A DNA stretch of 64,000 nt from Geothermobacter ehrlichii (GTDB taxonomy: Bacteria; Desulfobacterota; Desulfuromonadia; Desulfuromonadales; Geothermobacteraceae). Under the pieces are notes generated by a model that was not told the DNA's origin, made no database searches, and saw nothing but the letters and a program-made list of their open reading frames with translations. Below are positions 1 to 64,000 of the stretch, piece by piece. Every line of letters begins with the position of its first letter. The first letter of the stretch is position 1. Both the position numbers and the translations under genes were made by a program. Location: positions 186,001-250,000 of the forward strand of contig NZ_VNIB01000004.1 in NCBI RefSeq assembly GCF_008124615.1, given 5' to 3'.

Positions 1-873
1 CTGATTCTCGGCACCATCATCGGCATCTCGCGGCTGTCGCACAACTGGCTGGTTTCCCGGCTTTCGGTGGCCTTCATCGAAGTGATGCAGAACATTCCGG
101 TGCTGCTGCAGCTCTTCTTCTGGTACGCCATCTTCTACGAGGCCTTCCCCTCGCCGCGCCAGGCGCTGAACCCGCTGCCGGGGCTCTTTCTCTGCAACCG
201 CGGCCTCATCTTCGCCGTCCCGGCCGCGCACCCGTCCCATGTCTGGATGCTGGCCGCCGCCGGCGTCGGCATCGTCGGCTGGTTTCTGCTGGTCCGCTGG
301 GGACACCGGGTGCAGGACCGCACCGGCAGGCTGCTGCCGGTGCACCGGATGGGGATGGCCCTCACCGTTCTGCTGCCGCTTGCGGTCTGGCTGCTGGCCG
401 GCGCGCCGACGGCAATGGACGTTCCGGTGCTGCGCGGTTTCAACTTTCGCGGCGGGCTGACCGTCAGTCCCGAGTTCAGCGCCCTGCTCATCGGCCTGAT
501 CCTCTACACCTCGGCCTTCGTGGCCGAAATCGTGCGTGCCGGCATCCAGGCCGTGAGCAAGGGACAGATCGAGGCGGCCATGTCGATCGGCCTGAAGCCG
601 GGACAGGTCTTGCGGCTGGTGGTGCTGCCGCAGGCGCTGCGGGTGATCATCCCACCGGTCACCAGCCAGATGCTCAATCTGACCAAGAACAGTTCGCTGG
701 CCATCGCCATCGGCTACGCCGATTTCGTTTCGGTGGCCAACACCACTATCAACCAGACCGGACAGGCGATCGAGGGCGTGGCACTGATCATGCTGGTCTA
801 TCTCTTCTTCAGCCTGTCCACCTCGCTGTTCATGAACTGGTACAACAAGAAAATGGCCCTGGTAGAGCGTTGA
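1..873 (+). CDS. Polar amino-acid ABC transporter permease, AapQ-like (5' end cut by window)
   Basis: Inner-membrane permease of a polar amino-acid uptake ABC transporter. The frame is open from base 1, so the true start lies upstream of the window and only the C-terminal 290 residues are present. Hydrophobic segments alternate with short loops. The cytoplasmic EAA loop that contacts the ATPase is clear (EAAMSIGLKPGQ followed by LPQALRVIIPP). A long insertion between the first visible helix pair and the EAA loop is typical of AapQ/BztB-type permeases. The stop is three bases before the ATG of the second permease, so the two are co-transcribed and probably translationally coupled. The periplasmic binding protein is not in the window and probably lies just upstream. 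Substrate specificity cannot be read from the sequence. Confidence 0.9.
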   Translation: MILGTIIGISRLSHNWLVSRLSVAFIEVMQNIPVLLQLFFWYAIFYEAFPSPRQALNPLPGLFLCNRGLIFAVPAAHPSHVWMLAAAGVGIVGWFLLVRWGHRVQDRTGRLLPVHRMGMALTVLLPLAVWLLAGAPTAMDVPVLRGFNFRGGLTVSPEFSALLIGLILYTSAFVAEIVRAGIQAVSKGQIEAAMSIGLKPGQVLRLVVLPQALRVIIPPVTSQMLNLTKNSSLAIAIGYADFVSVANTTINQTGQAIEGVALIMLVYLFFSLSTSLFMNWYNKKMALVER

Positions 874-875
874 CC

Positions 876-1961
876 ATGAGCGACCTGATCCGTGACAATG
901 AAGAGATCCGGCCTCCGGTCACCAAGGTCGGTGTCCTCGGCTGGCTGCGGGAGAACCTGTTCAATGGCTGGTTCAACTCGCTGCTCACCCTGGCGACCCT
1001 CTATCTGCTCTGGCTGACGATACCGCCCCTGGTCAAATGGGCTTTCATCGAAAGCCACTGGTACACCGATCCCGGCGTCTGCCGCGAGGGCGGCGGCGCC
1101 TGCTGGTCGATCATCCCGAAGAACGTCCGCTTCATCTTCTTCGGCTTCTTCCCCGAGGACCAGCAATGGCGGCCGGCCCTGACCATGATCCTGCTGGTGG
1201 GACTGGCCTTCTATTCCAAGGACCGCCGCCGCTGGAAAAAATCCCTCGCCGTCATCTGGCTGGTCGGCATCCTGCTGATGGGCTGGCTGATGCACGGCGG
1301 CCTGGGGCTGCCGGTGGTCGAGACCGGCAAGTGGAGCGGCCTGCCGCTGACCCTGCTCCTCTCCTTCTTCGGCATGGTCTTCGCCTATCCCCTCGGCGTC
1401 CTGCTCGCCTTGGGACGGCGCTCGAAGCTGGCGGCCATCAAGTCGATGTGCGTGGTCTACATCGAGCTGATCCGCGGCGTGCCCCTGATCAGTCTGCTCT
1501 TCATGTCGTCGGTCATGTTCCCCCTCTTTCTGCCGGAAGGGGTGACCTTCGACAAGGTGCTGCGCGCGCAGGTGGCGATCATCCTCTTCACCGCCGCCTA
1601 CATCGCCGAGGTGGTGCGCGGCGGCCTGCAGGCCATCCCCAAGGGGCAGTACGAGGCGGCCGACTCGCTGGGACTGAACTACGGCAAGACCATGCGGCTG
1701 ATCATCCTGCCGCAAGCCCTGAAAATCGTCATCCCGCCGACGGTCGGCATTCTGATCTCGGCTTTCAAGGATACCTCGCTGGTGGTCATCATCGCCCTCT
1801 ACGACGTGCTGAAGACCACCAAGGTCACCCTCTCGAACCCGGAATGGATGGGCTTTTCCACCGAGGCCTATCTCTTTCTGGCCGCGCTCTACTTCGTCTG
1901 CTGCTACGCCATGTCGAGCTACAGCCGCCGGCTGGAAAAGGAACTGAACACCGGACGCTGA
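876..1961 (+). CDS. Polar amino-acid ABC transporter permease, AapM-like
   Basis: Second inner-membrane permease (361 residues) of the amino-acid transporter. I use the ATG at 876; an in-frame TTG at 870 would overlap the previous stop. An N-terminal hydrophobic helix is followed by a periplasmic loop, then the conserved core with the EAA loop ([25 protein letters not shown]). It follows the AapQ-like permease directly and is followed 14 bases later by the ATPase. This permease-permease-ATPase order is that of the general L-amino-acid (Aap) and Bzt systems. The function is confident at family level; the substrate (probably acidic or neutral amino acids) is inference from the subfamily. Confidence 0.9.
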
Positions 1962-1975
1962 ACGGACAGGACACC

Positions 1976-2740
1976 ATGAACGGACAGACTTCCGCCACCT
2001 TAACGGGCACCGGCCCGATCATCATCATCGAAAGCATGCACAAGTGGTTCGGGGACTTCCATGTCCTCAAGGACATCAACCTGCAGGTGCAGCCGCGCGA
2101 GCGCATCGTCATCTGCGGTCCCTCGGGCTCGGGCAAATCGACCATGATCCGCTGCATCAACCGGCTCGAGGAGCATCAGCGCGGCCGCATCGTCGTCGAC
2201 GGCATCGAGCTGACCAACGACATCAAGAACATCGAAAAGGTGCGCGCCGAGGTCGGCATGGTCTTCCAGCATTTCAACCTCTTCCCCCACCTGACCATCC
2301 TCGAGAACCTGACCCTCGGCCCCATCTGGGTGCGCAAGACACCGAAGAAAGAGGCCGAGGAGATGGCCATGATGTACCTGGAAAAGGTCAAGATCGCCGA
2401 ACAGGCGAAAAAGTACCCCGGCCAGCTTTCCGGCGGCCAGCAGCAGCGGGTCGCCATCGCCCGCAGCCTGTGCATGAAGCCGAAGATCATGCTCTTCGAC
2501 GAGCCGACCAGCGCCCTCGACCCGGAAATGGTCAAGGAGGTGCTCGACGTCATGGTCGAACTGGCCGAGGAGGGGATGACCATGCTGGTGGTCACGCACG
2601 AGATGGGCTTCGCCAAGAGCGTCGCCGACCGGGTGATGTTCATGGACGACGGCCAGATCGTAGAGCAGAACACGCCGGACGAATTCTTCGCCAATCCGCA
2701 GAACGACCGGACCAGGCTCTTTTTGAGCCAGATCCTGTAA
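1976..2740 (+). CDS. Polar amino-acid ABC transporter ATP-binding protein, AapP/GlnQ-like
   Basis: Cytoplasmic ATPase (254 residues) that powers the preceding two permeases. Walker A GPSGSGKS is at residues 48-55, the Q-loop at about 98, the signature LSGGQ at 151-155, Walker B IMLFDEP at 171-177 and the switch histidine in VTHEMG near 207. This is full length for the GlnQ/HisP/AapP family. The frame is open far upstream of 1976, but that part is antisense-like extension inside the permease gene; the ATG at 1976 starts the recognisable protein. It is the last gene of the operon, with an inverted repeat just downstream. Confidence 0.95.
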
Positions 2741-2753
2741 CAACAGCCTGGCT

Positions 2754-2793
2754 GGCCAGTTGGTGTCGCCACCAACGGCGGCACCAACCGGCC
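2754..2793 (+). terminator. Hairpin after the amino-acid transporter operon
   Basis: Arms 2754-2770 and 2777-2793 pair over 17 positions with two mismatches and a 6-base loop, starting 14 bases after the ATPase stop. There is no T tract, so it may be a Rho-assisted or mRNA-stabilising hairpin and not a classical intrinsic terminator. Confidence 0.5.
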
Positions 2794-3150
2794 AACAGCG
2801 AAACCGCACAAAACAGAGGCGCTGCATGATGTCGCGCCCTTCTGGCGGTCCTCCGATCTTCCCTCCCCAGCCGCCGATCTGCCATGCCTCACCTGATTCC
2901 ATTTTTTGTCTCGGCAGATAAATTTTATGGCAGAAATGTCTGACCAATAATGATATAAACGCCCCGGACAGAAGACGACCGGCACCGGGAGATGAAGCCG
3001 GCCTCTGTCTTTGGCCCGAAAACGGAAAAAATGTCCGGCAGAACAGCGCCGAAAGAACGCCTGTCGCCGAGCCGCCCCGCGCCCTTCCGTCGCGCCGGGG
3101 GCGAGGTTTTCTGACCGGATTCATTCTTCGCGAACAAAGAGGTTAGCAAC
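2794..3150. other. Intergenic region, no gene seen
   Basis: About 360 bases between the amino-acid transporter and the phosphate transporter. Base composition falls locally near 2905-2960 (AT-rich, including ataaattttatgg and aatgatataaac), which probably carries the promoter of the phosphate transporter. I could not pick a convincing -35/-10 pair. No coding frame with a ribosome binding site is visible. Confidence 0.4.
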
Positions 3151-5418
3151 ATGGGAACTGAATTCTTCGCAGTCGGCGTCGGCATCCTGATTCTCATCGC
3201 CACCCTTGACCTGGTGGTGGGTGTCAGCAACGATGCGGTCAACTTCATCAATTCGCCCATCGGCGCCCGGGTCGCCTCGCGCAACGTCATCCTGACCGTC
3301 GCCGCCTTCGGCCTGCTGGCCGGCGTGCTCTTCTCCAGCGGCATGATGGAAGTGGCCCGCAAGGGAATCTTTCATCCCGAGTTCTTCACCATGCCGGAGC
3401 TGCTGACCATCTTTCTGGCGGTGATGATCAGCGACATCATTCTGCTCGACCTGTTCAACACCTACGGCCTGCCGACCTCGACCACCGTCTCGGTGGTCTT
3501 CGAACTGCTCGGTGCGGCGGTGGTCGTCTCGCTGCTCAAGATTGTCGACGCCGGCGACAGCCTGGCCACCATCGGCCAGTACATCAACTCGGCCAAGGCC
3601 ATCGCCATCATCATGGGCATCCTCTTCTCGGTCGCCGTCGCCTTCGTCTGCGGCGCCATCGTCCAGTTTCTCACCCGGCTGCTCTTCACCTTCGACTACC
3701 AGAAGCGGATGCGCCGTTACGGCGCCATCTGGGGCGGCATCGCCATGGCGTCGATCACCTACTTCATCCTGATCAAGGGAGCCAAGGGCGCCTCCTTCAT
3801 GACCGGGGAGAACATCGCCTGGATCAAGGGACACGGGCCGCTGCTGATGGGCGCCATCTTCGTCGTCTCCGCCGTGGTGCTGCAGATTCTGCAGTCGCTG
3901 AAAGTCAACATCCTCAAGCCGATCATCCTGGTCGGCACCTTCGCCCTGGCCCTGGCCTTTGCCGCCAACGACCTGGTCAACTTCATCGGCGTCCCCATGG
4001 CCGGTCTGCACGCCTTCAAGGCGGCCATGGCCAGCGCCGATCCGCTGCACGTCACCATGGGCGCGCTGAGCAGAAAGGTACCTTCCGAAACCAGTTACCT
4101 GCTGGTCGCCGGCGCCATCATGGTCGCCACCCTCTTCCTGTCGCGCAAGGCTCGCAGCGTCACCGAAACAACCATCCAGCTCAGCCAGCAGGAAGAAGGG
4201 GTCGAGCGTTTCGAATCGATCGGCCTGTCGCGCGCCATCGTCCGCCTGGTGCTCTATTTTTCCGACAGCATCCGGGTTCTGATTCCGGCCCCGATCCGCC
4301 GCTGGATCGGTGAGCGGTTCGACACCGAAAACATACCTCAGGTGCAGGGAGCCGGCGGCCGTCCCTCCTTCGACCTGATCCGCGCCTCGGTCAACCTGAT
4401 GGTCGCCAGCGCCGTCATCTCCTACGCCACCGCCAACAAGCTCCCCCTGTCGACCACCTACGTCACCTTCATGGTCGCCATGGGCACGTCGTTCGCCGAC
4501 CGGGCCTGGGGGCGGGAAAGCGCCGTCTACCGCGTCACCGGCGTGCTGACCGTCATCGGCGGCTGGTTCATGACCGCCGTCATCGCCTTCACCTTCGCCG
4601 GCATCTTCGCCGCCATCATCTTCTACACCAAAGGCGTCGGCGTCATTCTGCTGCTGGTGCTGGCGGCGGTGCTGATCTACAACGCCCACCGCAAGCACCG
4701 CCAAATGGAAGAGCAGAGCAAGAAGCAGGCGATCTTCAACCTGGAGTCGGTGGAGGACGCCAACACCGCCATCGCTACCACCTTCGAACACATGAGCCTG
4801 CTGCTCAAGGAACTCGCCGACTCCCTCGACGCCACCCTCGACGCCCTGTTCAAGGGAAATTTCGACCGCATCGGCTACGAGCGCAAGAAACTGACCCAAT
4901 ACCAGCAGTGGTCGAACATCATCAGCGCCAACATCTTCAAGGCGATGCGCCTGCTGGCGCAAAAAGGGATGCGCATCAGCCACAAGTACGCCCAGACCGT
5001 CCGCCGGCTGCAGAAGCTGACCGACGGCCACCGCGACATCGTCCTGCGCGCCTACACCCACGTCGGCAACCAGCACAAGGGCCTGCTGCCGGAGCAGATC
5101 GAGGAACTGCAGCAGGTACGGGAGCAGATCCGGGCCATTCTGCTCGACGTCGCCGACATGATCAGCCGCGGCCGTATCGCCGACCTGGGCGGCATCGAGG
5201 AAAAGGACCTCCAGCTGCGCCAGCTGGCCGCCGAACTGAACGAGAAGCAGGTCGAACGCATCAAGGACAACACCTCGAAAACACGGCTGAGCATCCTCTA
5301 CTACGGCATCATCGGCAACGCCATGATGATTTCCAAGCAGAACCTGGAACTGCTGGAAATCTTCAACGAATCCTTCTCCGGGATCCAAAGCCCGGGCACG
5401 GACGGCCCCTCCAGCTAA
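3151..5418 (+). CDS. PiT-family inorganic phosphate transporter with C-terminal PhoU-like domain
   Basis: Large (755-residue) inner-membrane phosphate/cation symporter of the PiT (PF01384) family. The two duplicated signature repeats are seen as GVSNDAVNFINSPIG near residue 25 and FAANDLVNFIGVPMAG near residue 270. A dozen or so hydrophobic helices cover about residues 5-525. From about residue 535 the protein becomes soluble and helical, with charged heptads, and resembles a PhoU/DUF47-type regulator fused to the transporter. PiT proteins are commonly 400-550 residues; the long form with a fused tail is a known variant. It stands alone, with an intrinsic terminator 16 bases after the stop. 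It probably gives constitutive low-affinity phosphate uptake, with the tail sensing or gating. Confidence 0.85.
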   Translation: MGTEFFAVGVGILILIATLDLVVGVSNDAVNFINSPIGARVASRNVILTVAAFGLLAGVLFSSGMMEVARKGIFHPEFFTMPELLTIFLAVMISDIILLDLFNTYGLPTSTTVSVVFELLGAAVVVSLLKIVDAGDSLATIGQYINSAKAIAIIMGILFSVAVAFVCGAIVQFLTRLLFTFDYQKRMRRYGAIWGGIAMASITYFILIKGAKGASFMTGENIAWIKGHGPLLMGAIFVVSAVVLQILQSLKVNILKPIILVGTFALALAFAANDLVNFIGVPMAGLHAFKAAMASADPLHVTMGALSRKVPSETSYLLVAGAIMVATLFLSRKARSVTETTIQLSQQEEGVERFESIGLSRAIVRLVLYFSDSIRVLIPAPIRRWIGERFDTENIPQVQGAGGRPSFDLIRASVNLMVASAVISYATANKLPLSTTYVTFMVAMGTSFADRAWGRESAVYRVTGVLTVIGGWFMTAVIAFTFAGIFAAIIFYTKGVGVILLLVLAAVLIYNAHRKHRQMEEQSKKQAIFNLESVEDANTAIATTFEHMSLLLKELADSLDATLDALFKGNFDRIGYERKKLTQYQQWSNIISANIFKAMRLLAQKGMRISHKYAQTVRRLQKLTDGHRDIVLRAYTHVGNQHKGLLPEQIEELQQVREQIRAILLDVADMISRGRIADLGGIEEKDLQLRQLAAELNEKQVERIKDNTSKTRLSILYYGIIGNAMMISKQNLELLEIFNESFSGIQSPGTDGPSS

Positions 5419-5434
5419 CTCCCTGGCCGCTCTC

Positions 5435-5479
5435 AAAAAGAACGCCCCCGCGCCATGCCGGCACGGGGGCGTTCTTTTT
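5435..5479. terminator. Strong bidirectional intrinsic terminator
   Basis: A perfect stem (aaaaagaacgcccccg paired with cgggggcgttcttttt) has an A run on one side and a T run on the other. It can therefore end the phosphate transporter on + and the EamA/small-gene transcript on -. Confidence 0.92.
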
Positions 5480-5504
5480 GCCAAAACGGGAAAAACACCG
5501 TCGC

Positions 5505-5669
5505 CTACGACTGCTGGAAGCTGACCTCGCCAACGCGACGATGCTCCGGATCGATGTGCCGGAGCTGGCGGCCGGTGAAACTGAACAGCCGGGCGATGAG
5601 CAGCCCGGACGAGCTGTCGGTCCGTTTCCGGGCCGGACCTTTCCTGGACGTGGAACCGTTCTTCGTCAT
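5505..5669 (-). CDS. Possible small basic protein (54 aa), unknown
   Basis: I do not recognise this gene. A 55-codon frame runs from ATG at 5669 to TAG at 5505. It has an AAGGAG motif ten bases upstream and begins 16 bases after the stop of the EamA gene on the same strand. It ends 26 bases before the shared terminator, so it fills the gap between gene and terminator exactly. The translation is soluble and basic: it opens MTKNGSTSRKGPARKRTDSS, then has a short hydrophobic stretch (GLLIARLFSF), then a charged tail ending FQQS. Third codon positions are mostly G/C, as in neighbouring genes. It could also be untranslated 3' sequence. Conservation of the frame in relatives would decide. Confidence 0.45.
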   Translation of the reverse strand: MTKNGSTSRKGPARKRTDSSSGLLIARLFSFTGRQLRHIDPEHRRVGEVSFQQS

Positions 5670-5684
5670 GGGGCGTCCGCTCCT

Positions 5685-6581
5685 TCACCCTTTCGCCCGC
5701 GTCCCGGTCGCCGGCCGGATGGCCAGCCAGGCGCCGGTCAGCACCAGGGCTCCCCCGGCGAGCAGGGAAGAATCGGGAGGCTCGTTCAGCAGCAGGGTCG
5801 CCAGCAGGACGCCGTTGACCGGCACGAAGTTGATGAAAACCGCCGCCCGGGCCGGTCCGAGCGCCCGGATACCCTGGAAATACCACAGAAAACCGAGAAC
5901 GGTACCGAACAGCCCGAGATAGCCGATCGCCAGCCAGCTGCCCGCCGTCAGCCGCGCCCCCTCGAGCAGACTGCCGGCAGGCAGGGCGAAACAGGCGAGC
6001 AGCAAAGTGCCGGCTACTGACGACCAGCAGACGGCGCCCAGTGGCGTCAGCCCCCGCATCGCCCGCCGCCCGATCAGGGAGTAGAGCGTCCAGCTCAGCA
6101 CGCAGCCCAGAATGAGAAGCTCACCGGCGCCGACTCCCACGTCCAGCAGCAGTCCCGGTTCGCCGCGGGTGATGACCACCACCGCCCCGACCAGGGAAAT
6201 GGCCGCCCCCAGCAGCCGCAGGCGCGACAGCGGCTCGCCGAACATCAGCGCCGCACCGAGCGTGATGGCCACCGGGTTCAGGGCGATGATCAGGGCCGCC
6301 CGGCTGGCGGCGATCCGGGTCAGCCCTTCGAAAAAGAGCAGATTGTAGGCGCAGATGCCGGTCAGTCCGAGCAGCAGAACGGCTGCAGCCTGCCGCGGCG
6401 AAAGACGGGGCAGAGGTCCTTCCCGCCGCCAGTGGAGCACCAGCAGCGCCAGCGAAGCGACGACAAAGCGGAAAAAGGCCGCCGTCACCGGCGAGGTGGT
6501 GCCTCCCAGCCAGCGGCCGGCGACGAAGGTGCCGCCCCAGAAAAGAGCGGCGCCGTAGAGTTTGAGACAGGTAAGAAGCAC
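5685..6581 (-). CDS. DMT-superfamily transporter, EamA family
   Basis: Inner-membrane transporter (298 residues) with about ten hydrophobic helices arranged as two EamA repeats. The first repeat holds the ALFWGGTFVAGRWLGG signature near the N-terminus and the second repeat begins near residue 145 (WTLYSLIGRRAM). EamA proteins export amino acids or other metabolites; the substrate cannot be predicted here. The start is a GTG at 6581 with only a weak Shine-Dalgarno sequence. It has its own promoter-like sequence upstream (6623-6651). A second, unrelated EamA gene lies at 9056-9979. Confidence 0.88.
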   Translation of the reverse strand: MLLTCLKLYGAALFWGGTFVAGRWLGGTTSPVTAAFFRFVVASLALLVLHWRREGPLPRLSPRQAAAVLLLGLTGICAYNLLFFEGLTRIAASRAALIIALNPVAITLGAALMFGEPLSRLRLLGAAISLVGAVVVITRGEPGLLLDVGVGAGELLILGCVLSWTLYSLIGRRAMRGLTPLGAVCWSSVAGTLLLACFALPAGSLLEGARLTAGSWLAIGYLGLFGTVLGFLWYFQGIRALGPARAAVFINFVPVNGVLLATLLLNEPPDSSLLAGGALVLTGAWLAIRPATGTRAKG

Positions 6582-6622
6582 GCGCGGATCCGTTTCGAGA
6601 GCAGGCCGAAGAAAGTTCCGCC

Positions 6623-6651
6623 ATGATAGGGCGTTTTTTCCATCCTGAAAA
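6623..6651 (-). promoter_or_regulatory. Candidate sigma-70 promoter of the EamA gene
   Basis: On the minus strand, TTTTCA (6651-6646) and TATCAT (6628-6623) are separated by 17 bases. The -10 matches 5 of 6 consensus bases. It lies 42 bases upstream of the GTG start and diverges from the bTHX promoter. Confidence 0.5.
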
Positions 6652-6668
6652 GTCTTCCGCCCCCCCTC

Positions 6669-6697
6669 TTGACAAAAAATCGCTGAGAATCTAAATC
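6669..6697 (+). promoter_or_regulatory. Candidate sigma-70 promoter of the bTHX gene
   Basis: A perfect -35 TTGACA (6669-6674) is followed 17 bases later by a weak -10 (TAAATC, 3 of 6). It is about 75 bases upstream of the bTHX start. Confidence 0.45.
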
Positions 6698-6771
6698 ATT
6701 GGCATCGCGTGACCCCTGAAACCACGATGAATCGTCAATAGAACAGCAACAGGTTCAAAGGAGGATTCCCC

Positions 6772-6897
6772 ATGGGCAAAGGAGATCGCAGAACCAAGCG
6801 CGGCAAGATCTGGCGCGGCACCACCGGCAAAACCCGCCCCAAAACCTGGAAGGGGCGCAAGACGCAGACGCAGAAGGACGCCAAGGAAAAGGCCTGA
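6772..6897 (+). CDS. 30S ribosomal protein bTHX
   Basis: A very small, strongly basic protein (41 residues) opening [20 protein letters not shown]. This matches the N-terminal signature of the bacterial THX ribosomal protein family, which binds 16S rRNA in the 30S head. The start is supported by AAAGGAGGA eight bases upstream. It is monocistronic, bracketed by its own promoter-like sequence and a strong terminator. The C-terminus ([18 protein letters not shown]) is longer than in the 26-residue Thermus protein, as is usual for proteobacterial members. Confidence 0.88.
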
Positions 6898-6913
6898 GGC
6901 CTGCGACACATCA

Positions 6914-6954
6914 ATAAAACGCCCCGCGGCTGTAGCCGCGGGGCGTTTTATTTT
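6914..6954 (+). terminator. Intrinsic terminator after bTHX
   Basis: Perfect 18-bp stem (6914-6931 with 6934-6951), 2-base loop, T-rich flank on the + side and A run on the - side, 17 bases after the bTHX stop. Confidence 0.92.
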
Positions 6955-7129
6955 GGTGCAGGGAGTAGATGGACAGGGGGAGACAGAGGTTTTGAACTTG
7001 TAATTCAGGACTTGCCCCCTCGCCTCCCGGGCCAGGATTTCTGCCCCCCCCCGACACCATTGCGGCAGACGCTTGCAAATTCGTCAGGGCGAGATACTAC
7101 AGAAAGGATTGGATGCAAAAGGAGGCCTT

Positions 7130-7894
7130 ATGGCATCTAACATCCCCACCATTTCCCTGACCGGCCTGGCGCTGACCTTCGTTCCGCCGGCCATTGCGCT
7201 TGTCCTCATGGCCGCGTGGCGGGCCAAGGCGTTTCATGGTCTGTATGCCCTGGCGCGCATGCTGCTGCAGCTGATCGCCATTGGCTATCTTCTGGTCTAT
7301 GTTTTCAAGAGCGAAGACTACAGGCTGGTTCTGCTGGTCCTGGCCGTGATGCTCTTTTTCGCCACCAGGATAGCGGTCCGGCATGTCAGAGACGGCAAAA
7401 AGGCCGCCTTTGCGGCAGGACTTGTTGCCATAGGCGCAAGCAGCCTGCCGGTGCTGGCCCTGGTAACCCAGGGGGTCATTGGCATGGACCCCTGGTTCGC
7501 ACCCCGGTTTCTCGTCCCCCTGGCCGGGATGATCTTCGCCGGCGCCATGAACGCGGTCAGCCTTGGGGCGGAGCGCTTTCAGGCGGAAAGCCTGCGCGGC
7601 GTGCCCGTGGCGGAAGCACGGCGCACGGCCTTCGAAGCCTCACTGATTCCGGTGACCAACACCCTCCTGGCCGTCGGCCTTGTCTCCCTGCCGGGCATGA
7701 TGACCGGGCAGATTCTTTCGGGAATCTCCCCCCTGGTCGCGGTCCGGTACCAGATTGTAGTCATGACCATGCTGTTCGGCACGGCCGGACTCGCGTCGGG
7801 AATTTACCTTTTCCTGCGCAGCCGGTATATGGAGGCAGAGGGGGTAAGGAACCATTCCAGGCAGTCCGACCAAGGGGGCAGGTCCAGGGCCTGA
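7130..7894 (+). CDS. FetB-like (UPF0014/YbbM) ABC transporter permease
   Basis: Integral membrane protein (254 residues, about seven hydrophobic helices) of the UPF0014 family, whose characterised member FetB is the permease of an iron exporter. Family features are the N-terminal paired helices with ARMLLQLIAIGYLL, the central GMIFAGAMNAVSLGAERF stretch, and the C-terminal SLPGMMTGQILSGISPLVAVRYQIVVM block, probably the ATPase-coupling region. The ATG at 7130 has GGAGG four bases upstream; the open frame extends upstream to 7073 without support. The usual partner ATPase (FetA/YbbL) is not next to it on either side, so it appears orphaned. Confidence 0.85.
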   Translation: MASNIPTISLTGLALTFVPPAIALVLMAAWRAKAFHGLYALARMLLQLIAIGYLLVYVFKSEDYRLVLLVLAVMLFFATRIAVRHVRDGKKAAFAAGLVAIGASSLPVLALVTQGVIGMDPWFAPRFLVPLAGMIFAGAMNAVSLGAERFQAESLRGVPVAEARRTAFEASLIPVTNTLLAVGLVSLPGMMTGQILSGISPLVAVRYQIVVMTMLFGTAGLASGIYLFLRSRYMEAEGVRNHSRQSDQGGRSRA

Positions 7895-8072
7895 CCTCAT
7901 CTGCCCTCCTCCGCCCCTGCTCCTCTCCGGCCCTGCGTCAAAAACACGCCGATTTTCCTGGTGCTCTTGATCCTTTCCGCCGCAAGAATCGGGTGGCTTC
8001 TCCTGCGCCCCCTGTTTATTCTGGCCGCGTTCCTGTAAACTCAGCTCCGGGAAGCAAACAGGAGGCGCCGCC

Positions 8073-8963
8073 TTGGACCATCCTGACTACAGACGCATCG
8101 AGCAGGCGATCCATTTTCTGGAGGAACATGCCACCGACCAACCTTCACTGGAGGAGGTCGCTGCCCATATCGGCCTGAGTCCCTACCATTTTCAACGGCT
8201 GTTCAAGGCCTGGGCCGGCGTCAGCCCCAAGCGCTTTCTGCAGCACCTGACGGTGGAAAGCGCCAAGAGACTGCTGCGCGACTCGGCCTCGGTGCTGGAG
8301 GCCGCCCTCGATGTCGGCCTGAGCGGACCGGGGCGTCTGCACGATCTCTTCGTCAGCGTCGAGGCGATGACGCCGGGCGAGTACAAGAGTTGGGGGCGTG
8401 AACTGAACCTGCAGTACGGCTATCATCCCACCCCCTTCGGCGAATGCCTGATCGCCGTCACCGGACGCGGCATCTGCAGTCTCGCCTTCGTCGACCGGGA
8501 GACCCGGGACAGAGCCCTCGAAGAGTTGCGCCACAACTGGCGGGAGGCGTCCCTGGTCGAGAACCCGCGGACGAGCGAAGACATCGTCGGGCAGATCTTC
8601 GCCCCGGCCCAAAAGCGCGGACAAAAACCGCTCAAGGTGCTGCTGAAAGGGACCAATTTTCAACTCAAGGTCTGGCAGGCACTGCTGAAAATTCCGGAAG
8701 GGGCGGTCGTGACCTACGGCGCCCTGGCCGACGCGGTCGGTCATCGGGGCGCGCACCGGGCGGTCGGCACCGCCGTGGGGCACAATCCCATCGCCTATCT
8801 GATTCCCTGCCACCGGGTGCTGCGCAGCAATGGCGGCATCGGCGGCTACCGCTGGGGGACCACCCGCAAGCGGGCGATCCTGGCGCGGGAGGCGGCACTG
8901 GTCGATAAAAACGAAAAGACTTCCGATTCCCGCACACGGGAATCGTTCCCATCAATGCCTTGA
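8073..8963 (+). CDS. Ada-like bifunctional AraC regulator / O6-alkylguanine-DNA methyltransferase
   Basis: DNA repair protein with a transcription-factor half. Residues 1-105 form an AraC/XylS helix-turn-helix domain (YHFQRLFKAWAGVSPKRF). Residues 115-270 form the suicidal methyltransferase, with the acceptor Cys246 in IPCHRV and the following GGYRWG motif. It lacks the N-terminal zinc phosphotriester-repair domain of E. coli Ada, so any auto-induction must work differently. The start is TTG at 8073, placed eight bases after AGGAGG; no closer ATG fits. The last residues (TSDSRTRESFPSMP) run through a hairpin that probably terminates the convergent gene. Confidence 0.9.
   Translation: MDHPDYRRIEQAIHFLEEHATDQPSLEEVAAHIGLSPYHFQRLFKAWAGVSPKRFLQHLTVESAKRLLRDSASVLEAALDVGLSGPGRLHDLFVSVEAMTPGEYKSWGRELNLQYGYHPTPFGECLIAVTGRGICSLAFVDRETRDRALEELRHNWREASLVENPRTSEDIVGQIFAPAQKRGQKPLKVLLKGTNFQLKVWQALLKIPEGAVVTYGALADAVGHRGAHRAVGTAVGHNPIAYLIPCHRVLRSNGGIGGYRWGTTRKRAILAREAALVDKNEKTSDSRTRESFPSMP
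8924..8945 (-). terminator. Probable terminator of the minus-strand EamA transcript
   Basis: Perfect 9-bp stem cgattcccg/cgggaatcg with a 4-base loop. On the minus strand it is followed by a T-rich run (ttttcgttttta). It lies inside the 3' end of the Ada-like gene, about 110 bases past the EamA stop. Confidence 0.5.
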
Positions 8964-9055
8964 TGAGATCCCCCACACCTTCTTCACCAGGCTGAAAGCA
9001 ATCAAGTGTCGCAACGAACCGATGCAGATCGCGGCGAGGCTGCCCTGTTGCGGCT

Positions 9056-9979
9056 TCACTCTCCGACCGGACTCAATTCCCCCGCGGCATCCGGCTTTTT
9101 CTGCCCGAAGAAGACCGACAGCTCGGAAACGATCATCCCGGCGAGCATCAGGCCGCAGCCGAACAACCCGCGCAGGGTGAGGATTTCGCCCAGCAGCCAC
9201 CAGCCACCGAGGGCGGCGAACACCCCTTCAAGGCTCATGATGATCGCCGAGTGGGCGGGGTGGGCATCGCGCTGGGCGATGACCTGCAGGGTATAGGCAA
9301 TCCCCACCGAGCCGAGCCCGCCGTAGAGGATGGGGACCGTGGCATCGAGAATCCCCTGCAGACTCACCTGCTCGACGGCAAGGGCGGTCAGCAGGCTCAG
9401 CGCCGCGCAGACGGCGAACTGGGCCGAGGCCAGCTTGAGGGGGTCGGTGCGCGGCGCCAGCCAGCCAATCAGCAGCACATGCCCGGCCCAGAAAAAAGCC
9501 GCGAGCAGGACGAGAAAATCACCGAAGGAGATGGTGAAATCGGAGGTGACACTCAGAAAGTAGAGCCCCACCACCGCCAGCATCGCGCCGATCCAGGTGC
9601 CAACACGTGGCCGCTGGCGCCAGAACAGCCCGACAATCGGCACCAGCACCACGTAGAGACCGGTGATGAACCCGGCATTGCCGGCAGTGGTGTAGACCAG
9701 TCCTGCCTGCTGCAGGGAAGATCCGGCAAAGAGCGCCAGCCCGGCCAGTAGCGCTCCCTTGAAAACCGGGATACGCTCGATCCCCTTCGGCTGCGACTGC
9801 CGTTTGCCGAGCAGCAGGATCAGAGGCAGCAGCGACAGGCTGCCGAGGGCGAAGCGCACCCCGTTGAAGGTGAAGGGGCCGACATAGTCCATGCCGACGC
9901 GCTGGGCAACGAAGGCAAAGCCCCAGATGGTGGCGGTCATGAGTAGCAGGATGTCGGCCTTGAGGGTTCCCTGTTTCAT
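9056..9979 (-). CDS. DMT-superfamily transporter, EamA family (YdcZ/RhaT-like fold)
   Basis: Inner-membrane metabolite transporter (307 residues) with ten hydrophobic helices in two EamA repeats. The first repeat opens LLLMTATIWGFAFVAQRVG and the second follows GTWIGAMLAVVGLYFLS. I use the ATG at 9979 (MKQGTLKAD), with AAGGAG 14 bases upstream, which is long. The frame extends to 10045, but that part overlaps the preceding flavoprotein gene. It is the last of three minus-strand genes in a row. The substrate is unknown. Confidence 0.85.
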   Translation of the reverse strand: MKQGTLKADILLLMTATIWGFAFVAQRVGMDYVGPFTFNGVRFALGSLSLLPLILLLGKRQSQPKGIERIPVFKGALLAGLALFAGSSLQQAGLVYTTAGNAGFITGLYVVLVPIVGLFWRQRPRVGTWIGAMLAVVGLYFLSVTSDFTISFGDFLVLLAAFFWAGHVLLIGWLAPRTDPLKLASAQFAVCAALSLLTALAVEQVSLQGILDATVPILYGGLGSVGIAYTLQVIAQRDAHPAHSAIIMSLEGVFAALGGWWLLGEILTLRGLFGCGLMLAGMIVSELSVFFGQKKPDAAGELSPVGE

Positions 9980-10007
9980 GGGTTGTCTACTGACTCCTTG
10001 AGTGTGT

Positions 10008-10542
10008 TCATCCCCCTCCGCCTGAAGACGAAGAGAGCTCATCATTGTCCTTGTTCCGGTTCACGACCTGACTGAACCATTCCAGATCGTTGCACTTGCC
10101 ACTCATCTCTTCGATCTGCAGCTTGAAAACCGCCGTCCCGCGCACCGCCGCGACCGGTATCTCGAGGGGGCCCGTATGCCTGTTATGCCGCATCAGGACC
10201 TCAAGAGCCCGGCCCTTTTCATCCTCGTCTTCGAGAATCCTTATCGGACCGCTGCCGACCAGACTGGCAAACCTGACCGTCCAGTCACAGGCCTGTGCCG
10301 CAACAACCACCTCGGAGTGCAGGTCGATCTCGAAGGCAGCCCTGCCCTTCCGATGGATCAGATCCAGCTTGCGGCCGATTCTGGCGGCATGAAAGACCAG
10401 CCGGTCATCTTGCCAGCTGAAGGTCAACGGCACGATGTAGGGGCCCCGGCCTCCGGATCGTAAAGGGCCAACCGGCAGACGCGGGCTGCCCTGGCAGCCC
10501 CCGGCACTGTTCCTCGCTCAATCTGCGATCACTGCGACGCAT
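10008..10542 (-). pseudogene. NimA-like pyridoxamine 5'-phosphate oxidase-fold flavoprotein, two frameshifts
   Basis: Small FMN-binding split-barrel protein of the NimA/PNPOx-like family, recognisable only by joining three frames. The N-terminus starts at ATG 10542 (MRRSDRRLSEEQC), the next block reads ARVCRLALYDPEAGAP in a second frame, and the rest reads YIVPLTFSWQDDRLVFH then GRKLDLI in a third frame to the TGA at 10008. Each junction is repaired by adding one base to a homopolymer: G to the five-G run at 10498-10502 (minus strand) and C to the four-C run at 10440-10443. The last 133 codons are intact, so a shortened product from an internal start is possible. It is either a decaying gene or two sequencing errors. 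Confidence 0.75.
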
Positions 10543-10578
10543 GGCCGGTTTCCGGAAGCTCGACATCCGAAGGGCGTT

Positions 10579-11562
10579 CTACCCGGCACCGGAACCGGCT
10601 GACCGGACGGACCGCCCGAAAAGGAAGCGCTCCACCGTCCGGGTCGGGAGCCTCTGAACCAGCCGGGCCAGCAAGCCGGTCAGGATCAGAGCGAAGAGAA
10701 AGCGCCCCAGCAGCCCTGACCAGTGCCCGCCGACGGCCATCACAAACAGGGTGTCCTCGATCAGACTGTGGCAGATGCACATGAAACAGAGGCTGAGAAA
10801 AACGTCCCGGGCCGAGACCATGCCGCTGCGCACATCCTGCAGGATGAGCGCGCCGCCGAAGGAGATCCCCAGCAGGCTGCCGGTCACCGTCATGGAGGTG
10901 GCCGTGGTGCCGATCCCCATCAACCGCAGCACCGGCTGCAGGAGCCGGGCGATCCACGCGGTGACGCCGAAACGGTCGAGCAGACGCAGACCAGTCAGCA
11001 GGGTCAGGATAATCCAGAAGATCGACCAGAGCGAGCGGACACTGGCAACCAGCCACTCCCCCCAGCCGGAGGCCGGCGGTGTCAGATGCAGAAAGACCAC
11101 CCGGGACGGCTGCTGCATCGATTCGAACCCGGCATAGATCAGGTTGAGAATCACCCCATAGACCAGCGCTGCAATCAGACGCAGAACCAGGGTAAAGAGA
11201 AACCCGGCACCGGCCTTCTGGGCGATGCGCTGTTCCACCGGCAGCGAATGGGCGATGAGGATCATCGCACCCAGCACGGTCGCCTGGGCCACGGTCAGCG
11301 GTACCGTCGGCAGCAGGGTCAGCAGAGCGGCGGCTCCGGCGTAGATGTTGACCAGCATGGCGGTCACCCAGACGAACCCCATCTCGCCGGGAAGACCGAC
11401 CAGTCCCATCACCGGCGCCACCAGCCGACCGGTCAGCTCGATGGCTCCCAGCTCCACGGCGACGCGCACCAGCACCATCACCGGCACCATCACCTTGAGC
11501 AGCTCCAGGTAAAGCCGGACGCCATCGCGGACAATCTCGTTCACCTGAATCAGTGGTTTCAT
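10579..11562 (-). CDS. Nucleoside-recognition (Gate) domain membrane protein
   Basis: Polytopic inner-membrane protein (327 residues) with two copies of the hydrophobic Gate/nucleoside-recognition fold, one around residues 20-150 (LVAPVMGLVGLPGEMGFVWVTAMLVN) and one around 195-310 (LQPVLRLMGIGTTATSMTVTGSLLGISFGGALI). The family includes SpmA/SpmB-like and FeoB-gate-like proteins, and actual substrates are mostly unknown. The ATG at 11562 has GGGAGA upstream; a longer frame to 11661 runs into the divergent regulator's promoter. Divergent placement next to an Lrp/AsnC regulator suggests that regulator controls it. I infer transport of an amino acid or related metabolite, with low certainty. Confidence 0.8.
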   Translation of the reverse strand: MKPLIQVNEIVRDGVRLYLELLKVMVPVMVLVRVAVELGAIELTGRLVAPVMGLVGLPGEMGFVWVTAMLVNIYAGAAALLTLLPTVPLTVAQATVLGAMILIAHSLPVEQRIAQKAGAGFLFTLVLRLIAALVYGVILNLIYAGFESMQQPSRVVFLHLTPPASGWGEWLVASVRSLWSIFWIILTLLTGLRLLDRFGVTAWIARLLQPVLRLMGIGTTATSMTVTGSLLGISFGGALILQDVRSGMVSARDVFLSLCFMCICHSLIEDTLFVMAVGGHWSGLLGRFLFALILTGLLARLVQRLPTRTVERFLFGRSVRSAGSGAG

Positions 11563-11684
11563 GGTTCTCCCGGGCACCTCCGTGGCCAAAGAATAGTGCA
11601 GCCTGGATGAAATAGGGGAGCAAAATGGCCGCTTTTGTGACATACTGTTGCAATAGAGCACACCTAAATGGAGAAATATTGCAC

Positions 11685-12146
11685 ATGGATGCCATTGATC
11701 GCCGCATTGTCGAGGTTCTGCAACACAACGCCGATCTGACCAACGCCGAGCTGGCCGACCGCGTCAACCTCTCCCCTTCCAGCTGTCTGCGCCGGGTCAA
11801 ACGACTGAAACAGAAAGGCGTCCTGCTGAAAACGGTCGCCCTGGCCGATCCCGACCGGCTTGGCCGTGGCCTGACCGCCATTGTCGAGGTCACGCTCGAG
11901 CGCCACGGCGCCGAGGCGCAGCGACAGTTTCTCGATCTGCTCGCGAAGGAACCAGCGGTGACCCAGGTCTACAGCGTCACCGGCGAAACCGACGTGCTGC
12001 TGGTCATCCACTTGGTCGACATGAAGGAGTATCAGGCGATCTGCAACCGGCTCTTCAACCACGACCCCAACGTGGTCAAGTTCCGCACCCTGTTCGCCAT
12101 GGAGCGGATCAAGTTCGAAACCGCGATTCCGGTGGGAGAGATATGA
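11685..12146 (+). CDS. Lrp/AsnC-family transcriptional regulator
   Basis: DNA-binding feast/famine regulator (153 residues, the usual length). Residues 1-60 form the helix-turn-helix (NAELADRVNLSPSSCLRRVKRL). The rest is the RAM/AsnC ligand-binding domain, with the GETDVLLVIHL strand. The ATG at 11685 fits the family start and has GGAGA ten bases upstream; an upstream in-frame ATG at 11625 adds non-family residues. It is divergent from the Gate-domain membrane gene across 122 bases, so it probably regulates that gene and itself. Its stop overlaps the start of the QueG-like remnant as ATGA, showing that the two were once co-translated. Confidence 0.92.
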   Translation: MDAIDRRIVEVLQHNADLTNAELADRVNLSPSSCLRRVKRLKQKGVLLKTVALADPDRLGRGLTAIVEVTLERHGAEAQRQFLDLLAKEPAVTQVYSVTGETDVLLVIHLVDMKEYQAICNRLFNHDPNVVKFRTLFAMERIKFETAIPVGEI

Positions 12147-12422
12147 GAACAAAGGATATTGAAGGCATTATCGAGGATTTCTGCCCCCCCGGCAACAGCC
12201 TGCAGATGGATACGGGCGGGAAGTCCTGGGACAGGCCGAAGGTGGCGGTGTCACACGGCGACGACCACCTGGTCACCAGAATCAAGGGAACAGATCGGTT
12301 CTTTCTACCGGACTCCCGCCGAAGCCTTCGCCCTCGTTTTCCCCGACTACCTGGCTCCGGCAAATGAACGCAGCGTGTTCAGCTACGCGCTGCCACAAAG
12401 TACTGATTCCGGGCAAGGATAG
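12143..12422 (+). pseudogene. Truncated, frameshifted QueG-like 4Fe-4S protein remnant
   Basis: The N-terminal part of an epoxyqueuosine-reductase-like protein family is visible in two frames. It starts at ATG 12143 (MRTKDIEGIIEDFCPPGNSL, then VSHGDDHLVTRIK) and shifts at the GGG run 12286-12288 to the frame reading EQIGSFYRTPAEAFALVFPDYLAPA and ending VFSYALPQST. Removing one G restores continuity. After about 90 residues the similarity stops and a stop codon follows at 12422. The iron-sulfur cysteine domains of the full-length protein are missing, replaced by the 3' end of the convergent asparaginase gene. The family call is from memory of related proteins; that the gene is broken is seen directly. 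Confidence 0.6.
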
Positions 12423-12435
12423 CGCTTGCACGGCC

Positions 12436-12924
12436 TCAGTCGCCGGCGAGGGTTTCGAAGCGGTTTTCGGCCACGTTCTTGCGGGTGGTGCGCGGATCGA
12501 AGATACGGCCGTGCATGGCGATGTAGACGCCGGGCGGAAGCAGCTGCACGGCGGTGATGGCGCTGGCGACGTTGAACAGGGCGTCGGTGGAGCGGAAGCG
12601 GGCCGGCAGCATGGCTCCGGTCAGCACCAGGGTCTTGCCGGCAATGCCGAGCAGGGCCCGGCCGGTTTCAACCATGGTGTCGGTGCCGTGGGTAATGACG
12701 ATCCGTTCGGTGGCCGATTCCTGCACCGCCCGCCGGATCTGGGCCCGGTCGGCGTCGGTCATCTCCAGGCTGTCCTTGCGCAGCAGGGGGCGTACCCGGA
12801 TGTCGACGGTCAGATTGGCTTCCCTGAGCAGCTCGCCCACCGGCGACTCACCGACTTCATAAGTGCTCTTGGCGTCGAAGTAGACCTTGTCGATGGTGCC
12901 GCCGGTGGTGATGATCTCAATCAC
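12436..12924 (-). CDS. Short type I asparaginase-domain protein
   Basis: A 162-residue protein corresponding to the N-terminal catalytic domain of type I L-asparaginase (PF00710). The first catalytic threonine lies in TTGGTID (residues 6-12) and the second in the HGTDTM motif near residue 80. Full asparaginases are about 330 residues with a second domain. Single-domain versions are a recurrent free-standing family in proteobacteria, so this may be the natural length; activity on asparagine is not established. It starts at 12924, overlapping the end of the PsiE-like gene by 8 bases, and is the last gene of a three-gene minus-strand operon. Confidence 0.85.
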   Translation of the reverse strand: MIEIITTGGTIDKVYFDAKSTYEVGESPVGELLREANLTVDIRVRPLLRKDSLEMTDADRAQIRRAVQESATERIVITHGTDTMVETGRALLGIAGKTLVLTGAMLPARFRSTDALFNVASAITAVQLLPPGVYIAMHGRIFDPRTTRKNVAENRFETLAGD

Positions 12925-13372
12925 GTCCCTCCTCCGACTCGCCCTCCGACAGGAACTCGTCCCGGCGCACCGCCCAGTAGGCGCCGGAAACGCAGATGAT
13001 CAGCACCGCAAGGCCCAGCATCGAGGTGTAGGAAACCTCCTTGAAATCGACCAGCACCACCTTTCGGGCCAGGGCGAGCATGGCCACCAGCAACACCGCG
13101 CGCACCTTGACGATCGGCTTCTTGGTGGTGATGTCGGCCAGCACGGTGTGATTGAATTCGAGCGCGATGAGCACGGTCATGAACGAGGCGAAAACCTTGA
13201 TGAACTGGTTGTGGTCGAACAGGGCCGGGCCGGTGAGAACGACCTGGTAAAGCTCGACGCCGGACTGGATCAGGGTGAGAACCACCGAAATGCTGACCAG
13301 CGCGGTCAGGGCGGCCACCACCAGGCGTTCGAACCAGTGATAGCTTCGGGTGCCGAAAATCAGACGTCGCAC
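12917..13372 (-). CDS. PsiE-like (phosphate-starvation-inducible E family) membrane protein
   Basis: Small inner-membrane protein (151 residues) with four hydrophobic segments, matching the PsiE/DUF2254-type family (PF06146). Visible landmarks are FERLVVAALTALVSISVVLT, then ALEFNHTVLADITTK, and KVVLVDFKEVS. The start is GTG at 13372, immediately after GGAGGA; the frame extends further upstream into the radical SAM gene without support. Function is unknown in the family beyond induction under phosphate starvation in E. coli. It sits 20 bases after the radical SAM gene and overlaps the asparaginase gene. Confidence 0.8.
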   Translation of the reverse strand: MRRLIFGTRSYHWFERLVVAALTALVSISVVLTLIQSGVELYQVVLTGPALFDHNQFIKVFASFMTVLIALEFNHTVLADITTKKPIVKVRAVLLVAMLALARKVVLVDFKEVSYTSMLGLAVLIICVSGAYWAVRRDEFLSEGESEEGRD

Positions 13373-13392
13373 GATTCCTCCATGAAAATCTC

Positions 13393-14322
13393 TCAGGTGG
13401 CTGCCGGATGGCACAGCCGGCTCCCCTGCCGGCTTCCCCGCCGCTGCAGCTCGTCGTCGATGGCGTTGAGCACCTCCCACTTGTTCAGCGACCAGAGCGG
13501 CGCCAGCAGGCGATCCCGCGGCCCGTCGCCGGTCAGCCGCTGGATCAGGGTTGCGGGATGCAGCCGCTCGATGACGTCGCAGACCAGATCAACATAGGCG
13601 TCCCGCTCCATGACGTCAACCCCGCCGTCGCGGTACATCCGCCCCAGCTCGGTCCCTTCCAGCACGTGCAGCAGGTGCAGCTTGATGCCGTCGACCTGCA
13701 GACGCGCCATCTCGTCGGCGGTGGCCAGCATCTGTTCACGCGTCTCGCCCGGCAGGCCGAGAATCACGTGCACGCAGACCTGCAGCCCCCGCGCCTTCGC
13801 CCGCCGGAAGGCGTCGAGAAAGCAGGCGTAGTCGTGTCCGCGGCCGATGGCGGCCAGGGTGGCGTCGTGGCTGCTCTGCAGACCGATTTCGAGCCAGAAA
13901 CAGGTGCGCCGGTGGTATTCGGCCAACAGGTCGAGCACCTCGTCCGGCAGGCAGTCGGGGCGGGTGCCGACCGCCAGGCCGACGACATCGGGCACCTCCA
14001 GGGCGGCGTCGTAGAGAATCCGAAGCCGTTCGACGGGGGCGAAGGTGTTGGAAAACGGCTGAAAATAGGCCATGAACCGCTTCGCCTTGTACTTGCGGGT
14101 CATCACCTCCTTGCCGGCCTCGATCTGGCCGGCAACGTCCAGCCCGCGATCGATGCCGACGGCGCCGGAGCCGCCGGGGTCGCAGAAGATGCAGCCGCCT
14201 CCCCGCCGTCCGCCCTGGCGGTTGGGACAGCCGAAACCGGCATCGACGGAGATCTTGTGCACCCGGCCGCCGAACCGCCGCTTCATCACCTCGGAAAAGA
14301 GCCGGTACCGTTTTTCGCGCAT
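13393..14322 (-). CDS. TIGR01212-family radical SAM protein (YhcC-like)
   Basis: Radical S-adenosylmethionine enzyme (309 residues). The 4Fe-4S ligands are Cys32, Cys44 and Cys47 (GCPNR then GGCIFC), in the widened spacing typical of TIGR01212/YhcC and the Elp3-like group. Further family landmarks are KYKAKRFMAYFQPFSNTFA, VGLAVGTRPDCLPDEVLDLL, and VCVHVILGLPGET. The target of YhcC proteins is not established. The start is ATG at 14322 with AAAGG five bases upstream; the frame stays open to 14832 but the added part is not family-like. It is the first gene of the operon with the PsiE-like and asparaginase-like genes. Confidence 0.9.
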   Translation of the reverse strand: MREKRYRLFSEVMKRRFGGRVHKISVDAGFGCPNRQGGRRGGGCIFCDPGGSGAVGIDRGLDVAGQIEAGKEVMTRKYKAKRFMAYFQPFSNTFAPVERLRILYDAALEVPDVVGLAVGTRPDCLPDEVLDLLAEYHRRTCFWLEIGLQSSHDATLAAIGRGHDYACFLDAFRRAKARGLQVCVHVILGLPGETREQMLATADEMARLQVDGIKLHLLHVLEGTELGRMYRDGGVDVMERDAYVDLVCDVIERLHPATLIQRLTGDGPRDRLLAPLWSLNKWEVLNAIDDELQRRGSRQGSRLCHPAAT

Positions 14323-14530
14323 GGCGCCTTTATGCCATCTTCCGGGCGGCAGGACAAGCCCGCAAGCTGCGCCTTCGGTGCTCGACGTAGCCTGGGCTAC
14401 CGCTGAACCAGAATCGGCAGGATGCCTTGCATCTGTGCCCGTTCCGGCATCCCCGGTCCGCGAAAAGCAGATGGTGGATTTGGACGGCGAAAAAGACTGC
14501 CGGAGGCTGCGTTGCGCAGCCGCCGGCTGT
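14323..14530. other. Intergenic region with two dyads
   Basis: Noncoding gap between the divergent radical SAM gene and the glycogen operon. It contains gtagcc-tg-ggctac near 14390-14403 and a longer stem, arms 14499-14511 and 14515-14527, pairing 12 of 13 bases with a 3-base loop. The second dyad abuts the candidate promoter at 14531. No open frame with a ribosome binding site is evident. Confidence 0.5.
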
Positions 14531-14539
14531 TGATATACT
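14531..14539 (+). promoter_or_regulatory. Candidate extended -10 promoter of the glycogen operon
   Basis: TGATATACT holds an extended -10 TG plus TATACT (5 of 6). The -35 is poor (TTGCGC at 14512), as expected for extended -10 promoters. It leaves a leader of about 135 bases before the first gene. The 13-bp dyad directly upstream could bind a regulator. Confidence 0.45.
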
Positions 14540-14680
14540 TGTTCGGCACCGGAACCCGGTGGCGACAGACGGCCATGACGGACCACGGCGGGGGGGATTG
14601 AGGACGGCAGCCGGCCGGCCATCGCCTTTCGCTTCCGGCGAGCGTTGCGCATTTCATTGGCATGGAGGAATACGTCCACT

Positions 14681-17212
14681 ATGAAAGCCGTCATCATGGC
14701 CGGTGGTTTCGGCACCCGCATCCAGCCCCTGACCATCAACCTGCCCAAGCCGATGATTCCCTTGGCCAACCGGCCAATCATGCTGCACATCGTCGACCTG
14801 CTCAAGCGGCACGGCATCACCGAGCTGGTCATGCTCCTCTATCACCAGCCGGAAATCATCAAGAATTTCTTCCGCGACGGCAGCGAGTTCGGCGTCCGCA
14901 TCCGCTATGTCACCCCGCTGGAGGACTTCGGCACCGCCGGCGCGGTCAAGGCCGCGGCCAAGTTTCTCGACGAAACCTTCCTCATCATCAGCGGCGATTT
15001 GCTGACCGACATCGACCTGCGCCGGGCCATCGACTTTCACCGGCAGAAAAAGGCGCAGGCCACCATCGCCCTGACCTCGGTATCCGACCCGCTGCAGTTC
15101 GGCGTCGTCATCACCGACGCGCAAGGCCGCATCACCAAGTTCCTCGAAAAACCGGGCTGGGGCGAAGTCTTTTCCGACACCATCAACACCGGCATCTACG
15201 TGATCGAGCCCGGCGTCCTCGACCTGATCCCCGAGCAGAGCAACCGCGACTGGTCGAAAGACGTCTTTCCGGCCATGCTGGCGGACGACGCCCCGCTGTT
15301 CGGCTGCCGGCTCGAGGGCTACTGGGCCGACATCGGCAACACCGACGCCTACCTCGAAGCCTGCCGTGACATCGCCCGCGGCCGGGTCGAGGTCACCATC
15401 GAAGAACCGCTGCTCGCCCCTGACAGACGTATCTACTTCGGCGGCGAATCGAGCGTCGAGAACGGCGCCGGCGCCGTTCTCGAGGGGCTGGTCATTATCG
15501 GCGAGAACACCCAGATCAACGGCCGCGCCGTCATCCGCGACAGCATCATCGGCCGCAACTGCACCCTCGAGGACGGCGTCGAGCTGAACGGCGCCGTCCT
15601 CTGGGACAACGTCTACGTCAAGAGCGGCACCCGCATCAGCGACGCGGTGCTGGGGCACAACGCCCGCACCGGCCGCAAGGTCACCATCGAGCCGGGCGTC
15701 ATCGTCGGCGACGAAACCACCATCGGCGACGGAGCGCTGCTCAAGCGAAACGTCAAGATCTGGCCGCGCAAGGTGGTGGAAGCCGATGCGACGGTCACTA
15801 CCAATCTCATCTGGGGAGAACGATGGCGCAAGTCCCTGTTCGAGGGGCCGCTGGTCAGCGGCCTGACCAACGTCGAGCTGACGCCGGAATTCACCGCCCG
15901 GCTGGGCGCGGCCTACGGCTCCACCCTGCCGCGTGGCAGCACCATTCTCGCCGGCCGTGACGCCATCCGCTCGTCACGGATGCTCAAGCGTTCCTTCGTC
16001 GGCGGCCTGCTGTCGGCCGGCATCAACGTGCGCGACGTACTGACCTGCCCCCTGCCGGTGCTGACCTTCAAGCTGGCCACCTTCGGCGAGGTCGGAGGCG
16101 TCCACTTCCGCCAGTCGCCGACCGACCCGGCCGCCACCGAAATCGTCTTTCTCGATGCCGAGGGGCTCGAATTCTCCTCCGCCATGGGCAAGAGCGTCGA
16201 GCGCATCTACTTCAAGGAGAATTTCCGACGCGCCCACCACAGCGAACCGGGCGGCATCTTCGACATGCCGGGCGCCTACGACGTCTACCGCGACCATTTC
16301 CTGAAGGCCATCGACCGCAAGCTCCTCAGCCGCCGGCGGCCCAAGGTCGTCATCGACCTCAACCATTCGCCGGCGGCCGACCTGCTGCCGGGACTGCTCA
16401 ACGAGCTCGGCTGCGAGGTGGTCGAAATCAATTCCCACGTCGAGGAGAGCAAGGCGGGCACCACACCTGAACAGAAGGCCCTCTTCCTGGAACAGCTCTC
16501 GCGCATCGTCGTCATCCTCGACGCCACGGCCGGCATCTGGCTCGGGCCATCGGGCGAAAAGCTGACCATCATCGACGACCGGGGCGAGGTGCTCAGCGAC
16601 CTGGAAAGCCTGGTTGCCCTCTGCGCCCTGAGCTGCGGCGACAACGATGGCGGCAGGCTCGTGGTCCCGGTTTCGGCGCCCAGCGTCATCGACGAACTGG
16701 CGGCAAGGACCGGGCTGAGCGTCGAACGCACCCGCGTCGACGGCCGTGCCCTGGTGGAAGCCGCCACCAAAAACGGCACGGTCATGGCCGGCACCCTCGA
16801 CGGGCGTTTCGCCTTTCCGGCCCTGCATCCCAATTTCGACGGCCTGTTCACCGTTGCCAAGATGCTGGAGATGCTCTGTCGCACCGGCAGCAGTCTGCAC
16901 GACCTGAAACAGGTCGCCGAACACAGGCACTACCTGCATCGCGAAGTGCCGTGCAGCGCCGAATACAAGGGGGGGATCATGCGCCGGATGAGCGAAACCG
17001 CCTCGCAGCTGGAGGCGAGCTTCATCGACGGCGTGCGCATCACCCACGGCGAAGCCTGGGTGCTGGTGCTGCCCGACCAGTTCCGCCCGGTCGTCCACCT
17101 CATCGCCGAGGCGGAGGACGCCACCACCGCCGGTAAATTGCTCGAACACTACCGGGAGAAGATCACGGCCTGGAAAAAGACGCTGGAACAGGAACGCGAT
17201 CTGCGCCCCTGA
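14681..17212 (+). CDS. Fused sugar nucleotidyltransferase / phosphomannomutase-like protein
   Basis: An 843-residue cytoplasmic fusion. Residues 1-230 are a nucleotidyltransferase opening MKAVIMAGGFGTRIQPLT, the signature of mannose-1-phosphate guanylyl- and glucose-1-phosphate nucleotidyltransferases. Residues 250-390 are a left-handed beta-helix of hexapeptide repeats. Residues 400-830 resemble alpha/beta/alpha phosphohexomutases. In the mutase half the phosphoserine loop is degenerate (RQSPTDP where TASHNP is expected) and I see no DGDxDR metal loop, so mutase activity is doubtful. ATG 14681 has GGAGG upstream. As first gene of the glycogen operon it may supply an NDP-sugar; GDP-mannose or ADP/UDP-glucose cannot be distinguished here. 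Confidence 0.88.
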   Translation: MKAVIMAGGFGTRIQPLTINLPKPMIPLANRPIMLHIVDLLKRHGITELVMLLYHQPEIIKNFFRDGSEFGVRIRYVTPLEDFGTAGAVKAAAKFLDETFLIISGDLLTDIDLRRAIDFHRQKKAQATIALTSVSDPLQFGVVITDAQGRITKFLEKPGWGEVFSDTINTGIYVIEPGVLDLIPEQSNRDWSKDVFPAMLADDAPLFGCRLEGYWADIGNTDAYLEACRDIARGRVEVTIEEPLLAPDRRIYFGGESSVENGAGAVLEGLVIIGENTQINGRAVIRDSIIGRNCTLEDGVELNGAVLWDNVYVKSGTRISDAVLGHNARTGRKVTIEPGVIVGDETTIGDGALLKRNVKIWPRKVVEADATVTTNLIWGERWRKSLFEGPLVSGLTNVELTPEFTARLGAAYGSTLPRGSTILAGRDAIRSSRMLKRSFVGGLLSAGINVRDVLTCPLPVLTFKLATFGEVGGVHFRQSPTDPAATEIVFLDAEGLEFSSAMGKSVERIYFKENFRRAHHSEPGGIFDMPGAYDVYRDHFLKAIDRKLLSRRRPKVVIDLNHSPAADLLPGLLNELGCEVVEINSHVEESKAGTTPEQKALFLEQLSRIVVILDATAGIWLGPSGEKLTIIDDRGEVLSDLESLVALCALSCGDNDGGRLVVPVSAPSVIDELAARTGLSVERTRVDGRALVEAATKNGTVMAGTLDGRFAFPALHPNFDGLFTVAKMLEMLCRTGSSLHDLKQVAEHRHYLHREVPCSAEYKGGIMRRMSETASQLEASFIDGVRITHGEAWVLVLPDQFRPVVHLIAEAEDATTAGKLLEHYREKITAWKKTLEQERDLRP

Positions 17213-17226
17213 ACGGAGCCCGCGGC

Positions 17227-19317
17227 ATGAAGCAACTGAACGTCTGCATCCTCTGGCACATGCACCAGCCCGACTATCGCGATCCGGTCAGCGGCCTGAC
17301 CCTGCTGCCCTGGACCTGGCTGCACGCGGTCAAGGATTACGGCGAGATGCTGCGCACGATGGCCGGAATCGAAGCGGCCCGCATCACCTTCAACCTGGTG
17401 CCGGTGCTGGTGGAACAACTCGACCGTTACGCCCGGGGCGAAGTGCAGGATCTGTGGCTCGAGCTGGCCCGCCGCGATCCGCGGGATCTCGACGATGACG
17501 AGCGCCGCTTTCTCGTCGACCGGTTCTTCACGGTGCACGCCGAGCGGCACATCCTGCCCAACAGGCGCTACCGCGAGCTGGCCCGCAAGAAAGAGACCGG
17601 CGGCGCCGGGGAGTTCAGGGAAAAGGACCTGCGCGACCTGCAGGTCTGGTTTCTGCTGAGCTGGACCGGGCACCATTTGCGGCAAGAGCCCCCGGTCAAA
17701 GAGCTGCTGGCCAAGCAGGAGGGATTCAGCGAAGCTGAAAAAGCCGGGCTGCTCGACCGCCTCGATGCCGAGGTCGCCGGCATTCTTCCCCTCTACCGGC
17801 AACTGGAGGAAGAAGGACGCATTGAGATCTCCTTCACCCCCTACGCGCACCCCATTCTGCCACTGCTCTGCAATACCGCCATCGCCGCCGAGGCATCGCC
17901 CGCCACCACCCTGCCCGCCACCGGCTTCCGCCATCCCGAAGACGCCCGGCTGCAGATCCGCCGCGGACGCGACCTGATACAGCACTATCTTGGCGTCCGG
18001 CCGCGCGGCATGTGGCCCGCCGAGGGAGCGGTCAGCGAAGAAGCCCTGCAGCTGATGATCGACGAAGACATTCCCTGGGCCGCCAGCGACGAAGGGATTC
18101 TGCACCGCAGCCTCCCCGGCGGGCTGCGCAACCGCAAAGACCTTTACCGCCCCTACAGCTACCGGGGACTGCCCCTGATCTTCCGCGACCTCGAGCTGTC
18201 CGACCGCATCGGTTTCGTCTACGCCCACTGGAAACCGAAACGGGCCGCCGAAGACCTGATCGGACATCTCGAGAGGGCGGCCGAACAGGCCCCCGGCGGG
18301 CTGCTGGCCCTGGTTCTCGACGGCGAAAACTGCTGGGAGAGCTACGAAGAGAACGGCTATCCCTTTCTGCGCACCCTCTACGAAGGGATCGGCGCCTCCT
18401 CCCGGCTGCGGCTGACGACCGTCAGCGAAGCACTGCACCACTGCCGGACCAGGAGCCTGAAACGGCTGGCCCCCGGCTCCTGGATCAACAGCGACTTCCA
18501 CATCTGGATCGGCCACCCGGAGGAGAACCGGGCCTGGGAGCTGCTGGCGCGGGCGCGGAGCGAGACGTTCGGCGATCAGGCGCCGCAGCCCGACGATCGC
18601 CGGAGCGACCATCTGCTGCGGGCAGAGGGGAGCGACTGGTTCTGGTGGTACGGCGACGATCACGCCAGCGCCCAGGCCGACACCTTCGACCTGCTCTTCC
18701 GCCGGCATCTCGAAGCCCTCTACCTGGCGACGGGCCGGTCGGCGCCGCCCGAACTGAAACAGCCGATCAAGCCGCCGGTCAGCAAACGGCGGCGGCTGCG
18801 CGAACCGACGGCCCTGTTCACGCCCACCATCAACGGCCAGGCCGGCGACTACTTCGAGTGGCTCGCCGCCGGCCGGGCCAGCCTGACCGGCGGCGGCGCC
18901 ATGCACCCGCGCGACCAGCTGTTCACCAGCCTGCTTTTCGGTTACGATCTGAAGCATCTCTTTCTGCGTCTCGACCCGCACGCGCACCAGGACGACCTGC
19001 TCGAAGAGGGGCATCACCTCGACATACACCTGACCGCCGCCGACGCCTGGCTGGCCCGGTTCGTTCCGAAAAGCGGGGAGGTCTTCCTCTATCGGGCCGG
19101 CGACAGCCGGATCGTCGGCCGCGGCAAGGGCGCGGTAGAGCAGGTGGTCGAACTGGCCATCCCGCTGGCGCCGCTGGAGCTGAAGGCCGGGGACGTGCTG
19201 CTGCTCAGTCTCCACCTTTGCGAACAGGACCGGGAGATGGCCCGCTGGCCGGTCGAGGCGCCGCTGGAAATTCCCTACCGGGGCACCCTGCTCGAAGCCG
19301 ACGAGTGGTATGTCTGA
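17227..19317 (+). CDS. GH57-family alpha-glucan hydrolase/transferase
   Basis: Glycoside hydrolase family 57 protein (696 residues) acting on alpha-1,4- or alpha-1,6-glucans by a retaining mechanism. The family start is clear (ILWHMHQPDYRDP). The catalytic nucleophile is Glu266 in MWPAEGAVSEE and the acid/base Asp365 is in LDGENCWE. A C-terminal beta-rich domain covers about residues 520-696. The shape fits GH57 amylase/amylopullulanase-type proteins and not the branching-enzyme subfamily, but that distinction is inference. No signal peptide is present, so it is probably cytoplasmic. It begins 15 bases after the nucleotidyltransferase fusion and is followed 21 bases later by the GalT-like gene. 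Confidence 0.88.
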   Translation: MKQLNVCILWHMHQPDYRDPVSGLTLLPWTWLHAVKDYGEMLRTMAGIEAARITFNLVPVLVEQLDRYARGEVQDLWLELARRDPRDLDDDERRFLVDRFFTVHAERHILPNRRYRELARKKETGGAGEFREKDLRDLQVWFLLSWTGHHLRQEPPVKELLAKQEGFSEAEKAGLLDRLDAEVAGILPLYRQLEEEGRIEISFTPYAHPILPLLCNTAIAAEASPATTLPATGFRHPEDARLQIRRGRDLIQHYLGVRPRGMWPAEGAVSEEALQLMIDEDIPWAASDEGILHRSLPGGLRNRKDLYRPYSYRGLPLIFRDLELSDRIGFVYAHWKPKRAAEDLIGHLERAAEQAPGGLLALVLDGENCWESYEENGYPFLRTLYEGIGASSRLRLTTVSEALHHCRTRSLKRLAPGSWINSDFHIWIGHPEENRAWELLARARSETFGDQAPQPDDRRSDHLLRAEGSDWFWWYGDDHASAQADTFDLLFRRHLEALYLATGRSAPPELKQPIKPPVSKRRRLREPTALFTPTINGQAGDYFEWLAAGRASLTGGGAMHPRDQLFTSLLFGYDLKHLFLRLDPHAHQDDLLEEGHHLDIHLTAADAWLARFVPKSGEVFLYRAGDSRIVGRGKGAVEQVVELAIPLAPLELKAGDVLLLSLHLCEQDREMARWPVEAPLEIPYRGTLLEADEWYV

Positions 19318-19337
19318 CCGTCGAAAGGACCGGTTGC

Positions 19338-20378
19338 ATGTCTGAAATCCGCTGGGATCCCCTCAAGGGCGTCTGGGTGATCGTCGACCGCGAACGGGGC
19401 CGCCGCCTGCAGGAGTTTCTGCTCGAACAGCCGGCGCCCCGGGTCGAGTTCTGCCCTTTCTGCTACGGCAACGAAAGCCGCACCCCGCCGGAGATCGACG
19501 CAGTCCGCCCCGAACGCCAGCCCCCCGATACCCCCGGCTGGCAGGTCCGGGTGATTCCCAACCGGCATCCGGTTCTCGCCATCGAGGGGGATCTCGATCC
19601 CCGCGGCCATGGCCTCTACGACCGGGTGAACGGCGTCGGGGCCCACGAAATCGTCATCGAGAATCCGGACCACGACCGCGACCTGGCCGACTTCGCGCCG
19701 CAGGAACTGGTCGCCGTCCTGCACACCTGGCAGCGACGCCTGAACGACCTGCGCCGCGACACGCGCTTTCGCGCCATCTGCCTCTTCCGCAACCAGGGGC
19801 CGCTGGCGGGAGCGGACATCCCGCACCCGCATTCGCAAATCATCGCCCTGCCCCTGATTCCGCCTCTGATGGCGGCGGAACTGCACAACTGCCGCGACCA
19901 TTTCAGCCGCAAGGAGCGCTGCCTGCTGTGCGACCTGCTGCGGCAGGAGCTGCACACCGAAACCGGCATCGTTCACGACGACGGCCACTTTGTCGCCCTG
20001 GTCCCCTACGCTTCCGGCCGGCCCTTCGAGCTGCGGCTCGTCCCCCGGCGGCATGAACACGACTTCGTACGGGTCGGCGAAGACGAACTGCTGGCGCTGG
20101 CCGAGGTGCTGCGCAACGTCCTGGCACGCCTGCGCCAGGCCCTGCGGACGCCGTCGTACCGGCTCTATCTGCGCACGGCCCCGCCGCAGCACACCCGCTT
20201 CGGCCGTCCAAACTACTGGACCTCGCTGGCCCACGACTATCACTGGTACCTCGAAATTCATCCCTGCCTGGCGCGGGGCACCGGCATCGAGCAGGCCACG
20301 GGAGTGCCGGTCAACCTGGTGGCGCCGGAAGACGCGGCCGCCTTTCTGCGCGGCGAAAACCCCGCTCAAAAACGCTGA
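19338..20378 (+). CDS. Galactose-1-phosphate uridylyltransferase-like protein (GalT family)
   Basis: HIT-superfamily hexose-1-phosphate nucleotidylyltransferase (346 residues). Landmarks are the N-terminal RWDPLKGVWVIV, a zinc-type CPFC pair near residue 41, and the catalytic HPH in ADIPHPHSQ near residue 165. A C-terminal repeat holds further family histidines. GalT normally moves UMP between UDP-glucose and galactose-1-phosphate. In a glycogen operon without galK or galE it may act on a different hexose-1-phosphate, for example as an ADP-glucose phosphorylase-type enzyme; that is inference. The ATG at 19338 has AAAGGA upstream; the frame is open far upstream antisense to other signals and should not be extended. 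Confidence 0.88.
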   Translation: MSEIRWDPLKGVWVIVDRERGRRLQEFLLEQPAPRVEFCPFCYGNESRTPPEIDAVRPERQPPDTPGWQVRVIPNRHPVLAIEGDLDPRGHGLYDRVNGVGAHEIVIENPDHDRDLADFAPQELVAVLHTWQRRLNDLRRDTRFRAICLFRNQGPLAGADIPHPHSQIIALPLIPPLMAAELHNCRDHFSRKERCLLCDLLRQELHTETGIVHDDGHFVALVPYASGRPFELRLVPRRHEHDFVRVGEDELLALAEVLRNVLARLRQALRTPSYRLYLRTAPPQHTRFGRPNYWTSLAHDYHWYLEIHPCLARGTGIEQATGVPVNLVAPEDAAAFLRGENPAQKR

Positions 20379-20387
20379 TTCGATGCC

Positions 20388-22940
20388 ATGAACCGACACG
20401 GCAACTCTCTCAGGCAGCCCTTTCCCATTTCGGACAAGGCCCGGCGCCGGCTGCGGCTGGACGAAAGGCTGGCGGACTGCCCCCGGGAACACGAGCGGCA
20501 GCGGCTGTTCCGCATCGCCGGCGCCCTGCGCGAATGCGAGGGCCCCAACGTCGCCAGCGGTAGCGAGCTGCTGCTGCTCGCCGCCCTCTGCCGCGCCCAG
20601 CGCCACCTCTGCCGGCAGCAGCTGCACCGGCGGCAACCGCCCGCCGACAGCAACCTGGAGCTGACCCTCATCCAGTTCCGGCGTCTCTTCCCGCCAGCCG
20701 AAGCGGACGAAGATGCGCCGCAAGCGGAGACGATCGCCCGCTTGCTGCCGGAAATCTTCATCCTGGCCTCCCAGAACGACAATCCCGCCGCCGCAGGCGC
20801 CCGTTCGCTGTTCGACGACAGCGAGCTGGAGACGGCCTGCCACTACCGCCGGCTGCTGCAACTTCCCCTTGAGGAAGCAGGCGAAGGTTCTGGGCGCACC
20901 CTCTACGACCTGATCTGCGAACCGCTCCGCCGCCAGCCGGACAGCCTCGCCGACCAGCTGAGATGGGTTCGCCGGCACTGGCAGCCCCTGCTGCCGGCGG
21001 AACTGCTGGCGGAACTGGATGCCGTATTCGAAGCGGTGAGCTCCGAGATGCGCCGGCCGACCGGTGGCGCGGGGCCGCCGCAGCCCCCCGGCCTTGGCGG
21101 ACACGAAAGCGACGGCTTCACCCCCGAAGCCGACTGGATGGCCGACGTGGTGCTGATCGCCAAGTCGATCCGGGTCTGGATGTACCAGCTCGGCCACCGC
21201 TACCAGACCGAAGTCCGCACCCTCGACGACATTCCCGACACCGAACTGGAGCAGCTCGCAGCCTGCGGCTTCAACGCCCTGTGGCTGATCGGCCTGTGGG
21301 AACGCTCGCCGGCCTCGGCAAAGATCAAGCGGCTGCGCGGCAACCGCGACGCCGCCGCCAGTGCCTACGCCCTGTTCGACTACGACATCGCCGCGGAAAT
21401 CGGCGGCGACGCGGCCTTCGACCGATTCCGGCACCGCTGCCGCCGGCACGGCATCCTCCTGTGCGGCGATGTGGTTCCCAACCATTTCGGCCTCGATTCC
21501 CGCTGGCTGCGCGATCATCCCGAGCGCTTCGTCCAGACCGACCATCCCCCCTTCCCCGGCTACAGCTTCACCGGGCCCGACCTGTCCGGGCATCCGGACA
21601 TCGAGCTGGTCATCGAGGACGGCTACTGGGATCACAGCGACGCCGCCGTCGTCTTCCGCCATGTCGACCGGCGCAGCGGCCGCACCCGCTACATCTACCA
21701 CGGCAACGACGGTACCCACCTGCCCTGGAACGACACCGCCCAGCTCGACTATCTCAGGCCGGACGTGCGCGAAGCGATGATCGAGCTGATTCTGCAGGTG
21801 GCAAAACGCTTCGACCTGATCCGGTTCGATGCCGCCATGACCCTGGCGAAACGGCATTTTCAGCGTCTCTGGTATCCCCTGCCCGGCGGCGGCTCCGGCG
21901 TGCCGTCCCGCGCCATGTTCGCCCTGACGGCCGAAGAGTTCGACCGCGCCTTTCCCCAGGAATTCTGGCGCCAGGTGGTCGACCGTCTCGCCGCCGAGGC
22001 GCCGGACACCCTGCTGCTGGCCGAAGCCTTCTGGATGCTCGAAGGCTACTTCGTGCGCGAACTCGGCATGCACCGGGTCTACAACAGTGCCTTCATGAAC
22101 ATGCTCAAGCACGAGGAGAACGCCCGCTACCACCGGGTCATCCGCGACACCCTCGCCTGCGACCGGCGCATCCTGCAGCGGTTCGTCAACTTCATGAACA
22201 ATCCTGACGAAGCCACCGCCGTCGAGCAGTTCGGCAAGGGCGACAAATATTTCGCCGTCGCCGTCCTGCTCGCCACCCTGCCCGGGCTGCCGCTGTTCGG
22301 TCACGGACAGGTCGAGGGCCTGCGCGAAAAGTACGGCATGGAATTCGTCCGTCCCCTGCTCGACGAAGAGCGGGACGAAGGCTTCTTCCGCCACCACCAG
22401 AGCCAGATCTTCCCCCTGCTGCGCCGGCGGCGCCTGTTCAGCGGGGCGGACAGTTTCCGCTTCTACGATTTCGTCACCGACACCGGCTGCGACGAAAACG
22501 TCTTCGCCTTCAGCAACGGCCACGGCGACGAAAGGGTGCTGGTGGTGGTCAACAACAGTCCGCACCCGACAGCGGGTCGCATCCGTTTCGCCGTCTCCAG
22601 AAGCGCCGAAGACAGGACCGTGGCGAAACAGTCTCCGGAGCTGGCCGAAGCCCTGGCGCCGGCGGTACAGAAGATGCCGTTTCTCTCCGGCCGGGAAATC
22701 CGCGAGGGCAAGAAGATACTGCTGCACCTGCCGACCCTGCGCCGGGAAGGGCTGCGCCTCGAGCTCGGCCCCTATCAGTACCGGGTTCTGCTCCACCTCA
22801 AACCGCTGCCCGATGCCGACGGCAGCCTGCAAAGGCTGTGGCGCGAACAAACCGGCGGCAACACCGCCTGGCTGGATCTCGACGACCTCGCTCCCCCTGG
22901 CGCTCCGGAGGGCGATTGCGCTAAACTTCCTCCCGTCTGA
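20388..22940 (+). CDS. GH13 alpha-amylase-family protein with long N-terminal helical domain
   Basis: Cytoplasmic glycoside hydrolase family 13 protein (850 residues). Residues 1-250 are a helical, Arg/Leu-rich region of unknown role. The TIM barrel runs from about 260 to 690: region I ends in DVVPNHFG, the nucleophile is Asp481 in IRFDAAMTL, the acid/base is Glu546 in LLLAEAF, and the third acidic residue is Asp607 in FMNNPDEAT, where most relatives have NHD. A beta-sandwich tail follows. It could be a maltosyltransferase-, trehalose synthase- or branching-type enzyme; specificity is not readable. It sits 9 bases after galT and 7 bases before glgA. Confidence 0.87.
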   Translation: MNRHGNSLRQPFPISDKARRRLRLDERLADCPREHERQRLFRIAGALRECEGPNVASGSELLLLAALCRAQRHLCRQQLHRRQPPADSNLELTLIQFRRLFPPAEADEDAPQAETIARLLPEIFILASQNDNPAAAGARSLFDDSELETACHYRRLLQLPLEEAGEGSGRTLYDLICEPLRRQPDSLADQLRWVRRHWQPLLPAELLAELDAVFEAVSSEMRRPTGGAGPPQPPGLGGHESDGFTPEADWMADVVLIAKSIRVWMYQLGHRYQTEVRTLDDIPDTELEQLAACGFNALWLIGLWERSPASAKIKRLRGNRDAAASAYALFDYDIAAEIGGDAAFDRFRHRCRRHGILLCGDVVPNHFGLDSRWLRDHPERFVQTDHPPFPGYSFTGPDLSGHPDIELVIEDGYWDHSDAAVVFRHVDRRSGRTRYIYHGNDGTHLPWNDTAQLDYLRPDVREAMIELILQVAKRFDLIRFDAAMTLAKRHFQRLWYPLPGGGSGVPSRAMFALTAEEFDRAFPQEFWRQVVDRLAAEAPDTLLLAEAFWMLEGYFVRELGMHRVYNSAFMNMLKHEENARYHRVIRDTLACDRRILQRFVNFMNNPDEATAVEQFGKGDKYFAVAVLLATLPGLPLFGHGQVEGLREKYGMEFVRPLLDEERDEGFFRHHQSQIFPLLRRRRLFSGADSFRFYDFVTDTGCDENVFAFSNGHGDERVLVVVNNSPHPTAGRIRFAVSRSAEDRTVAKQSPELAEALAPAVQKMPFLSGREIREGKKILLHLPTLRREGLRLELGPYQYRVLLHLKPLPDADGSLQRLWREQTGGNTAWLDLDDLAPPGAPEGDCAKLPPV

Positions 22941-22947
22941 GACCGCC

Positions 22948-24417
22948 ATGAAAATTCTCTTTGTCGCATCCGAAGTCGCCCCCTTTGCCAAAACCGGCGG
23001 CCTGGCCGATGTCACCGGCTCGCTGCCGCGCGCCCTGGCCCGCATGGGGCACCAGGTCGCCATCATCCTCCCTCTGCACCGCATGGTGCGGCAGCGCGGA
23101 TTTCCACCGACCGATACCGGTCTGCGGCTGACGGTTGCCATGGGAAGGCAGCGGGAAGTCTGCGGCGTCAGGCAGCTCGACCACGAGGGGGTGCGGGTCT
23201 GGTTCATCGACCGGCCGGAGCTGTTCGAACGCAACGGGCTGTACGGCGAGGCGGGCGTCGACTACCCGGACAACGCCCAGCGCTACGGCTTCTTCTGCCG
23301 GGCGGTGCTCGAGGCCCTGCCGCGCCTCGGCTTCCAGCCAGAGCTGATCCACGTTCACGACTGGCAGACCGGACTGATTCCCCTGCTGCTTGCCACCGAA
23401 CTACACAGCACCCCCTTCTATCGATCCATCGCCAGCCTGCTGACCATTCACAACCTGGCCTACCAAGGGCTGTTCGAGCCGGAGGTTCTGCCCCTGCTCG
23501 GCCTGCCGGAGGAACTGTTCCATCCCGAGGGGATCGAATTCTACGGCAAGCTCTCCTTCCTCAAGGCCGGCATCTTCTTCGCCGACCGCATCACTACCGT
23601 ATCACCGACCTACTGCCAGGAGATCCTGACGCCCGAATCCGGCTGCGGCTTCGAGGGCATTCTGCGCAGCCGGCAAAAGCGCCTGAGCGGCATTCTCAAC
23701 GGCATCGATCCCGAAGACTGGAATCCCGCCGCCGACAGCGCCGTTCCGTATCCCTATGCCGCCGACAGCCTCGACGGCAAGGCCCTGTGCAAGCGGCGGC
23801 TGCAGCGCGAGCTGGGCCTGCCACAGCAGGCCGGGACACCACTGCTGGCGATGGTCACCCGCATCGACCGGCAAAAGGGAATCGACCTGGTGCTCGATGC
23901 CTGGCCGAGGCTCGCCCGGCGGCCGGTGCAGCTGGCACTGCTCGGCAGCGGCGACAGAGCCCTTAGTGCACGCCTGCAGGCCCTGGCGGCGGCCGATCCC
24001 GACCGGGTGGCGATCCGGCTCGGCTTCGACGACGCCCTCGCCCGGCGCATCTACGCCGGGGCCGACCTCTTTCTGATGCCCAGCCGTTTCGAACCTTGCG
24101 GGCTCGGCCAGCTGATCGCCCTGCGCTACGGCGCCGTGCCCCTGGTGCGGTCGACCGGCGGCCTGGCCGACACCATTTTCGATATTGACAGCCGGCCGCA
24201 AACCGGCAATGGTTTCTGCTTCGAACAGCCGACATCGCAGGCCCTGCTGCAAGCAGTCGACCGCGCCCTGGCCCGGTTCGGCGAGCGGACGGCCTGGCGA
24301 CGTCTCGTAGCCGTCTGCATGCGGCAGGACTACAGCTGGCGGCGCTCCGCCAGCCGTTATCTCGATCTCTACCTGCAGACCCTGGAGGAACATCGTGAGC
24401 GAACAGGAAAGAGATGA
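22948..24417 (+). CDS. glgA: Glycogen synthase
   Basis: GT5-family starch/glycogen synthase (489 residues) that transfers glucose from ADP-glucose to the non-reducing end of an alpha-1,4-glucan. The donor-binding KTGGLADV motif starts at Lys15. The C-terminal GT-B domain has the conserved SRFEPCGLGQLIALRYGAVPLVRSTGGLADT stretch at about 400-430 that binds the sugar nucleotide. Length and both Rossmann halves are complete. The ATG at 22948 begins the family N-terminus (MKILFVASEVAPFAK) 7 bases after the GH13 stop. Its last 23 bases overlap the small acidic gene that follows. Confidence 0.95.
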   Translation: MKILFVASEVAPFAKTGGLADVTGSLPRALARMGHQVAIILPLHRMVRQRGFPPTDTGLRLTVAMGRQREVCGVRQLDHEGVRVWFIDRPELFERNGLYGEAGVDYPDNAQRYGFFCRAVLEALPRLGFQPELIHVHDWQTGLIPLLLATELHSTPFYRSIASLLTIHNLAYQGLFEPEVLPLLGLPEELFHPEGIEFYGKLSFLKAGIFFADRITTVSPTYCQEILTPESGCGFEGILRSRQKRLSGILNGIDPEDWNPAADSAVPYPYAADSLDGKALCKRRLQRELGLPQQAGTPLLAMVTRIDRQKGIDLVLDAWPRLARRPVQLALLGSGDRALSARLQALAAADPDRVAIRLGFDDALARRIYAGADLFLMPSRFEPCGLGQLIALRYGAVPLVRSTGGLADTIFDIDSRPQTGNGFCFEQPTSQALLQAVDRALARFGERTAWRRLVAVCMRQDYSWRRSASRYLDLYLQTLEEHRERTGKR

Positions 24418-24625
24418 ACAGCGACAGACCGGCGTCGATTCATCAGGATCCGCCCCGGCGACAATTTCAGAGCGCTATCCGGAACTGGCCGAACTGCAGC
24501 GGGACATCGAACGCTGTCTGAAGAACAATCGAAAGTTTCTCGACCACTTTCTCGACGAAGACTTCATCGACGAGCTCGAAGACGACGCCGACGATTTCGG
24601 CGACGACATGGAGCCGGAACTCTGA
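24395..24625 (+). CDS. Small acidic protein coupled to glgA, unknown
   Basis: I do not recognise a family. The protein has 76 residues. The first 25 are polar and look disordered; residues 27-55 form a likely amphipathic helix (YPELAELQRDIERCLKNNRKF); the tail is almost entirely Asp/Glu and ends DDFGDDMEPEL. The start is GTG at 24395 with GGAGGAA six bases upstream, both inside the end of glgA, so translation is coupled. Codon use resembles its neighbours. A protein-protein or regulatory partner of glycogen synthase is a guess from position. Confidence 0.75.
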   Translation: MSEQERDEQRQTGVDSSGSAPATISERYPELAELQRDIERCLKNNRKFLDHFLDEDFIDELEDDADDFGDDMEPEL

Positions 24626-24885
24626 GTCCCTCTCCGCATCCCACCCATCCGGCCGTCCCCCCGACGGCCAGACAAAAAAGCTAAAGTCTCCCACCCCGAC
24701 AGCCGAAAACTCTCTTAGCCGGGTCCGTTTGGCCAAATGACTGCATGTCATGCCGCCATCAGGCAATATTGCGATCGAATCATTTTTTTTTGCAGGCTCA
24801 TTAAGGTGGATGAATTCTTAACTTTTTCTAAAAGTCTCAATCGTAATGAATATTTACGAAATGTCGCATAAATTACCGTAAAATA
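24626..24885. other. AT-rich intergenic region, no gene seen
   Basis: Sequence between the glycogen operon and the cytochrome module. It turns markedly AT-rich from about 24775 onward. I see no intrinsic terminator with a good stem for the glycogen operon and no coding frame with a ribosome binding site. Confidence 0.4.
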
Positions 24886-24915
24886 TTGGCACAAATCATG
24901 ATACCCGAATATTCG
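24886..24915 (+). promoter_or_regulatory. Candidate promoter with overlapping palindrome, cytochrome module
   Basis: TTGGCA (24886-24891, 5 of 6) is followed after 16 bases by AATATT (24908-24913, 4 of 6). A perfect 10-base palindrome CGAATATTCG (24906-24915) covers the -10. A second palindrome, ATCATGAT, lies in the spacer at 24895-24902. These dyads are plausible operators. The start codon is about 90 bases downstream. Confidence 0.45.
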
Positions 24916-25007
24916 AAATCATCATTAAACGCCGAGAGTAAATGGCACACGAACCTCAACCAACAGACCAGACGCACGGCGTCACCAAACCACATGGAGG
25001 CACAACG

Positions 25008-25334
25008 ATGAAACTGGCAAAACGAATCACAGCCATCGTCGCCATCGCTCTGTTCGCGGCGACATCCGTCATGGCCGCCCAGGGCGGCAACCCGAAAAAG
25101 GGCAAGTACCTGTTCAAGAAACACTGCAAGCGGTGCCATGTCGCCGGCGCCGAAGGCGGCGAGCTGACTCCCCTGTCGAAGACCATGAGCCAGTGGGACC
25201 GCTTCTTCAAGCGCGACAAGCACAAGGCCAAACCGGAAATCTGGGGCAAGTTCAAGGAAAAGGACCTGAAGGACATCAACCAGTTCCTCTATGACCACGC
25301 CGCCGATTCCGACCAGCCGGAAACCTGCGGATAA
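25008..25334 (+). CDS. Monoheme c-type cytochrome
   Basis: Small secreted cytochrome (108 residues). A Sec signal peptide (MKLAKRITAIVAIALFAATSVMA, cleavage after about residue 23) precedes a single heme site CKRCH near residue 42. A Lys-rich mature domain contains a possible axial Met in SKTMSQW. The mature protein would act in the periplasm. The ATG at 25008 has GGAGG seven bases upstream; an open frame back to 24942 adds residues before the signal peptide and is unlikely. It is followed 30 bases later by the DUF3373 barrel and then the octaheme cytochrome. Role inferred from context: electron shuttle for that module. Confidence 0.88.
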   Translation: MKLAKRITAIVAIALFAATSVMAAQGGNPKKGKYLFKKHCKRCHVAGAEGGELTPLSKTMSQWDRFFKRDKHKAKPEIWGKFKEKDLKDINQFLYDHAADSDQPETCG

Positions 25335-25364
25335 CCTTTCAATCCTTTCCCGAGGAGGCACGCG

Positions 25365-26966
25365 ATGCGAACCTTTTTCGTCCTGATTCTAGCCTTGGCC
25401 ATCGCCCTGCCGGGCACGGTTCTTGGCGCTTCGGTAGACGAGTTGCAGAAAAAGATCGACCAGCTCTACGAAGAGATCGACTACCTGCAGGAGCAGATCG
25501 ACAAGAACACCATGCACGCCGCCACCGACCGGATCAGCTTCTACGGCGACCTGCGGGTCAAGGCGGACACCCTGCATTACCGGGATCTCACCAACGTCCA
25601 GCCGGCCTTTGTCAATGATTCCACCTCCGGCCTGCTGGTTCCCAACTTCAACACCGACGGAACCCTGAAGCGCAAGACCGACGATTTCGACAACGACCTG
25701 CTCTACACCACCCGGCTGCGACTCGGCATGAAGGCCAAGGTGTACAAGAACGTCAAGTTCCATGGCCGGCTGCTGATGTACAAGAACTGGGGCGACTCGA
25801 CCAATGTCAAGGTGTTCGATTCCTGGAACTCCTTCACCATGGACGGCACCAACAGCGGCAACACCACCAGCGACTACCTGCAGGTGGAACGCGCCTATTT
25901 CAGCTGGAACGACATCGGCGGCAGCAACTTCTATCTCTCCATCGGCCGCCGGCCCTCGACCTACGGACCGCCGGCCCACCTGCGCGAGAACGAGCTGCGC
26001 GGCGGCACGCCTTCCGGCCACCTGGTCAATTTCAACTTCGACGGCATGACCATCGGCTACAAACTGGGACGGGTGACCGGCGTCGAGGGGCAGGTGGTCC
26101 GCTTCTGCTACGGCCAGGGCTATGAATCGGAGTACGGCAACGGCGAGCTGTTCAACGAGATCGACCTGGAGGACACCCACCTGGGCGGCTTCAACATCGA
26201 CCTGCTCAACGACGGCACCAACTTCCTGCAGCTGACCCTGTTCGGGGCCAAGGATGTGACCGATGGTTTCAAGGGCGTCCTGGCGGTCCCCAGCAGCTTC
26301 CTGCCGGCCAGCTTCCAGTCCGCCATTTTCCCCGGTTTCAACCTGTTGACCCGGGTGCAGGCGACCCACAACATCGGTGACATGCTGCTCGGCGGTGTCG
26401 GCTACCTGCGCGAGGAGGACAGCGGCCTGAAATGGTTCGTCAGCCTGGGCTGGACCCGCACCGACCCCAACGGGGAAGCGGGCCTGTTCGGCGGCCTGAA
26501 CAAGGACGCCGAGCTGATCCCGGTCGACGCCAACGGCAACCCGGCAACCATCGGTGTCGACGCCGTTGCCTTCGCTCCGACCGGCCGCACCACCGACGAC
26601 AGCGCCGAGAACGGCTACTCGGTCTATCTCGGCGTGCAGATCCCGGCACCGATGGGCAAGCTCGGTGTCGAGTACAACTACGGCTCCAAGTACTGGCTGC
26701 CCTTCACCCAGGCGCAGGATGACGTCGTCGGCAGCAAGCTGGCCACCCGCGGTCATGTCGGCGAGGTCTACTACATTGTCGATGTCAACCCGAACATGTT
26801 CATCAAGGTTGCCGGACTCTACTACGACTACGAGTACACCGGCAGCGGCGCCCCGGTGGGCGAGCCGAAGAAAGTCGAGGACGTTCAGGCCGGCAAGGTC
26901 TACTCGATGCTGCCGGCGATCGACGAGGTCTGGGACCTCAACGCCTCGATCACCGTGCGGTTCTGA
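25365..26966 (+). CDS. DUF3373-type outer-membrane putative porin
   Basis: Outer-membrane beta-barrel protein (533 residues). A signal peptide (cleavage near residue 21, VLGA-SVDE) is followed by a short coiled coil (residues 24-48, heptads of Leu/Ile). Many alternating amphipathic strands rich in aromatic residues follow, ending in a C-terminal Phe (NASITVRF) typical of outer-membrane insertion. This matches the DUF3373 family, which in Geobacter-like bacteria is often found beside multiheme cytochromes. It lies in the same transcription unit as the monoheme cytochrome, with a GAGG ribosome binding site. A strong terminator lies just after it. Whether it is a substrate porin or scaffolds a cytochrome conduit is open. 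Confidence 0.85.
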   Translation: MRTFFVLILALAIALPGTVLGASVDELQKKIDQLYEEIDYLQEQIDKNTMHAATDRISFYGDLRVKADTLHYRDLTNVQPAFVNDSTSGLLVPNFNTDGTLKRKTDDFDNDLLYTTRLRLGMKAKVYKNVKFHGRLLMYKNWGDSTNVKVFDSWNSFTMDGTNSGNTTSDYLQVERAYFSWNDIGGSNFYLSIGRRPSTYGPPAHLRENELRGGTPSGHLVNFNFDGMTIGYKLGRVTGVEGQVVRFCYGQGYESEYGNGELFNEIDLEDTHLGGFNIDLLNDGTNFLQLTLFGAKDVTDGFKGVLAVPSSFLPASFQSAIFPGFNLLTRVQATHNIGDMLLGGVGYLREEDSGLKWFVSLGWTRTDPNGEAGLFGGLNKDAELIPVDANGNPATIGVDAVAFAPTGRTTDDSAENGYSVYLGVQIPAPMGKLGVEYNYGSKYWLPFTQAQDDVVGSKLATRGHVGEVYYIVDVNPNMFIKVAGLYYDYEYTGSGAPVGEPKKVEDVQAGKVYSMLPAIDEVWDLNASITVRF

Positions 26967-26980
26967 CCGGCAACCGGTGG

Positions 26981-27009
26981 AAAAAGGGGGGCGGCTTTCC
27001 CCCCTTTTT
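26981..27009 (+). terminator. Intrinsic terminator or attenuator between porin and octaheme cytochrome
   Basis: Perfect 11-bp stem aaaaagggggg/ccccccttttt with a 7-base loop, 15 bases after the porin stop. It should reduce readthrough into the octaheme gene, so stoichiometry in this module may be set here, or the octaheme gene has its own promoter in 27010-27055. Confidence 0.8.
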
Positions 27010-27071
27010 CCCCGGCACAATCATGCAAACATCCATATTGTTGAAACAAAAGACGACCAGGAGAAACCATC

Positions 27072-28457
27072 ATGCTGCGAAGACTTTTTCCCCTGCTGTT
27101 CACCCTGACCCTGGCCCTGCTGGCCACCGGCACGCATGCCGTGGCCGATGAAGACGCCCCGTCGCATGCCGCCTACATCAAGGGGCCGATCAACAGTGGA
27201 CCGGAAGCGACCAAGCAGTGCCTCAAGTGCCACAAGAAAGAGGCCGAGCACCTGATGAAGACGCCTCACTGGACCTGGCAGCGCGAGCAGGTCGTCAACG
27301 GCAAGAAGGTCAAGCTGGGCAAGATCAACGCCATCAACAACTTCTGCACCTCGACGCCGACCAACCGGGTGCACTGCAGCGAGTGCCACATCGGCTACGG
27401 CTGGCGGGACGAGAACTTCGACTTCTCCGATCAGAGCCGCATCGACTGCCTGGTCTGCCATGACACCACCGGCCGCTATCACAAGGACGGTGACAATGCC
27501 GGCGAAGTGAGGAAGGGCGTCGACATTCTCGAAATCGCGCGGAACGTCGGCAAGCCGAGCCGCTACAACTGCGGCGCCTGCCACTTCTTCGGCGGCGGCG
27601 GTGACGCCGTCAAGCACGGCGACCTCGATTCGTCGATGGAATTTCCGGACCGCGAACTCGACGTCCACATGTCGCCGGACGGGCTCGACTTTGCCTGCCA
27701 GACCTGCCATGTCACCGAGAACCACCAGATTCCCGGCGCCAACATGGCCACTTCGCCCGACGGCAAAAACGGCTTCGAGTGCACCAGCTGTCACGACAGC
27801 GCCCCGCATGAAGAATCGCGGCTGAATCGCCATACGGCAAGCGTCGCCTGTCAGACCTGCCACATTCCGGCCTTCGCCCGCGAGATGCCGACGCAGATGG
27901 ACTGGGACTGGTCGACGGCAGGCAGGGACACCGTCTCGGCCGAAGCCGGCATCAAGTACCGCAAGACCATGGGCACCCTGACCTACAAGAAGAACGTCAT
28001 CCCGACCTACGCCTGGTTCAACGGCAAGAGCGGCGTCTACCTGCGCGGCTCGAAGATCGACCCCGACAAGCCGACCAGACTGACCTGGCCGCTGGGTGAC
28101 ATCAACGACAAGAACGCCAAGATCTATCCGTTCAAGGTCCACACCGGCAAACAGATCTACGACACCGAGAACAAGATCTTCATCACCGCCCACGTCTACG
28201 GCGAAGACGGTTTCTGGTCGACCTTCGACTGGGACAAGGCCGCCAGAATCGGCATGGAATCGACGGGACTGCCCTACAGTGGCAAATACGGTTTCGCGCC
28301 GACCGAGATGTACTGGCGGATCGACCACCAGGTCGCTCCGAAAGAAGAGGCGCTGCAGTGCCTCGACTGTCATGGCGACAACGGCCGCCTGCCCTGGAAG
28401 GAGCTGGGCTACAAGGGCGATCCGATGGACAATCCGGATTACGCCCGCAACCACTGA
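27072..28457 (+). CDS. Octaheme c-type cytochrome, tetrathionate reductase (Otr) family
   Basis: Periplasmic multiheme enzyme (461 residues) with a signal peptide (cleavage near residue 25, HAVA). Eight CXXCH heme sites begin at residues 50, 102, 126, 167, 209, 237, 260 and about 438; the wide gap before the last one is typical of the Otr family. Shewanella Otr reduces tetrathionate, nitrite and hydroxylamine in vitro, with a lysine-ligated active heme; which substrate applies here is unknown. An extra Cys pair (FCTSTPTNRVHC) lies before the second heme. The ATG at 27072 has AGGAGA upstream. It follows the porin across a strong terminator. Confidence 0.92.
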   Translation: MLRRLFPLLFTLTLALLATGTHAVADEDAPSHAAYIKGPINSGPEATKQCLKCHKKEAEHLMKTPHWTWQREQVVNGKKVKLGKINAINNFCTSTPTNRVHCSECHIGYGWRDENFDFSDQSRIDCLVCHDTTGRYHKDGDNAGEVRKGVDILEIARNVGKPSRYNCGACHFFGGGGDAVKHGDLDSSMEFPDRELDVHMSPDGLDFACQTCHVTENHQIPGANMATSPDGKNGFECTSCHDSAPHEESRLNRHTASVACQTCHIPAFAREMPTQMDWDWSTAGRDTVSAEAGIKYRKTMGTLTYKKNVIPTYAWFNGKSGVYLRGSKIDPDKPTRLTWPLGDINDKNAKIYPFKVHTGKQIYDTENKIFITAHVYGEDGFWSTFDWDKAARIGMESTGLPYSGKYGFAPTEMYWRIDHQVAPKEEALQCLDCHGDNGRLPWKELGYKGDPMDNPDYARNH

Positions 28458-28466
28458 ACCGGCACC

Positions 28467-28495
28467 GCCGGGCCCCGCTGACCGCGGGGCCCGGC
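28467..28495 (+). terminator. GC hairpin after the octaheme cytochrome
   Basis: Perfect 12-bp stem gccgggccccgc/gcggggcccggc with a 5-base loop, 10 bases after the stop. No T run follows, so it may pause, stabilise or partly terminate. Confidence 0.6.
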
Positions 28496-28518
28496 AACCA
28501 TCCAAACAGGCTGAAAAG

Positions 28519-28986
28519 ATGGACCAGGCAAACGACCCCAACGGAACCGGCATCTCTCCCGCCGAATATCTTCGCGGCGCCCTGGCCAGCCGACACATCG
28601 TCAACACCAGCCGCCGCATCGACTGCGCCGGATGCAATCCGCCGACCGGCGAACTGCCCCTGCTGTACCTGACGGCTCCACGACAGGCCCTGACCAATAC
28701 GGTCTGTGAGCTTCGCCTGCGCATCGGCAAGACGACCGACGAACGATTCTCCGGCACCCTGCACCTGCGCGGCACAGGCAATATCCGCCACCGGGATTAC
28801 GAATTCTCGGCCCCCTTCGAGGTTGCCGACGACGAAACCGCCCTTTGCCTCGCCTTCCAGTGGCTCACCCCCGACTATCCGACCCTGATCGAGTGGGCAG
28901 CCTCTATCGAACCGGAAAAGAAGATGGGACTGACCCTGACCGACATCGCCCGCGTCATGGTCGTCAAACCGCAGACACCCCCCTGA
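28519..28986 (+). CDS. Hypothetical soluble protein, unknown
   Basis: I do not recognise a family. The 155-residue protein has no signal peptide or membrane helix. A helical N-terminus ([14 protein letters not shown]) is followed by a CAGC pair in [14 protein letters not shown], too short for a heme site, and then a mainly beta region (residues 50-140). The Cys pair could bind a metal. The ATG at 28519 has only a poor ribosome binding site. It follows the octaheme cytochrome by 61 bases across a hairpin. Third-position GC matches its neighbours. Confidence 0.65.
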
Positions 28987-29074
28987 CCCCGAAATCCGGT
29001 TGCGAATCGATGCGGCAACGAATCGGATGGCTCTGACACGGCAACCGAACCCCGAAGGTGGATTTGGGAAGTTG

Positions 29075-29103
29075 TTGTCTTTTGCCGGCGGTCGATGTAT
29101 AAC
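29075..29103 (+). promoter_or_regulatory. Candidate sigma-70 promoter of tatA
   Basis: TTGTCT (29075-29080) and TATAAC (29098-29103, 5 of 6) with a 17-base spacer, 28 bases before the tatA start. Confidence 0.6.
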
Positions 29104-29131
29104 CATGGCATTCCATCGTAGGAGGAAGCAC

Positions 29132-29359
29132 ATGTTCGGACTCGGCACCCAGGAACTGATCATCATTCTCATCATCGTCCTGGTCATTTTCGGCGCCGGC
29201 AAGCTGCCGCAGGTGGGCGGCGCCCTCGGCAAGGGCATCCGCAACTTCAAGAAGGGGATGAATGACGACAGTGACGATCAGGACGCCCAGGAGCTCAAGC
29301 GCCTGGATGACAAGGATTCGGCGGACAAGGATACGAACGACAAACCGGGTCCCAACTGA
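29132..29359 (+). CDS. tatA: Twin-arginine translocase subunit TatA/TatE
   Basis: Small membrane protein (75 residues) of the Tat pathway that exports folded proteins. The layout is diagnostic: a short N-terminus MFGLGTQE, one transmembrane helix ([18 protein letters not shown]), the hinge Gly-Lys-Leu-Pro, an amphipathic helix ([11 protein letters not shown]) and a polar acidic tail. The ATG at 29132 has AGGAGGA eight bases upstream. It stands alone between its own promoter and a terminator; tatC is not in the window. Placement near the cytochrome module may be incidental. Confidence 0.92.
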
Positions 29360-29381
29360 TTCGAAAGATGCATCACGACAC

Positions 29382-29420
29382 AAAAGCCCGCGCTGACAAG
29401 CGCGGGCTTTTGTTATTTTG
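29382..29420. terminator. Bidirectional intrinsic terminator
   Basis: Perfect 13-bp stem aaaagcccgcgct/agcgcgggctttt with a 4-base loop. It has T-rich sequence on the + side and A-rich on the other, and lies between the convergent tatA and OmpA-lipoprotein genes. Confidence 0.9.
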
Positions 29421-29435
29421 GAACCACATTGGATA

Positions 29436-30089
29436 TCAGCGGCGAATCGGTTCGATGCGAATCTCCACCCGCCGGTTGAGCTGACGGCCGCTTTCGGAAG
29501 CGTTGCTGGCGATCGGCCGGCTTTCACCGTAGCCGATGGTGCGGATACGCTCCGGATTGACGCCGTTGCCTACCAGGGCGTTCTTCACCACCTCGGCCCG
29601 CCGTTCGGACAGCCGCTGGTTGTACTCCTCGCTGCCGGTGCTGTCAGTATGGCCGGCGACCAGCAGGGTGGTCTGCGGATACTGGTTGAGCACCTTGGCC
29701 ACCCGGAACAGCTCGTCATGCGCCCCCGGCTTGAGCAGGGCCGAATCGACATCGAACAGCACGTCCGACTTGAAGGTCAGGGCCAGGGTATCGGCGTCGC
29801 GCCGGATGCTGGCGCCCTCGACCGTGGCCAACTCCTGGCGGAAAGCCGCCTCCTGGGCATCCATGTAGCTGCCGATCTGATATCCGGCCAGACCGCCCAC
29901 CAGGGCACCGATGCCGGCACCGATCAAGGTCGACTTGGTGTCACCGCCAATCGCCTGGCCGAGGCCGGCCCCGGCGGCGGCGCCAATGCCGGTCCCCCAG
30001 GCGGCACCCTTGCCCGCCTTGGTTTGCGGCTGTGCACAGCCGGCTACGATCAGGATGGATGCCATGAGTATCAACAGAATTGCGCGCAT
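29436..30089 (-). CDS. OmpA-family peptidoglycan-binding outer-membrane lipoprotein
   Basis: Envelope lipoprotein (217 residues). The lipobox LIVAGC puts the lipidated Cys at about residue 18. A Gly/Ala-rich glycine-zipper segment follows (residues 25-75, GTGIGAAAGAGLGQ and IGALVGGLAGYQIG), which may insert in membrane. The C-terminal OmpA domain (residues 100-217) holds VLFDVDSALLKPGA, the peptidoglycan-contacting AGHTDSTGSEEYNQRLSERRA and NRRVEI. Role: anchoring the outer membrane to the cell wall. The ATG at 30089 has GGAGGA eight bases upstream; the longer frame upstream lacks any signal and is rejected. Confidence 0.9.
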   Translation of the reverse strand: MRAILLILMASILIVAGCAQPQTKAGKGAAWGTGIGAAAGAGLGQAIGGDTKSTLIGAGIGALVGGLAGYQIGSYMDAQEAAFRQELATVEGASIRRDADTLALTFKSDVLFDVDSALLKPGAHDELFRVAKVLNQYPQTTLLVAGHTDSTGSEEYNQRLSERRAEVVKNALVGNGVNPERIRTIGYGESRPIASNASESGRQLNRRVEIRIEPIRR

Positions 30090-30151
30090 GTTCGAATTCC
30101 TCCGTATCGTCGTGGTCATCGGTCGCTTCGTGCTTGCGACCGGATGCCGTA

Positions 30152-30160
30152 ATCTTAGCA
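30152..30160 (-). promoter_or_regulatory. Candidate extended -10 promoter of the OmpA lipoprotein gene
   Basis: On the minus strand, TGCTAAGAT gives an extended -10 TG plus TAAGAT (4 of 6), about 60 bases upstream of the start. The -35 is weak. Confidence 0.35.
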
Positions 30161-30203
30161 CAGAATCCCCCGTGCCAGCGCACTTATTCGGCCGGAGCGC
30201 CCC

Positions 30204-30232
30204 TTGTCCCCGAAATGCGATCATGATATTTT
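30204..30232 (+). promoter_or_regulatory. Candidate promoter of the gatCAB operon
   Basis: TTGTCC (30204-30209) and TATTTT (30227-30232) are separated by 17 bases, with an extended -10 TG at 30224. It lies 54 bases upstream of gatC. Confidence 0.5.
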
Positions 30233-30286
30233 ACAGCACTTTCGTTGCACAGGGACAACCCCGCACCATCTCGCAAGGAGCTCCCC

Positions 30287-30574
30287 ATGAAAATCACCCG
30301 TGACCAGGTCGCTCAGGTCGCCCGTCTCGCCCGGCTGGAACTGGCCGGCGAGGAACTGGAACGCCTGACCGTGGACATGGAAGCCATTCTTTCCTATGTC
30401 GACAAGCTGAACGAACTCGACACCGACGGCATCGAGCCGACGTCCCACGCCGTCCCCGTCGACAACGCCTTCCGCCCGGACGAGGTCCGGCCGTCCATCG
30501 GCCTGGACAAGGCCCTGGCCAACGCGCCGCAGCGCGAGGAAGACTGTTTCGTCGTCCCAAGGGTCATCGAATAA
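30287..30574 (+). CDS. gatC: Aspartyl/glutamyl-tRNA amidotransferase subunit C
   Basis: Small subunit (95 residues) that stabilises GatA and tethers it to GatB. Family landmarks are VAQVARLARLELAGEE at the N-terminus, a central ILSYVDKLNELDTDG, and the C-terminal belt ending APQREEDCFVVPRVIE. The ATG at 30287 has AAGGAG seven bases upstream. It is first in gatC-gatA-gatB, followed by mtnA and glnE on the same strand. Confidence 0.95.
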   Translation: MKITRDQVAQVARLARLELAGEELERLTVDMEAILSYVDKLNELDTDGIEPTSHAVPVDNAFRPDEVRPSIGLDKALANAPQREEDCFVVPRVIE

Positions 30575-30660
30575 CGGCGGCCGACCGGGTCCGCGCCGCC
30601 GGGAACGCCACCCGTTCTCAAAACATGCAGACGAACATCCACTGAAAAGGTTGACACTCC

Positions 30661-32118
<1,458 letters not shown>

Positions 32119-32136
32119 CCGAACGGCAGAAAAGCA

Positions 32137-32213
32137 ACCACGAAGCCACGAAGACTGAAACCTGTCATTCCCTGGCATCTGATTTTCCTTCGGGCTCTTC
32201 GTGCCTTCGTGGT
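32137..32213. repeat. REP-like inverted repeat between gatA and gatB
   Basis: Arms accacgaagccacgaag (32137-32153) and cttcgtgccttcgtggt (32197-32213) pair 16 of 17 bases. Each arm is a short direct repeat of CACGAAG. Similar dispersed dyads are known in deltaproteobacterial intergenic regions. Inside an operon it could tune gatB expression or mRNA stability. Confidence 0.65.
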
Positions 32214-32254
32214 GTGATTGATATCGAAACAGAACAGTGTCGAAAGGCAACACC

Positions 32255-33691
32255 ATGTCCTCAATCTTCGAACCGGTCATCGGCCTGGAAGTCCATGTCC
32301 AGCTGACCACCAACAGCAAGATCTTCTGCGGCTGCTCCACCGCCTTCGGCAACACGCCCAACAGCCAGACCTGTCCGGTCTGCCTCGGCCTGCCGGGGGC
32401 CCTGCCGGTGCTCAACCGACAGGTGGTCGAGTACGCCATCCGCGCCGGCCTGGCCACCAACTGCCGGATCGCCGACAAATCGATCTTTGCCCGCAAGAAC
32501 TACTTCTACCCCGACCTGCCCAAGGGCTACCAGATCAGCCAGTACGAACGGCCCATCTGCGAGCATGGCTGGCTCGAGATCGAAACCGAAGGCGGTCCCA
32601 AGAAGATCGGCATCACCCGCATTCACATGGAAGAGGACGCCGGCAAGCTGCTCCATTCCGAGTCGGGCGAAGCGACCTCCCGCGTCGATCTCAACCGGGC
32701 CTGCACTCCGCTGCTCGAGATCGTCTCCGAACCGGACATGCGCAGCGCCGACGAGGCGGTCGCCTACCTGAAGCGGCTGCACGAAATCGTCGTCTACCTC
32801 GGTATCTGCGACGGCAACCTCGAAGAAGGCTCCTTCCGCTGCGACGCCAACGTCTCGGTGCGCCCCAGGGGACAGCAGGAATTCGGCACTCGCGCAGAGC
32901 TGAAGAACATCAATTCCTTCCGCTTCATCAAGGAGGCGATCGAGTACGAGATCGAGCGCCAGATCGAACTGATCGAGGACGGCGGCAAAGTGGTGCAGGA
33001 AACCCGCCTGTTCGACAGCGAGCGGGGCGTCACCCGCTCCATGCGCGGCAAGGAGGAGGCCCATGATTACCGCTACTTCCCCGATCCCGACCTGGTTCCC
33101 CTGACCATCGACCAGGCCTGGATCGACCGGGTGCGCGAGAGCCTGCCGGAACTGCCCGAGGCCAAGCGGCGTCGCTACCGCAGCGAGTTCGGCCTGCCGG
33201 AGTTCGATGCCGGCGTCCTCACCGCCGACCGCGGCATCGCCGAATATTTCGAGGCCTGCGTCGAACGGCACGGCAATCCGAAGACCTGCGCCAACTGGGT
33301 CATGGGCGAGGTCTTGCGCAACCTGAAGGAGAAAGAGGTCGCCATCGCCGAATGCCCGGTGACGCCGGAACTGCTCTGCGGCCTGCTCGACCGCATCGCC
33401 GACGGCACCATCTCCGGCAATATCGGCAAGAAGGTTTTCGAGGAGATCTGGAACAGCGGCAAGACCGCCGACGCCATCATCGAGGAAAAGGGGCTGAAAC
33501 AGGTCACCGACGCCGGCGCCATCGAGGCCATGGTCGACGAGGTGCTGGCCAACTGCCAGGCCCAGGTCGAACAGTACCGCGCCGGGCAGACCAAGGTGCT
33601 CGGCTTTCTGGTCGGCCAGGTGATGAAGGCCAGCAGGGGCAAGGCCAACCCGCAGCTGGTCAACGAGTTGTTGAGAAAGAAACTGGATTAA
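32255..33691 (+). CDS. gatB: Aspartyl/glutamyl-tRNA amidotransferase subunit B
   Basis: The kinase/tRNA-binding subunit (478 residues) that activates the misacylated tRNA. Landmarks are [17 protein letters not shown] at the N-terminus, the zinc-binding CGCST and CPVCLG pairs, the [16 protein letters not shown] core and the C-terminal YqeY-like helical domain. The ATG at 32255 has AAAGG nine bases upstream; a GTG at 32237 is in frame but less likely. It is separated from gatA by a REP-like dyad and followed by mtnA after 47 bases. Confidence 0.97.
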
Positions 33692-33738
33692 CGGCCGAAG
33701 GGGTCAAGGGCTGACTCCTGAATACAAAGGTTATCATC

Positions 33739-34826
<1,088 letters not shown>

Positions 34827-34830
<4 letters not shown>

Positions 34831-37800
34831 CGGACAGGCGGCTCGGTCAGCAGCTGGCGGACGCCTGCGACCGGCACGACGACCAGGTTCTGGCCGACAT
34901 CGCCGCCGGTCTCGGCTACGCCGATCCCGGCAAGACCACGGCCAACCTGCTGCTGCTCAACGAGCTGCTGGCCGATGCGGATCTGCTGGCCTCGGTGCTG
35001 ACCGACGGAGCCGCCAGCGCCGACCCCGACCAGGCGCTGAACAATCTCGAACGCCTCGGCTGGTCGGTCGAGCGCGACCTGCTGCTCGAGGTGCTGGCCG
35101 ACGACCGGCGCCGGCGGCAGCTGCTCACCATCCTTGGCGCCTCGGCCCTCATGACCGGCATCCTCTGCCGCGCGGCCGACCATTTCCACCGGCTGTTCAT
35201 CGCCGGCGATCTCGACCAGGACTCAAACCGGGAACTGATGCTGCGTCAGCTGCGGCAGCAGATACCCGACGACACCGACTTCGCCACCCTGCAGCAACAG
35301 CTGCGCCGCTTCAAGTACCGGCAGATACTGCGCATCGGCGGCCGCGACCTGTGCGGCCTGGCCGATTTCGAAGCCACCGGCCGCGAGCTGGCCGACCTGG
35401 CCTCGGCCTGCCTGCAGCGCGCATACGAGATCTGTGACCGGCTGCTGCGCGCCGACTACGGTGCGCCGCTGCTGGCGGTCGAGGCGGATGCCTGCCCGCT
35501 GGAGGCCGAATTCACCGTCATCGGCATGGGCAAGCTCGGCGGCCGCGAACTGAACTTCTCCTCAGACATCGACCTGATCTACATCTACACTTCCGATCGC
35601 GGCCAGACCGCCGGTATCGACGACGGCCGCGGCGGCCGCCGCAACCGGATTGGTCTGCATGCGTATTTCTGCAAGCTCGGAGAATATATCAGCCGGGCCC
35701 TGGGGCAGGTCACGGCCGACGGCTTCGTCTTTCGCGTCGACCTCAACCTGCGCCCCGAAGGCAGCCGCGGCGAGCTGGCCAACTCCCTGCGCGGGGCCGA
35801 ACTCTATTACGAAAGCTGGGGGCAGAGCTGGGAACGGACGGCCATGCTCAAGGCCCGGCCGGTAGCCGGTTCCCTGGCGCTCGGCGACCAGTTCCTGAAG
35901 ATTCTCGAGCCCTTCGTCTACCGCCGCTACCTCGACTACAGCATGGTCGAGGACATGAAGGTGATGAAGCAGCGCATCGACCGGAGCCTGGTGCGCAGCG
36001 AAGAGGCGGAGCGCAACCTCAAGCTCGGCCGGGGCGGCATCCGCGAAATCGAATTCTTCATCCAGGCGCTGCAGGTGATTCACGCCGGCAAGAATCCGCG
36101 GCTGCGGGAGAAGAACAGCCTGCGCGCCCTGGACATGCTGCGCGAAGAAGGCCTGATCGACGCGAAGGACCACCGGACCCTGCGCCAGGCCTACATCTTT
36201 TTGCGCAACGCCGAACACCGGGTACAGATGGTGCAGGAGGGACAGATCCACAGCCTGCCGAAGCGGCCGGAGGAACTTCGCGCCCTGGCCCGCCGCTGCG
36301 GCTTCGACGAAACGGCGGCCTTTCTCGACGAACTTGATCGTCACCGACAGGCGGTAGCCGAGCTTTTCCACAGCCTTTTCCACAGCAGCGAGGAAAGGCT
36401 CGAAGAGGATGTCGATCCGGAAATCGCCGTCTTTCTCGACGCTGAAGCCGATCCCGACTATCTGAAAGACCTGCTGGAGGCCCGGGGATTCCGCAACCCG
36501 GACGCCGCCTACGACGCCATCCAGACCCTGCTGCACGGGCCGCCGCACAATCCCCTGTCGACCCGCTCCCGCCGGCATCTGCAGAAACTGGCGCCGCTTT
36601 TTCTGCGCGCCGTCTTCGACTCGCCGGAACCGGACATGGCCCTGGTCAATCTCGAACGGTTCGTGCTCGCCCTGCGCGCCCGCGCCACCTTCTTCTCCCT
36701 GCTGGTCGAAAACCGGCAGATCGTCAAGGTGCTCATCGACCTGTTCGCCACCAGCCAGTTTCTGTCGCGCATCTTCATCCAGAGTCCGCAGATCCTTGAC
36801 AGTCTGGTGACCCGCCCGCACCAGGCGGGAACCAAGTCGCTGGAGGACTTCCACCGGGAGCTGGGCGAGCAGCTGGCGCTGGTCGACAGCTACGAAGAGC
36901 GGCTCGATGTTCTGCGCCGCTTTCGCAAGGAAGAATTTCTGCGCATCGCCCTGGACGACATTCACGGCCAGGCCCTGCAGGGACAGACCGCCCGCCAGCT
37001 TTCCGACCTGGCGGAAGCCTGCCTCGAGGCGGCGGTCGACCTGGCGCGCCGGGAGCTGTTGCCGCGATACGGCCTGCCGTTGCGCGGGGACGGTCAGCCG
37101 GCCGGCTTCGCCGTGCTCGGCATGGGCAAGCTGGGCGGCCGCGAGCTGAACTACCACTCGGATCTCGACCTGATCTTCGTCTACGACGGGGACGGCGAAA
37201 CCGGACCGGCCGAGGAAACCGACCCGGAACGTTTCCGCCGACAGAGCAACCGGGAGTATTTCGCCCGCCTGGCTCAGCGCATCATCTCCGTCCTGACCCT
37301 GGTGACCACCGAGGGCAAGGTCTACGAAATCGATACCCGCCTGCGCCCTTCGGGCAACCAGGGCCCGCTGGTGACCAGCCTGGAAGCTTTTGAGCGCTAC
37401 CACCAGGAATCGGCGCAGCTCTGGGAACGACAGGCACTGACCAAGGCCCGGCCGATGGCCGGCCCGCCGGAGCTTCTGCGGCGTCTCGAACGGCTGGTGC
37501 ACCAGATCACCTACCAGCGGCCGCTGCCGCCGGACGCGATCGGCGAAATCCGCCGGCTGCGCAACCGGATGGAGGTCGAGATCGCCCGCGAGGACAGCAG
37601 CCACTTCAACATCAAGACCGGCCGCGGCGGCATGGTCGACGTCGAATTCCTCTGCCAGTACCTGCAGCTGAAACACGGCGGCAGGCATCCGGAACTGCGG
37701 ACCAGCAACACCCTTGAGGCCCTCAACGCCCTGGCCGGCCTGCAGCTCCTCTCCGCCGAAGAGCACGAGCATCTGATCCGGAGCTACAAGTTTCTGCGAC

Positions 37801-38027
37801 GGCTGGAGAACAAGCTGCGGCTGGTCCACGACCAGTCGATCAACGAGCTGTCCGGGGAAACGACCTACCTGCGCAAACTGGCGCTGCGTCTCGGCTACCC
37901 GGAAAGGCCGGTCAAGCCGGAAGTGGCGCTGCTCAACGACTACCGGCAAGCCACCGAAGGCATCCGCACCATCTTCAACCGAATCCTGCCCCCGGATACG
38001 GACGGAGTGCCGAACGGACCGTCCTGA
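34827..38027 (+). CDS. glnE: Bifunctional glutamine-synthetase adenylyltransferase/deadenylase
   Basis: Large regulator of glutamine synthetase (1066 residues) that adds and removes AMP on GlnA in response to PII and glutamine. Two nucleotidyltransferase domains are visible, each with the [10 protein letters not shown] signature: the N-terminal deadenylase domain near residue 233 ([12 protein letters not shown]) and the C-terminal adenylylating domain near residue 766 ([12 protein letters not shown]). Each is followed by a helical GlnD/PII-uridylyl-type domain ([22 protein letters not shown]). The start is GTG at 34827, overlapping the mtnA stop, with GAGGGG upstream. Much longer open sequence upstream belongs to mtnA in another frame. 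Confidence 0.95.
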
Positions 38028-38047
38028 CCCTTTCGTCGATGAAACAT

Positions 38048-38076
38048 TTGTCAAGTCCGGATAAGTCTGGGAAAAT
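38048..38076 (+). promoter_or_regulatory. Candidate promoter of the receiver-J-domain gene
   Basis: TTGTCA (38048-38053, 5 of 6) and GAAAAT (38071-38076, 4 of 6) with a 17-base spacer, 42 bases upstream of the start. Confidence 0.55.
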
Positions 38077-38118
38077 AGGTCTGAATCGGCGCACAGGCCT
38101 TGCCGGAGGGAGGGGACG

Positions 38119-40017
38119 ATGTCCAAACCGATCTGGATCATCGATGACAATGCCAACATCCGCACGTTTCTGAGCGAATCACTGAAGCTCAGGGGCTATC
38201 AGGTGCGCACCTTTTGCACGGCGGAGGACGCCCTCGACGCCATCGGCGACGATCCCTGCGGTCTGGCCCTGGTCGACATCATGCTGCCGGGCATGTCCGG
38301 AATCGAACTCTGCCGCAGAATCAGGGAGATTCCTTCCCGCGCCGACCTGCCGCTGCTGCTGATGACGGCATTCTCCCAACAGGCCGAGGAACTGCTGCAG
38401 GAGCAGGAAGGACTCGGTATCCTCGACTGCCTGTTCAAACCCTTCAGTCTCGACCGGCTGCACCAGAAGATCGCCGAAATCCTCGGCCAGCAGACACTAC
38501 GGCCATCAGCCACGGAAGCCCGGATTGCCGGCCGCCTGAACGAAACATCCTTCGCCCAGCTGCTGCACAACCTCTACACCCTCAAGGCGACCGGCCTGCT
38601 CACCCTGACCCGCGCAACGCTGAAAAAGGTGGTCTATGTCAAGAACGGCTACCCGATCTTCGCCCGTTCCAACCTGGTCAGGGAATGCCTGGGACAGATG
38701 ATGGTCGACGAAGGAATCATCACCACCGAACAGTGCGAGGAATCGCTGCGCCTGGCGCGGGAAACCGGCCGCCTGCAGGGGACGGTCCTGATCGACATGG
38801 GACTGCTGACGCCCCACCGGCTCCAGGAGGTGCTGCGGGCACAGGTGGTCAAGAAACTGCTCGAGATCTTCTCCTGGACCGACGGGAACTACCAGTTCAT
38901 CCAGGGCAAGGATTTCAAGAAAAGAGTCACCAGCATCGACGTTTCGCCAGCCTCGCTCATCTACCAGGGCATCCGGAACTACTACGACGAAGACCGCCTC
39001 GCCGAAATCCTGCGGCGCCACCAGGACCGCTACCTGTGCAAAGCCCAGAGTCCCGCCTACCGCTACCAGGATATGGGACTCGACCGGAAGGGACAGAAGG
39101 TGTTCGACATGTGCGACGGCCGAATGACCCTGCGGAAGATCCAGGAGCAGTTTCCGCTCACCAGGCTGGAGACGGACCAGGTTCTCGTGGCCCTGATCAT
39201 CTCGGAAATGGTCGAGGTGCGCAGAACGCCACTGGCCGACGGTCAGGAAGAGGCGGACGTGGCACCGGAAGATGCCGAATTCCGCGAGGCCTTTCTCCGT
39301 GAATACGGCAACCTGATGAAGCGCAACTACTTCGAACTGTTCGGCGTACCGGAAGACGCTCCCCGGACGGTACTGCGCAAGGCCTATTTCAGCATGGCCA
39401 AGAAATATCATCCCGACCGATTTCTGCAGAGGGGGTACAGTGACGAACTGCGCCGAAAGGCGAACGAACTCTTCCAGCACCTGAGTCAGGCCTACGAAAC
39501 CCTGTCCGATCCGGTCGCCTGTCGCAACTACCGCAACAAGCTGAAACAGCAGGCCTCGGGAGGGGCTCCAAGGATCGAAGACATCCTCAGGGCGGAAACC
39601 GCCTTCCAGAAGGGACGGCATCTCAACCGCAGCCGGCGCTACCAGGCCGCCCTGGGCGAGCTGGAAATCTGCATGCGCTACAGTCCCGAAGAACCTGAAT
39701 ACATGACCCAGTACGCCTGGGCGCTCTACCGGAGCTCCCCGGACCAGCCCGAGCAGCAGGAACGCGCCCTGCAGATGCTGCAGAGATCAGCCTTTCTCAA
39801 CGGGGAAATCGACCAGACCCATCTCTATCTCGGCCTGATTCTGAAAGAACGGGGTCGGAACCGCGAAGCGGAAAAGCAGTTCGAGCTGGCCATCCGCTGC
39901 AATCCCGACTGCACCGAGGCCCTGCGCGAACTGCGCCTGTACAACCTGCGGCGGGAAATGGAGGCGAAAGAAAACCGAAGCAAGGGACTTTTCGGCCGGC
40001 TGCTCAGGAAAAACTGA
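38119..40017 (+). CDS. Response-regulator receiver / DUF4388 / J-domain / TPR fusion protein
   Basis: A 632-residue cytoplasmic signalling protein. Residues 1-125 are a receiver with the acidic pair Asp9-Asp10, phospho-acceptor Asp53 (LVDIMLPG) and the conserved Lys in CLFKPF. Residues 135-390 resemble the DUF4388 module of PatA-like regulators (GRLNETSFAQLLHNLYTLKATGLLTL, then two copies around LIDMGLLTPHRLQEV). Residues 405-475 form a J domain with intact HPD (KKYHPDRF), so it could stimulate a DnaK-type ATPase. Residues 495-620 look like TPR helices. There is no DNA-binding domain and no adjacent kinase. The start at 38119 has GGAGGGAGGGG upstream. The architecture suggests phosphorylation-dependent recruitment of chaperone activity; that is inference. 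Confidence 0.85.
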   Translation: MSKPIWIIDDNANIRTFLSESLKLRGYQVRTFCTAEDALDAIGDDPCGLALVDIMLPGMSGIELCRRIREIPSRADLPLLLMTAFSQQAEELLQEQEGLGILDCLFKPFSLDRLHQKIAEILGQQTLRPSATEARIAGRLNETSFAQLLHNLYTLKATGLLTLTRATLKKVVYVKNGYPIFARSNLVRECLGQMMVDEGIITTEQCEESLRLARETGRLQGTVLIDMGLLTPHRLQEVLRAQVVKKLLEIFSWTDGNYQFIQGKDFKKRVTSIDVSPASLIYQGIRNYYDEDRLAEILRRHQDRYLCKAQSPAYRYQDMGLDRKGQKVFDMCDGRMTLRKIQEQFPLTRLETDQVLVALIISEMVEVRRTPLADGQEEADVAPEDAEFREAFLREYGNLMKRNYFELFGVPEDAPRTVLRKAYFSMAKKYHPDRFLQRGYSDELRRKANELFQHLSQAYETLSDPVACRNYRNKLKQQASGGAPRIEDILRAETAFQKGRHLNRSRRYQAALGELEICMRYSPEEPEYMTQYAWALYRSSPDQPEQQERALQMLQRSAFLNGEIDQTHLYLGLILKERGRNREAEKQFELAIRCNPDCTEALRELRLYNLRREMEAKENRSKGLFGRLLRKN

Positions 40018-40026
40018 GCCGGCAGT

Positions 40027-40740
40027 TCAGGCGTTCAGACAACGTCGTTCCTGCCTGCAGGAATCCTCGGGCATTCGAAAGTGAACCATGCCGCGGCGGT
40101 AGGTCTCGTCCGGACAACGACGGCGAATCCGGCGAAAGTAGTCACCGATGATGAAATCGCGCAGCCACCGGTTGTCCTCGGGCGAAAGATGGAGAAAGAG
40201 CATGCCGGTTTCAAAAAGTTCCTTTTCTGAACCGACTTTCGGAAAGGAATAGAGCGCCACCCCCTCCAGATCGAACTGTCGCTCCAGCAGGTGGCAGCGC
40301 ATACCCATCGCTTCGTCACGGGCCAGCTCGCGAGGCAGCAGCAAACGGCATCCCCGGTTGGAAAGGCTGGTCAGACGCGCCCGATACTCGCCATTGCGGC
40401 AGAACACGACCGCCTCCGTATCGAGCGCCGTGCGCAGATGCCGGCGCGGCGGCTGGTGAAACTTGCGTTCAAGCGCTACGTAGAGGGCTTCGATCTGCAG
40501 CGGCAACGTCAAGCGGTCGAGGCCGGCGTAATGGGAATCACTGAGCCAAACCACCGGCTGAAACCGGTCGGGAGTGAAACTCCCCTCCTTGGCCAACACC
40601 AGAGCGCTGTCATCCTCACCAACATCAGTCCGGTACCCCCACTCTTCGAGCAGACTGCAGAGAACCTGCCGAAAAGAGCTGTCAGAAACTTCGACCCGTA
40701 CCCGCTTGTTGGTACCGGAACAAGATCTTTCAACCAGCAT
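40027..40740 (-). CDS. PilZ-domain protein with degenerate N-terminal receiver-like domain
   Basis: A 237-residue cytoplasmic protein. Residues 95-205 look like a PilZ domain that binds cyclic di-GMP: the RxxxR motif is Arg99-Arg103 and the second motif is SNRG at 127-130, where the usual leading Asp/Asn is less clear. Residues 10-80 have the length and pattern of a receiver domain (FRQVLCSLLEEWGYRT) but lack the acidic pair and acceptor Asp. It overlaps the end of the SpoIIE-type phosphatase gene by 11 bases, so the two are coupled. It converges with the receiver/J-domain gene with only 9 bases between stops. Confidence 0.75.
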   Translation of the reverse strand: MLVERSCSGTNKRVRVEVSDSSFRQVLCSLLEEWGYRTDVGEDDSALVLAKEGSFTPDRFQPVVWLSDSHYAGLDRLTLPLQIEALYVALERKFHQPPRRHLRTALDTEAVVFCRNGEYRARLTSLSNRGCRLLLPRELARDEAMGMRCHLLERQFDLEGVALYSFPKVGSEKELFETGMLFLHLSPEDNRWLRDFIIGDYFRRIRRRCPDETYRRGMVHFRMPEDSCRQERRCLNA

Positions 40741-41521
40741 TTCCGCCTCCGATAACCCCGTGCATATCGATCACCAGCGCCGTACAGTCGTCCGCCGGCG
40801 GATCGGCAATGCCGAATTGTTTCAATGAACGAAGAATCTCGTCCAGAAACTCCATATGGTCGCCTAAACTGTCAAGCAACAGGCGCACCAGACGTCGCCG
40901 ACCATAGAATTCGCGCCTGTCGTTGGTCGCCTCGATGATGCCGTCGGTAAAGAGCAGAAACCGGTCGTGGCGATGGAAGCGGAAAATCTCCAGGCCGAGT
41001 TCCGGCTGGTCGAAGTAGCCCAGCGGCTGACCGGTCGCCTCCAGCTCGAAAATTTCCCTGCCCCGCCTGACCGCCGGCGCCACGTGTCCGGCGTTGACAT
41101 ATTGCATGCAGAGAGTTTCCGGATCGATCACCCCGCAAAAAAGGGTACTGGAAAAGTAGTGGTCCAGCCTCTCCGACCGCTTGGCGAACAGACGCAGAAA
41201 TGTGTTGATTTCCCGTACTATTCTCAAGGGATCACAGTCTTCGGCGGCACTGCGGTGAATGAAGCCGTAGAGCAGCCCCATGACCAGGGACGCCTGCAGG
41301 CCATGTCCGGTGACATCGCCGAGAAAGATCAGCTGGCAACCATCGGCCAGGGTGATGAAATCGAAGAAATCGCCGCCGACGCCGCTCGCCATCCGGTTGC
41401 GAATGCCGATGCAGCACCAGTCACACTGGGGCGAACTTTTCGGAAAGAGAACCTGCTGCACGCCGGTCGCCAGATCGATATCGAGATCGAGACGACAGCT
41501 GCAGTTCTCTTCTTTTTTCAT
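40730..41521 (-). CDS. PP2C/SpoIIE-family protein phosphatase
   Basis: Single-domain serine/threonine phosphatase (263 residues). Landmarks are the GVGGDFFDFITL and FLGDVTGHGLQASLVMGLL motifs with metal-binding aspartates, NAGHVAPAVRR and LLFTDGIIEATN, and a C-terminal DDCTALVIDM. Such proteins dephosphorylate anti-sigma-factor antagonists or other signalling proteins. No sensor domain is attached, so input probably comes from a partner. The ATG at 41521 has GGGAGG upstream. It forms a two-gene unit with the PilZ protein, behind a good promoter. Confidence 0.88.
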   Translation of the reverse strand: MKKEENCSCRLDLDIDLATGVQQVLFPKSSPQCDWCCIGIRNRMASGVGGDFFDFITLADGCQLIFLGDVTGHGLQASLVMGLLYGFIHRSAAEDCDPLRIVREINTFLRLFAKRSERLDHYFSSTLFCGVIDPETLCMQYVNAGHVAPAVRRGREIFELEATGQPLGYFDQPELGLEIFRFHRHDRFLLFTDGIIEATNDRREFYGRRRLVRLLLDSLGDHMEFLDEILRSLKQFGIADPPADDCTALVIDMHGVIGGGNAG

Positions 41522-41560
41522 CGGCACCCTCCCGGCACAACTTTAGACATGACCAGTGAA

Positions 41561-41588
41561 AGTATAGCCGAGGAGCGGGAAATTCCAA
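41561..41588 (-). promoter_or_regulatory. Candidate promoter of the SpoIIE/PilZ operon
   Basis: On the minus strand, TTGGAA (41588-41583) and TATACT (41566-41561, 5 of 6) with a 16-base spacer, 40 bases upstream of the phosphatase start. Confidence 0.55.
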
Positions 41589-41598
41589 CGGCGGGACG

Positions 41599-42378
41599 TC
41601 AGCTGGCCCGGGACCTGAACAGATCGTTCAGTTGCGGATCGAGAAGATGACGGGGGTGGACATTGCCGAGGGCGCCGATCATGCTGCGTTTCAGGTGGGG
41701 AATTTCCTGGCGAAGGTCGCGGATAAGCTGCTTCATCCGCTGGCGTTTCTGGTCGACTTCGCCACAGACCGGGCAGGCACAACAGATGACCGGCAAGGAA
41801 TGCTGGCGGACAAAACGGATGATCTCACCCTCCTCGACATAGACCAGGGGACGGATGACCGTATGGCGGCCGTTGTCGGCCTGCAGCTTTGGACTCATCG
41901 CCTTCAGGCTGCCGACATAGAACTGGTTGAGCAGCAGGGTTTCGATGAAGTCGTCGAGATGATGGCCGAGGGCGATCTTGTTGCAGCCCAGTTTATCCGC
42001 CAGCGAATAGAGCACGCCGCGCCTCAGCCGGGCACAGAAGGAGCAGTAGGACGAGCCGGGACGGCGCCTGGTCTCGATGATCTCGTAGGCGTTGGTCGAC
42101 TCGAGCCGGTACTCGAAGCCGAACTCCTCGAGATGACGGGCGATCACCTCCTTGCGAAAGCCGGGAAAGCCGGAATCGACGGTGGCGGCCACCAGCTCGT
42201 AGCGGACCGGCGAACGCCGGCGCAACGAATCGAGGATGTGCAGCAGGGTATAGGAATCCTTGCCGCCGGAAACCCCGACCAGGATGCGGTCCCCTTCCTG
42301 AATCAGGTCGAAATCGCCGATGGCGCGGCCGACGGCTTTGCGGATTTTGCGAAACAGGGCATCTTCTTCCAGAGGCAC
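41599..42378 (-). CDS. TtcA-family tRNA thiolation PP-loop ATPase
   Basis: Cytoplasmic iron-sulfur ATP pyrophosphatase (259 residues) of the TtcA/TtuA superfamily that activates tRNA for thiolation (TtcA makes 2-thiocytidine-32). The PP-loop SGGKDS is at residues 37-42, followed by the CSFC pair in SYCSFCARLRRG and the second Cys pair in CCACPVCG. The GHHLDDFIETLLLN motif is the tRNA/ATP part. The start is GTG at 42378, seven bases after AAGGAG; the open extension to 42501 has no family residues. It is 76 bases downstream of the RND pump gene on the same strand. Confidence 0.88.
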   Translation of the reverse strand: MPLEEDALFRKIRKAVGRAIGDFDLIQEGDRILVGVSGGKDSYTLLHILDSLRRRSPVRYELVAATVDSGFPGFRKEVIARHLEEFGFEYRLESTNAYEIIETRRRPGSSYCSFCARLRRGVLYSLADKLGCNKIALGHHLDDFIETLLLNQFYVGSLKAMSPKLQADNGRHTVIRPLVYVEEGEIIRFVRQHSLPVICCACPVCGEVDQKRQRMKQLIRDLRQEIPHLKRSMIGALGNVHPRHLLDPQLNDLFRSRAS

Positions 42379-42454
42379 GACATTCTCCTTCCTGCGAAAC
42401 GGCGCCGTTTTTTTAATCCATTTTCCCTTGCCGGAGCAAGTCTTTCCTGCCCGT

Positions 42455-45400
42455 TCACCGCGGCTCCGTTTCGACCGCCGGCAGCCCGGGGTGGTCGGCA
42501 TGAGATTCCTTAAAGCCGAACAGGCGACGGATATCCTCCAGAATCAGGTAGAGGGAAGGAATCAGCAACAGGGTGATGCCGGTGGCGAACATGATGCCGA
42601 AACCGAGAGAAATGGCCATCGGGATGAGAAACTGGGCCTGAACGCTGGTTTCGAGAATCATCGGCATCAGTCCGAAGAAGGTGGTCAGCGAAGTCAGCAT
42701 GATCGGCCGGAAACGGCGCTGTCCCGCCTGCAGCAAGGTCGGCGTCAGCTCGAGACCGCTGCGGCGCAGGCCGTTGGCGTAATCGATGAGCAGCAGCGAA
42801 TCGTTCACCACCACCCCGGCCAGGGCGACAATGCCGAACAGGGAAAGGATCGACAGACTGAAACCCATGATCAGATGTCCAAGCAGTGCACCAACGATGC
42901 CGAAGGGGATGGCACTCATGATCAGCAGCGGCTGGCTGTAGCTGCGCAGGGGAACGGCCAGCAGGGCGAAAATGGCGAACAGGGCCAGCAGAAAGCCGGT
43001 CTTCATGCTGTCCATCGACTCCGCCTGCTCCTTCTGCTCCCCTTCGAAATCGAAACCGATTCCCGGATAGTCGCGGGCCAGATCGGCCAGCAGGCCGGCC
43101 TTCAGCTCGCGCAGGATTTCGTCCGCGCTCGCCTTGCTGCTGTCGACCCGGGCGGTGACATTGATCACCCGCTTGCGGTCGCTGCGGTTGATCTGGGCAT
43201 AACCCCTCCCCTCCACCACATCCGCCGCCCGCAGCAGCGGCACTTCCCCGCCGTCGGGAGTGCGAACGCGCAGCTGCTCCAGGTTCCAGAGGAACTGGCG
43301 TTCCTGTTCGGGATAGCGCACCAGCACCTTGACCTCGTTGCGTCCACGCTGCAGGCGCAGGGCTTCCGTGCCGTAATAGGCGGCGCGCAGCTGCCGGCCG
43401 AGATCGAGTTCGGTCAGTCCCAGGGTGCGTCCCTCATCGGAAAGGCGGATCTTCAGCTCCCGCTTGCCAACGGCGTAGTTGTCGGCGATGTCGGTCACTC
43501 CGGGATATCCGGCCAGCGCCGCCTTGACACGCCCGGCGGCCATCTCCAGAACGGCGAAATCCTCGTGGGCGATCTGGATGTCGATATTCGCCCCCATCCG
43601 CACCAGGTTGGAAGCGAAGGTCAGCGTTTCGACGCCGGGAATTTCGCCCGTCAGCTCGCGCCAGCGGTCGCTGATGGCGGTGGCGGGAACATCCCGGTTT
43701 TCGCTCTTGGTCAGCAGCATGACGATGTTGGCGATATTGCTGGCGGTCTGGGCGTCGTCGGGCCCCGGACCGTGGGTGCCGCTGATACGGCCGCCGATCA
43801 CGGCGTAGACATGGCGCAACACCGATTTACCCTCGGGCAGGCCGGCATCGAATTCGGCGACTGCCCGGTTGCCGGCGTCCAGAACACGCCGCACAACCTT
43901 CTCGGTCTGCGCATAGGGGGTACCCGGCGGCAGTTCGAGATCTACGGTGATCAGGTCACCGTCGACTTCGGGCATGAAGTGAAATTTGAGAATGCCGCCG
44001 AAAAAGGTGCCGACCGTCAGCAGCAGAACGGCGATGCTGCCGGCCAGCGTGACGTAGCGGTAGCGCAGGCACCAGGCCAGGACGCGCCGGTACGGGCCGG
44101 AAATGAATCGTTCGAGCTGACGGCCGAACCAGCGCCGGACGCGGTCGATCCGTCCCAGCAGTCCCTTGCCCAGGGGCCGGCGCTTTCCCAGGGCCAGGTG
44201 CGCCGGCAGCACGAAGAGCGACTCGACCAGGGAAACCAGCAGAATGACGATCACCACCTTGGGGATGACACCGATGAACTTGCCGAGCATGCCGCCGGTG
44301 AACAGCAGTGGCGCAAAGGCGGCGATAGTGGTCAGTACGGCGAAGACCACAGCCCGACCGACCTCGATGGCGCCGTCCTCCGCCGCCTGCGGATAGGGCT
44401 TGTCCATCTGCCGGTGGTCGTAGACATTCTCGCCGACGACGATGGCGTCATCGACGACGATCCCCAGGGCCATGATGAAGGCAAACATGGAGATCATGTT
44501 GATGGAGACGTCCATTCCGGGCATGAAGAGCAGGGCACCGCAAAAGGAGATGGGAATGCCGAGCATGACCCAGAAGGCCAGCCGGATCTCGAGGAAGAGG
44601 CCGAGCACCAGAAAGACCAGTACCAGACCGATACGGGCATTCTTCACCAGCAGGTCGCGGCGGCTTTTGAACAGTTCGGAGGTGTCGTTCCAGGCCGCGA
44701 TGCGGATCGACGTCGGCAGTTCGGCCCGGCGCTTTTCGACATAGTCGCGGACGATGCGGGAAATTTCGATCGGCTTCTGTCGCCCCACCCGGCTGACCTT
44801 GACCATCGCCGCCGGCTTGCCGTCAAAACGGGCGGCCAGGTCGGTTTCGGCAAAACCGTCGATTACCCGGGCCAGATCGCCCAGCCTGACCTGGGTGCCG
44901 TCCGGCAGGGTGCGGATGACGATATCGCGGTAACCCGGTCCGAAATAGCGCCGCTCCTTGGTACGGATCAGGATATCGCCGCCGGCTGTCTTGACCGTGC
45001 CGCCGGGCAGGTCGAGAGAGGCCCGCCGGATGCGGTCGGCCACCGCATCGAGGGTCAGCCCGTACTGACGCAGACGCTGTTCCGGAATCTCGATCGTGAT
45101 CTGGTAGGGGCGGACTCCGGCCAGGTCGACCTGGGTGATCTGCGGATATTCGAGCAGGTCGTCCCGCACCCGCTCGGCCTGTTCGCGCAGGGCCCGCTCG
45201 GAAACGTCGCCGTAGACCACTACCGAGATGACCTCGTGCCGGTTGAGCAGCTTGCTGATGACCGGTTCTTCGGCATCCTCGGGAAAGGTGGTGATCCGGT
45301 CGACTTCACTCTTGATGTCGGCCAGCACCCGGTCCGGATCGGCGTCAGTATCGAGCTCGGCGGTGACGGTGCCGAATCCCTCGGAAGCAACCGAACGGAT

Positions 45401-45640
45401 CTGCTTGATGCCGTCAACCCCGATCAGATTCTCCTCGATCTTGAGCAGCACCCCTTCCTCGACCTCTTCCGGGCCGGCCCCGGGATAGGCGACCGAAACC
45501 TGGATCATGTCGAGGGAGATTTCCGGAAAGACCTCCTGCTTGATACCGAAACCGAGCAGCACGCCGCCGACGATGAACACCAGCATCAGCAGGTTGGCCG
45601 CCACATGGTTGCGCGCCATCCAGCGAATCGCGCCGTTCAT
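42455..45640 (-). CDS. RND-family efflux pump inner-membrane subunit (AcrB/MdtB-like)
   Basis: Large proton-driven exporter (1061 residues) of the hydrophobe/amphiphile or heavy-metal RND class. Twelve hydrophobic helices occur in the canonical 1 + 5 / 1 + 5 plan, separated by two large periplasmic loops. Landmarks are the N-terminal NGAIRWMARNHVAANLLMLVFI and the helix 4 stretch FAFIMALGIVVDDAIVVGENV, whose paired Asp is the proton-relay site. The GVVVNDSLLLIDYAN repeat is near the end. It overlaps the adaptor gene by 4 bases. The substrate is unknown; a TetR repressor controls the operon. Confidence 0.93.
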   Translation of the reverse strand: MNGAIRWMARNHVAANLLMLVFIVGGVLLGFGIKQEVFPEISLDMIQVSVAYPGAGPEEVEEGVLLKIEENLIGVDGIKQIRSVASEGFGTVTAELDTDADPDRVLADIKSEVDRITTFPEDAEEPVISKLLNRHEVISVVVYGDVSERALREQAERVRDDLLEYPQITQVDLAGVRPYQITIEIPEQRLRQYGLTLDAVADRIRRASLDLPGGTVKTAGGDILIRTKERRYFGPGYRDIVIRTLPDGTQVRLGDLARVIDGFAETDLAARFDGKPAAMVKVSRVGRQKPIEISRIVRDYVEKRRAELPTSIRIAAWNDTSELFKSRRDLLVKNARIGLVLVFLVLGLFLEIRLAFWVMLGIPISFCGALLFMPGMDVSINMISMFAFIMALGIVVDDAIVVGENVYDHRQMDKPYPQAAEDGAIEVGRAVVFAVLTTIAAFAPLLFTGGMLGKFIGVIPKVVIVILLVSLVESLFVLPAHLALGKRRPLGKGLLGRIDRVRRWFGRQLERFISGPYRRVLAWCLRYRYVTLAGSIAVLLLTVGTFFGGILKFHFMPEVDGDLITVDLELPPGTPYAQTEKVVRRVLDAGNRAVAEFDAGLPEGKSVLRHVYAVIGGRISGTHGPGPDDAQTASNIANIVMLLTKSENRDVPATAISDRWRELTGEIPGVETLTFASNLVRMGANIDIQIAHEDFAVLEMAAGRVKAALAGYPGVTDIADNYAVGKRELKIRLSDEGRTLGLTELDLGRQLRAAYYGTEALRLQRGRNEVKVLVRYPEQERQFLWNLEQLRVRTPDGGEVPLLRAADVVEGRGYAQINRSDRKRVINVTARVDSSKASADEILRELKAGLLADLARDYPGIGFDFEGEQKEQAESMDSMKTGFLLALFAIFALLAVPLRSYSQPLLIMSAIPFGIVGALLGHLIMGFSLSILSLFGIVALAGVVVNDSLLLIDYANGLRRSGLELTPTLLQAGQRRFRPIMLTSLTTFFGLMPMILETSVQAQFLIPMAISLGFGIMFATGITLLLIPSLYLILEDIRRLFGFKESHADHPGLPAVETEPR

Positions 45641-46800
45641 CGCGCCTCCTCCACCGTCCTGAGCAGCAACCCGTCCGCCGCCCCCGGCACCTGTGTCAGA
45701 ACCAGTTCGGCTCCGGCCTGCAGACCGTCGGAAACCAGAACCACATCCTTCTCCCGGCGAACGACCGTCACCCGGCGGATGCGCAGGCGCCCGTCCTCTT
45801 TCACCCAGACCCGGTTGCCTTCGCGCAACGCCTGTCGGGGCACTGGAATCACCCCGGAAATCGTGCGGCCGGCAAGCCGCAAACGAACGAAACTGCCGAC
45901 CGCCAGAGCCGGTTTCGACGACGCTTTCGCTTTCAGGCCATAGGGATCGTCGACCAGCACGGCGATCCGGGCCATGCGACCACGGCTGTCGACCTCGGCC
46001 AGGGCCCGGTCGACATATCCCCGCCAGTGCCTTTCACCTCCCGCCATGGGCAGAATGATCTCGGCCGGCGAGCCCCGGCGCCCCGGCTGGCGCGGAACAT
46101 CAAGCCACTGCAGATCGTCGGTGTCGAGGGGAACGATGATTTCTACCCGGTCGGTTCCGACCAGAGTCGCGACGGCATTGCCTGCGCGCAGGTACTGCCC
46201 CAGGTCGATCTTCTCGTCCTGCACATAACAGTTGAAGGGGGCACTGACAACCGTTCGTTGCAGATCGAGCCGGGCCTGTTCGAGAGCGGCGCGAGCCGCG
46301 GCGACAGCCGCCTCGGCGCTCTTGAGCTGCGGCTCAAAGACCGCCAGCGGCTGCGGCGGCTGGCCGGGATTCAGCTGCTCCCACTCCTGGCGGGCAATGT
46401 CGGCCCGCGCCCGCAGGGTTGCCAGTTCAACCTCCTGCCGACTCACTTCCGCCCGGGCCCGGTCGACGGCCAGACGATAGTCGATATCCTCCAGGGCGAA
46501 CAGCTCGTCTCCGGCGCGGAAAAAACCGCCGCTGACCAGACGCGGCGACATCCGGATCACGCGACCGCTGACCTGGGGTACGATATCGACCCGCCGGCGG
46601 GCCTGGACCGTCCCCGTCGCCTCAACCGTCACCCGATGGTCGACCGGCTGCACGCGAACCGTTTCCACCAGCACGCCGGTAAAGACGGGCGGTTTCTTCT
46701 CCGGGGCTTTGCGCGCATTGATCATCAGCATCAACCCGCCCGCACCGAGCAGAAGGATCAGCACCGGCAGAACAATCTTCAACAGCCTCTTGTCACTCAT
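45637..46800 (-). CDS. RND efflux periplasmic adaptor (membrane fusion protein)
   Basis: Periplasmic adaptor (387 residues) linking the RND pump to its outer-membrane channel. A single N-terminal membrane anchor (IVLPVLILLLGAGGLMLMI) is followed by a barrel-sandwich domain (QVSGRVIRMSPRLVSGGFFRAGDEL), a short alpha-helical hairpin (residues 110-180), and beta-barrel and membrane-proximal domains. The start at 46800 has GGAGA nine bases upstream and overlaps the outer-membrane gene's stop; an in-frame ATG at 46809 sits on top of the ribosome binding site and is less likely. Confidence 0.92.
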   Translation of the reverse strand: MSDKRLLKIVLPVLILLLGAGGLMLMINARKAPEKKPPVFTGVLVETVRVQPVDHRVTVEATGTVQARRRVDIVPQVSGRVIRMSPRLVSGGFFRAGDELFALEDIDYRLAVDRARAEVSRQEVELATLRARADIARQEWEQLNPGQPPQPLAVFEPQLKSAEAAVAAARAALEQARLDLQRTVVSAPFNCYVQDEKIDLGQYLRAGNAVATLVGTDRVEIIVPLDTDDLQWLDVPRQPGRRGSPAEIILPMAGGERHWRGYVDRALAEVDSRGRMARIAVLVDDPYGLKAKASSKPALAVGSFVRLRLAGRTISGVIPVPRQALREGNRVWVKEDGRLRIRRVTVVRREKDVVLVSDGLQAGAELVLTQVPGAADGLLLRTVEEAR

Positions 46801-48220
46801 GATTGTCATTCTCCCCGCTGGCGGCGAACCGCCGGCTTATCTCCCTGTCCATCCAGGTCCCGCCGAGGGCGCGGGCCAGACTGATGCGATCGCTGATCAG
46901 CTGCCGGCGAGCCGCCAGCAGTTCGCTGCGCGCCTGGAGGGCATTGCGCTGCGCCGACAGCACCTGAAGATAATCATCGATTCCGTAAAGATAATTTTTC
47001 CGGGCCAGGCGCAGATTAGCCGCCGTGGCGTCCACCATCGCCGCCAGACGTTCAATGCGCTGTTCATCACTGTGGTTGTCGGCCAGGGCGTCTTCGACTT
47101 CGCGATAGGCGTCGAGAACCGCCTGCCGGTACCCGGCCAGGCGCTCCCGCACCACGGCCCGGTTGCGCGCCACCTCCGCCCGCCTGCGCCCACCGTCGAG
47201 CAGCGGAAGCGCCGGCTGGATCAGCAGCTGCCAAAAATTGCCCGTAATCACGCCGATGCCGAAATCGGTCTGCAAAAATCCATAGTTGGCGGCAAGATTG
47301 AGAGTCGGCAGACGGTCGGCGATGGCGGCGGCAAGCTCGGCGTCAGCCGACCGCAACTGATGGAAACGCGCCGCGATGTCGGGCCGTCGCTGCAGCAGGT
47401 CGGCCGGCAGGCCGGTCGGAAACTGCTCCCTAAAGGCCGGCAGTTCGGCCAGGTTGCCCGACACCCCGCGGCCGGGATAGTCGCCCAGCAATACGGCGAT
47501 GCCATGCTCGGCCGTCGCCAGGTTGCGGGCGAACGTCGAGCGGCCGGCCTCCGCCGCGGCCAGGCTCTGCCGCGCCTGGTACAGTTCGGCGGCGGGAACC
47601 AGCCCCTGCCGGTAGCGACGCTCCACCAGCTTCAGGGTTTCACGGCAGGAAGCGACCGTCTCCTCGGCCAGCCGCAGCTGCGCCCGCTGTTCGGCGACGA
47701 AATAGTAGAGGTCGGCCAGTTGGGCGCTGAGACTGAGGTACAGGGTCTGCAGCTCGCTTCTGCTGGCCGCCGCCAGCTGCATCGCCGAGCGCTGACGGTC
47801 CTTCTGCTTGCTCCAGAAATCGAACTCGAAACTGCTCTGGGCCGAAAAACGATAGTTGTAGACCACAGCATTCTGAACGAAGCCCGGGACCTTCTCGCGG
47901 CTTCCCTGCCCGCCGAGACCGAGACTCGGCCAGCGGGCTCCACCGGCAATCCGCGTCGCCGCCCTCGCCTGCTCCAGGCGGGCAAACGCCTGCTCCAGCT
48001 GCAGGTTGCCGGTAAACAGCCGTTCCATCAGCCGGTCGAGCTGCGGATCGTGAAAAATCTGCCACCAGCGGTCGAGAACCGGCGCGGCCGCAACCGCTCC
48101 GGAATCCTCGACATACCGCCCCGGCGGTTCGACCGGCAGCGAAACCCGGGTCGGTCGGTACAGGCTGCAGCCGGCCAGCAGCAGGCCGCACAACAGCACC
48201 GAAGTCAATGCGAGTCTCAT
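46793..48220 (-). CDS. Outer-membrane efflux lipoprotein, NodT/OprM type
   Basis: TolC-superfamily outer-membrane channel (475 residues) for the RND system. The lipobox LLLAGC puts the lipidated Cys near residue 16, and the mature protein opens with the NodT-type DRWWQIFHDPQLDRLME segment. Two long helical repeats (residues 75-250 and 290-450) form the coiled-coil tunnel. The ATG at 48220 has GGAGG seven bases upstream and overlaps the TetR stop by 4 bases. Order in the operon: TetR, channel, adaptor, pump. Confidence 0.93.
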   Translation of the reverse strand: MRLALTSVLLCGLLLAGCSLYRPTRVSLPVEPPGRYVEDSGAVAAAPVLDRWWQIFHDPQLDRLMERLFTGNLQLEQAFARLEQARAATRIAGGARWPSLGLGGQGSREKVPGFVQNAVVYNYRFSAQSSFEFDFWSKQKDRQRSAMQLAAASRSELQTLYLSLSAQLADLYYFVAEQRAQLRLAEETVASCRETLKLVERRYRQGLVPAAELYQARQSLAAAEAGRSTFARNLATAEHGIAVLLGDYPGRGVSGNLAELPAFREQFPTGLPADLLQRRPDIAARFHQLRSADAELAAAIADRLPTLNLAANYGFLQTDFGIGVITGNFWQLLIQPALPLLDGGRRRAEVARNRAVVRERLAGYRQAVLDAYREVEDALADNHSDEQRIERLAAMVDATAANLRLARKNYLYGIDDYLQVLSAQRNALQARSELLAARRQLISDRISLARALGGTWMDREISRRFAASGENDNHE

Positions 48221-48852
48221 TCGGGAACCTCCATGCCGGCCAGGGTGTAGGCGAGCAGGACCTCGGCCAGGCGCGCGGTGTCGAGCCGCGCCTCGACGCC
48301 CGCCGGCAACTGTATGTGCCTGTCGTGGCAGCGCATGACATGGCTCAGAGAACCGATGGCGAAGTGCAGTCGCCAGAAGAGCAGCGTCCGGGATACCTGC
48401 GGCAGAGCCTGGTGCAAAGCTTCGAACAGCCGGCTGATGAAAGGCCCCATCTGGCACAGGAAGATGTCCCGCCCGACCCCTTCGGGATCGGCCAGGATGC
48501 GTCCCACCAGGGTGATGAACCGTTCCGGTCCCGCACCCTGGTCTCGCAGCCGGATGGTCGGCTCGATCAGGGCGCGCATCAGCTCGCGCGGGTCGGGGCG
48601 CCGACCGGCCCGGCGCGCCAGTGCCAGCTCGCTGTCGAGCAGGGCCAGCCGCTGCCGGTTGAGCGGCGCCAGGCGCCGCTCGATGACCGCTTCGAGCAGC
48701 TCTTCCTTGGAACCGAAATGGTAGTTGACCGCCGCCAGGTTGACGCCGGCATGGCCGGTGATCATGCGCAGGGACGTGGCATGAAATCCGCTGCGGGCGA
48801 AGAGTTCCTCGGCGGCATCGAGAATTCTTGTCTTGGTATCAGGCTGACTCAT
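48217..48852 (-). CDS. TetR-family transcriptional regulator of the RND operon
   Basis: Repressor (211 residues). Residues 8-55 form the TetR helix-turn-helix (ILDAAEELFARSGFHATSLRMITGHAGVNLAAVNYHFGSKEELL), followed by an all-helical ligand domain with the CerR/YbiH-type C-terminus. The ATG at 48852 has GGAG nearby; the in-frame ATG at 48861 overlaps the AAGG motif. It is the first gene of the RND operon and an inverted repeat overlies its promoter, so negative autoregulation is likely, with relief by a pump substrate. Confidence 0.93.
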   Translation of the reverse strand: MSQPDTKTRILDAAEELFARSGFHATSLRMITGHAGVNLAAVNYHFGSKEELLEAVIERRLAPLNRQRLALLDSELALARRAGRRPDPRELMRALIEPTIRLRDQGAGPERFITLVGRILADPEGVGRDIFLCQMGPFISRLFEALHQALPQVSRTLLFWRLHFAIGSLSHVMRCHDRHIQLPAGVEARLDTARLAEVLLAYTLAGMEVPE

Positions 48853-48886
48853 GGGCTCCATCCTTCGGCAAGCAACATCTTCGGCC

Positions 48887-48916
48887 AGCCTACATTCAAA
48901 CGAACGTTTGAGTCAA
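48887..48916 (-). promoter_or_regulatory. TetR operator inside the RND operon promoter
   Basis: A perfect inverted repeat TCAAACG-AA-CGTTTGA (48896-48911) lies in the spacer between a minus-strand -35 TTGACT (48916-48911) and a weak -10 TAGGCT (48892-48887). A regulator bound there would block the promoter. The site is about 40 bases upstream of the divergent DUF123 gene, which it may also affect. Confidence 0.75.
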
Positions 48917-48948
48917 CCCGTCTTGCCGTCCTCCACCGACCGGATAGA

Positions 48949-49434
48949 ATGACAGGGATGATCGACCTGCCCGACGACAAGGGAATCTACCTGCTGCAGC
49001 TCTCGGTCGTGCATGAAGAGACGCTGGGAATCGGCCGGCTCGGCACCCTCTGGCTGTCTCCGGGGACCTGTTTCTACATCGGCAGCGCCCGCGGTCCGGG
49101 CGGACTGCGGGCACGAATCGCCCACCATCTGGGCAGCAAGGCCACTCCCCACTGGCACATCGACCATCTGCGCGGACCGTGCCGGATTACGGAAATCTGG
49201 TTCAGCACCGATGGCGCGGCCGACGAATGCCTCTGGGCGCAGGCGGTGGCCTCAATAGGCGGCACCCGTATCCCCCTGGCCCGATTCGGCGCCTCCGACT
49301 GTCGTTGCGCCGCACACCTCTTCTGGCGCCGCCGGCCCTTCGCCCCTTCCACATTCCGTCGCCACCTGCGCCGGCTGGGCGACAGTGCCAGGGGAATCCG
49401 GCAGACAGTCCCCTTGCGCCCGGGGCGTGCCTGA
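48949..49434 (+). CDS. DUF123 / GIY-YIG-like protein
   Basis: Small soluble protein (161 residues from ATG 48949; ATG 48958 is an alternative, and neither has a strong ribosome binding site). It matches the DUF123 family (PF01986) related to GIY-YIG nucleases: KGIYLLQLSV at the start, CFYIGSARGPGGLRARIAHHL in the middle, then HWHIDHLRG and a C-terminal SDCRCAAHLF. In this family the GIY and YIG strands and the following Arg are recognisable, as here. Biochemical function is not established. It diverges from the TetR gene. Confidence 0.8.
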   Translation: MTGMIDLPDDKGIYLLQLSVVHEETLGIGRLGTLWLSPGTCFYIGSARGPGGLRARIAHHLGSKATPHWHIDHLRGPCRITEIWFSTDGAADECLWAQAVASIGGTRIPLARFGASDCRCAAHLFWRRRPFAPSTFRRHLRRLGDSARGIRQTVPLRPGRA

Positions 49435-49522
49435 AGCCGGCTTTTTCCTTGCTTTTTGGCCGGCGAAATGTTTGATTTATCTGATTTAGTTCTTCACGCG
49501 CCGCGAAGGATCAGACATCTCC

Positions 49523-51334
49523 ATGAGCTTTTACCAGCACCTGAAGGAACTGCTGCGGGAAATGGACATCCGGGCGATGGGGCGCCCCCTGCTCCTCGCC
49601 TCCCTGGTCGGCGTCATCGCCGGGCTCGGAGCAATTGCCTTTTCCGCCGGCGTTCACTGGTGCGACTCCTTCTTCCTTACCCAGCTCGGCCAGTACCATC
49701 CCCTGCCCAAAGGACTGGCGATGGACCAGATGCCGCAGATGACCAGCCTGCGGACGGACTACCGATGGTACCTCTTTCTGATTCCGGTCATCGGCGGACT
49801 GGTATCGGGCTTTCTGGTCTTTCGCTTCGCCCCCGAGGCCGAAGGGCACGGCACCGACGCCGCCATCGACGCCTACCACAACAAGGGCGGGATGATCCGC
49901 GGCCGGGTACCGATCGTCAAGGGACTGGCCTCGATCATCACCATCGGCACCGGCGGCAGCGCTGGCAAGGAGGGGCCGGTCGCCCAGATCGGCGCCGGCT
50001 TCGGTTCCTGGCTGGCAAGCCGGCTGGGACTGGACACCGCCGAACGGCGGGTGCTGCTGCTGGCCGGCATGGCGGGCGGCATCGGCGCCACCTTCCGGGC
50101 GCCCCTCGGCGGCGCCCTGTTCGCCGTCGAGGTCCTCTACCAGGATCCCGATTTCGAGCACGAAGGCCTGATCCCGGCCATCATCTCCTCCATCGTCGCC
50201 TATTCGGTCTTCGGCGCCGTCACCGGCTGGAAACCCCTGCTGGCGACGCCGGTCTTCGTCTTCGACCATCCGAGCGAGATGTTCAGCTACCTGTTGCTCG
50301 GTATTTTCTGCGCCCTGTTCGGCCGCTTCTACGTCCGGGTCTTCTACGGCATCCAGGAACGGTTCCGCGCCATCCCGCTGCCGGCGATGGTCAAGCCGGC
50401 CATCGGCGGGCTGCTGGTCGGCCTGCTGGCGATGCTGGTGCCACAGGTTCTCGGCTCGGGCTACGGCATGGTGCAGGCCGCCCTCTACGGCAAGCTCGCC
50501 ATCTGGGTGATGCTGGTCGTCGCCCTGGCCAAGATCTTCGCCACCAGCTTCACCATCTCGTCCGGCGGCTCGGGCGGCGTCTTCGCCCCGTCGCTGGTCA
50601 TCGGCGCCATGCTAGGCGGCAGCTTCGGCGCCATCATGGACAGCCTGTTCCCCGCCCTGGTGCAGGACCCCCGGGCCTATGTGCTGATCGGCATGGCCGG
50701 CTTCTTCGCCGGCGTTTCCAACACCCCCATCGCCACCCTGATCATGGTCTGCGAGCTGACCGGCAACTACGCCCTGCTGGCGCCGCTGATGCTGGTCTGT
50801 GTCGTCGCCATGGTCGTCTTCCGCAAGAACACCATCTATTGCCGGCAGGTCGCCAACCGGACCGAATCTCCGGCCCACTTCGGCGATTTCATCGTCGACG
50901 TCCTCGAGGGGATCCACGTCGCCGATCTGGCCGAACACGGCCGGAAACCCCACACCATCCCGGAGCACATGCCCCTGTCGGAGATTCTGGAAGAGATTGC
51001 CAACGCCGAGGGAGCCTACTACCCCACTGTCGACAAGGACGGCAACATGACCGGCATCTTCTCGGTCAACGACATCCGGCGCATTCTCGCCGAAGACCTG
51101 CCGCCGATGCTGGTGCTGGCCCGCGACATCGCCAACGCCAATGTCATCACCGCCCGCCCCGACGAACTGCTGACCGACGTCATGCGCAAGATGAGCAGCC
51201 GCGGACTGGAAGAGATTCCGGTGATGAACATCACCGACCCGCGCAAGGTGCATTTCATGCTTTCGCGCCGGGCCGTCCTCGCCCGCTACGCCGCCGAACT
51301 GGAAAAGAAGAAGGAAATCTACCGACCGGGCTGA
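49523..51334 (+). CDS. ClC-family chloride channel/transporter with C-terminal CBS pair
   Basis: Inner-membrane anion channel or chloride/proton antiporter (603 residues). The selectivity-filter segments are GTGGSAGKEGP near residue 150, whose Glu is the gating glutamate, and SGGSGGVFAPSLVIGA near residue 360. About eighteen helical segments cover residues 20-450. Residues 465-600 hold two CBS domains, including GIFSVNDIRRIL and SRGLEEIPVMN, likely to sense adenine nucleotides. No partner genes are adjacent. Channel versus antiporter cannot be decided from what I can see. Confidence 0.92.
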   Translation: MSFYQHLKELLREMDIRAMGRPLLLASLVGVIAGLGAIAFSAGVHWCDSFFLTQLGQYHPLPKGLAMDQMPQMTSLRTDYRWYLFLIPVIGGLVSGFLVFRFAPEAEGHGTDAAIDAYHNKGGMIRGRVPIVKGLASIITIGTGGSAGKEGPVAQIGAGFGSWLASRLGLDTAERRVLLLAGMAGGIGATFRAPLGGALFAVEVLYQDPDFEHEGLIPAIISSIVAYSVFGAVTGWKPLLATPVFVFDHPSEMFSYLLLGIFCALFGRFYVRVFYGIQERFRAIPLPAMVKPAIGGLLVGLLAMLVPQVLGSGYGMVQAALYGKLAIWVMLVVALAKIFATSFTISSGGSGGVFAPSLVIGAMLGGSFGAIMDSLFPALVQDPRAYVLIGMAGFFAGVSNTPIATLIMVCELTGNYALLAPLMLVCVVAMVVFRKNTIYCRQVANRTESPAHFGDFIVDVLEGIHVADLAEHGRKPHTIPEHMPLSEILEEIANAEGAYYPTVDKDGNMTGIFSVNDIRRILAEDLPPMLVLARDIANANVITARPDELLTDVMRKMSSRGLEEIPVMNITDPRKVHFMLSRRAVLARYAAELEKKKEIYRPG

Positions 51335-51447
51335 AACCTGCCGACATTCCCTTCTCCAGCGACCGACAGCCCCAGAAAAGCATCCCGCTCCGGGCCACCG
51401 CCCGTTCACTGACCCACCGTTTCCCTCGTTCATCACATTTTTTTCCG

Positions 51448-51475
51448 TGCTTTTTCTCCGGCAGGGCCTATAATG
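51448..51475 (+). promoter_or_regulatory. Candidate promoter of the YceI/PKS operon
   Basis: A perfect -10 TATAAT (51470-51475) with a weak -35 region 16 bases upstream (GTGCTT). The YceI start is 34 bases downstream. Confidence 0.55.
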
Positions 51476-51508
51476 ATGACCTAAACAGTCGGCTTTAGGG
51501 GTCCAACC

Positions 51509-52117
51509 ATGCGTCCAGTCCTGCCCTCCCTGATCCTGCTCTTCGCAGTCATCCCCCCACTCAGCGCCGCCACCCTGCAAGGCACCTGCAGCGTTGCCTT
51601 CTTCGCCTCTTCGACCCTGCACGATTTCGAAGGCGAGGGCCGTTGCCATCCGTTCAGTATCGAGATCGATGATCAGGGCCGGCTGCAGGCGACCGACATC
51701 ACCGTTCCGGTCGCCGAAATGACCACCCACAACAAGAAACGGGACCGGAAGATGCGGGAAACGTTCGACGCCGAGCACTTTCCGCTGATAACCGGCCATC
51801 TGGCCGCCGCTCCGCTGGCGACCCTGCGCGACCAGCTGCACCAGGTTGCCGCGGGTGATGGCGCCTTCACGCTGACGCTGGGCATCAGGAACCGGGGCCG
51901 GACCGTGAGTGCCCGGATCGCCGACCTGGTCGATTCCCCTGAGAAGTTGGCGTTTCACTTGACATTCCCCGTTTCCCTGAAAAGCTATGGTTTGAAACCT
52001 CCGCCGGTCCTCGGATTCATCCGCGTAGCCGACCGGGTCAGGGTCGAGGTCGAGGTCGAACTCGAACCCCTGCCAACCCCGTGGCAGGAAAACGAACGGA
52101 AGGTATCCGCCAGATGA
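51509..52117 (+). CDS. Secreted YceI-family lipid/isoprenoid-binding protein
   Basis: Periplasmic protein (202 residues) with a signal peptide (cleavage after about residue 20, PLSA-ATLQ) and the YceI lipocalin-like beta-barrel (PF04264). Landmarks are SSTLHDFEGEG near the N-terminus, EMTTHNKKRDRKMRETFDAEHFP in the middle and the C-terminal GFIRVADRVRVEVEVEL. Characterised YceI-type proteins bind polyisoprenoids or amphiphilic lipids. Its stop overlaps the PKS start as ATGA, so it is translationally coupled to a lipid-synthesis operon. That suggests it binds the pathway's lipid product; this is inference. Confidence 0.88.
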   Translation: MRPVLPSLILLFAVIPPLSAATLQGTCSVAFFASSTLHDFEGEGRCHPFSIEIDDQGRLQATDITVPVAEMTTHNKKRDRKMRETFDAEHFPLITGHLAAAPLATLRDQLHQVAAGDGAFTLTLGIRNRGRTVSARIADLVDSPEKLAFHLTFPVSLKSYGLKPPPVLGFIRVADRVRVEVEVELEPLPTPWQENERKVSAR

Positions 52118-53208
52118 GCCCCGCCATCCATGCCATCGCCACGGCCACCCCGGAAATCGCCTACGATCAGCAGGAAGTCGGCGCCTGGATGCAGGACCGA
52201 ACCGACGATCCCCGGCAACGCCGCATCCTCAAAGCCCTCTACCGGACCAGCGGCATCCAGACCCGGCACAGCGTGATTCCCGGTTTCGGCCGGGATTTCT
52301 TCATCCGGGACACCGACGGACAGCTGCAGGAGCCGACCACCGGCGCCCGCAACGCCATCTACAGCCGCGAAGCCAGACAGCTCGGCCTGCAGGCCGGCCG
52401 GCAGCTGCTGGAGAAGGCGAAAGGCTTTGCGCCGGAGCAGGTTACCCATGTGGTGACCGCCTCCTGCACCGGCTTCTTCAACCCCGGACTCGACTATTTC
52501 CTGGTCCGCGAGCTCGGTCTGCCGGCCACCGTCGAACGCTACCATCTCGGCTTCATGGGCTGCTACGCCGCCTTTCCCGCCCTGCGCATGGCGGCCCAGT
52601 TCTGCCAGGCCGATCCGCAGGCGGTGGTGCTGGTGCTTTGCCTCGAGCTCTGCTCGCTGCATATCCAGCTGGGCGGCCGCGAGGATCAACTGTTGGCCAA
52701 CGCCCTGTTCGCCGATGGCGCCGCGGCAGCCCTGGTCAGCACCCGGCCGCCGCAACCCGGCCAGACCGTCCTGGCCCTGGAAGCCTTCCGCTCGGCGCTG
52801 GTGCCCGATGGCGAGGCGGACATGGCCTGGAGCATCGGCGATCGCGGTTTCGACATCGCCCTGTCGAGCTATGTGCCGAAAATCCTCGGTGCGAACATCG
52901 CCGCCGTGGTCGATGACCTGTTGCGAAACAGCGGCAGCAACCGGGAGCAGATCGGCGACTGGGCGATCCATCCCGGCGGCAAGTCGATCATCGACCAGGT
53001 CGCCAGGGCCCTGGAGCTGCAGCCCGAGCAGATCGCCGCACCGCGGGCGGTGCTGCGCGACTTCGGCAACATGAGCAGTGCTACCGTCCTGTTCGTCCTG
53101 CAGCAGCTGCTGGACGGCGAGCGCAGCGACCGGCCGCAGATCTGCAGCATGGCCTTCGGCCCCGGACTGACGGTCGAACTGGGCCTGCTGCGCTACCAGC
53201 AGGGCTGA
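52114..53208 (+). CDS. Type III polyketide synthase (chalcone synthase-like)
   Basis: Homodimeric polyketide synthase (364 residues) that extends a CoA starter with malonyl-CoA and cyclises it. The catalytic triad is complete: Cys150 in HLGFMGCYAAFPALR, His286 in WAIHPGGKS and Asn319 in RDFGNMSSAT. The N-terminus (AIHAIATATPE) and the GARNAIYSREA region match bacterial alkylresorcinol/alkylpyrone synthases more than plant enzymes. It overlaps the YceI gene by 4 bases and precedes an FAD monooxygenase and a methyltransferase. The same trio (PKS, hydroxylase, methyltransferase) makes methylated phenolic lipids in the srs locus of Streptomyces. A fatty acyl starter and resorcinol or pyrone product are inference. 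Confidence 0.92.
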   Translation: MSPAIHAIATATPEIAYDQQEVGAWMQDRTDDPRQRRILKALYRTSGIQTRHSVIPGFGRDFFIRDTDGQLQEPTTGARNAIYSREARQLGLQAGRQLLEKAKGFAPEQVTHVVTASCTGFFNPGLDYFLVRELGLPATVERYHLGFMGCYAAFPALRMAAQFCQADPQAVVLVLCLELCSLHIQLGGREDQLLANALFADGAAAALVSTRPPQPGQTVLALEAFRSALVPDGEADMAWSIGDRGFDIALSSYVPKILGANIAAVVDDLLRNSGSNREQIGDWAIHPGGKSIIDQVARALELQPEQIAAPRAVLRDFGNMSSATVLFVLQQLLDGERSDRPQICSMAFGPGLTVELGLLRYQQG

Positions 53209-53212
53209 GGTC

Positions 53213-54421
53213 ATGGCGACCCAGGCCTGGGATGTCCTGATCGTCGGTGCCGGACCGGTCGGGCTGCTGCTCGGCAACCTGCTCGGCCAGACCCGGAAAC
53301 GGGTGCTGCTCATCGACCGCCACCCTGGCCCGCCGACCGCCTCGATGGCCATCGGCATCACCCCACCGTCGCTGGCCATCCTGCGCACGCTCGACCTCGA
53401 CCGGCGGTTCTGCGCCTCCGGGGTGCGGGTCGAACACGCCGTGGTGCACGGCCACCGGCGGCGGCTCGGCGAGCTCTCCTTCGCCGGTCTCGATTCTCCC
53501 TGGCCGTTCATCCTCTCCCAGCCCCAGGCCACGACCGTCCGCCTGCTGGAAGAGAACCTGACCCGCTTCCCGAACGTGGAACTGCGCCGCGAGCTGCACC
53601 TGGAACGGCTCGAACAGCAGCCCGGACAGGTCGAGGTCGAACTGCGCACCGCCAGCGGACACCCCCTGGGCGAGAGCTGCCGTTTTCTAGCCGGCTGCAG
53701 CGGGGCCGAGGGGAGCGTGCGCCGCCAGTGCAGGCTCGCCGACCAGCCGCACTCCTACCCGCAGAGCTTTCTGATGGCCGACTTCGCCGACAGCGGCGAG
53801 CTGGGAGGCAGCGCCCATCTCTGGTTCACCGCCGACGGCTCGGTCGAATCCTTCCCCCTGCCGCAGCAACGCCGCCGCTGGATCATCCAGACGCCACAGC
53901 TCTGCCGGGACGTGGACCCGGGTTATCTCCCTGAAATCGTGGCCCGCCGCACCGGCTGCCGGCTACGGTCTCCGCCCCTGTTTCAGAGCGCCTTCGGGGT
54001 CCGCAGACTGCTCGCCCGCTCCTACGTCCGCGGGCGGGTAGTGCTGGCCGGCGACGCCGCACATCTGATGAGCCCGGTCGGCGGCCAGGGGATGAACACC
54101 GGCTTCGCCGACGCAGCCTGGCTGGCGCAGGCCCTGGACGGAATGCTGACCGGCAGCGGCTCGCCGGCCCTGCTGGAGGAGTACAGCACCGCCCGCCGCG
54201 AAGCGGCGCGGGTCGCCATCGGCCGGGCCGGCCGCGGCATGTGGCTGGGCACCCGTCGCGGCCGGCTGCACTGCCTGTGGCGCGAACCGCTGCTGAAACT
54301 GCTGCTGTCACCGGCGATCCGTCACCATCTGCCACCATATTTCGCCATGCTGACCATCCCCAACAACCCGCCCCAGGCCTGCCCGGCCCTCGGTCAGCGA
54401 TCCGGGACATGTTCATCATGA
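53213..54421 (+). CDS. FAD-dependent aromatic monooxygenase (UbiH/PHBH-like)
   Basis: Flavoprotein hydroxylase (402 residues). The Rossmann GAGPVG sits at residues 12-17 and the ribityl-binding GDAAHLMSPVGGQGMNTGFADA motif is near residue 283. The protein is the length of group A flavin monooxygenases that hydroxylate phenols. It starts 4 bases after the PKS stop and is followed by a methyltransferase. By analogy with SrsC it probably hydroxylates the resorcinol ring, which then oxidises to a quinone. A halogenase is less likely because the WxWxIP motif is absent. Confidence 0.87.
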   Translation: MATQAWDVLIVGAGPVGLLLGNLLGQTRKRVLLIDRHPGPPTASMAIGITPPSLAILRTLDLDRRFCASGVRVEHAVVHGHRRRLGELSFAGLDSPWPFILSQPQATTVRLLEENLTRFPNVELRRELHLERLEQQPGQVEVELRTASGHPLGESCRFLAGCSGAEGSVRRQCRLADQPHSYPQSFLMADFADSGELGGSAHLWFTADGSVESFPLPQQRRRWIIQTPQLCRDVDPGYLPEIVARRTGCRLRSPPLFQSAFGVRRLLARSYVRGRVVLAGDAAHLMSPVGGQGMNTGFADAAWLAQALDGMLTGSGSPALLEEYSTARREAARVAIGRAGRGMWLGTRRGRLHCLWREPLLKLLLSPAIRHHLPPYFAMLTIPNNPPQACPALGQRSGTCSS

Positions 54422-54448
54422 CGAAAGATGCTGGCTCAAGGAACGCCC

Positions 54449-55201
54449 ATGCCCCGCTTCAACCTCGACAGCCGTAACTGGCTCGACAGCCCCGAACGCA
54501 AACGCGACTACAACCGCCGGCACTTCGCCGCCGCCGCCGCGGCCTACGACCGGGCCACCGTCGCCATGAGCCTCGGCCGCGACCGGGCCTGGAAACGAAG
54601 GATGCTGACGCTGCTGCCCGACCATCCCCGGCCGCGCTGCCTCGACCTGGCCTGCGGCACCGGCGACATCTGCGAACTGCTGGCGCGCCGCTATCCCCGG
54701 GGAGAGATTGTCGGCCTGGACCTGACCTGCGAAATGCTCGAGCTGGCACGACGGCGCGTCACGGCAGCCAACGTCCGGTTCGTCGAGAGGGACATGGCCG
54801 AAACCGGCTTCGCCGACGCGTCCTTCGACATCATCACCGGCAGCTACGCCCTGCGCAACGCGCCCGACCTTCCCCTGGCCCTGAACGAGATCAGGCGCCT
54901 GCTCAAGCCCGGCGGCCAGGCCTGTTTTCTCGATTTCGCCCGCGCCGGGCACCCCGTCGCCCGCCGCCTGCAATACCTTCTGCTACGCAGCTGGTGCGGA
55001 CTCTGGGGACGCGTCCTCTCCGGCAGCTGGCAGGTACACGGCTATATCGCCGAAAGCCTGGCCCGCTACCCCGACAGCCGCCAGCTGGCTGCGATGCTGG
55101 CGGAGGCCGGTCTGGAACGAATCGACGAACAGGAGCTTTTCGGTGGTATGATGAGGCTGTTGCTGGTGCGGCGCCCTGCCGCCGGCAAAAACGACTGCTG
55201 A
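54449..55201 (+). CDS. UbiE-like class I SAM-dependent methyltransferase
   Basis: Soluble methyltransferase (250 residues) close in layout to UbiE/MenG. It has an N-terminal helical segment, the SAM loop LDLACGTGDICELL near residue 71, GLDLTCEMLELAR near 99 and SYALRNAPDLPLALNEIRRLLKPGG near 142; the YALRN block is typical of quinone C-methyltransferases. The ATG at 54449 has AAGGA six bases upstream; the ATG at 54428 is in frame but less supported. As third enzyme of the PKS operon it likely methylates the ring carbon or a hydroxyl of the polyketide. Being the cell's general menaquinone methyltransferase is the alternative. Confidence 0.85.
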   Translation: MPRFNLDSRNWLDSPERKRDYNRRHFAAAAAAYDRATVAMSLGRDRAWKRRMLTLLPDHPRPRCLDLACGTGDICELLARRYPRGEIVGLDLTCEMLELARRRVTAANVRFVERDMAETGFADASFDIITGSYALRNAPDLPLALNEIRRLLKPGGQACFLDFARAGHPVARRLQYLLLRSWCGLWGRVLSGSWQVHGYIAESLARYPDSRQLAAMLAEAGLERIDEQELFGGMMRLLLVRRPAAGKNDC

Positions 55202-55212
55202 AGGAGCCATGC

Positions 55213-55695
55213 ATGACACGCCCGTTGCACGCCGTTATCGTCAGCTGCCTGATCGGCAACGACGCCGGTGAGGTTCTGCTCATCCGCCATCCGAAACGGG
55301 GCTGGGAACTGCCCCAGGGACATGTCGAGCAGGGAGAGGACCTGTTGACCGCCGTCCGGCGGGAGGTGCGGGAAGAGACCGGAATCGAAATCGCCGTCGA
55401 GCGCCTGGCGGCCATCTTCAGCAAGCAGGAACCGGCTCCTTCGGCTGTCATCTTCGGATTTCACGCCCGCCATACCGGCGGCGAAATGCGGCCGAGCGAC
55501 GAAAGCCTGGAGGTCGCCTGGTTCAGCCGGCAACAGGCCATCCGGTTGCCCGAACATCCGGTCAACCGGGAAAGGCTCGCGGTGCTGTTGCGCCCGGAAT
55601 CCGGAATCGTCTACCAGGCCTACACTACCGGCCCCTACCGGATAACGGTCGGCGACATCCCGCTCTGGAGCGATGCAGGGAGAGTGAACGCCTAG
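55213..55695 (+). CDS. Nudix hydrolase
   Basis: Pyrophosphohydrolase (160 residues). The Nudix box is complete at residues 36-58 (Gly36, Glu42, Arg50-Glu51, Glu54-Glu55, Gly57). The box is preceded by LLIRHPKRGWELPQGHVEQG, which resembles ADP-ribose or RNA-cap-type hydrolases. The ATG at 55213 has AAGGAG six bases upstream and lies 11 bases after the methyltransferase, so it is in the same operon. Its last 4 bases overlap the convergent HD-GYP gene. The substrate is unknown; a role in nucleotide clean-up is as likely as one in the PKS pathway. Confidence 0.88.
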   Translation: MTRPLHAVIVSCLIGNDAGEVLLIRHPKRGWELPQGHVEQGEDLLTAVRREVREETGIEIAVERLAAIFSKQEPAPSAVIFGFHARHTGGEMRPSDESLEVAWFSRQQAIRLPEHPVNRERLAVLLRPESGIVYQAYTTGPYRITVGDIPLWSDAGRVNA

Positions 55696-57020
55696 TCGAG
55701 ATAGTCGGCGATGAGAATGCCTCGGGAGGCCGGATCGACATCGGCGACGATGCAGTCGAGCTCGGCCGTTGCCAGGTCGCGTTTTTCCGGCTGCCGCAAC
55801 CGGTGACCGGCGGCGTCGAACAGGATCTTCAGGCTGACGCCGTCAGTTTTGCCCATCCCCGCTTCGGTGACCAGTCCCACCTCACTGCTGGTCAGCCGCA
55901 CCAGGCTGCCGACCGGGTAGGGGCCGACATGTTCGGCAAAACGTGCCAGCAGCTCGGGATGATAGATGCTGCCCCGCACCTCGAGCATGCGTTCGACCGC
56001 CTTTCTCGGTGTCATCGGCTGCTGGTAGGGACGCAGGGTGGTCATGGCGTCGTAGGCGTCGGCAATCGCCACCATGTGCACCGTCTCGGGCAGGTTCATC
56101 CGCGCCGCCGCCCGGGGATAGCCCTGCCGGTCGTAGCGCAGATGATGGCCCAGGGCCATCTGAATCGCCTCACCCGGGATCGCCTCCATCCGCTGGAGAA
56201 TCCGGACGCCCTCCTCCGGATGTTGCTGAATCCGCTCGAACTCCTCGCTGGTCAGCTGCCCCGGCTTGTTGATGATGCCGATATCGATCTTCAGCTTGCC
56301 CAGATCATGCAGCAACGCCCCCAGGCCGAGAACGCGCAGGGCCGCTTCGTCCAGGCCGCAGGCGCGCCCGACGGCCAGGGCGATAACCGAAACGTTGACC
56401 GAATGGCGAAAGGTGTAATCGTCGTAATCCTTGATCAGGGTCAGCGCCAGCAGGGCGTGCGGCTCGGCCAGGGTGGTTTCGACCATCGCCCGCACGGCAT
56501 CGATGGCCGCGCCGGTTTGGGGGATCTTGCCGATGCGGACATCGTTGATGATCGACTCGGTGACACTGATCGCCTGTTCGTAAATCCTGCGCGCCCGACC
56601 GCTGGCTTCCTGCTCATCTTCCGGCCCGACCTCGAGATGCCGGATGCCCGCCTGCTGCATGCGCACAGCCAGCAGCTCGCAGTGCCCCCTGCCGCCGGTC
56701 AGAAGCACCAGAAAATCGGCCAGTTCCACCGGCTGCACTCCCCGGCGGATGACCATGCGGCCGATTCCCCAGGATTCAAACAGGGCTCGCAGGCTCTCGG
56801 CGGAAGGGAACCCGTCGACAAAGAGAAAATCGTTGCAGAACAGGGTCCGCTGATGCACGCCCAGAACCACCTCCGGCCGGACAAGCAGCATCTGCTGCAG
56901 GCAGCGGTGCCATTCGGCGATCTGTTTCTGCAGGCTGGGATGCTGTGCCGGGTAGAGTTTCAGGCCCTGGCAGGCGCGCAACATCAACTGGACAGTGACG
57001 ACAGGCCGCTCTTCGCTCAT
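55692..57020 (-). CDS. HD-GYP domain protein, probable cyclic di-GMP phosphodiesterase
   Basis: A 442-residue cytoplasmic protein. Residues 1-180 are an unnamed N-terminal domain that I do not recognise. Residues 190-380 are an HD-GYP domain with metal ligands His206, His238-Asp239, His267 and His292-His293, and the GYP triplet at 300-302, so phosphodiesterase activity is expected. Residues 385-442 look like a small beta domain. The ATG at 57020 has AAGGAGG upstream; the open extension to 57305 is not supported. The convergent Nudix gene overlaps its 3' end by 4 bases. With the PilZ gene at 40027 this points to cyclic di-GMP signalling. Confidence 0.9.
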   Translation of the reverse strand: MSEERPVVTVQLMLRACQGLKLYPAQHPSLQKQIAEWHRCLQQMLLVRPEVVLGVHQRTLFCNDFLFVDGFPSAESLRALFESWGIGRMVIRRGVQPVELADFLVLLTGGRGHCELLAVRMQQAGIRHLEVGPEDEQEASGRARRIYEQAISVTESIINDVRIGKIPQTGAAIDAVRAMVETTLAEPHALLALTLIKDYDDYTFRHSVNVSVIALAVGRACGLDEAALRVLGLGALLHDLGKLKIDIGIINKPGQLTSEEFERIQQHPEEGVRILQRMEAIPGEAIQMALGHHLRYDRQGYPRAAARMNLPETVHMVAIADAYDAMTTLRPYQQPMTPRKAVERMLEVRGSIYHPELLARFAEHVGPYPVGSLVRLTSSEVGLVTEAGMGKTDGVSLKILFDAAGHRLRQPEKRDLATAELDCIVADVDPASRGILIADYLD

Positions 57021-57371
57021 ACCCCCCTCCTTCGAAACCGGCCGTCCATGCGGGCCGCCGCTTCCGGCAATGTACCCCAGGGCCGCGAAAAAAGTCCAAT
57101 ACCTGGGCATATACGGAAAAAAACGGCGGCTTGCGCCATTCAGGGACTCGACATCACGCAATCGGGAATCGCGCGCAAGTCGCACAGCGACATCGAGGAT
57201 TGAACCTGAATCAGTGAGCTCGTGCCTCTTTTTCAGCCGGCCGGCCCCTCCGTTCAGTGGCTTCCACGGGAGGAACAGGGACGAGGGATGAGGGACGAGG
57301 GACAAAGGACAGGGCTTGCCCTTCCAGCCTTTACTCGTCCCTCGTCCCTCGTCACTGCTTTTTGGCCGCCC
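57021..57371. other. Intergenic region between HD-GYP and glutamate synthase genes
   Basis: No gene seen. It contains the nested REP-like dyad listed separately. A short AT-rich stretch near 57100-57125 may hold the HD-GYP promoter, but I could not assign boxes confidently. Confidence 0.4.
57281..57352. repeat. Nested REP-like hairpin of 7-bp tandem repeats
   Basis: Arms acgagggatgagggacgag (57281-57299) and ctcgtccctcgtccctcgt (57334-57352) pair 18 of 19 bases. Each arm is a tandem of GGGAYGA. The loop contains further pairing (aaagg/ccttt and gggc/gccc). It lies 20 bases past the last glutamate synthase stop and may act as a transcript end or nuclease barrier. Confidence 0.7.
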
Positions 57372-59684
57372 TCACACCACCTGTTCCATGGCCCATACCC
57401 CACACGGACATATCCCCGCACAAATGCTGCAGCCGATGCAGACCTCGTCGTCGGAGACGTACTCGAAGGTGCCGTCCTCCTTCTCGAGCCGGCGGATGGC
57501 CCCTTCGGGGCAGGCCTCGAGGCACATGGAACAGTCGCGGCAGGTGCCGCAGGAGATGCAGCGCAGCGTCTCCTCGGTACCGTCGGTGACACAGAAGCGG
57601 CCCCGGTTTCGCGGCTTGAACAGCTCCTTGGAGAGGCAGCTCTGGTTGATCATCTCCGGCTTCTGGATCGGCTCCGGCTGCCGGCCCGCGAAGATCTCGT
57701 TGATGTAGTGGATCGCCTCCTGGCCGTGGCCGATGGCGTGGGTGAGCAGGCCGGGCTGCACGGTGTCGCCGATGGCGAAGACACCGGGCGCCTTGACTAC
57801 CTGGCCGCAGGCATCGACCTCCATCATGCCACGATCGGTCAGCCACTCGCGCGGCACGAACGACAGGTCGGGGCGCTCGCCGATGGAGATGATGATGTCA
57901 TCGGCCTCGATCAGCTCGCCGTCCTTGGTCCACAGCCCCTCTTCGGTCACCTTTTCGGTGAAGACCGGCCAGCGGATTTCGCCGCCGAGGGCCTTGACGT
58001 GGTCGATCTCCTTCTTGAAAGCGGCCGGGCGCTGGATGTCGATGGCGATCACCTTTTCCGCCCCCATGGCGTAGGCGCCGAGGCAGACGTCCATGCCGGC
58101 GTTGCCGGCGCCGATCACTACCACCCGCTTGCCGATTTTCGGCTTCTGGCCGGCGTTGACCTGCTTGAGAAAATCGAGGCCCTTGATCAGGCGTTCATGC
58201 CCCGGGAAGGGGATGACCACCGGGTTGTGCGCCCCGGAAGCGATCACCACCGCATCGTAATCGGCGCGGATCTTTTCGAACAGTTCGCGATCGACCGGGG
58301 TGTTGGTGCGGATGTCGACGCCGAGCGACTTGATGCGGCGGATCTCGCTCTGCAGCGAATCCTCCGGCAGCCGCTCGGTGGGAATGACCTGCCGCAGCTT
58401 GCCGCCGACCTCGTGATCAGCCTCGAAGACCGTCACCGCGTGCCCGGAAAGCCGCGCCTGCCAGGCGGCCGACAGGCCGCCGGGACCGCCGCCGATCACC
58501 GCCACCTTCCTGCCGGTATCCGGCTGCGGCTCCGGCGCCGGCACATCCCGCGACAGGCGGCCGAGCGCCGCCATGCTCACCGCCTTGTCGACATACCGGC
58601 GGCTGCAGGCGTCCATGCAGGGATTGGGGCAGACCTCACCGCAGACGCTGGCCGGAAAGGGCGAATACTTGAGCACCAGTTGCAGCGCCTCCTCGTACTT
58701 GCCCCGACGCAGCAGATTGATCCGGTCCTGGGTCGGAATGTTCGAGGGGCAGGCAACCTGGCAGGGGGCGCCGAAGCGCTTGTCCTGCCAACGCGGAATC
58801 TTCAGCCGGTCTTCGCCGGTGTTGACCAGCCCGGCGACATGCAGGCAGTCGTCCTGCACGACATCGCCGAAAATGCCGCCCTCGACCCATTTCTGCTCGC
58901 GGAATTCGCGTATGCTGATGCGCGAATGGACCTTGCGCTCCTCGTAGCTCTTGGCGACGATCTTGCGCCAGCGGGAAAAATCGCCCAGCTCGTCCAGCAA
59001 CTCCGGCCGGCCGATCTTCTGCAGAAAGAGCGGCAGCCCCTGCTCGAGAAAGGCGCGGTCGGCATCATCGAGATTGAGCTGCCAGACATCGTTCGACAGC
59101 CCCTTGACCGGTCCGCGCACGTAGATGGTGCCGCCGACCATGCCGACGCAGGCCCGGTCGCCCAGCACCGATTCCTCGTTCTCGCAGCCATAGCCGCAGA
59201 CGACGGCGACGCCGCCGCCCATGAACTCGAAACTGAAGGAACCGGTGCGCTTCAGCACCCAGAACTCAGGCGGCTCGTAGGCCGGGTCGTGCTTCATCAG
59301 CGAACCGGAGCGGGTTCCCACCCGGCCGGCGACGTAGATCTTGCCCGAAGCTGCACAGTGGGCGGTGGTGTCGCCGCCGTCGCCGAGGATGGTCAGCTCC
59401 GCCCCGGCATTGAGCCAGCCGGCATCGGCCGGCGCCGAGCCCTCGACCACGATCTCGGTGCCGTCGAGGCCGAAGGAGCCGACCCGCTGCCCGGGATTCT
59501 TCACCCGAAACTTCAGCGGCGCGCCATCCTCGGTCCACAGCGGACCGCCGATGTCGTGATGACCGGAGGACAGAATCTCGAATTCCGTTTCCCCGGCCTC
59601 CAGCGCCGCGTAGATCTTCTGCAGCAGCTGCTGGGTCGAGATGCGCCGGTTGTTCTCGTCAAAACCGATAATTTTCGCTGCCAT
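57372..59684 (-). CDS. Glutamate synthase: GXGXG domain fused to GltD-type oxidoreductase with extra ferredoxin clusters
   Basis: A 770-residue fusion. Residues 1-235 are the GXGXG beta-helix normally at the C-terminus of the large subunit GltB (GGDTTAHCAASGKIYVAGRVGTRSGS). Residues 300-380 hold the GltD-type iron-sulfur cysteines (CQVACP, CGEVCPNPCMDAC). Residues 395-690 are the FAD and NAD(P)H Rossmann domains (VAVIGGGPGGLSAAW; VVVIGAGNAGMDVC). Residues 715-765 carry two ferredoxin motifs (CGTCRDCSMCLEACP; CIGCSICAGICPCG). It is third of three genes, 12 bases after the FMN synthase subunit. It probably feeds electrons from NAD(P)H or ferredoxin for glutamate synthesis. Confidence 0.9.
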   Translation of the reverse strand: MAAKIIGFDENNRRISTQQLLQKIYAALEAGETEFEILSSGHHDIGGPLWTEDGAPLKFRVKNPGQRVGSFGLDGTEIVVEGSAPADAGWLNAGAELTILGDGGDTTAHCAASGKIYVAGRVGTRSGSLMKHDPAYEPPEFWVLKRTGSFSFEFMGGGVAVVCGYGCENEESVLGDRACVGMVGGTIYVRGPVKGLSNDVWQLNLDDADRAFLEQGLPLFLQKIGRPELLDELGDFSRWRKIVAKSYEERKVHSRISIREFREQKWVEGGIFGDVVQDDCLHVAGLVNTGEDRLKIPRWQDKRFGAPCQVACPSNIPTQDRINLLRRGKYEEALQLVLKYSPFPASVCGEVCPNPCMDACSRRYVDKAVSMAALGRLSRDVPAPEPQPDTGRKVAVIGGGPGGLSAAWQARLSGHAVTVFEADHEVGGKLRQVIPTERLPEDSLQSEIRRIKSLGVDIRTNTPVDRELFEKIRADYDAVVIASGAHNPVVIPFPGHERLIKGLDFLKQVNAGQKPKIGKRVVVIGAGNAGMDVCLGAYAMGAEKVIAIDIQRPAAFKKEIDHVKALGGEIRWPVFTEKVTEEGLWTKDGELIEADDIIISIGERPDLSFVPREWLTDRGMMEVDACGQVVKAPGVFAIGDTVQPGLLTHAIGHGQEAIHYINEIFAGRQPEPIQKPEMINQSCLSKELFKPRNRGRFCVTDGTEETLRCISCGTCRDCSMCLEACPEGAIRRLEKEDGTFEYVSDDEVCIGCSICAGICPCGVWAMEQVV

Positions 59685-59696
59685 ATCGGTATCTCC

Positions 59697-61340
59697 TTAA
59701 CAGACGTATTGAATCTGCAGTTTGTCGGCCACCGCCCGGTCGGTCGCCACCAGGGCGTCGGAACGGCCAACCGGCAGCGAACTGTTGCCGATCGGCGCCA
59801 TCAGCTTCTTCAGCTCGGTGTCCATGGCGAGAAAATAGTTGACGATGTTCTGCGCCACCCGCTCCGGGTCGAGCCGGTGCACCAGCGGCGGCTCCTGGGT
59901 GGTGATGCCGACCGGGCAGAGCCCGGTATTGCAGGCATTGCAGCGCCCCATGTCATTGCCGACGCAGCCGGCCATCTGCAGAATCAGCTTGCCGGTGAAG
60001 ACGCCGTTGGCGCCAAGGCAGATCATCTTGAAGGCGTCGGCGGCCAGATCGCCGGTCTTGCCCAGACCACCGGCGGCCCAGAGGGGAATCTGTCCCTGGC
60101 GACCCTGCGCCACCGCCGCCAGATAGCAGTCGCGCAGCTTGGAAACGATCGGATGGCCGGTGTGGTCGAGGGAGACTTCGTGGGCGGCGCCGGTGCCGCC
60201 GTCGATGCCGTCGAGGAAGAAACCACCGACGATGTTGTAGGGATCGCGCACCAGGTTGTTGAACACCGACACCGAGGTGGCGCTGGCGGCCACCTTGATC
60301 GCCACCGGCACCCGGAACTTGAAGGCGGCGTTGAAGGAGAGGAACATCTTCTGCACGCTCTCCTCGATCGAATAGAGCCCCTGGTGGTTCGGCGGACTGA
60401 GCAGGTCGGCCTTGGGCACGCCGCGGATCGCCTGGATGTGCTCGGCGACCTTCTGTGCCTGCAGCAGGCCGCCGTCGCCCGGCTTGGCGCCCTGGCCGAT
60501 CTTGATCAGGATGCCGGCCGGATCCTCCACCATGTGCGGCATCGCCTTGGCAATCCGGTTCCAGCCGAAATGGCCGGAGGCGATCTGCAAAATCATGTAT
60601 TTCAGATAGCGCGACTTCAGCAGCCGCACCGGCACCCCGCCCTCGCCAGAGCACATGCGCACCGGCAGGCCGCACTCCTCGTTGAGGTAGGCCACCGCCA
60701 TGGCGACCGCCTCCCACATCCGCCAGGAAAGAGCGCCGATCGACATGTCGCCGATGATCACCGGATAGATCCAGCGCACCGGCGGCGTGTTCTCCTGAAA
60801 CTGCAGCAGGCCCTCGGGAGAGGTGCCGAGAGGCAGCTTCTCCGGGGGCAGGATACGGCCGAAGGGCGCCAGCAGGTCGAAGGTGTGACGCTGGGCGTCG
60901 AGGCTCGGGTCGGTCATCTGCGAAATCCGCCCGACCCGGATCTTGTCCAGGGTGCGCTGGGTCGACTCGAGGTTCTTGCGGCCGCCGCGCTTGATCGAAT
61001 CGCCGGCCAGACAGCGCATGACGATCGGATGCCGCGTGTCGGGATTGCGCTCGGGGCGGATGGCGTCGTTGGGGCAGACCTTTTCGCAGATCCCGCAGCC
61101 GCGGCAATAGTTCTTGATCGACCGGACCTGGCGGATGACCGGTACGGCCGAGAACCGCGCCTTGGGCTCGGGGATATCCGACTCGGAAAAGATCAGCCGC
61201 CGCCGCTCGACCTTGCACTCGATGGCGCGGAAGGAACAGGCGGAGACACAGGATCCGCACAGGGTGCAGCGACTGGCGTCGTAACGGATCTTCCACGGAA
61301 GATCGTTCGGCGTGACATTCTGAACCTTCATTGTCTCCAT
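59697..61340 (-). CDS. Glutamate synthase FMN domain subunit with N-terminal ferredoxin domain
   Basis: Catalytic synthase subunit (547 residues) that combines 2-oxoglutarate with ammonia at FMN. Residues 20-105 hold two 4Fe-4S motifs (CTLCGSCVSACS; CRGCGICEKVCP). Residues 150-500 are the FMN TIM barrel (IKIGQGAKPGDGG; GGFFLDGIDGGTGAA; WAAGGLGKTGD). The 3Fe-4S type cysteines sit in CVGNDMGRCNACNTGLCPVG. The ATG at 61340 has GGAGG seven bases upstream and overlaps the amidotransferase gene by 13 bases. The arrangement is that of archaeal-type split glutamate synthases. Confidence 0.93.
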   Translation of the reverse strand: METMKVQNVTPNDLPWKIRYDASRCTLCGSCVSACSFRAIECKVERRRLIFSESDIPEPKARFSAVPVIRQVRSIKNYCRGCGICEKVCPNDAIRPERNPDTRHPIVMRCLAGDSIKRGGRKNLESTQRTLDKIRVGRISQMTDPSLDAQRHTFDLLAPFGRILPPEKLPLGTSPEGLLQFQENTPPVRWIYPVIIGDMSIGALSWRMWEAVAMAVAYLNEECGLPVRMCSGEGGVPVRLLKSRYLKYMILQIASGHFGWNRIAKAMPHMVEDPAGILIKIGQGAKPGDGGLLQAQKVAEHIQAIRGVPKADLLSPPNHQGLYSIEESVQKMFLSFNAAFKFRVPVAIKVAASATSVSVFNNLVRDPYNIVGGFFLDGIDGGTGAAHEVSLDHTGHPIVSKLRDCYLAAVAQGRQGQIPLWAAGGLGKTGDLAADAFKMICLGANGVFTGKLILQMAGCVGNDMGRCNACNTGLCPVGITTQEPPLVHRLDPERVAQNIVNYFLAMDTELKKLMAPIGNSSLPVGRSDALVATDRAVADKLQIQYVC

Positions 61341-62434
61341 CGCTGAACCTCCAGGCTGTTGTCAATGGCCACGATTTCCCTCTCGTGGGGGTAGATGTCC
61401 TCCTCCCAGTTGCGGTGCGGCAGAATCTCGTTGATGCCGCAGACCTCCGACGAGATGACCACGGTCTTCTCGTCCCGGCCGACGACGACCGGCCGCAGCT
61501 TCTTGGCGTCGCAGCAGGTGAACATGGTGTGGTCGGGCAAAACGCCGATGATGGTGTTGGGTCCGTTGATCTCCAGGTGCGCCAGCGACTGGCGGATCGC
61601 CTTGAGCTGCTCTTTGTCCTCGCGCTGTTCGATCTCCTCGAACGGCAGCGGGGTGATTACGTGCTTGTAGTAGCGCAGGGGCCAGCCGAGCTGGCGGTGC
61701 ACGTAGTGCAGGGTGTAGAGAAAACACTGGGAATCGGACTCGAAACCGATGTAGCCCCGGTGCAGCTTGCGCTGGAACTCGACATTCTTCAGATAGAAGG
61801 TGTTCTCGCCGTTGGCCAGCGCCGTGTAGCCCTGCAGATGGAAGGGATGGGCGGCGTAGCGGACGATGTCGTAGTTGGTGTTCTGCCGGCACTGGGCGGT
61901 GATCACCCGGGCGGTGAAGCGGTCGTCCGGCTCCCAGAGGCGAAAGTAGGTGCCGATGTCGCGCGGATCGCCGATCTCCTTCAGCGTCACCACGTCCGGC
62001 CAGAAGGAATAGACGAACCCTTCCTCGTTCGGCTCCAGCGCCCGCCGCAGCGCCAGGCGCATGTCGAGCAGCAGCTCTTCCTTCTCCGTCTGCTCCGCGT
62101 TACGCAGATGCTTCGGATAGTCGAAGGTTTCGAACACGTAGTTGGGCATGGCGTTGATGTCCAGCCCCGGCTGCGGATCGGTTTCGGGGACCCATTGCAT
62201 CACCCGCTGGAATCCCGCCCGGTGCAGGATGTCCTCGGCGATCTTGACCCCTTCGTCGGTCGCCGCCATCGAGAGGGTCGGCAGGTGCTTGTAGTTTTCG
62301 AAGATGCCGCCCAGATCGTGCATGACCATGGCGAAACCGGAATTGTCATGCCCTTTCTGCTGCGACTGCATCAGCTGCAGCGCCATGCTCGGATGAACAT
62401 AGTCGAGACTCTTGATTGCACCGATACGGCACAT
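61328..62434 (-). CDS. Glutamate synthase amidotransferase (class II glutaminase) subunit
   Basis: Ntn-type glutaminase (368 residues) that releases ammonia from glutamine for the adjacent synthase subunit. The nucleophile is Cys2, exposed by removal of Met1 (MCRIGAIKS). Family residues include GHDNSGFAMVMHDLGG and FYLKNVEFQRKLHRGY. It corresponds to the N-terminal domain of GltB carried as a separate protein. It is the first gene of the operon, with AGGAGG (TGGAGGTAAGG) about 11 bases before the ATG, and a sigma-54-like element about 80 bases upstream. Confidence 0.92.
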   Translation of the reverse strand: MCRIGAIKSLDYVHPSMALQLMQSQQKGHDNSGFAMVMHDLGGIFENYKHLPTLSMAATDEGVKIAEDILHRAGFQRVMQWVPETDPQPGLDINAMPNYVFETFDYPKHLRNAEQTEKEELLLDMRLALRRALEPNEEGFVYSFWPDVVTLKEIGDPRDIGTYFRLWEPDDRFTARVITAQCRQNTNYDIVRYAAHPFHLQGYTALANGENTFYLKNVEFQRKLHRGYIGFESDSQCFLYTLHYVHRQLGWPLRYYKHVITPLPFEEIEQREDKEQLKAIRQSLAHLEINGPNTIIGVLPDHTMFTCCDAKKLRPVVVGRDEKTVVISSEVCGINEILPHRNWEEDIYPHEREIVAIDNSLEVQRWRQ

Positions 62435-62508
62435 GAATCCTTACCTCCACAGGTGGTTGACCGGTCGCACCGGCAAACGGATTGTCAAAACGGAGCCCCA
62501 ACCTTGCA

Positions 62509-62524
62509 AGCAATTTTCAAACCA
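62509..62524 (-). promoter_or_regulatory. Candidate sigma-54 promoter of the glutamate synthase operon
   Basis: On the minus strand, TGGTTTGAAAATTGCT keeps the invariant GG-N10-GC spacing and the TTGC of the -12 element; the CAC of the -24 element is replaced by TTT. It lies 75 bases upstream of the start. Nitrogen assimilation genes are often RpoN-dependent, which makes the match plausible, not proven. Confidence 0.35.
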
Positions 62525-62674
62525 GCATCACAAAGACAGGCGACCGTCAGCGAAACAAAATATGTCTACGCTACAAACATGCCGATACAAAAGAACAATA
62601 TCCGACAGGCATCTGGACTGAAATCCGCCAGGAGGGCGCCGGACCACCCGTATCCAAAGGCCAGTCGCAATCAA

Positions 62675-62686
62675 TTGAGTACTCAA
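62675..62686. promoter_or_regulatory. Perfect 12-bp palindrome TTGAGTACTCAA
   Basis: A 12-base perfect palindrome between the glutamate synthase operon and the ilvE terminator. A related half-site (attactcaa) follows at 62698. It is a possible regulator-binding site for the glutamate synthase operon, though it is 240 bases upstream of the start. No known consensus is assigned. Confidence 0.35.
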
Positions 62687-62704
62687 AGAGATGTCTGATT
62701 ACTC

Positions 62705-62746
62705 AAAAAAAAGAGGGGCCCCCTGCCGTCGCGACAGGGGCCCCTC
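62705..62746 (-). terminator. Intrinsic terminator of ilvE
   Basis: On the minus strand, a 12-bp GC stem (62746-62735 with 62725-62713, one bulged base) is followed directly by eight T residues, 25 bases after the ilvE stop. Confidence 0.9.
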
Positions 62747-62770
62747 GCCCACTTCAGTCCGTCTTGAAAA

Positions 62771-63838
62771 TCAGACCGCGACCACCCAGCCGTGCGGGTC
62801 GGGAAGCCGGCCGTACTGGATGCCGGTCAGGGTGTCGTAGAGTTTGCGGGTGATCTCGCCGGGCGTCTCACCGTCGCCGAGCCGCACCGTCTTGCCCTGG
62901 TAGGTAAACTGGCCGACCGGAGAGACGACCACGGCCGTGCCGGTACCGAAAGCCTCGGTCAGCCGACCCGACTCGACGCCTTCGAAGATCTCGTCGACCG
63001 TCAGCGCCCGCTCCTCGACCTCAAGGCCCATCTCCCGCGCCAGGGTGAGAATCGAACGGCGGGTGATGCCGTCGAGGATGGTGCCGTGCAACGGCGAGGT
63101 GACCAGCTTGCCGTCGAAGACGAAGCACATGTTCATGCTGCCGACTTCCTCGACATAGCGCTTGTGCTTGGCATCGAGCCACAGCACCTGGTCGTAGCCG
63201 CGCTCCGCCGCCTCCCGGGCGGCGTAGAGGCTGGCGGCATAGTTGCCGCCGGTCTTGACCTCGCCGGTGCCGCCATGGGCGGCCCGGACGTAGAAATCGG
63301 AGATCCAGATCTTGACCGGCGCGATCCCGCCCTTGTAGTAGGCCCCCACCGGCGAAAGGATCACGTAGCAGAGATAGCTGTCAGCAGGCCGCACGCCGAG
63401 CATCGGCTCGGAGGCGATCATGGTCGGCCGGATGTAGAGACTGGTGCCGTGACTGCGCGGCACCCAGCGTTCCTCGAGCCTTACCAGCTGCCGGATGGCG
63501 TCGAGAAAGAACTCCTCGTCGACCTCGGGCATGCACATGCGCCTGGCGCTGCGGTTGAACCGGGCGACATTGTCCGCCGGCCGGAACAGCACCACCGAAC
63601 CGTCCTCGCGCCGAAAGGCCTTCAGCCCCTCGAAGATCTCCTGCGCGTAATGCAGAACCATGGCCGCCGGATCGAGCGTGAAGGGAGCGTAGGGCTGGAT
63701 GCGCGCCGAATGCCAGCCGCGACCGGCATCGTACTCCATAACGAACATCCGGTCGGTAAACTGCTTGCCGAAGACCAGGTTCGCTTCGTCCCCGATCCCC
63801 GGCTTGGGATTGTCAACTGGAAGAATGTCGAGATTCAT
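62771..63838 (-). CDS. ilvE: Branched-chain amino-acid aminotransferase
   Basis: PLP-dependent class IV aminotransferase (355 residues) that interconverts leucine, isoleucine and valine with their 2-oxo acids using glutamate. The Schiff-base lysine is Lys195 in GEVKTGGNYAAS. Other landmarks are YAQEIFEGLKAFR, FNRSARRMCMP and the C-terminal EAFGTGTAVVVSPVG. The length is that of the longer (eukaryote/actinobacterial-like) IlvE group. The ATG at 63838 has AGGGAG seven bases upstream; an open extension to 63856 is not needed. It is monocistronic with its own terminator and probably draws glutamate from the adjacent glutamate synthase system. Confidence 0.94.
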   Translation of the reverse strand: MNLDILPVDNPKPGIGDEANLVFGKQFTDRMFVMEYDAGRGWHSARIQPYAPFTLDPAAMVLHYAQEIFEGLKAFRREDGSVVLFRPADNVARFNRSARRMCMPEVDEEFFLDAIRQLVRLEERWVPRSHGTSLYIRPTMIASEPMLGVRPADSYLCYVILSPVGAYYKGGIAPVKIWISDFYVRAAHGGTGEVKTGGNYAASLYAAREAAERGYDQVLWLDAKHKRYVEEVGSMNMCFVFDGKLVTSPLHGTILDGITRRSILTLAREMGLEVEERALTVDEIFEGVESGRLTEAFGTGTAVVVSPVGQFTYQGKTVRLGDGETPGEITRKLYDTLTGIQYGRLPDPHGWVVAV

Positions 63839-64000
63839 GGCGGGTCTCCCTGGCAAGAAAACAAGAGTTTAGAACCGCTTTTTAACACAGGGCCGGAAGC
63901 GACCGCAAGCGGGAGAATCCCCGTGGCCGGACACGACAAATTTGCCGGCGCCACCCGGCCGTGGTATGCAAAAAGACAAGGACCGCCTCACAATGGTCCG

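Follow-up and report, generated by a model that had tools for sequence, protein, structure and literature searches.

A four-gene operon of Geothermobacter ehrlichii, encoding a YceI-family protein, a type III polyketide synthase (PKS), an FAD-dependent aromatic hydroxylase (FMO) and a UbiE-type methyltransferase, probably makes and handles a phenolic lipid, an alkylresorcinol that would be hydroxylated on the ring, methylated to a hydroquinone or quinone type and carried by the YceI protein. The operon lies in a window of 64,000 nucleotides (contig NZ_VNIB01000004.1, positions 186,001 to 250,000); positions given below are those of the window. The linkage of the genes is conserved in relatives, one domain fusion is found, and the FMO and a protein of the U32 family exclude each other in their distribution. 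The three-enzyme core is of a known kind; what is new lies in relatives, which exchange FMO and U32 and mostly also encode an MMPL exporter and, in many cases, a secreted protein.

The four genes are all encoded on the plus strand and run head to tail, which the ORF coordinates and Pfam matches confirm for the preliminary description. The YceI gene (51509..52117, 202 aa, signal peptide likely as judged by eye) is followed by the genes for the PKS (52114..53208, 364 aa), the FMO (53213..54421, 402 aa) and the methyltransferase (54428..55201, 257 aa, start possibly at 54449). As had been claimed, the stop of the YceI gene overlaps the start of the PKS gene in the ATGA at 52114-52117. In the ORF reading the PKS and FMO genes are 4 bases apart and the FMO and methyltransferase genes 6 bases, or 27 bases with the start at 54449. 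Pfam profile searches of the whole genome returned a single match to PF00195 and a single match to PF04264. The operon neighbors in the window are genes for a CLC channel, a NUDIX protein and an HD-domain protein. The NUDIX gene (55213-55695) begins 11 bases past the methyltransferase gene; it was excluded from the operon parts because it is present in only 1 of 110 loci, many of which end before a NUDIX gene could show.

The PKS matches Chal_sti_synt_N (PF00195) with 88.2 bits and Chal_sti_synt_C (PF02797) with 89.6 bits, both above the curated Pfam cut-offs, and the Cys-His-Asn triad, reported earlier as intact and found so here in alignment to PKS18-type chains, lies at C150, H286 and N319. 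The FMO scores 168.6 bits with FAD_binding_3 (PF01494), above the curated cut-off; its GxGxxG and GD motifs are present, the DG motif reads SG, and among solved structures it comes closest to aromatic oxygenases, PnpA and PgaE among them. The methyltransferase scores 134.7 bits with Ubie_methyltran (PF01209), above the curated cut-off, and 163.9 with the NCBIfam model MenG_MenH_UbiE (TIGR01934, cut-off 158.35). Judged from its sequence, it belongs to the quinone C-methyltransferase (UbiE/MenG) subfamily. These scores bear out the first assignment of the two enzymes as a group A flavin monooxygenase and a UbiE-like methyltransferase.

The YceI protein carries the PF04264 domain (39.5 bits, cut-off 23.7) and is modeled with the YceI beta-barrel fold (pLDDT 89.6); all 21 PDB matches of the model at E <= 0.001 are YceI-family chains, with the polyisoprenoid-binding TT1927b on top. 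Because a YceI gene directly precedes the PKS gene in 23 of the 24 genomes of the order that encode a complete close PKS (G023, where just 83 residues of such a PKS stand at the end of a contig, is not counted), YceI is no chance neighbor. The pair is kept across families of the order and also occurs in Verrucomicrobiota and Kiritimatiellota, so that the conservation in relatives on which the earlier proposal had been made to depend was found. Of 59 well-flanked loci from several phyla, 29 have YceI close to the PKS, and in 27 of these an FMO or U32 gene is found as well. PF04264 scores range from 25 to 54 bits at the 17 PKS loci with a detected YceI and from 135 to 187 for most other YceI proteins of the order; by these scores the PKS-linked proteins form a divergent subfamily. 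The YceI alignment comprised the protein of the window and 42 of 45 from relatives, overlong or fragmentary frames having been dropped.

The coupling of YceI and PKS had been called the unusual part of the operon. The linkage has proved conserved, but the coupling is not wholly new, since for one planctomycete-like strain a gene for a 'lipid/isoprenoid-binding protein' has already been mentioned in a type III PKS operon, and the 'S. ferox' operon shares such a gene with the operon described here (excerpts of PMC10896814). No paper combining a type III PKS with YceI was found in open-access PMC text, and PMC10896814 words its similar link differently. Ligands given for YceI proteins are octaprenylphenol or ubiquinone-8, and BcnA/LcoA, which has the same fold, is a member of a family binding prenylphenols and ubiquinone and protects against lipid peroxyl radicals (sections of PMC9113575). 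The YceI protein described here differs from BcnA/LcoA in being tied to a PKS operon and in belonging to a divergent subfamily. No cytochrome b561 gene was present beside YceI among the neighbors scanned in the window.

The parallel drawn at the outset with pathways of the srs type, which lead to phenolic lipids and quinones, is apt. A type III PKS with its triad, an FAD hydroxylase and a methyltransferase share one operon in the window, as a type III PKS, a methyltransferase and an oxidoreductase or hydroxylase do in the srs (Streptomyces griseus) and pkq (Mycobacterium smegmatis, Streptomyces) operons, and these actinobacterial operons are described as giving alkylbenzoquinones (excerpts of PMC9927152 and PMC5916927). 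Compared by operon make-up, the difference lies in the UbiE-type methyltransferase and YceI, in an MMPL gene and a secreted protein that are often present, and in the U32 that substitutes for the flavin enzyme in relatives. The hidABC hierridin operon and planctomycetal alkylresorcinol operons likewise combine a methyltransferase, an FAD oxidoreductase and a type III PKS, but their gene order is unlike that found here, with the PKS often last, and the excerpted text mentions no U32 exchange (PMC10896814). Since the three-enzyme core is thus known from srs, hierridin and polyketide-quinone clusters, the product is likely an alkylresorcinol modified by hydroxylation and methylation, perhaps to a quinone.

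The same core could instead yield a structural or protective membrane lipid, an alkylresorcinol or hierridin-like methoxyphenol, with the methyltransferase and FMO or U32 only decorating the ring and YceI serving as a stress lipocalin or a general lipid carrier; we consider this rather doubtful. It agrees with the absence of YceI from 30 of the 59 loci and with hierridins being O-methylated alkylresorcinols (PMC8086630, in part). In the test host, planctomycetal relatives of the pathway made alkylresorcinols, methylated or not, but no quinone, and the planctomycetal oxidoreductase yielded no alkylquinone in C. glutamicum, which counts against a quinone (PMC10896814, same excerpts). The quinone reading is favored over a structural lipid by the subfamily of the methyltransferase, by the hydroxylase that accompanies YceI in nearly all of its loci and by the alkylbenzoquinones of the actinobacterial operons.

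Among the 24 genomes, 11 have the FMO, 10 a U32 protein, two a distant FMO and one neither; none has both (Fisher p 1.5e-4, uncorrected for descent, with lists compiled by hand). FMO matches under 75 residues were not counted as FMO, and 3 of the 11 FMO genomes have a damaged FMO frame. The nearest relatives of the window are U32 genomes, which lack the FMO and carry U32 on a contig other than that of the PKS. Operons of U32 and PKS account for 7 of 8 high-scoring loci from other classes of the phylum, and the exchange recurs with divergent PKS (G096 and G098 versus G105). In a wider U32 group a PKS was seen at 0 of 20 further loci (300-359 bits, flanks up to 1.5 kb). No paper combining a type III PKS with a U32 peptidase, and no report of the U32 exchange, was found in open-access PMC text. 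A reading of U32 as a strict-anaerobe trait was rejected: PF00115 occurs in all 24 genomes regardless of the hydroxylase. This heme-copper oxidase family includes nitric oxide reductases too. PF00115 is missing in G096, G098 and G497 and present in the other U32 genomes checked outside the 24, and bd oxidase (PF01654) gave no clear pattern with FMO or U32.

The window has no U32 gene; the aligned U32 proteins of relatives (9 of the 10 distinct proteins of the first search and five further ones, overlong or fragmentary frames dropped) all match PF01136 (Peptidase_U32), and the protein matches the solved U32 chain 5d88 (E 3e-13). Ten cysteines are invariant in 14 of 14 rows (C180-x3-C184, C212-x3-C216, C359-x4-C364-x2-C367-x2-C370, C73 and C170); their spacing departs from the published Fe-S motif CX6CX15CX3/4C, as does that of UbiV. 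Likeness to the E. coli U32 hydroxylases is marginal. In ubiquinone synthesis the O2-dependent flavin hydroxylases are UbiI, UbiH and UbiF. UbiU and UbiV are U32 proteins that hydroxylate the ring of a lipid phenol without O2 (excerpts of PMC6747719). By analogy, prephenate would be a candidate oxygen donor for the U32 of relatives. The present case differs from UbiUVT/UbiIHF in that no genome among those analyzed combines FMO with U32 and in that U32 is one longer chain, with no UbiU-UbiV pair.

We consider it unlikely that U32 is no functional counterpart of FMO and serves elsewhere (in a peptidase-like, Fe-S or maturation role), the exclusive pattern being that of two inherited cluster types. 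On the PKS tree, with 19 chosen loci as outgroup, the FMO and U32 rows fall largely into separate groups, with at least two changes; the U32 gene occupies another operon position than the FMO gene; and we know of no U32 of this subfamily that has been characterized. These points favor separate roles, but the lack of any genome with both hydroxylases among the 24, the nearest relatives with U32 away from the PKS and no FMO, the repeated exchange with divergent PKS and the invariant cysteines argue for equivalence.

An MMPL gene is found in 18 of the 24 genomes and many relatives add a gene for a secreted protein; the cultured FMO strain Pelovirga terrestris M08fum, for one, has YceI-PKS-FMO-MMPL. 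These genes of relatives, like the exclusive FMO/U32 exchange, could not be seen in the preliminary description. The window's operon holds neither an MMPL gene nor a secreted CHI-like gene, and other MMPL matches of its genome are only 26-35% identical to the MMPL of G093. For the secreted protein (13 of 14 distinct proteins aligned, overlong or fragmentary frames dropped), neither a Foldseek match nor a Pfam family was obtained at E <= 0.001. Structure comparison (VIA) gave chalcone isomerases, CHI-like proteins and AIM46p as the top 11 rows, with Z 7.8-6.6 and the next at 4.6, where Z under 8 may mean a common arrangement; a chalcone-isomerase-like fold of the modeled protein is possible. 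The label 'LolA-like' was dropped because the matches listed by Foldseek or VIA include no LolA chain and point to this fold.

The solved chains nearest to the PKS are PKS18 and 7cb3, which we take to be MMAR_2190. A Trp that may correspond to W281 of ArsB is present in 90 of the 90 PKS read. That the PKS uses a small starter for a non-lipid aromatic or pyrone, the YceI adjacency being regulatory or historical, is very improbable: profile scores give no sharp separation of the classes (238 bits for the best, about 200 for chalcone synthases), but pks18, of which MMAR_2190 is an ortholog, is alkylpyrone-making (PMC5916927, in part), the DpgA model gives 193.9, far under its cut-off of 425, and the company of YceI, and in most of the 24 genomes of MMPL, is conserved.

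In the proposed pathway the PKS would join a long acyl starter and malonyl-CoA to an alkylresorcinol, and the FMO would put a hydroxyl on the ring, a step that the single-chain U32 may take in about as many relatives, presumably without O2. The UbiE-type enzyme would C-methylate the ring to a hydroquinone- or quinone-type lipid. In many relatives, though not from the window's operon, an MMPL exporter and the secreted protein could move the lipid out of the inner membrane, and YceI would ferry it in the periplasm. The product may serve as a redox-active envelope lipid, either electron carrier or antioxidant. We tentatively propose, as a possibility short of probable, a Gram-negative polyketide (non-isoprenoid) quinone, MMPL-exported and YceI-ferried as an outer-membrane carrier or antioxidant, with interchangeable hydroxylases, a flavoprotein using O2 or a single-chain U32 Fe-S protein working without it.

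The swap of an O2-using hydroxylase for a U32-family protein in relatives makes product and carrier testable: FMO and U32 strains are predicted to converge on one lipid, whose formation in FMO strains would depend on O2. If the hydroxylases are interchangeable, U32 proteins would gain a new substrate class, and this would be the second pathway after ubiquinone in which O2-dependent and O2-independent hydroxylases replace each other. If the proposal is true, the YceI family would gain a genetically coupled ligand and the range of polyketide quinones would grow beyond Actinobacteria to include Desulfuromonadales and further Gram-negative bacteria.

The four genes of the operon lie on the forward strand where the preliminary description had placed them, as an ORF and sequence check confirmed: a YceI gene (51509-52117), a type III polyketide synthase (PKS) gene (52114-53208), a gene for a group A FAD-dependent aromatic hydroxylase (FMO; 53213-54421) and a UbiE-type methyltransferase gene (54428-55201), each above the curated Pfam cut-off. 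The ATGA overlap of YceI and PKS is present at 52114-52117, and the catalytic triad of the PKS is complete (C150, H286, N319). The methyltransferase also scores above the NCBIfam threshold that defines the MenG/UbiE subfamily. A genome search gave a single match each to PF00195 and PF04264. A NUDIX gene (55213-55695, Pfam, same strand) starts 11 bases past the methyltransferase gene and may share its transcript; it was found in one of 110 PKS loci, many of which stop short of where it would lie. Upstream of the operon is a CLC chloride channel gene with a CBS domain (49523-51334, Pfam); CLC matches also lie upstream of YceI-PKS in the related genomes G093 and G094 (loci L002 and L003). An RND-efflux-like set on the reverse strand (45637-48861), judged by eye, would comprise a membrane-fusion protein (45637-46809), a TolC-like protein (46793-48457) and a TetR-like regulator (48217-48861).

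Passages of the literature name alkylbenzoquinones as products of the srs and pkq operons (PMC9927152, PMC5916927), report that mycobacterial polyketide quinones support low-O2 respiration (PMC9927152, PMC5916927, PMC10896814), and describe alkylresorcinols as products of planctomycetal operons, which in one strain include a gene for a lipid/isoprenoid-binding protein (PMC10896814); the hierridin clusters are another comparison system (PMC8086630). YceI structures are described as containing octaprenylphenol or ubiquinone-8, and BcnA/LcoA as tied to protection against lipid peroxyl radicals (PMC9113575). Because of these precedents the enzyme core of the operon is of a known kind.

Among 136 searched genomes of the order Desulfuromonadales, 24 contain a full-length PKS with at least 54% identity to that of the window (close PKS); G023, with a PKS of only 83 residues at a contig end, was excluded. 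The predicted conservation of YceI beside the PKS held in 23 of these 24 genomes, where YceI is located directly upstream on the same strand (frame broken in G048, short in G087); the exception is G006. A second collection, the best 80 loci among the matches listed, overlaps partly with the first in genomes and spans Desulfuromonadales, Verrucomicrobiota, Kiritimatiellota, Gemmatimonadota, Bacteroidota, Balneolota, Deinococcota and others. YceI was found in 29 of the 59 loci with sufficient flank among these best 80 listed, 27 of them also with FMO or the peptidase-U32 protein (U32) that many relatives have instead; the 30 loci without YceI include a hydroxylase in 16 cases (Fisher p 9e-4, kinship ignored). 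Two clusters devoid of any hydroxylase, G006 and L043, also lack YceI (n=2 only). In three Verrucomicrobiota loci (L057, L088, L094) YceI is found at the opposite operon end, in the order PKS-MMPL-UbiE-YceI, so the YceI-PKS link outlasts rearrangement. PF04264 detects the PKS-linked YceI protein at 17 of 23 loci, with scores of 25-54 bits; most other YceI proteins of the order score 135-187 bits. The model of the window YceI (pLDDT 89.6) matched YceI-family chains in all 21 PDB matches at E <= 0.001, with the polyisoprenoid-binding TT1927b at the top. Judged from gene neighborhoods, the coupling of YceI and PKS is solid.

The most surprising part of the finding, as far as gene content indicates, is an apparent exchange of the hydroxylase, unreported in the open-access PMC text searched. 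Many relatives have no FMO, and a peptidase-U32 gene stands immediately upstream of the methyltransferase gene instead. Searches of all 136 genomes with both proteins placed an FMO of at least 43% identity in 11 of the 24 close-PKS genomes and a U32 of at least 68% in 10; two (G057, G090) have a distant FMO (33-34% identity) about 5.5 kb upstream, G006 has neither, and none of the 24 has both (Fisher p 1.5e-4, or 5.6e-6 counting the distant FMOs; kinship ignored). A PKS match below E 1e-20 occurs in 43 of the 136 genomes, which include all 13 genomes with a U32 of at least 40% identity and all 12 with an FMO of at least 40% identity over at least 145 residues. G093 and G094, the nearest relatives of the window, gave no FMO match and have U32 and PKS on separate contigs; they adjoin the window in a PKS tree (quick method), which gives at least two FMO/U32 changes. 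The exchange is repeated with divergent PKS (30-34% identity), as U32-methyltransferase-PKS in G096 and G098 and with FMO in G105. A search of 395 genomes of the phylum with the U32 profile found eight loci of at least 398 bits in other classes. In seven of them a PKS lies no more than 1.5 kb away, and five of these seven also have YceI; the eighth has UbiE, MMPL and the secreted protein. A group of 20 loci with lower scores (300-359 bits; L187-L206), from other families of the phylum, showed no PKS in the available flank of up to 1.5 kb; L190 and L198 of this group contain a tandem duplicate. FMO frames are damaged in three of the 11 FMO genomes (G011, G018, G048) and the U32 genome G015 contains FMO-like fragments past the methyltransferase gene, so FMO is decaying in places. 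Right behind the methyltransferase gene of the U32-type cluster L039 (from 9425) lie fragments resembling FMO, in at least two reading frames, with the look of a decayed gene. All these findings are gene patterns, and draft-assembly errors can conceal or break genes.

The U32 proteins UbiU/UbiV, RlhA and TrhP are described as participating in O2-independent hydroxylation, with Fe-S clusters demonstrated for UbiU/UbiV (PMC6747719, PMC11574389). All 14 aligned U32 proteins from relatives match PF01136, and the alignment contains ten invariant cysteines, two groups of four plus two, in a spacing that departs from the published U32 hydroxylase motif; of four E. coli U32 proteins TrhP alone matched, weakly. 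Two Fe-S clusters in a single chain would fit the remark in a review that more than one appears to be required (PMC11574389). Heme-copper oxidase (PF00115) is present in all 24 close-PKS genomes, FMO and U32 types alike, versus 64 of the remaining 112 genomes of the order (Fisher p 1e-5, kinship ignored); U32 is therefore rejected as a strict-anaerobe marker. PF00115 is absent from three U32 genomes whose PKS is divergent (G096, G098, G497).

Relatives contain two further genes. An MMPL-family (exporter family) gene belongs to the operon in 18 of the 24 close-PKS genomes, one representative showing Pfam MMPL and sterol-sensing domains, and in 13 of the 24 the next gene encodes a roughly 200-aa secreted protein. 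None of 13 members scanned matched a Pfam family at E 0.001, and the model (pLDDT 87) gave zero Foldseek matches at E <= 0.001. In a second structure comparison the top 11 rows (Z 7.8-6.6, then 4.6) were chalcone isomerases, chalcone-isomerase-like proteins and AIM46p, which we take to share that fold; the comparison is at most suggestive of a chalcone-isomerase-like fold. The MMPL of G093 carries this domain as a C-terminal fusion (residues 760-945 of 954, E 3e-27), and the G094 MMPL is of equal length. The window operon contains neither gene; other MMPL matches in its genome share 26-35% identity with the G093 MMPL.

The closest solved PKS chains are PKS18 and 7cb3, presumably MMAR_2190. MMAR_2190 is given as an ortholog of the alkylpyrone-making pks18 (PMC5916927), and ArsB W281 is associated with resorcinol rather than pyrone (PMC9927152). 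All 90 PKS that were read, one of them by eye, have Trp at the candidate position, which may correspond to W281. The closest solved relatives of the FMO are aromatic oxygenases. Twelve Verrucomicrobiota loci have an ACP gene, and likewise 12 a ketosynthase gene, beside the PKS, as if these clusters had their own acyl supply; PKS-FMO clusters of this kind are L061, L071, L074, L076, L078, L080, L082, L086, L087, L089, L090 and L098. We infer that the PKS would most likely form an alkylresorcinol, to be hydroxylated on the ring by FMO or U32 and methylated at a ring carbon by the UbiE-type enzyme, and YceI would most likely carry the lipid in the periplasm. The operon is real and conserved, probably as a phenolic-lipid operon, and the lipid product proposed for it is plausible.
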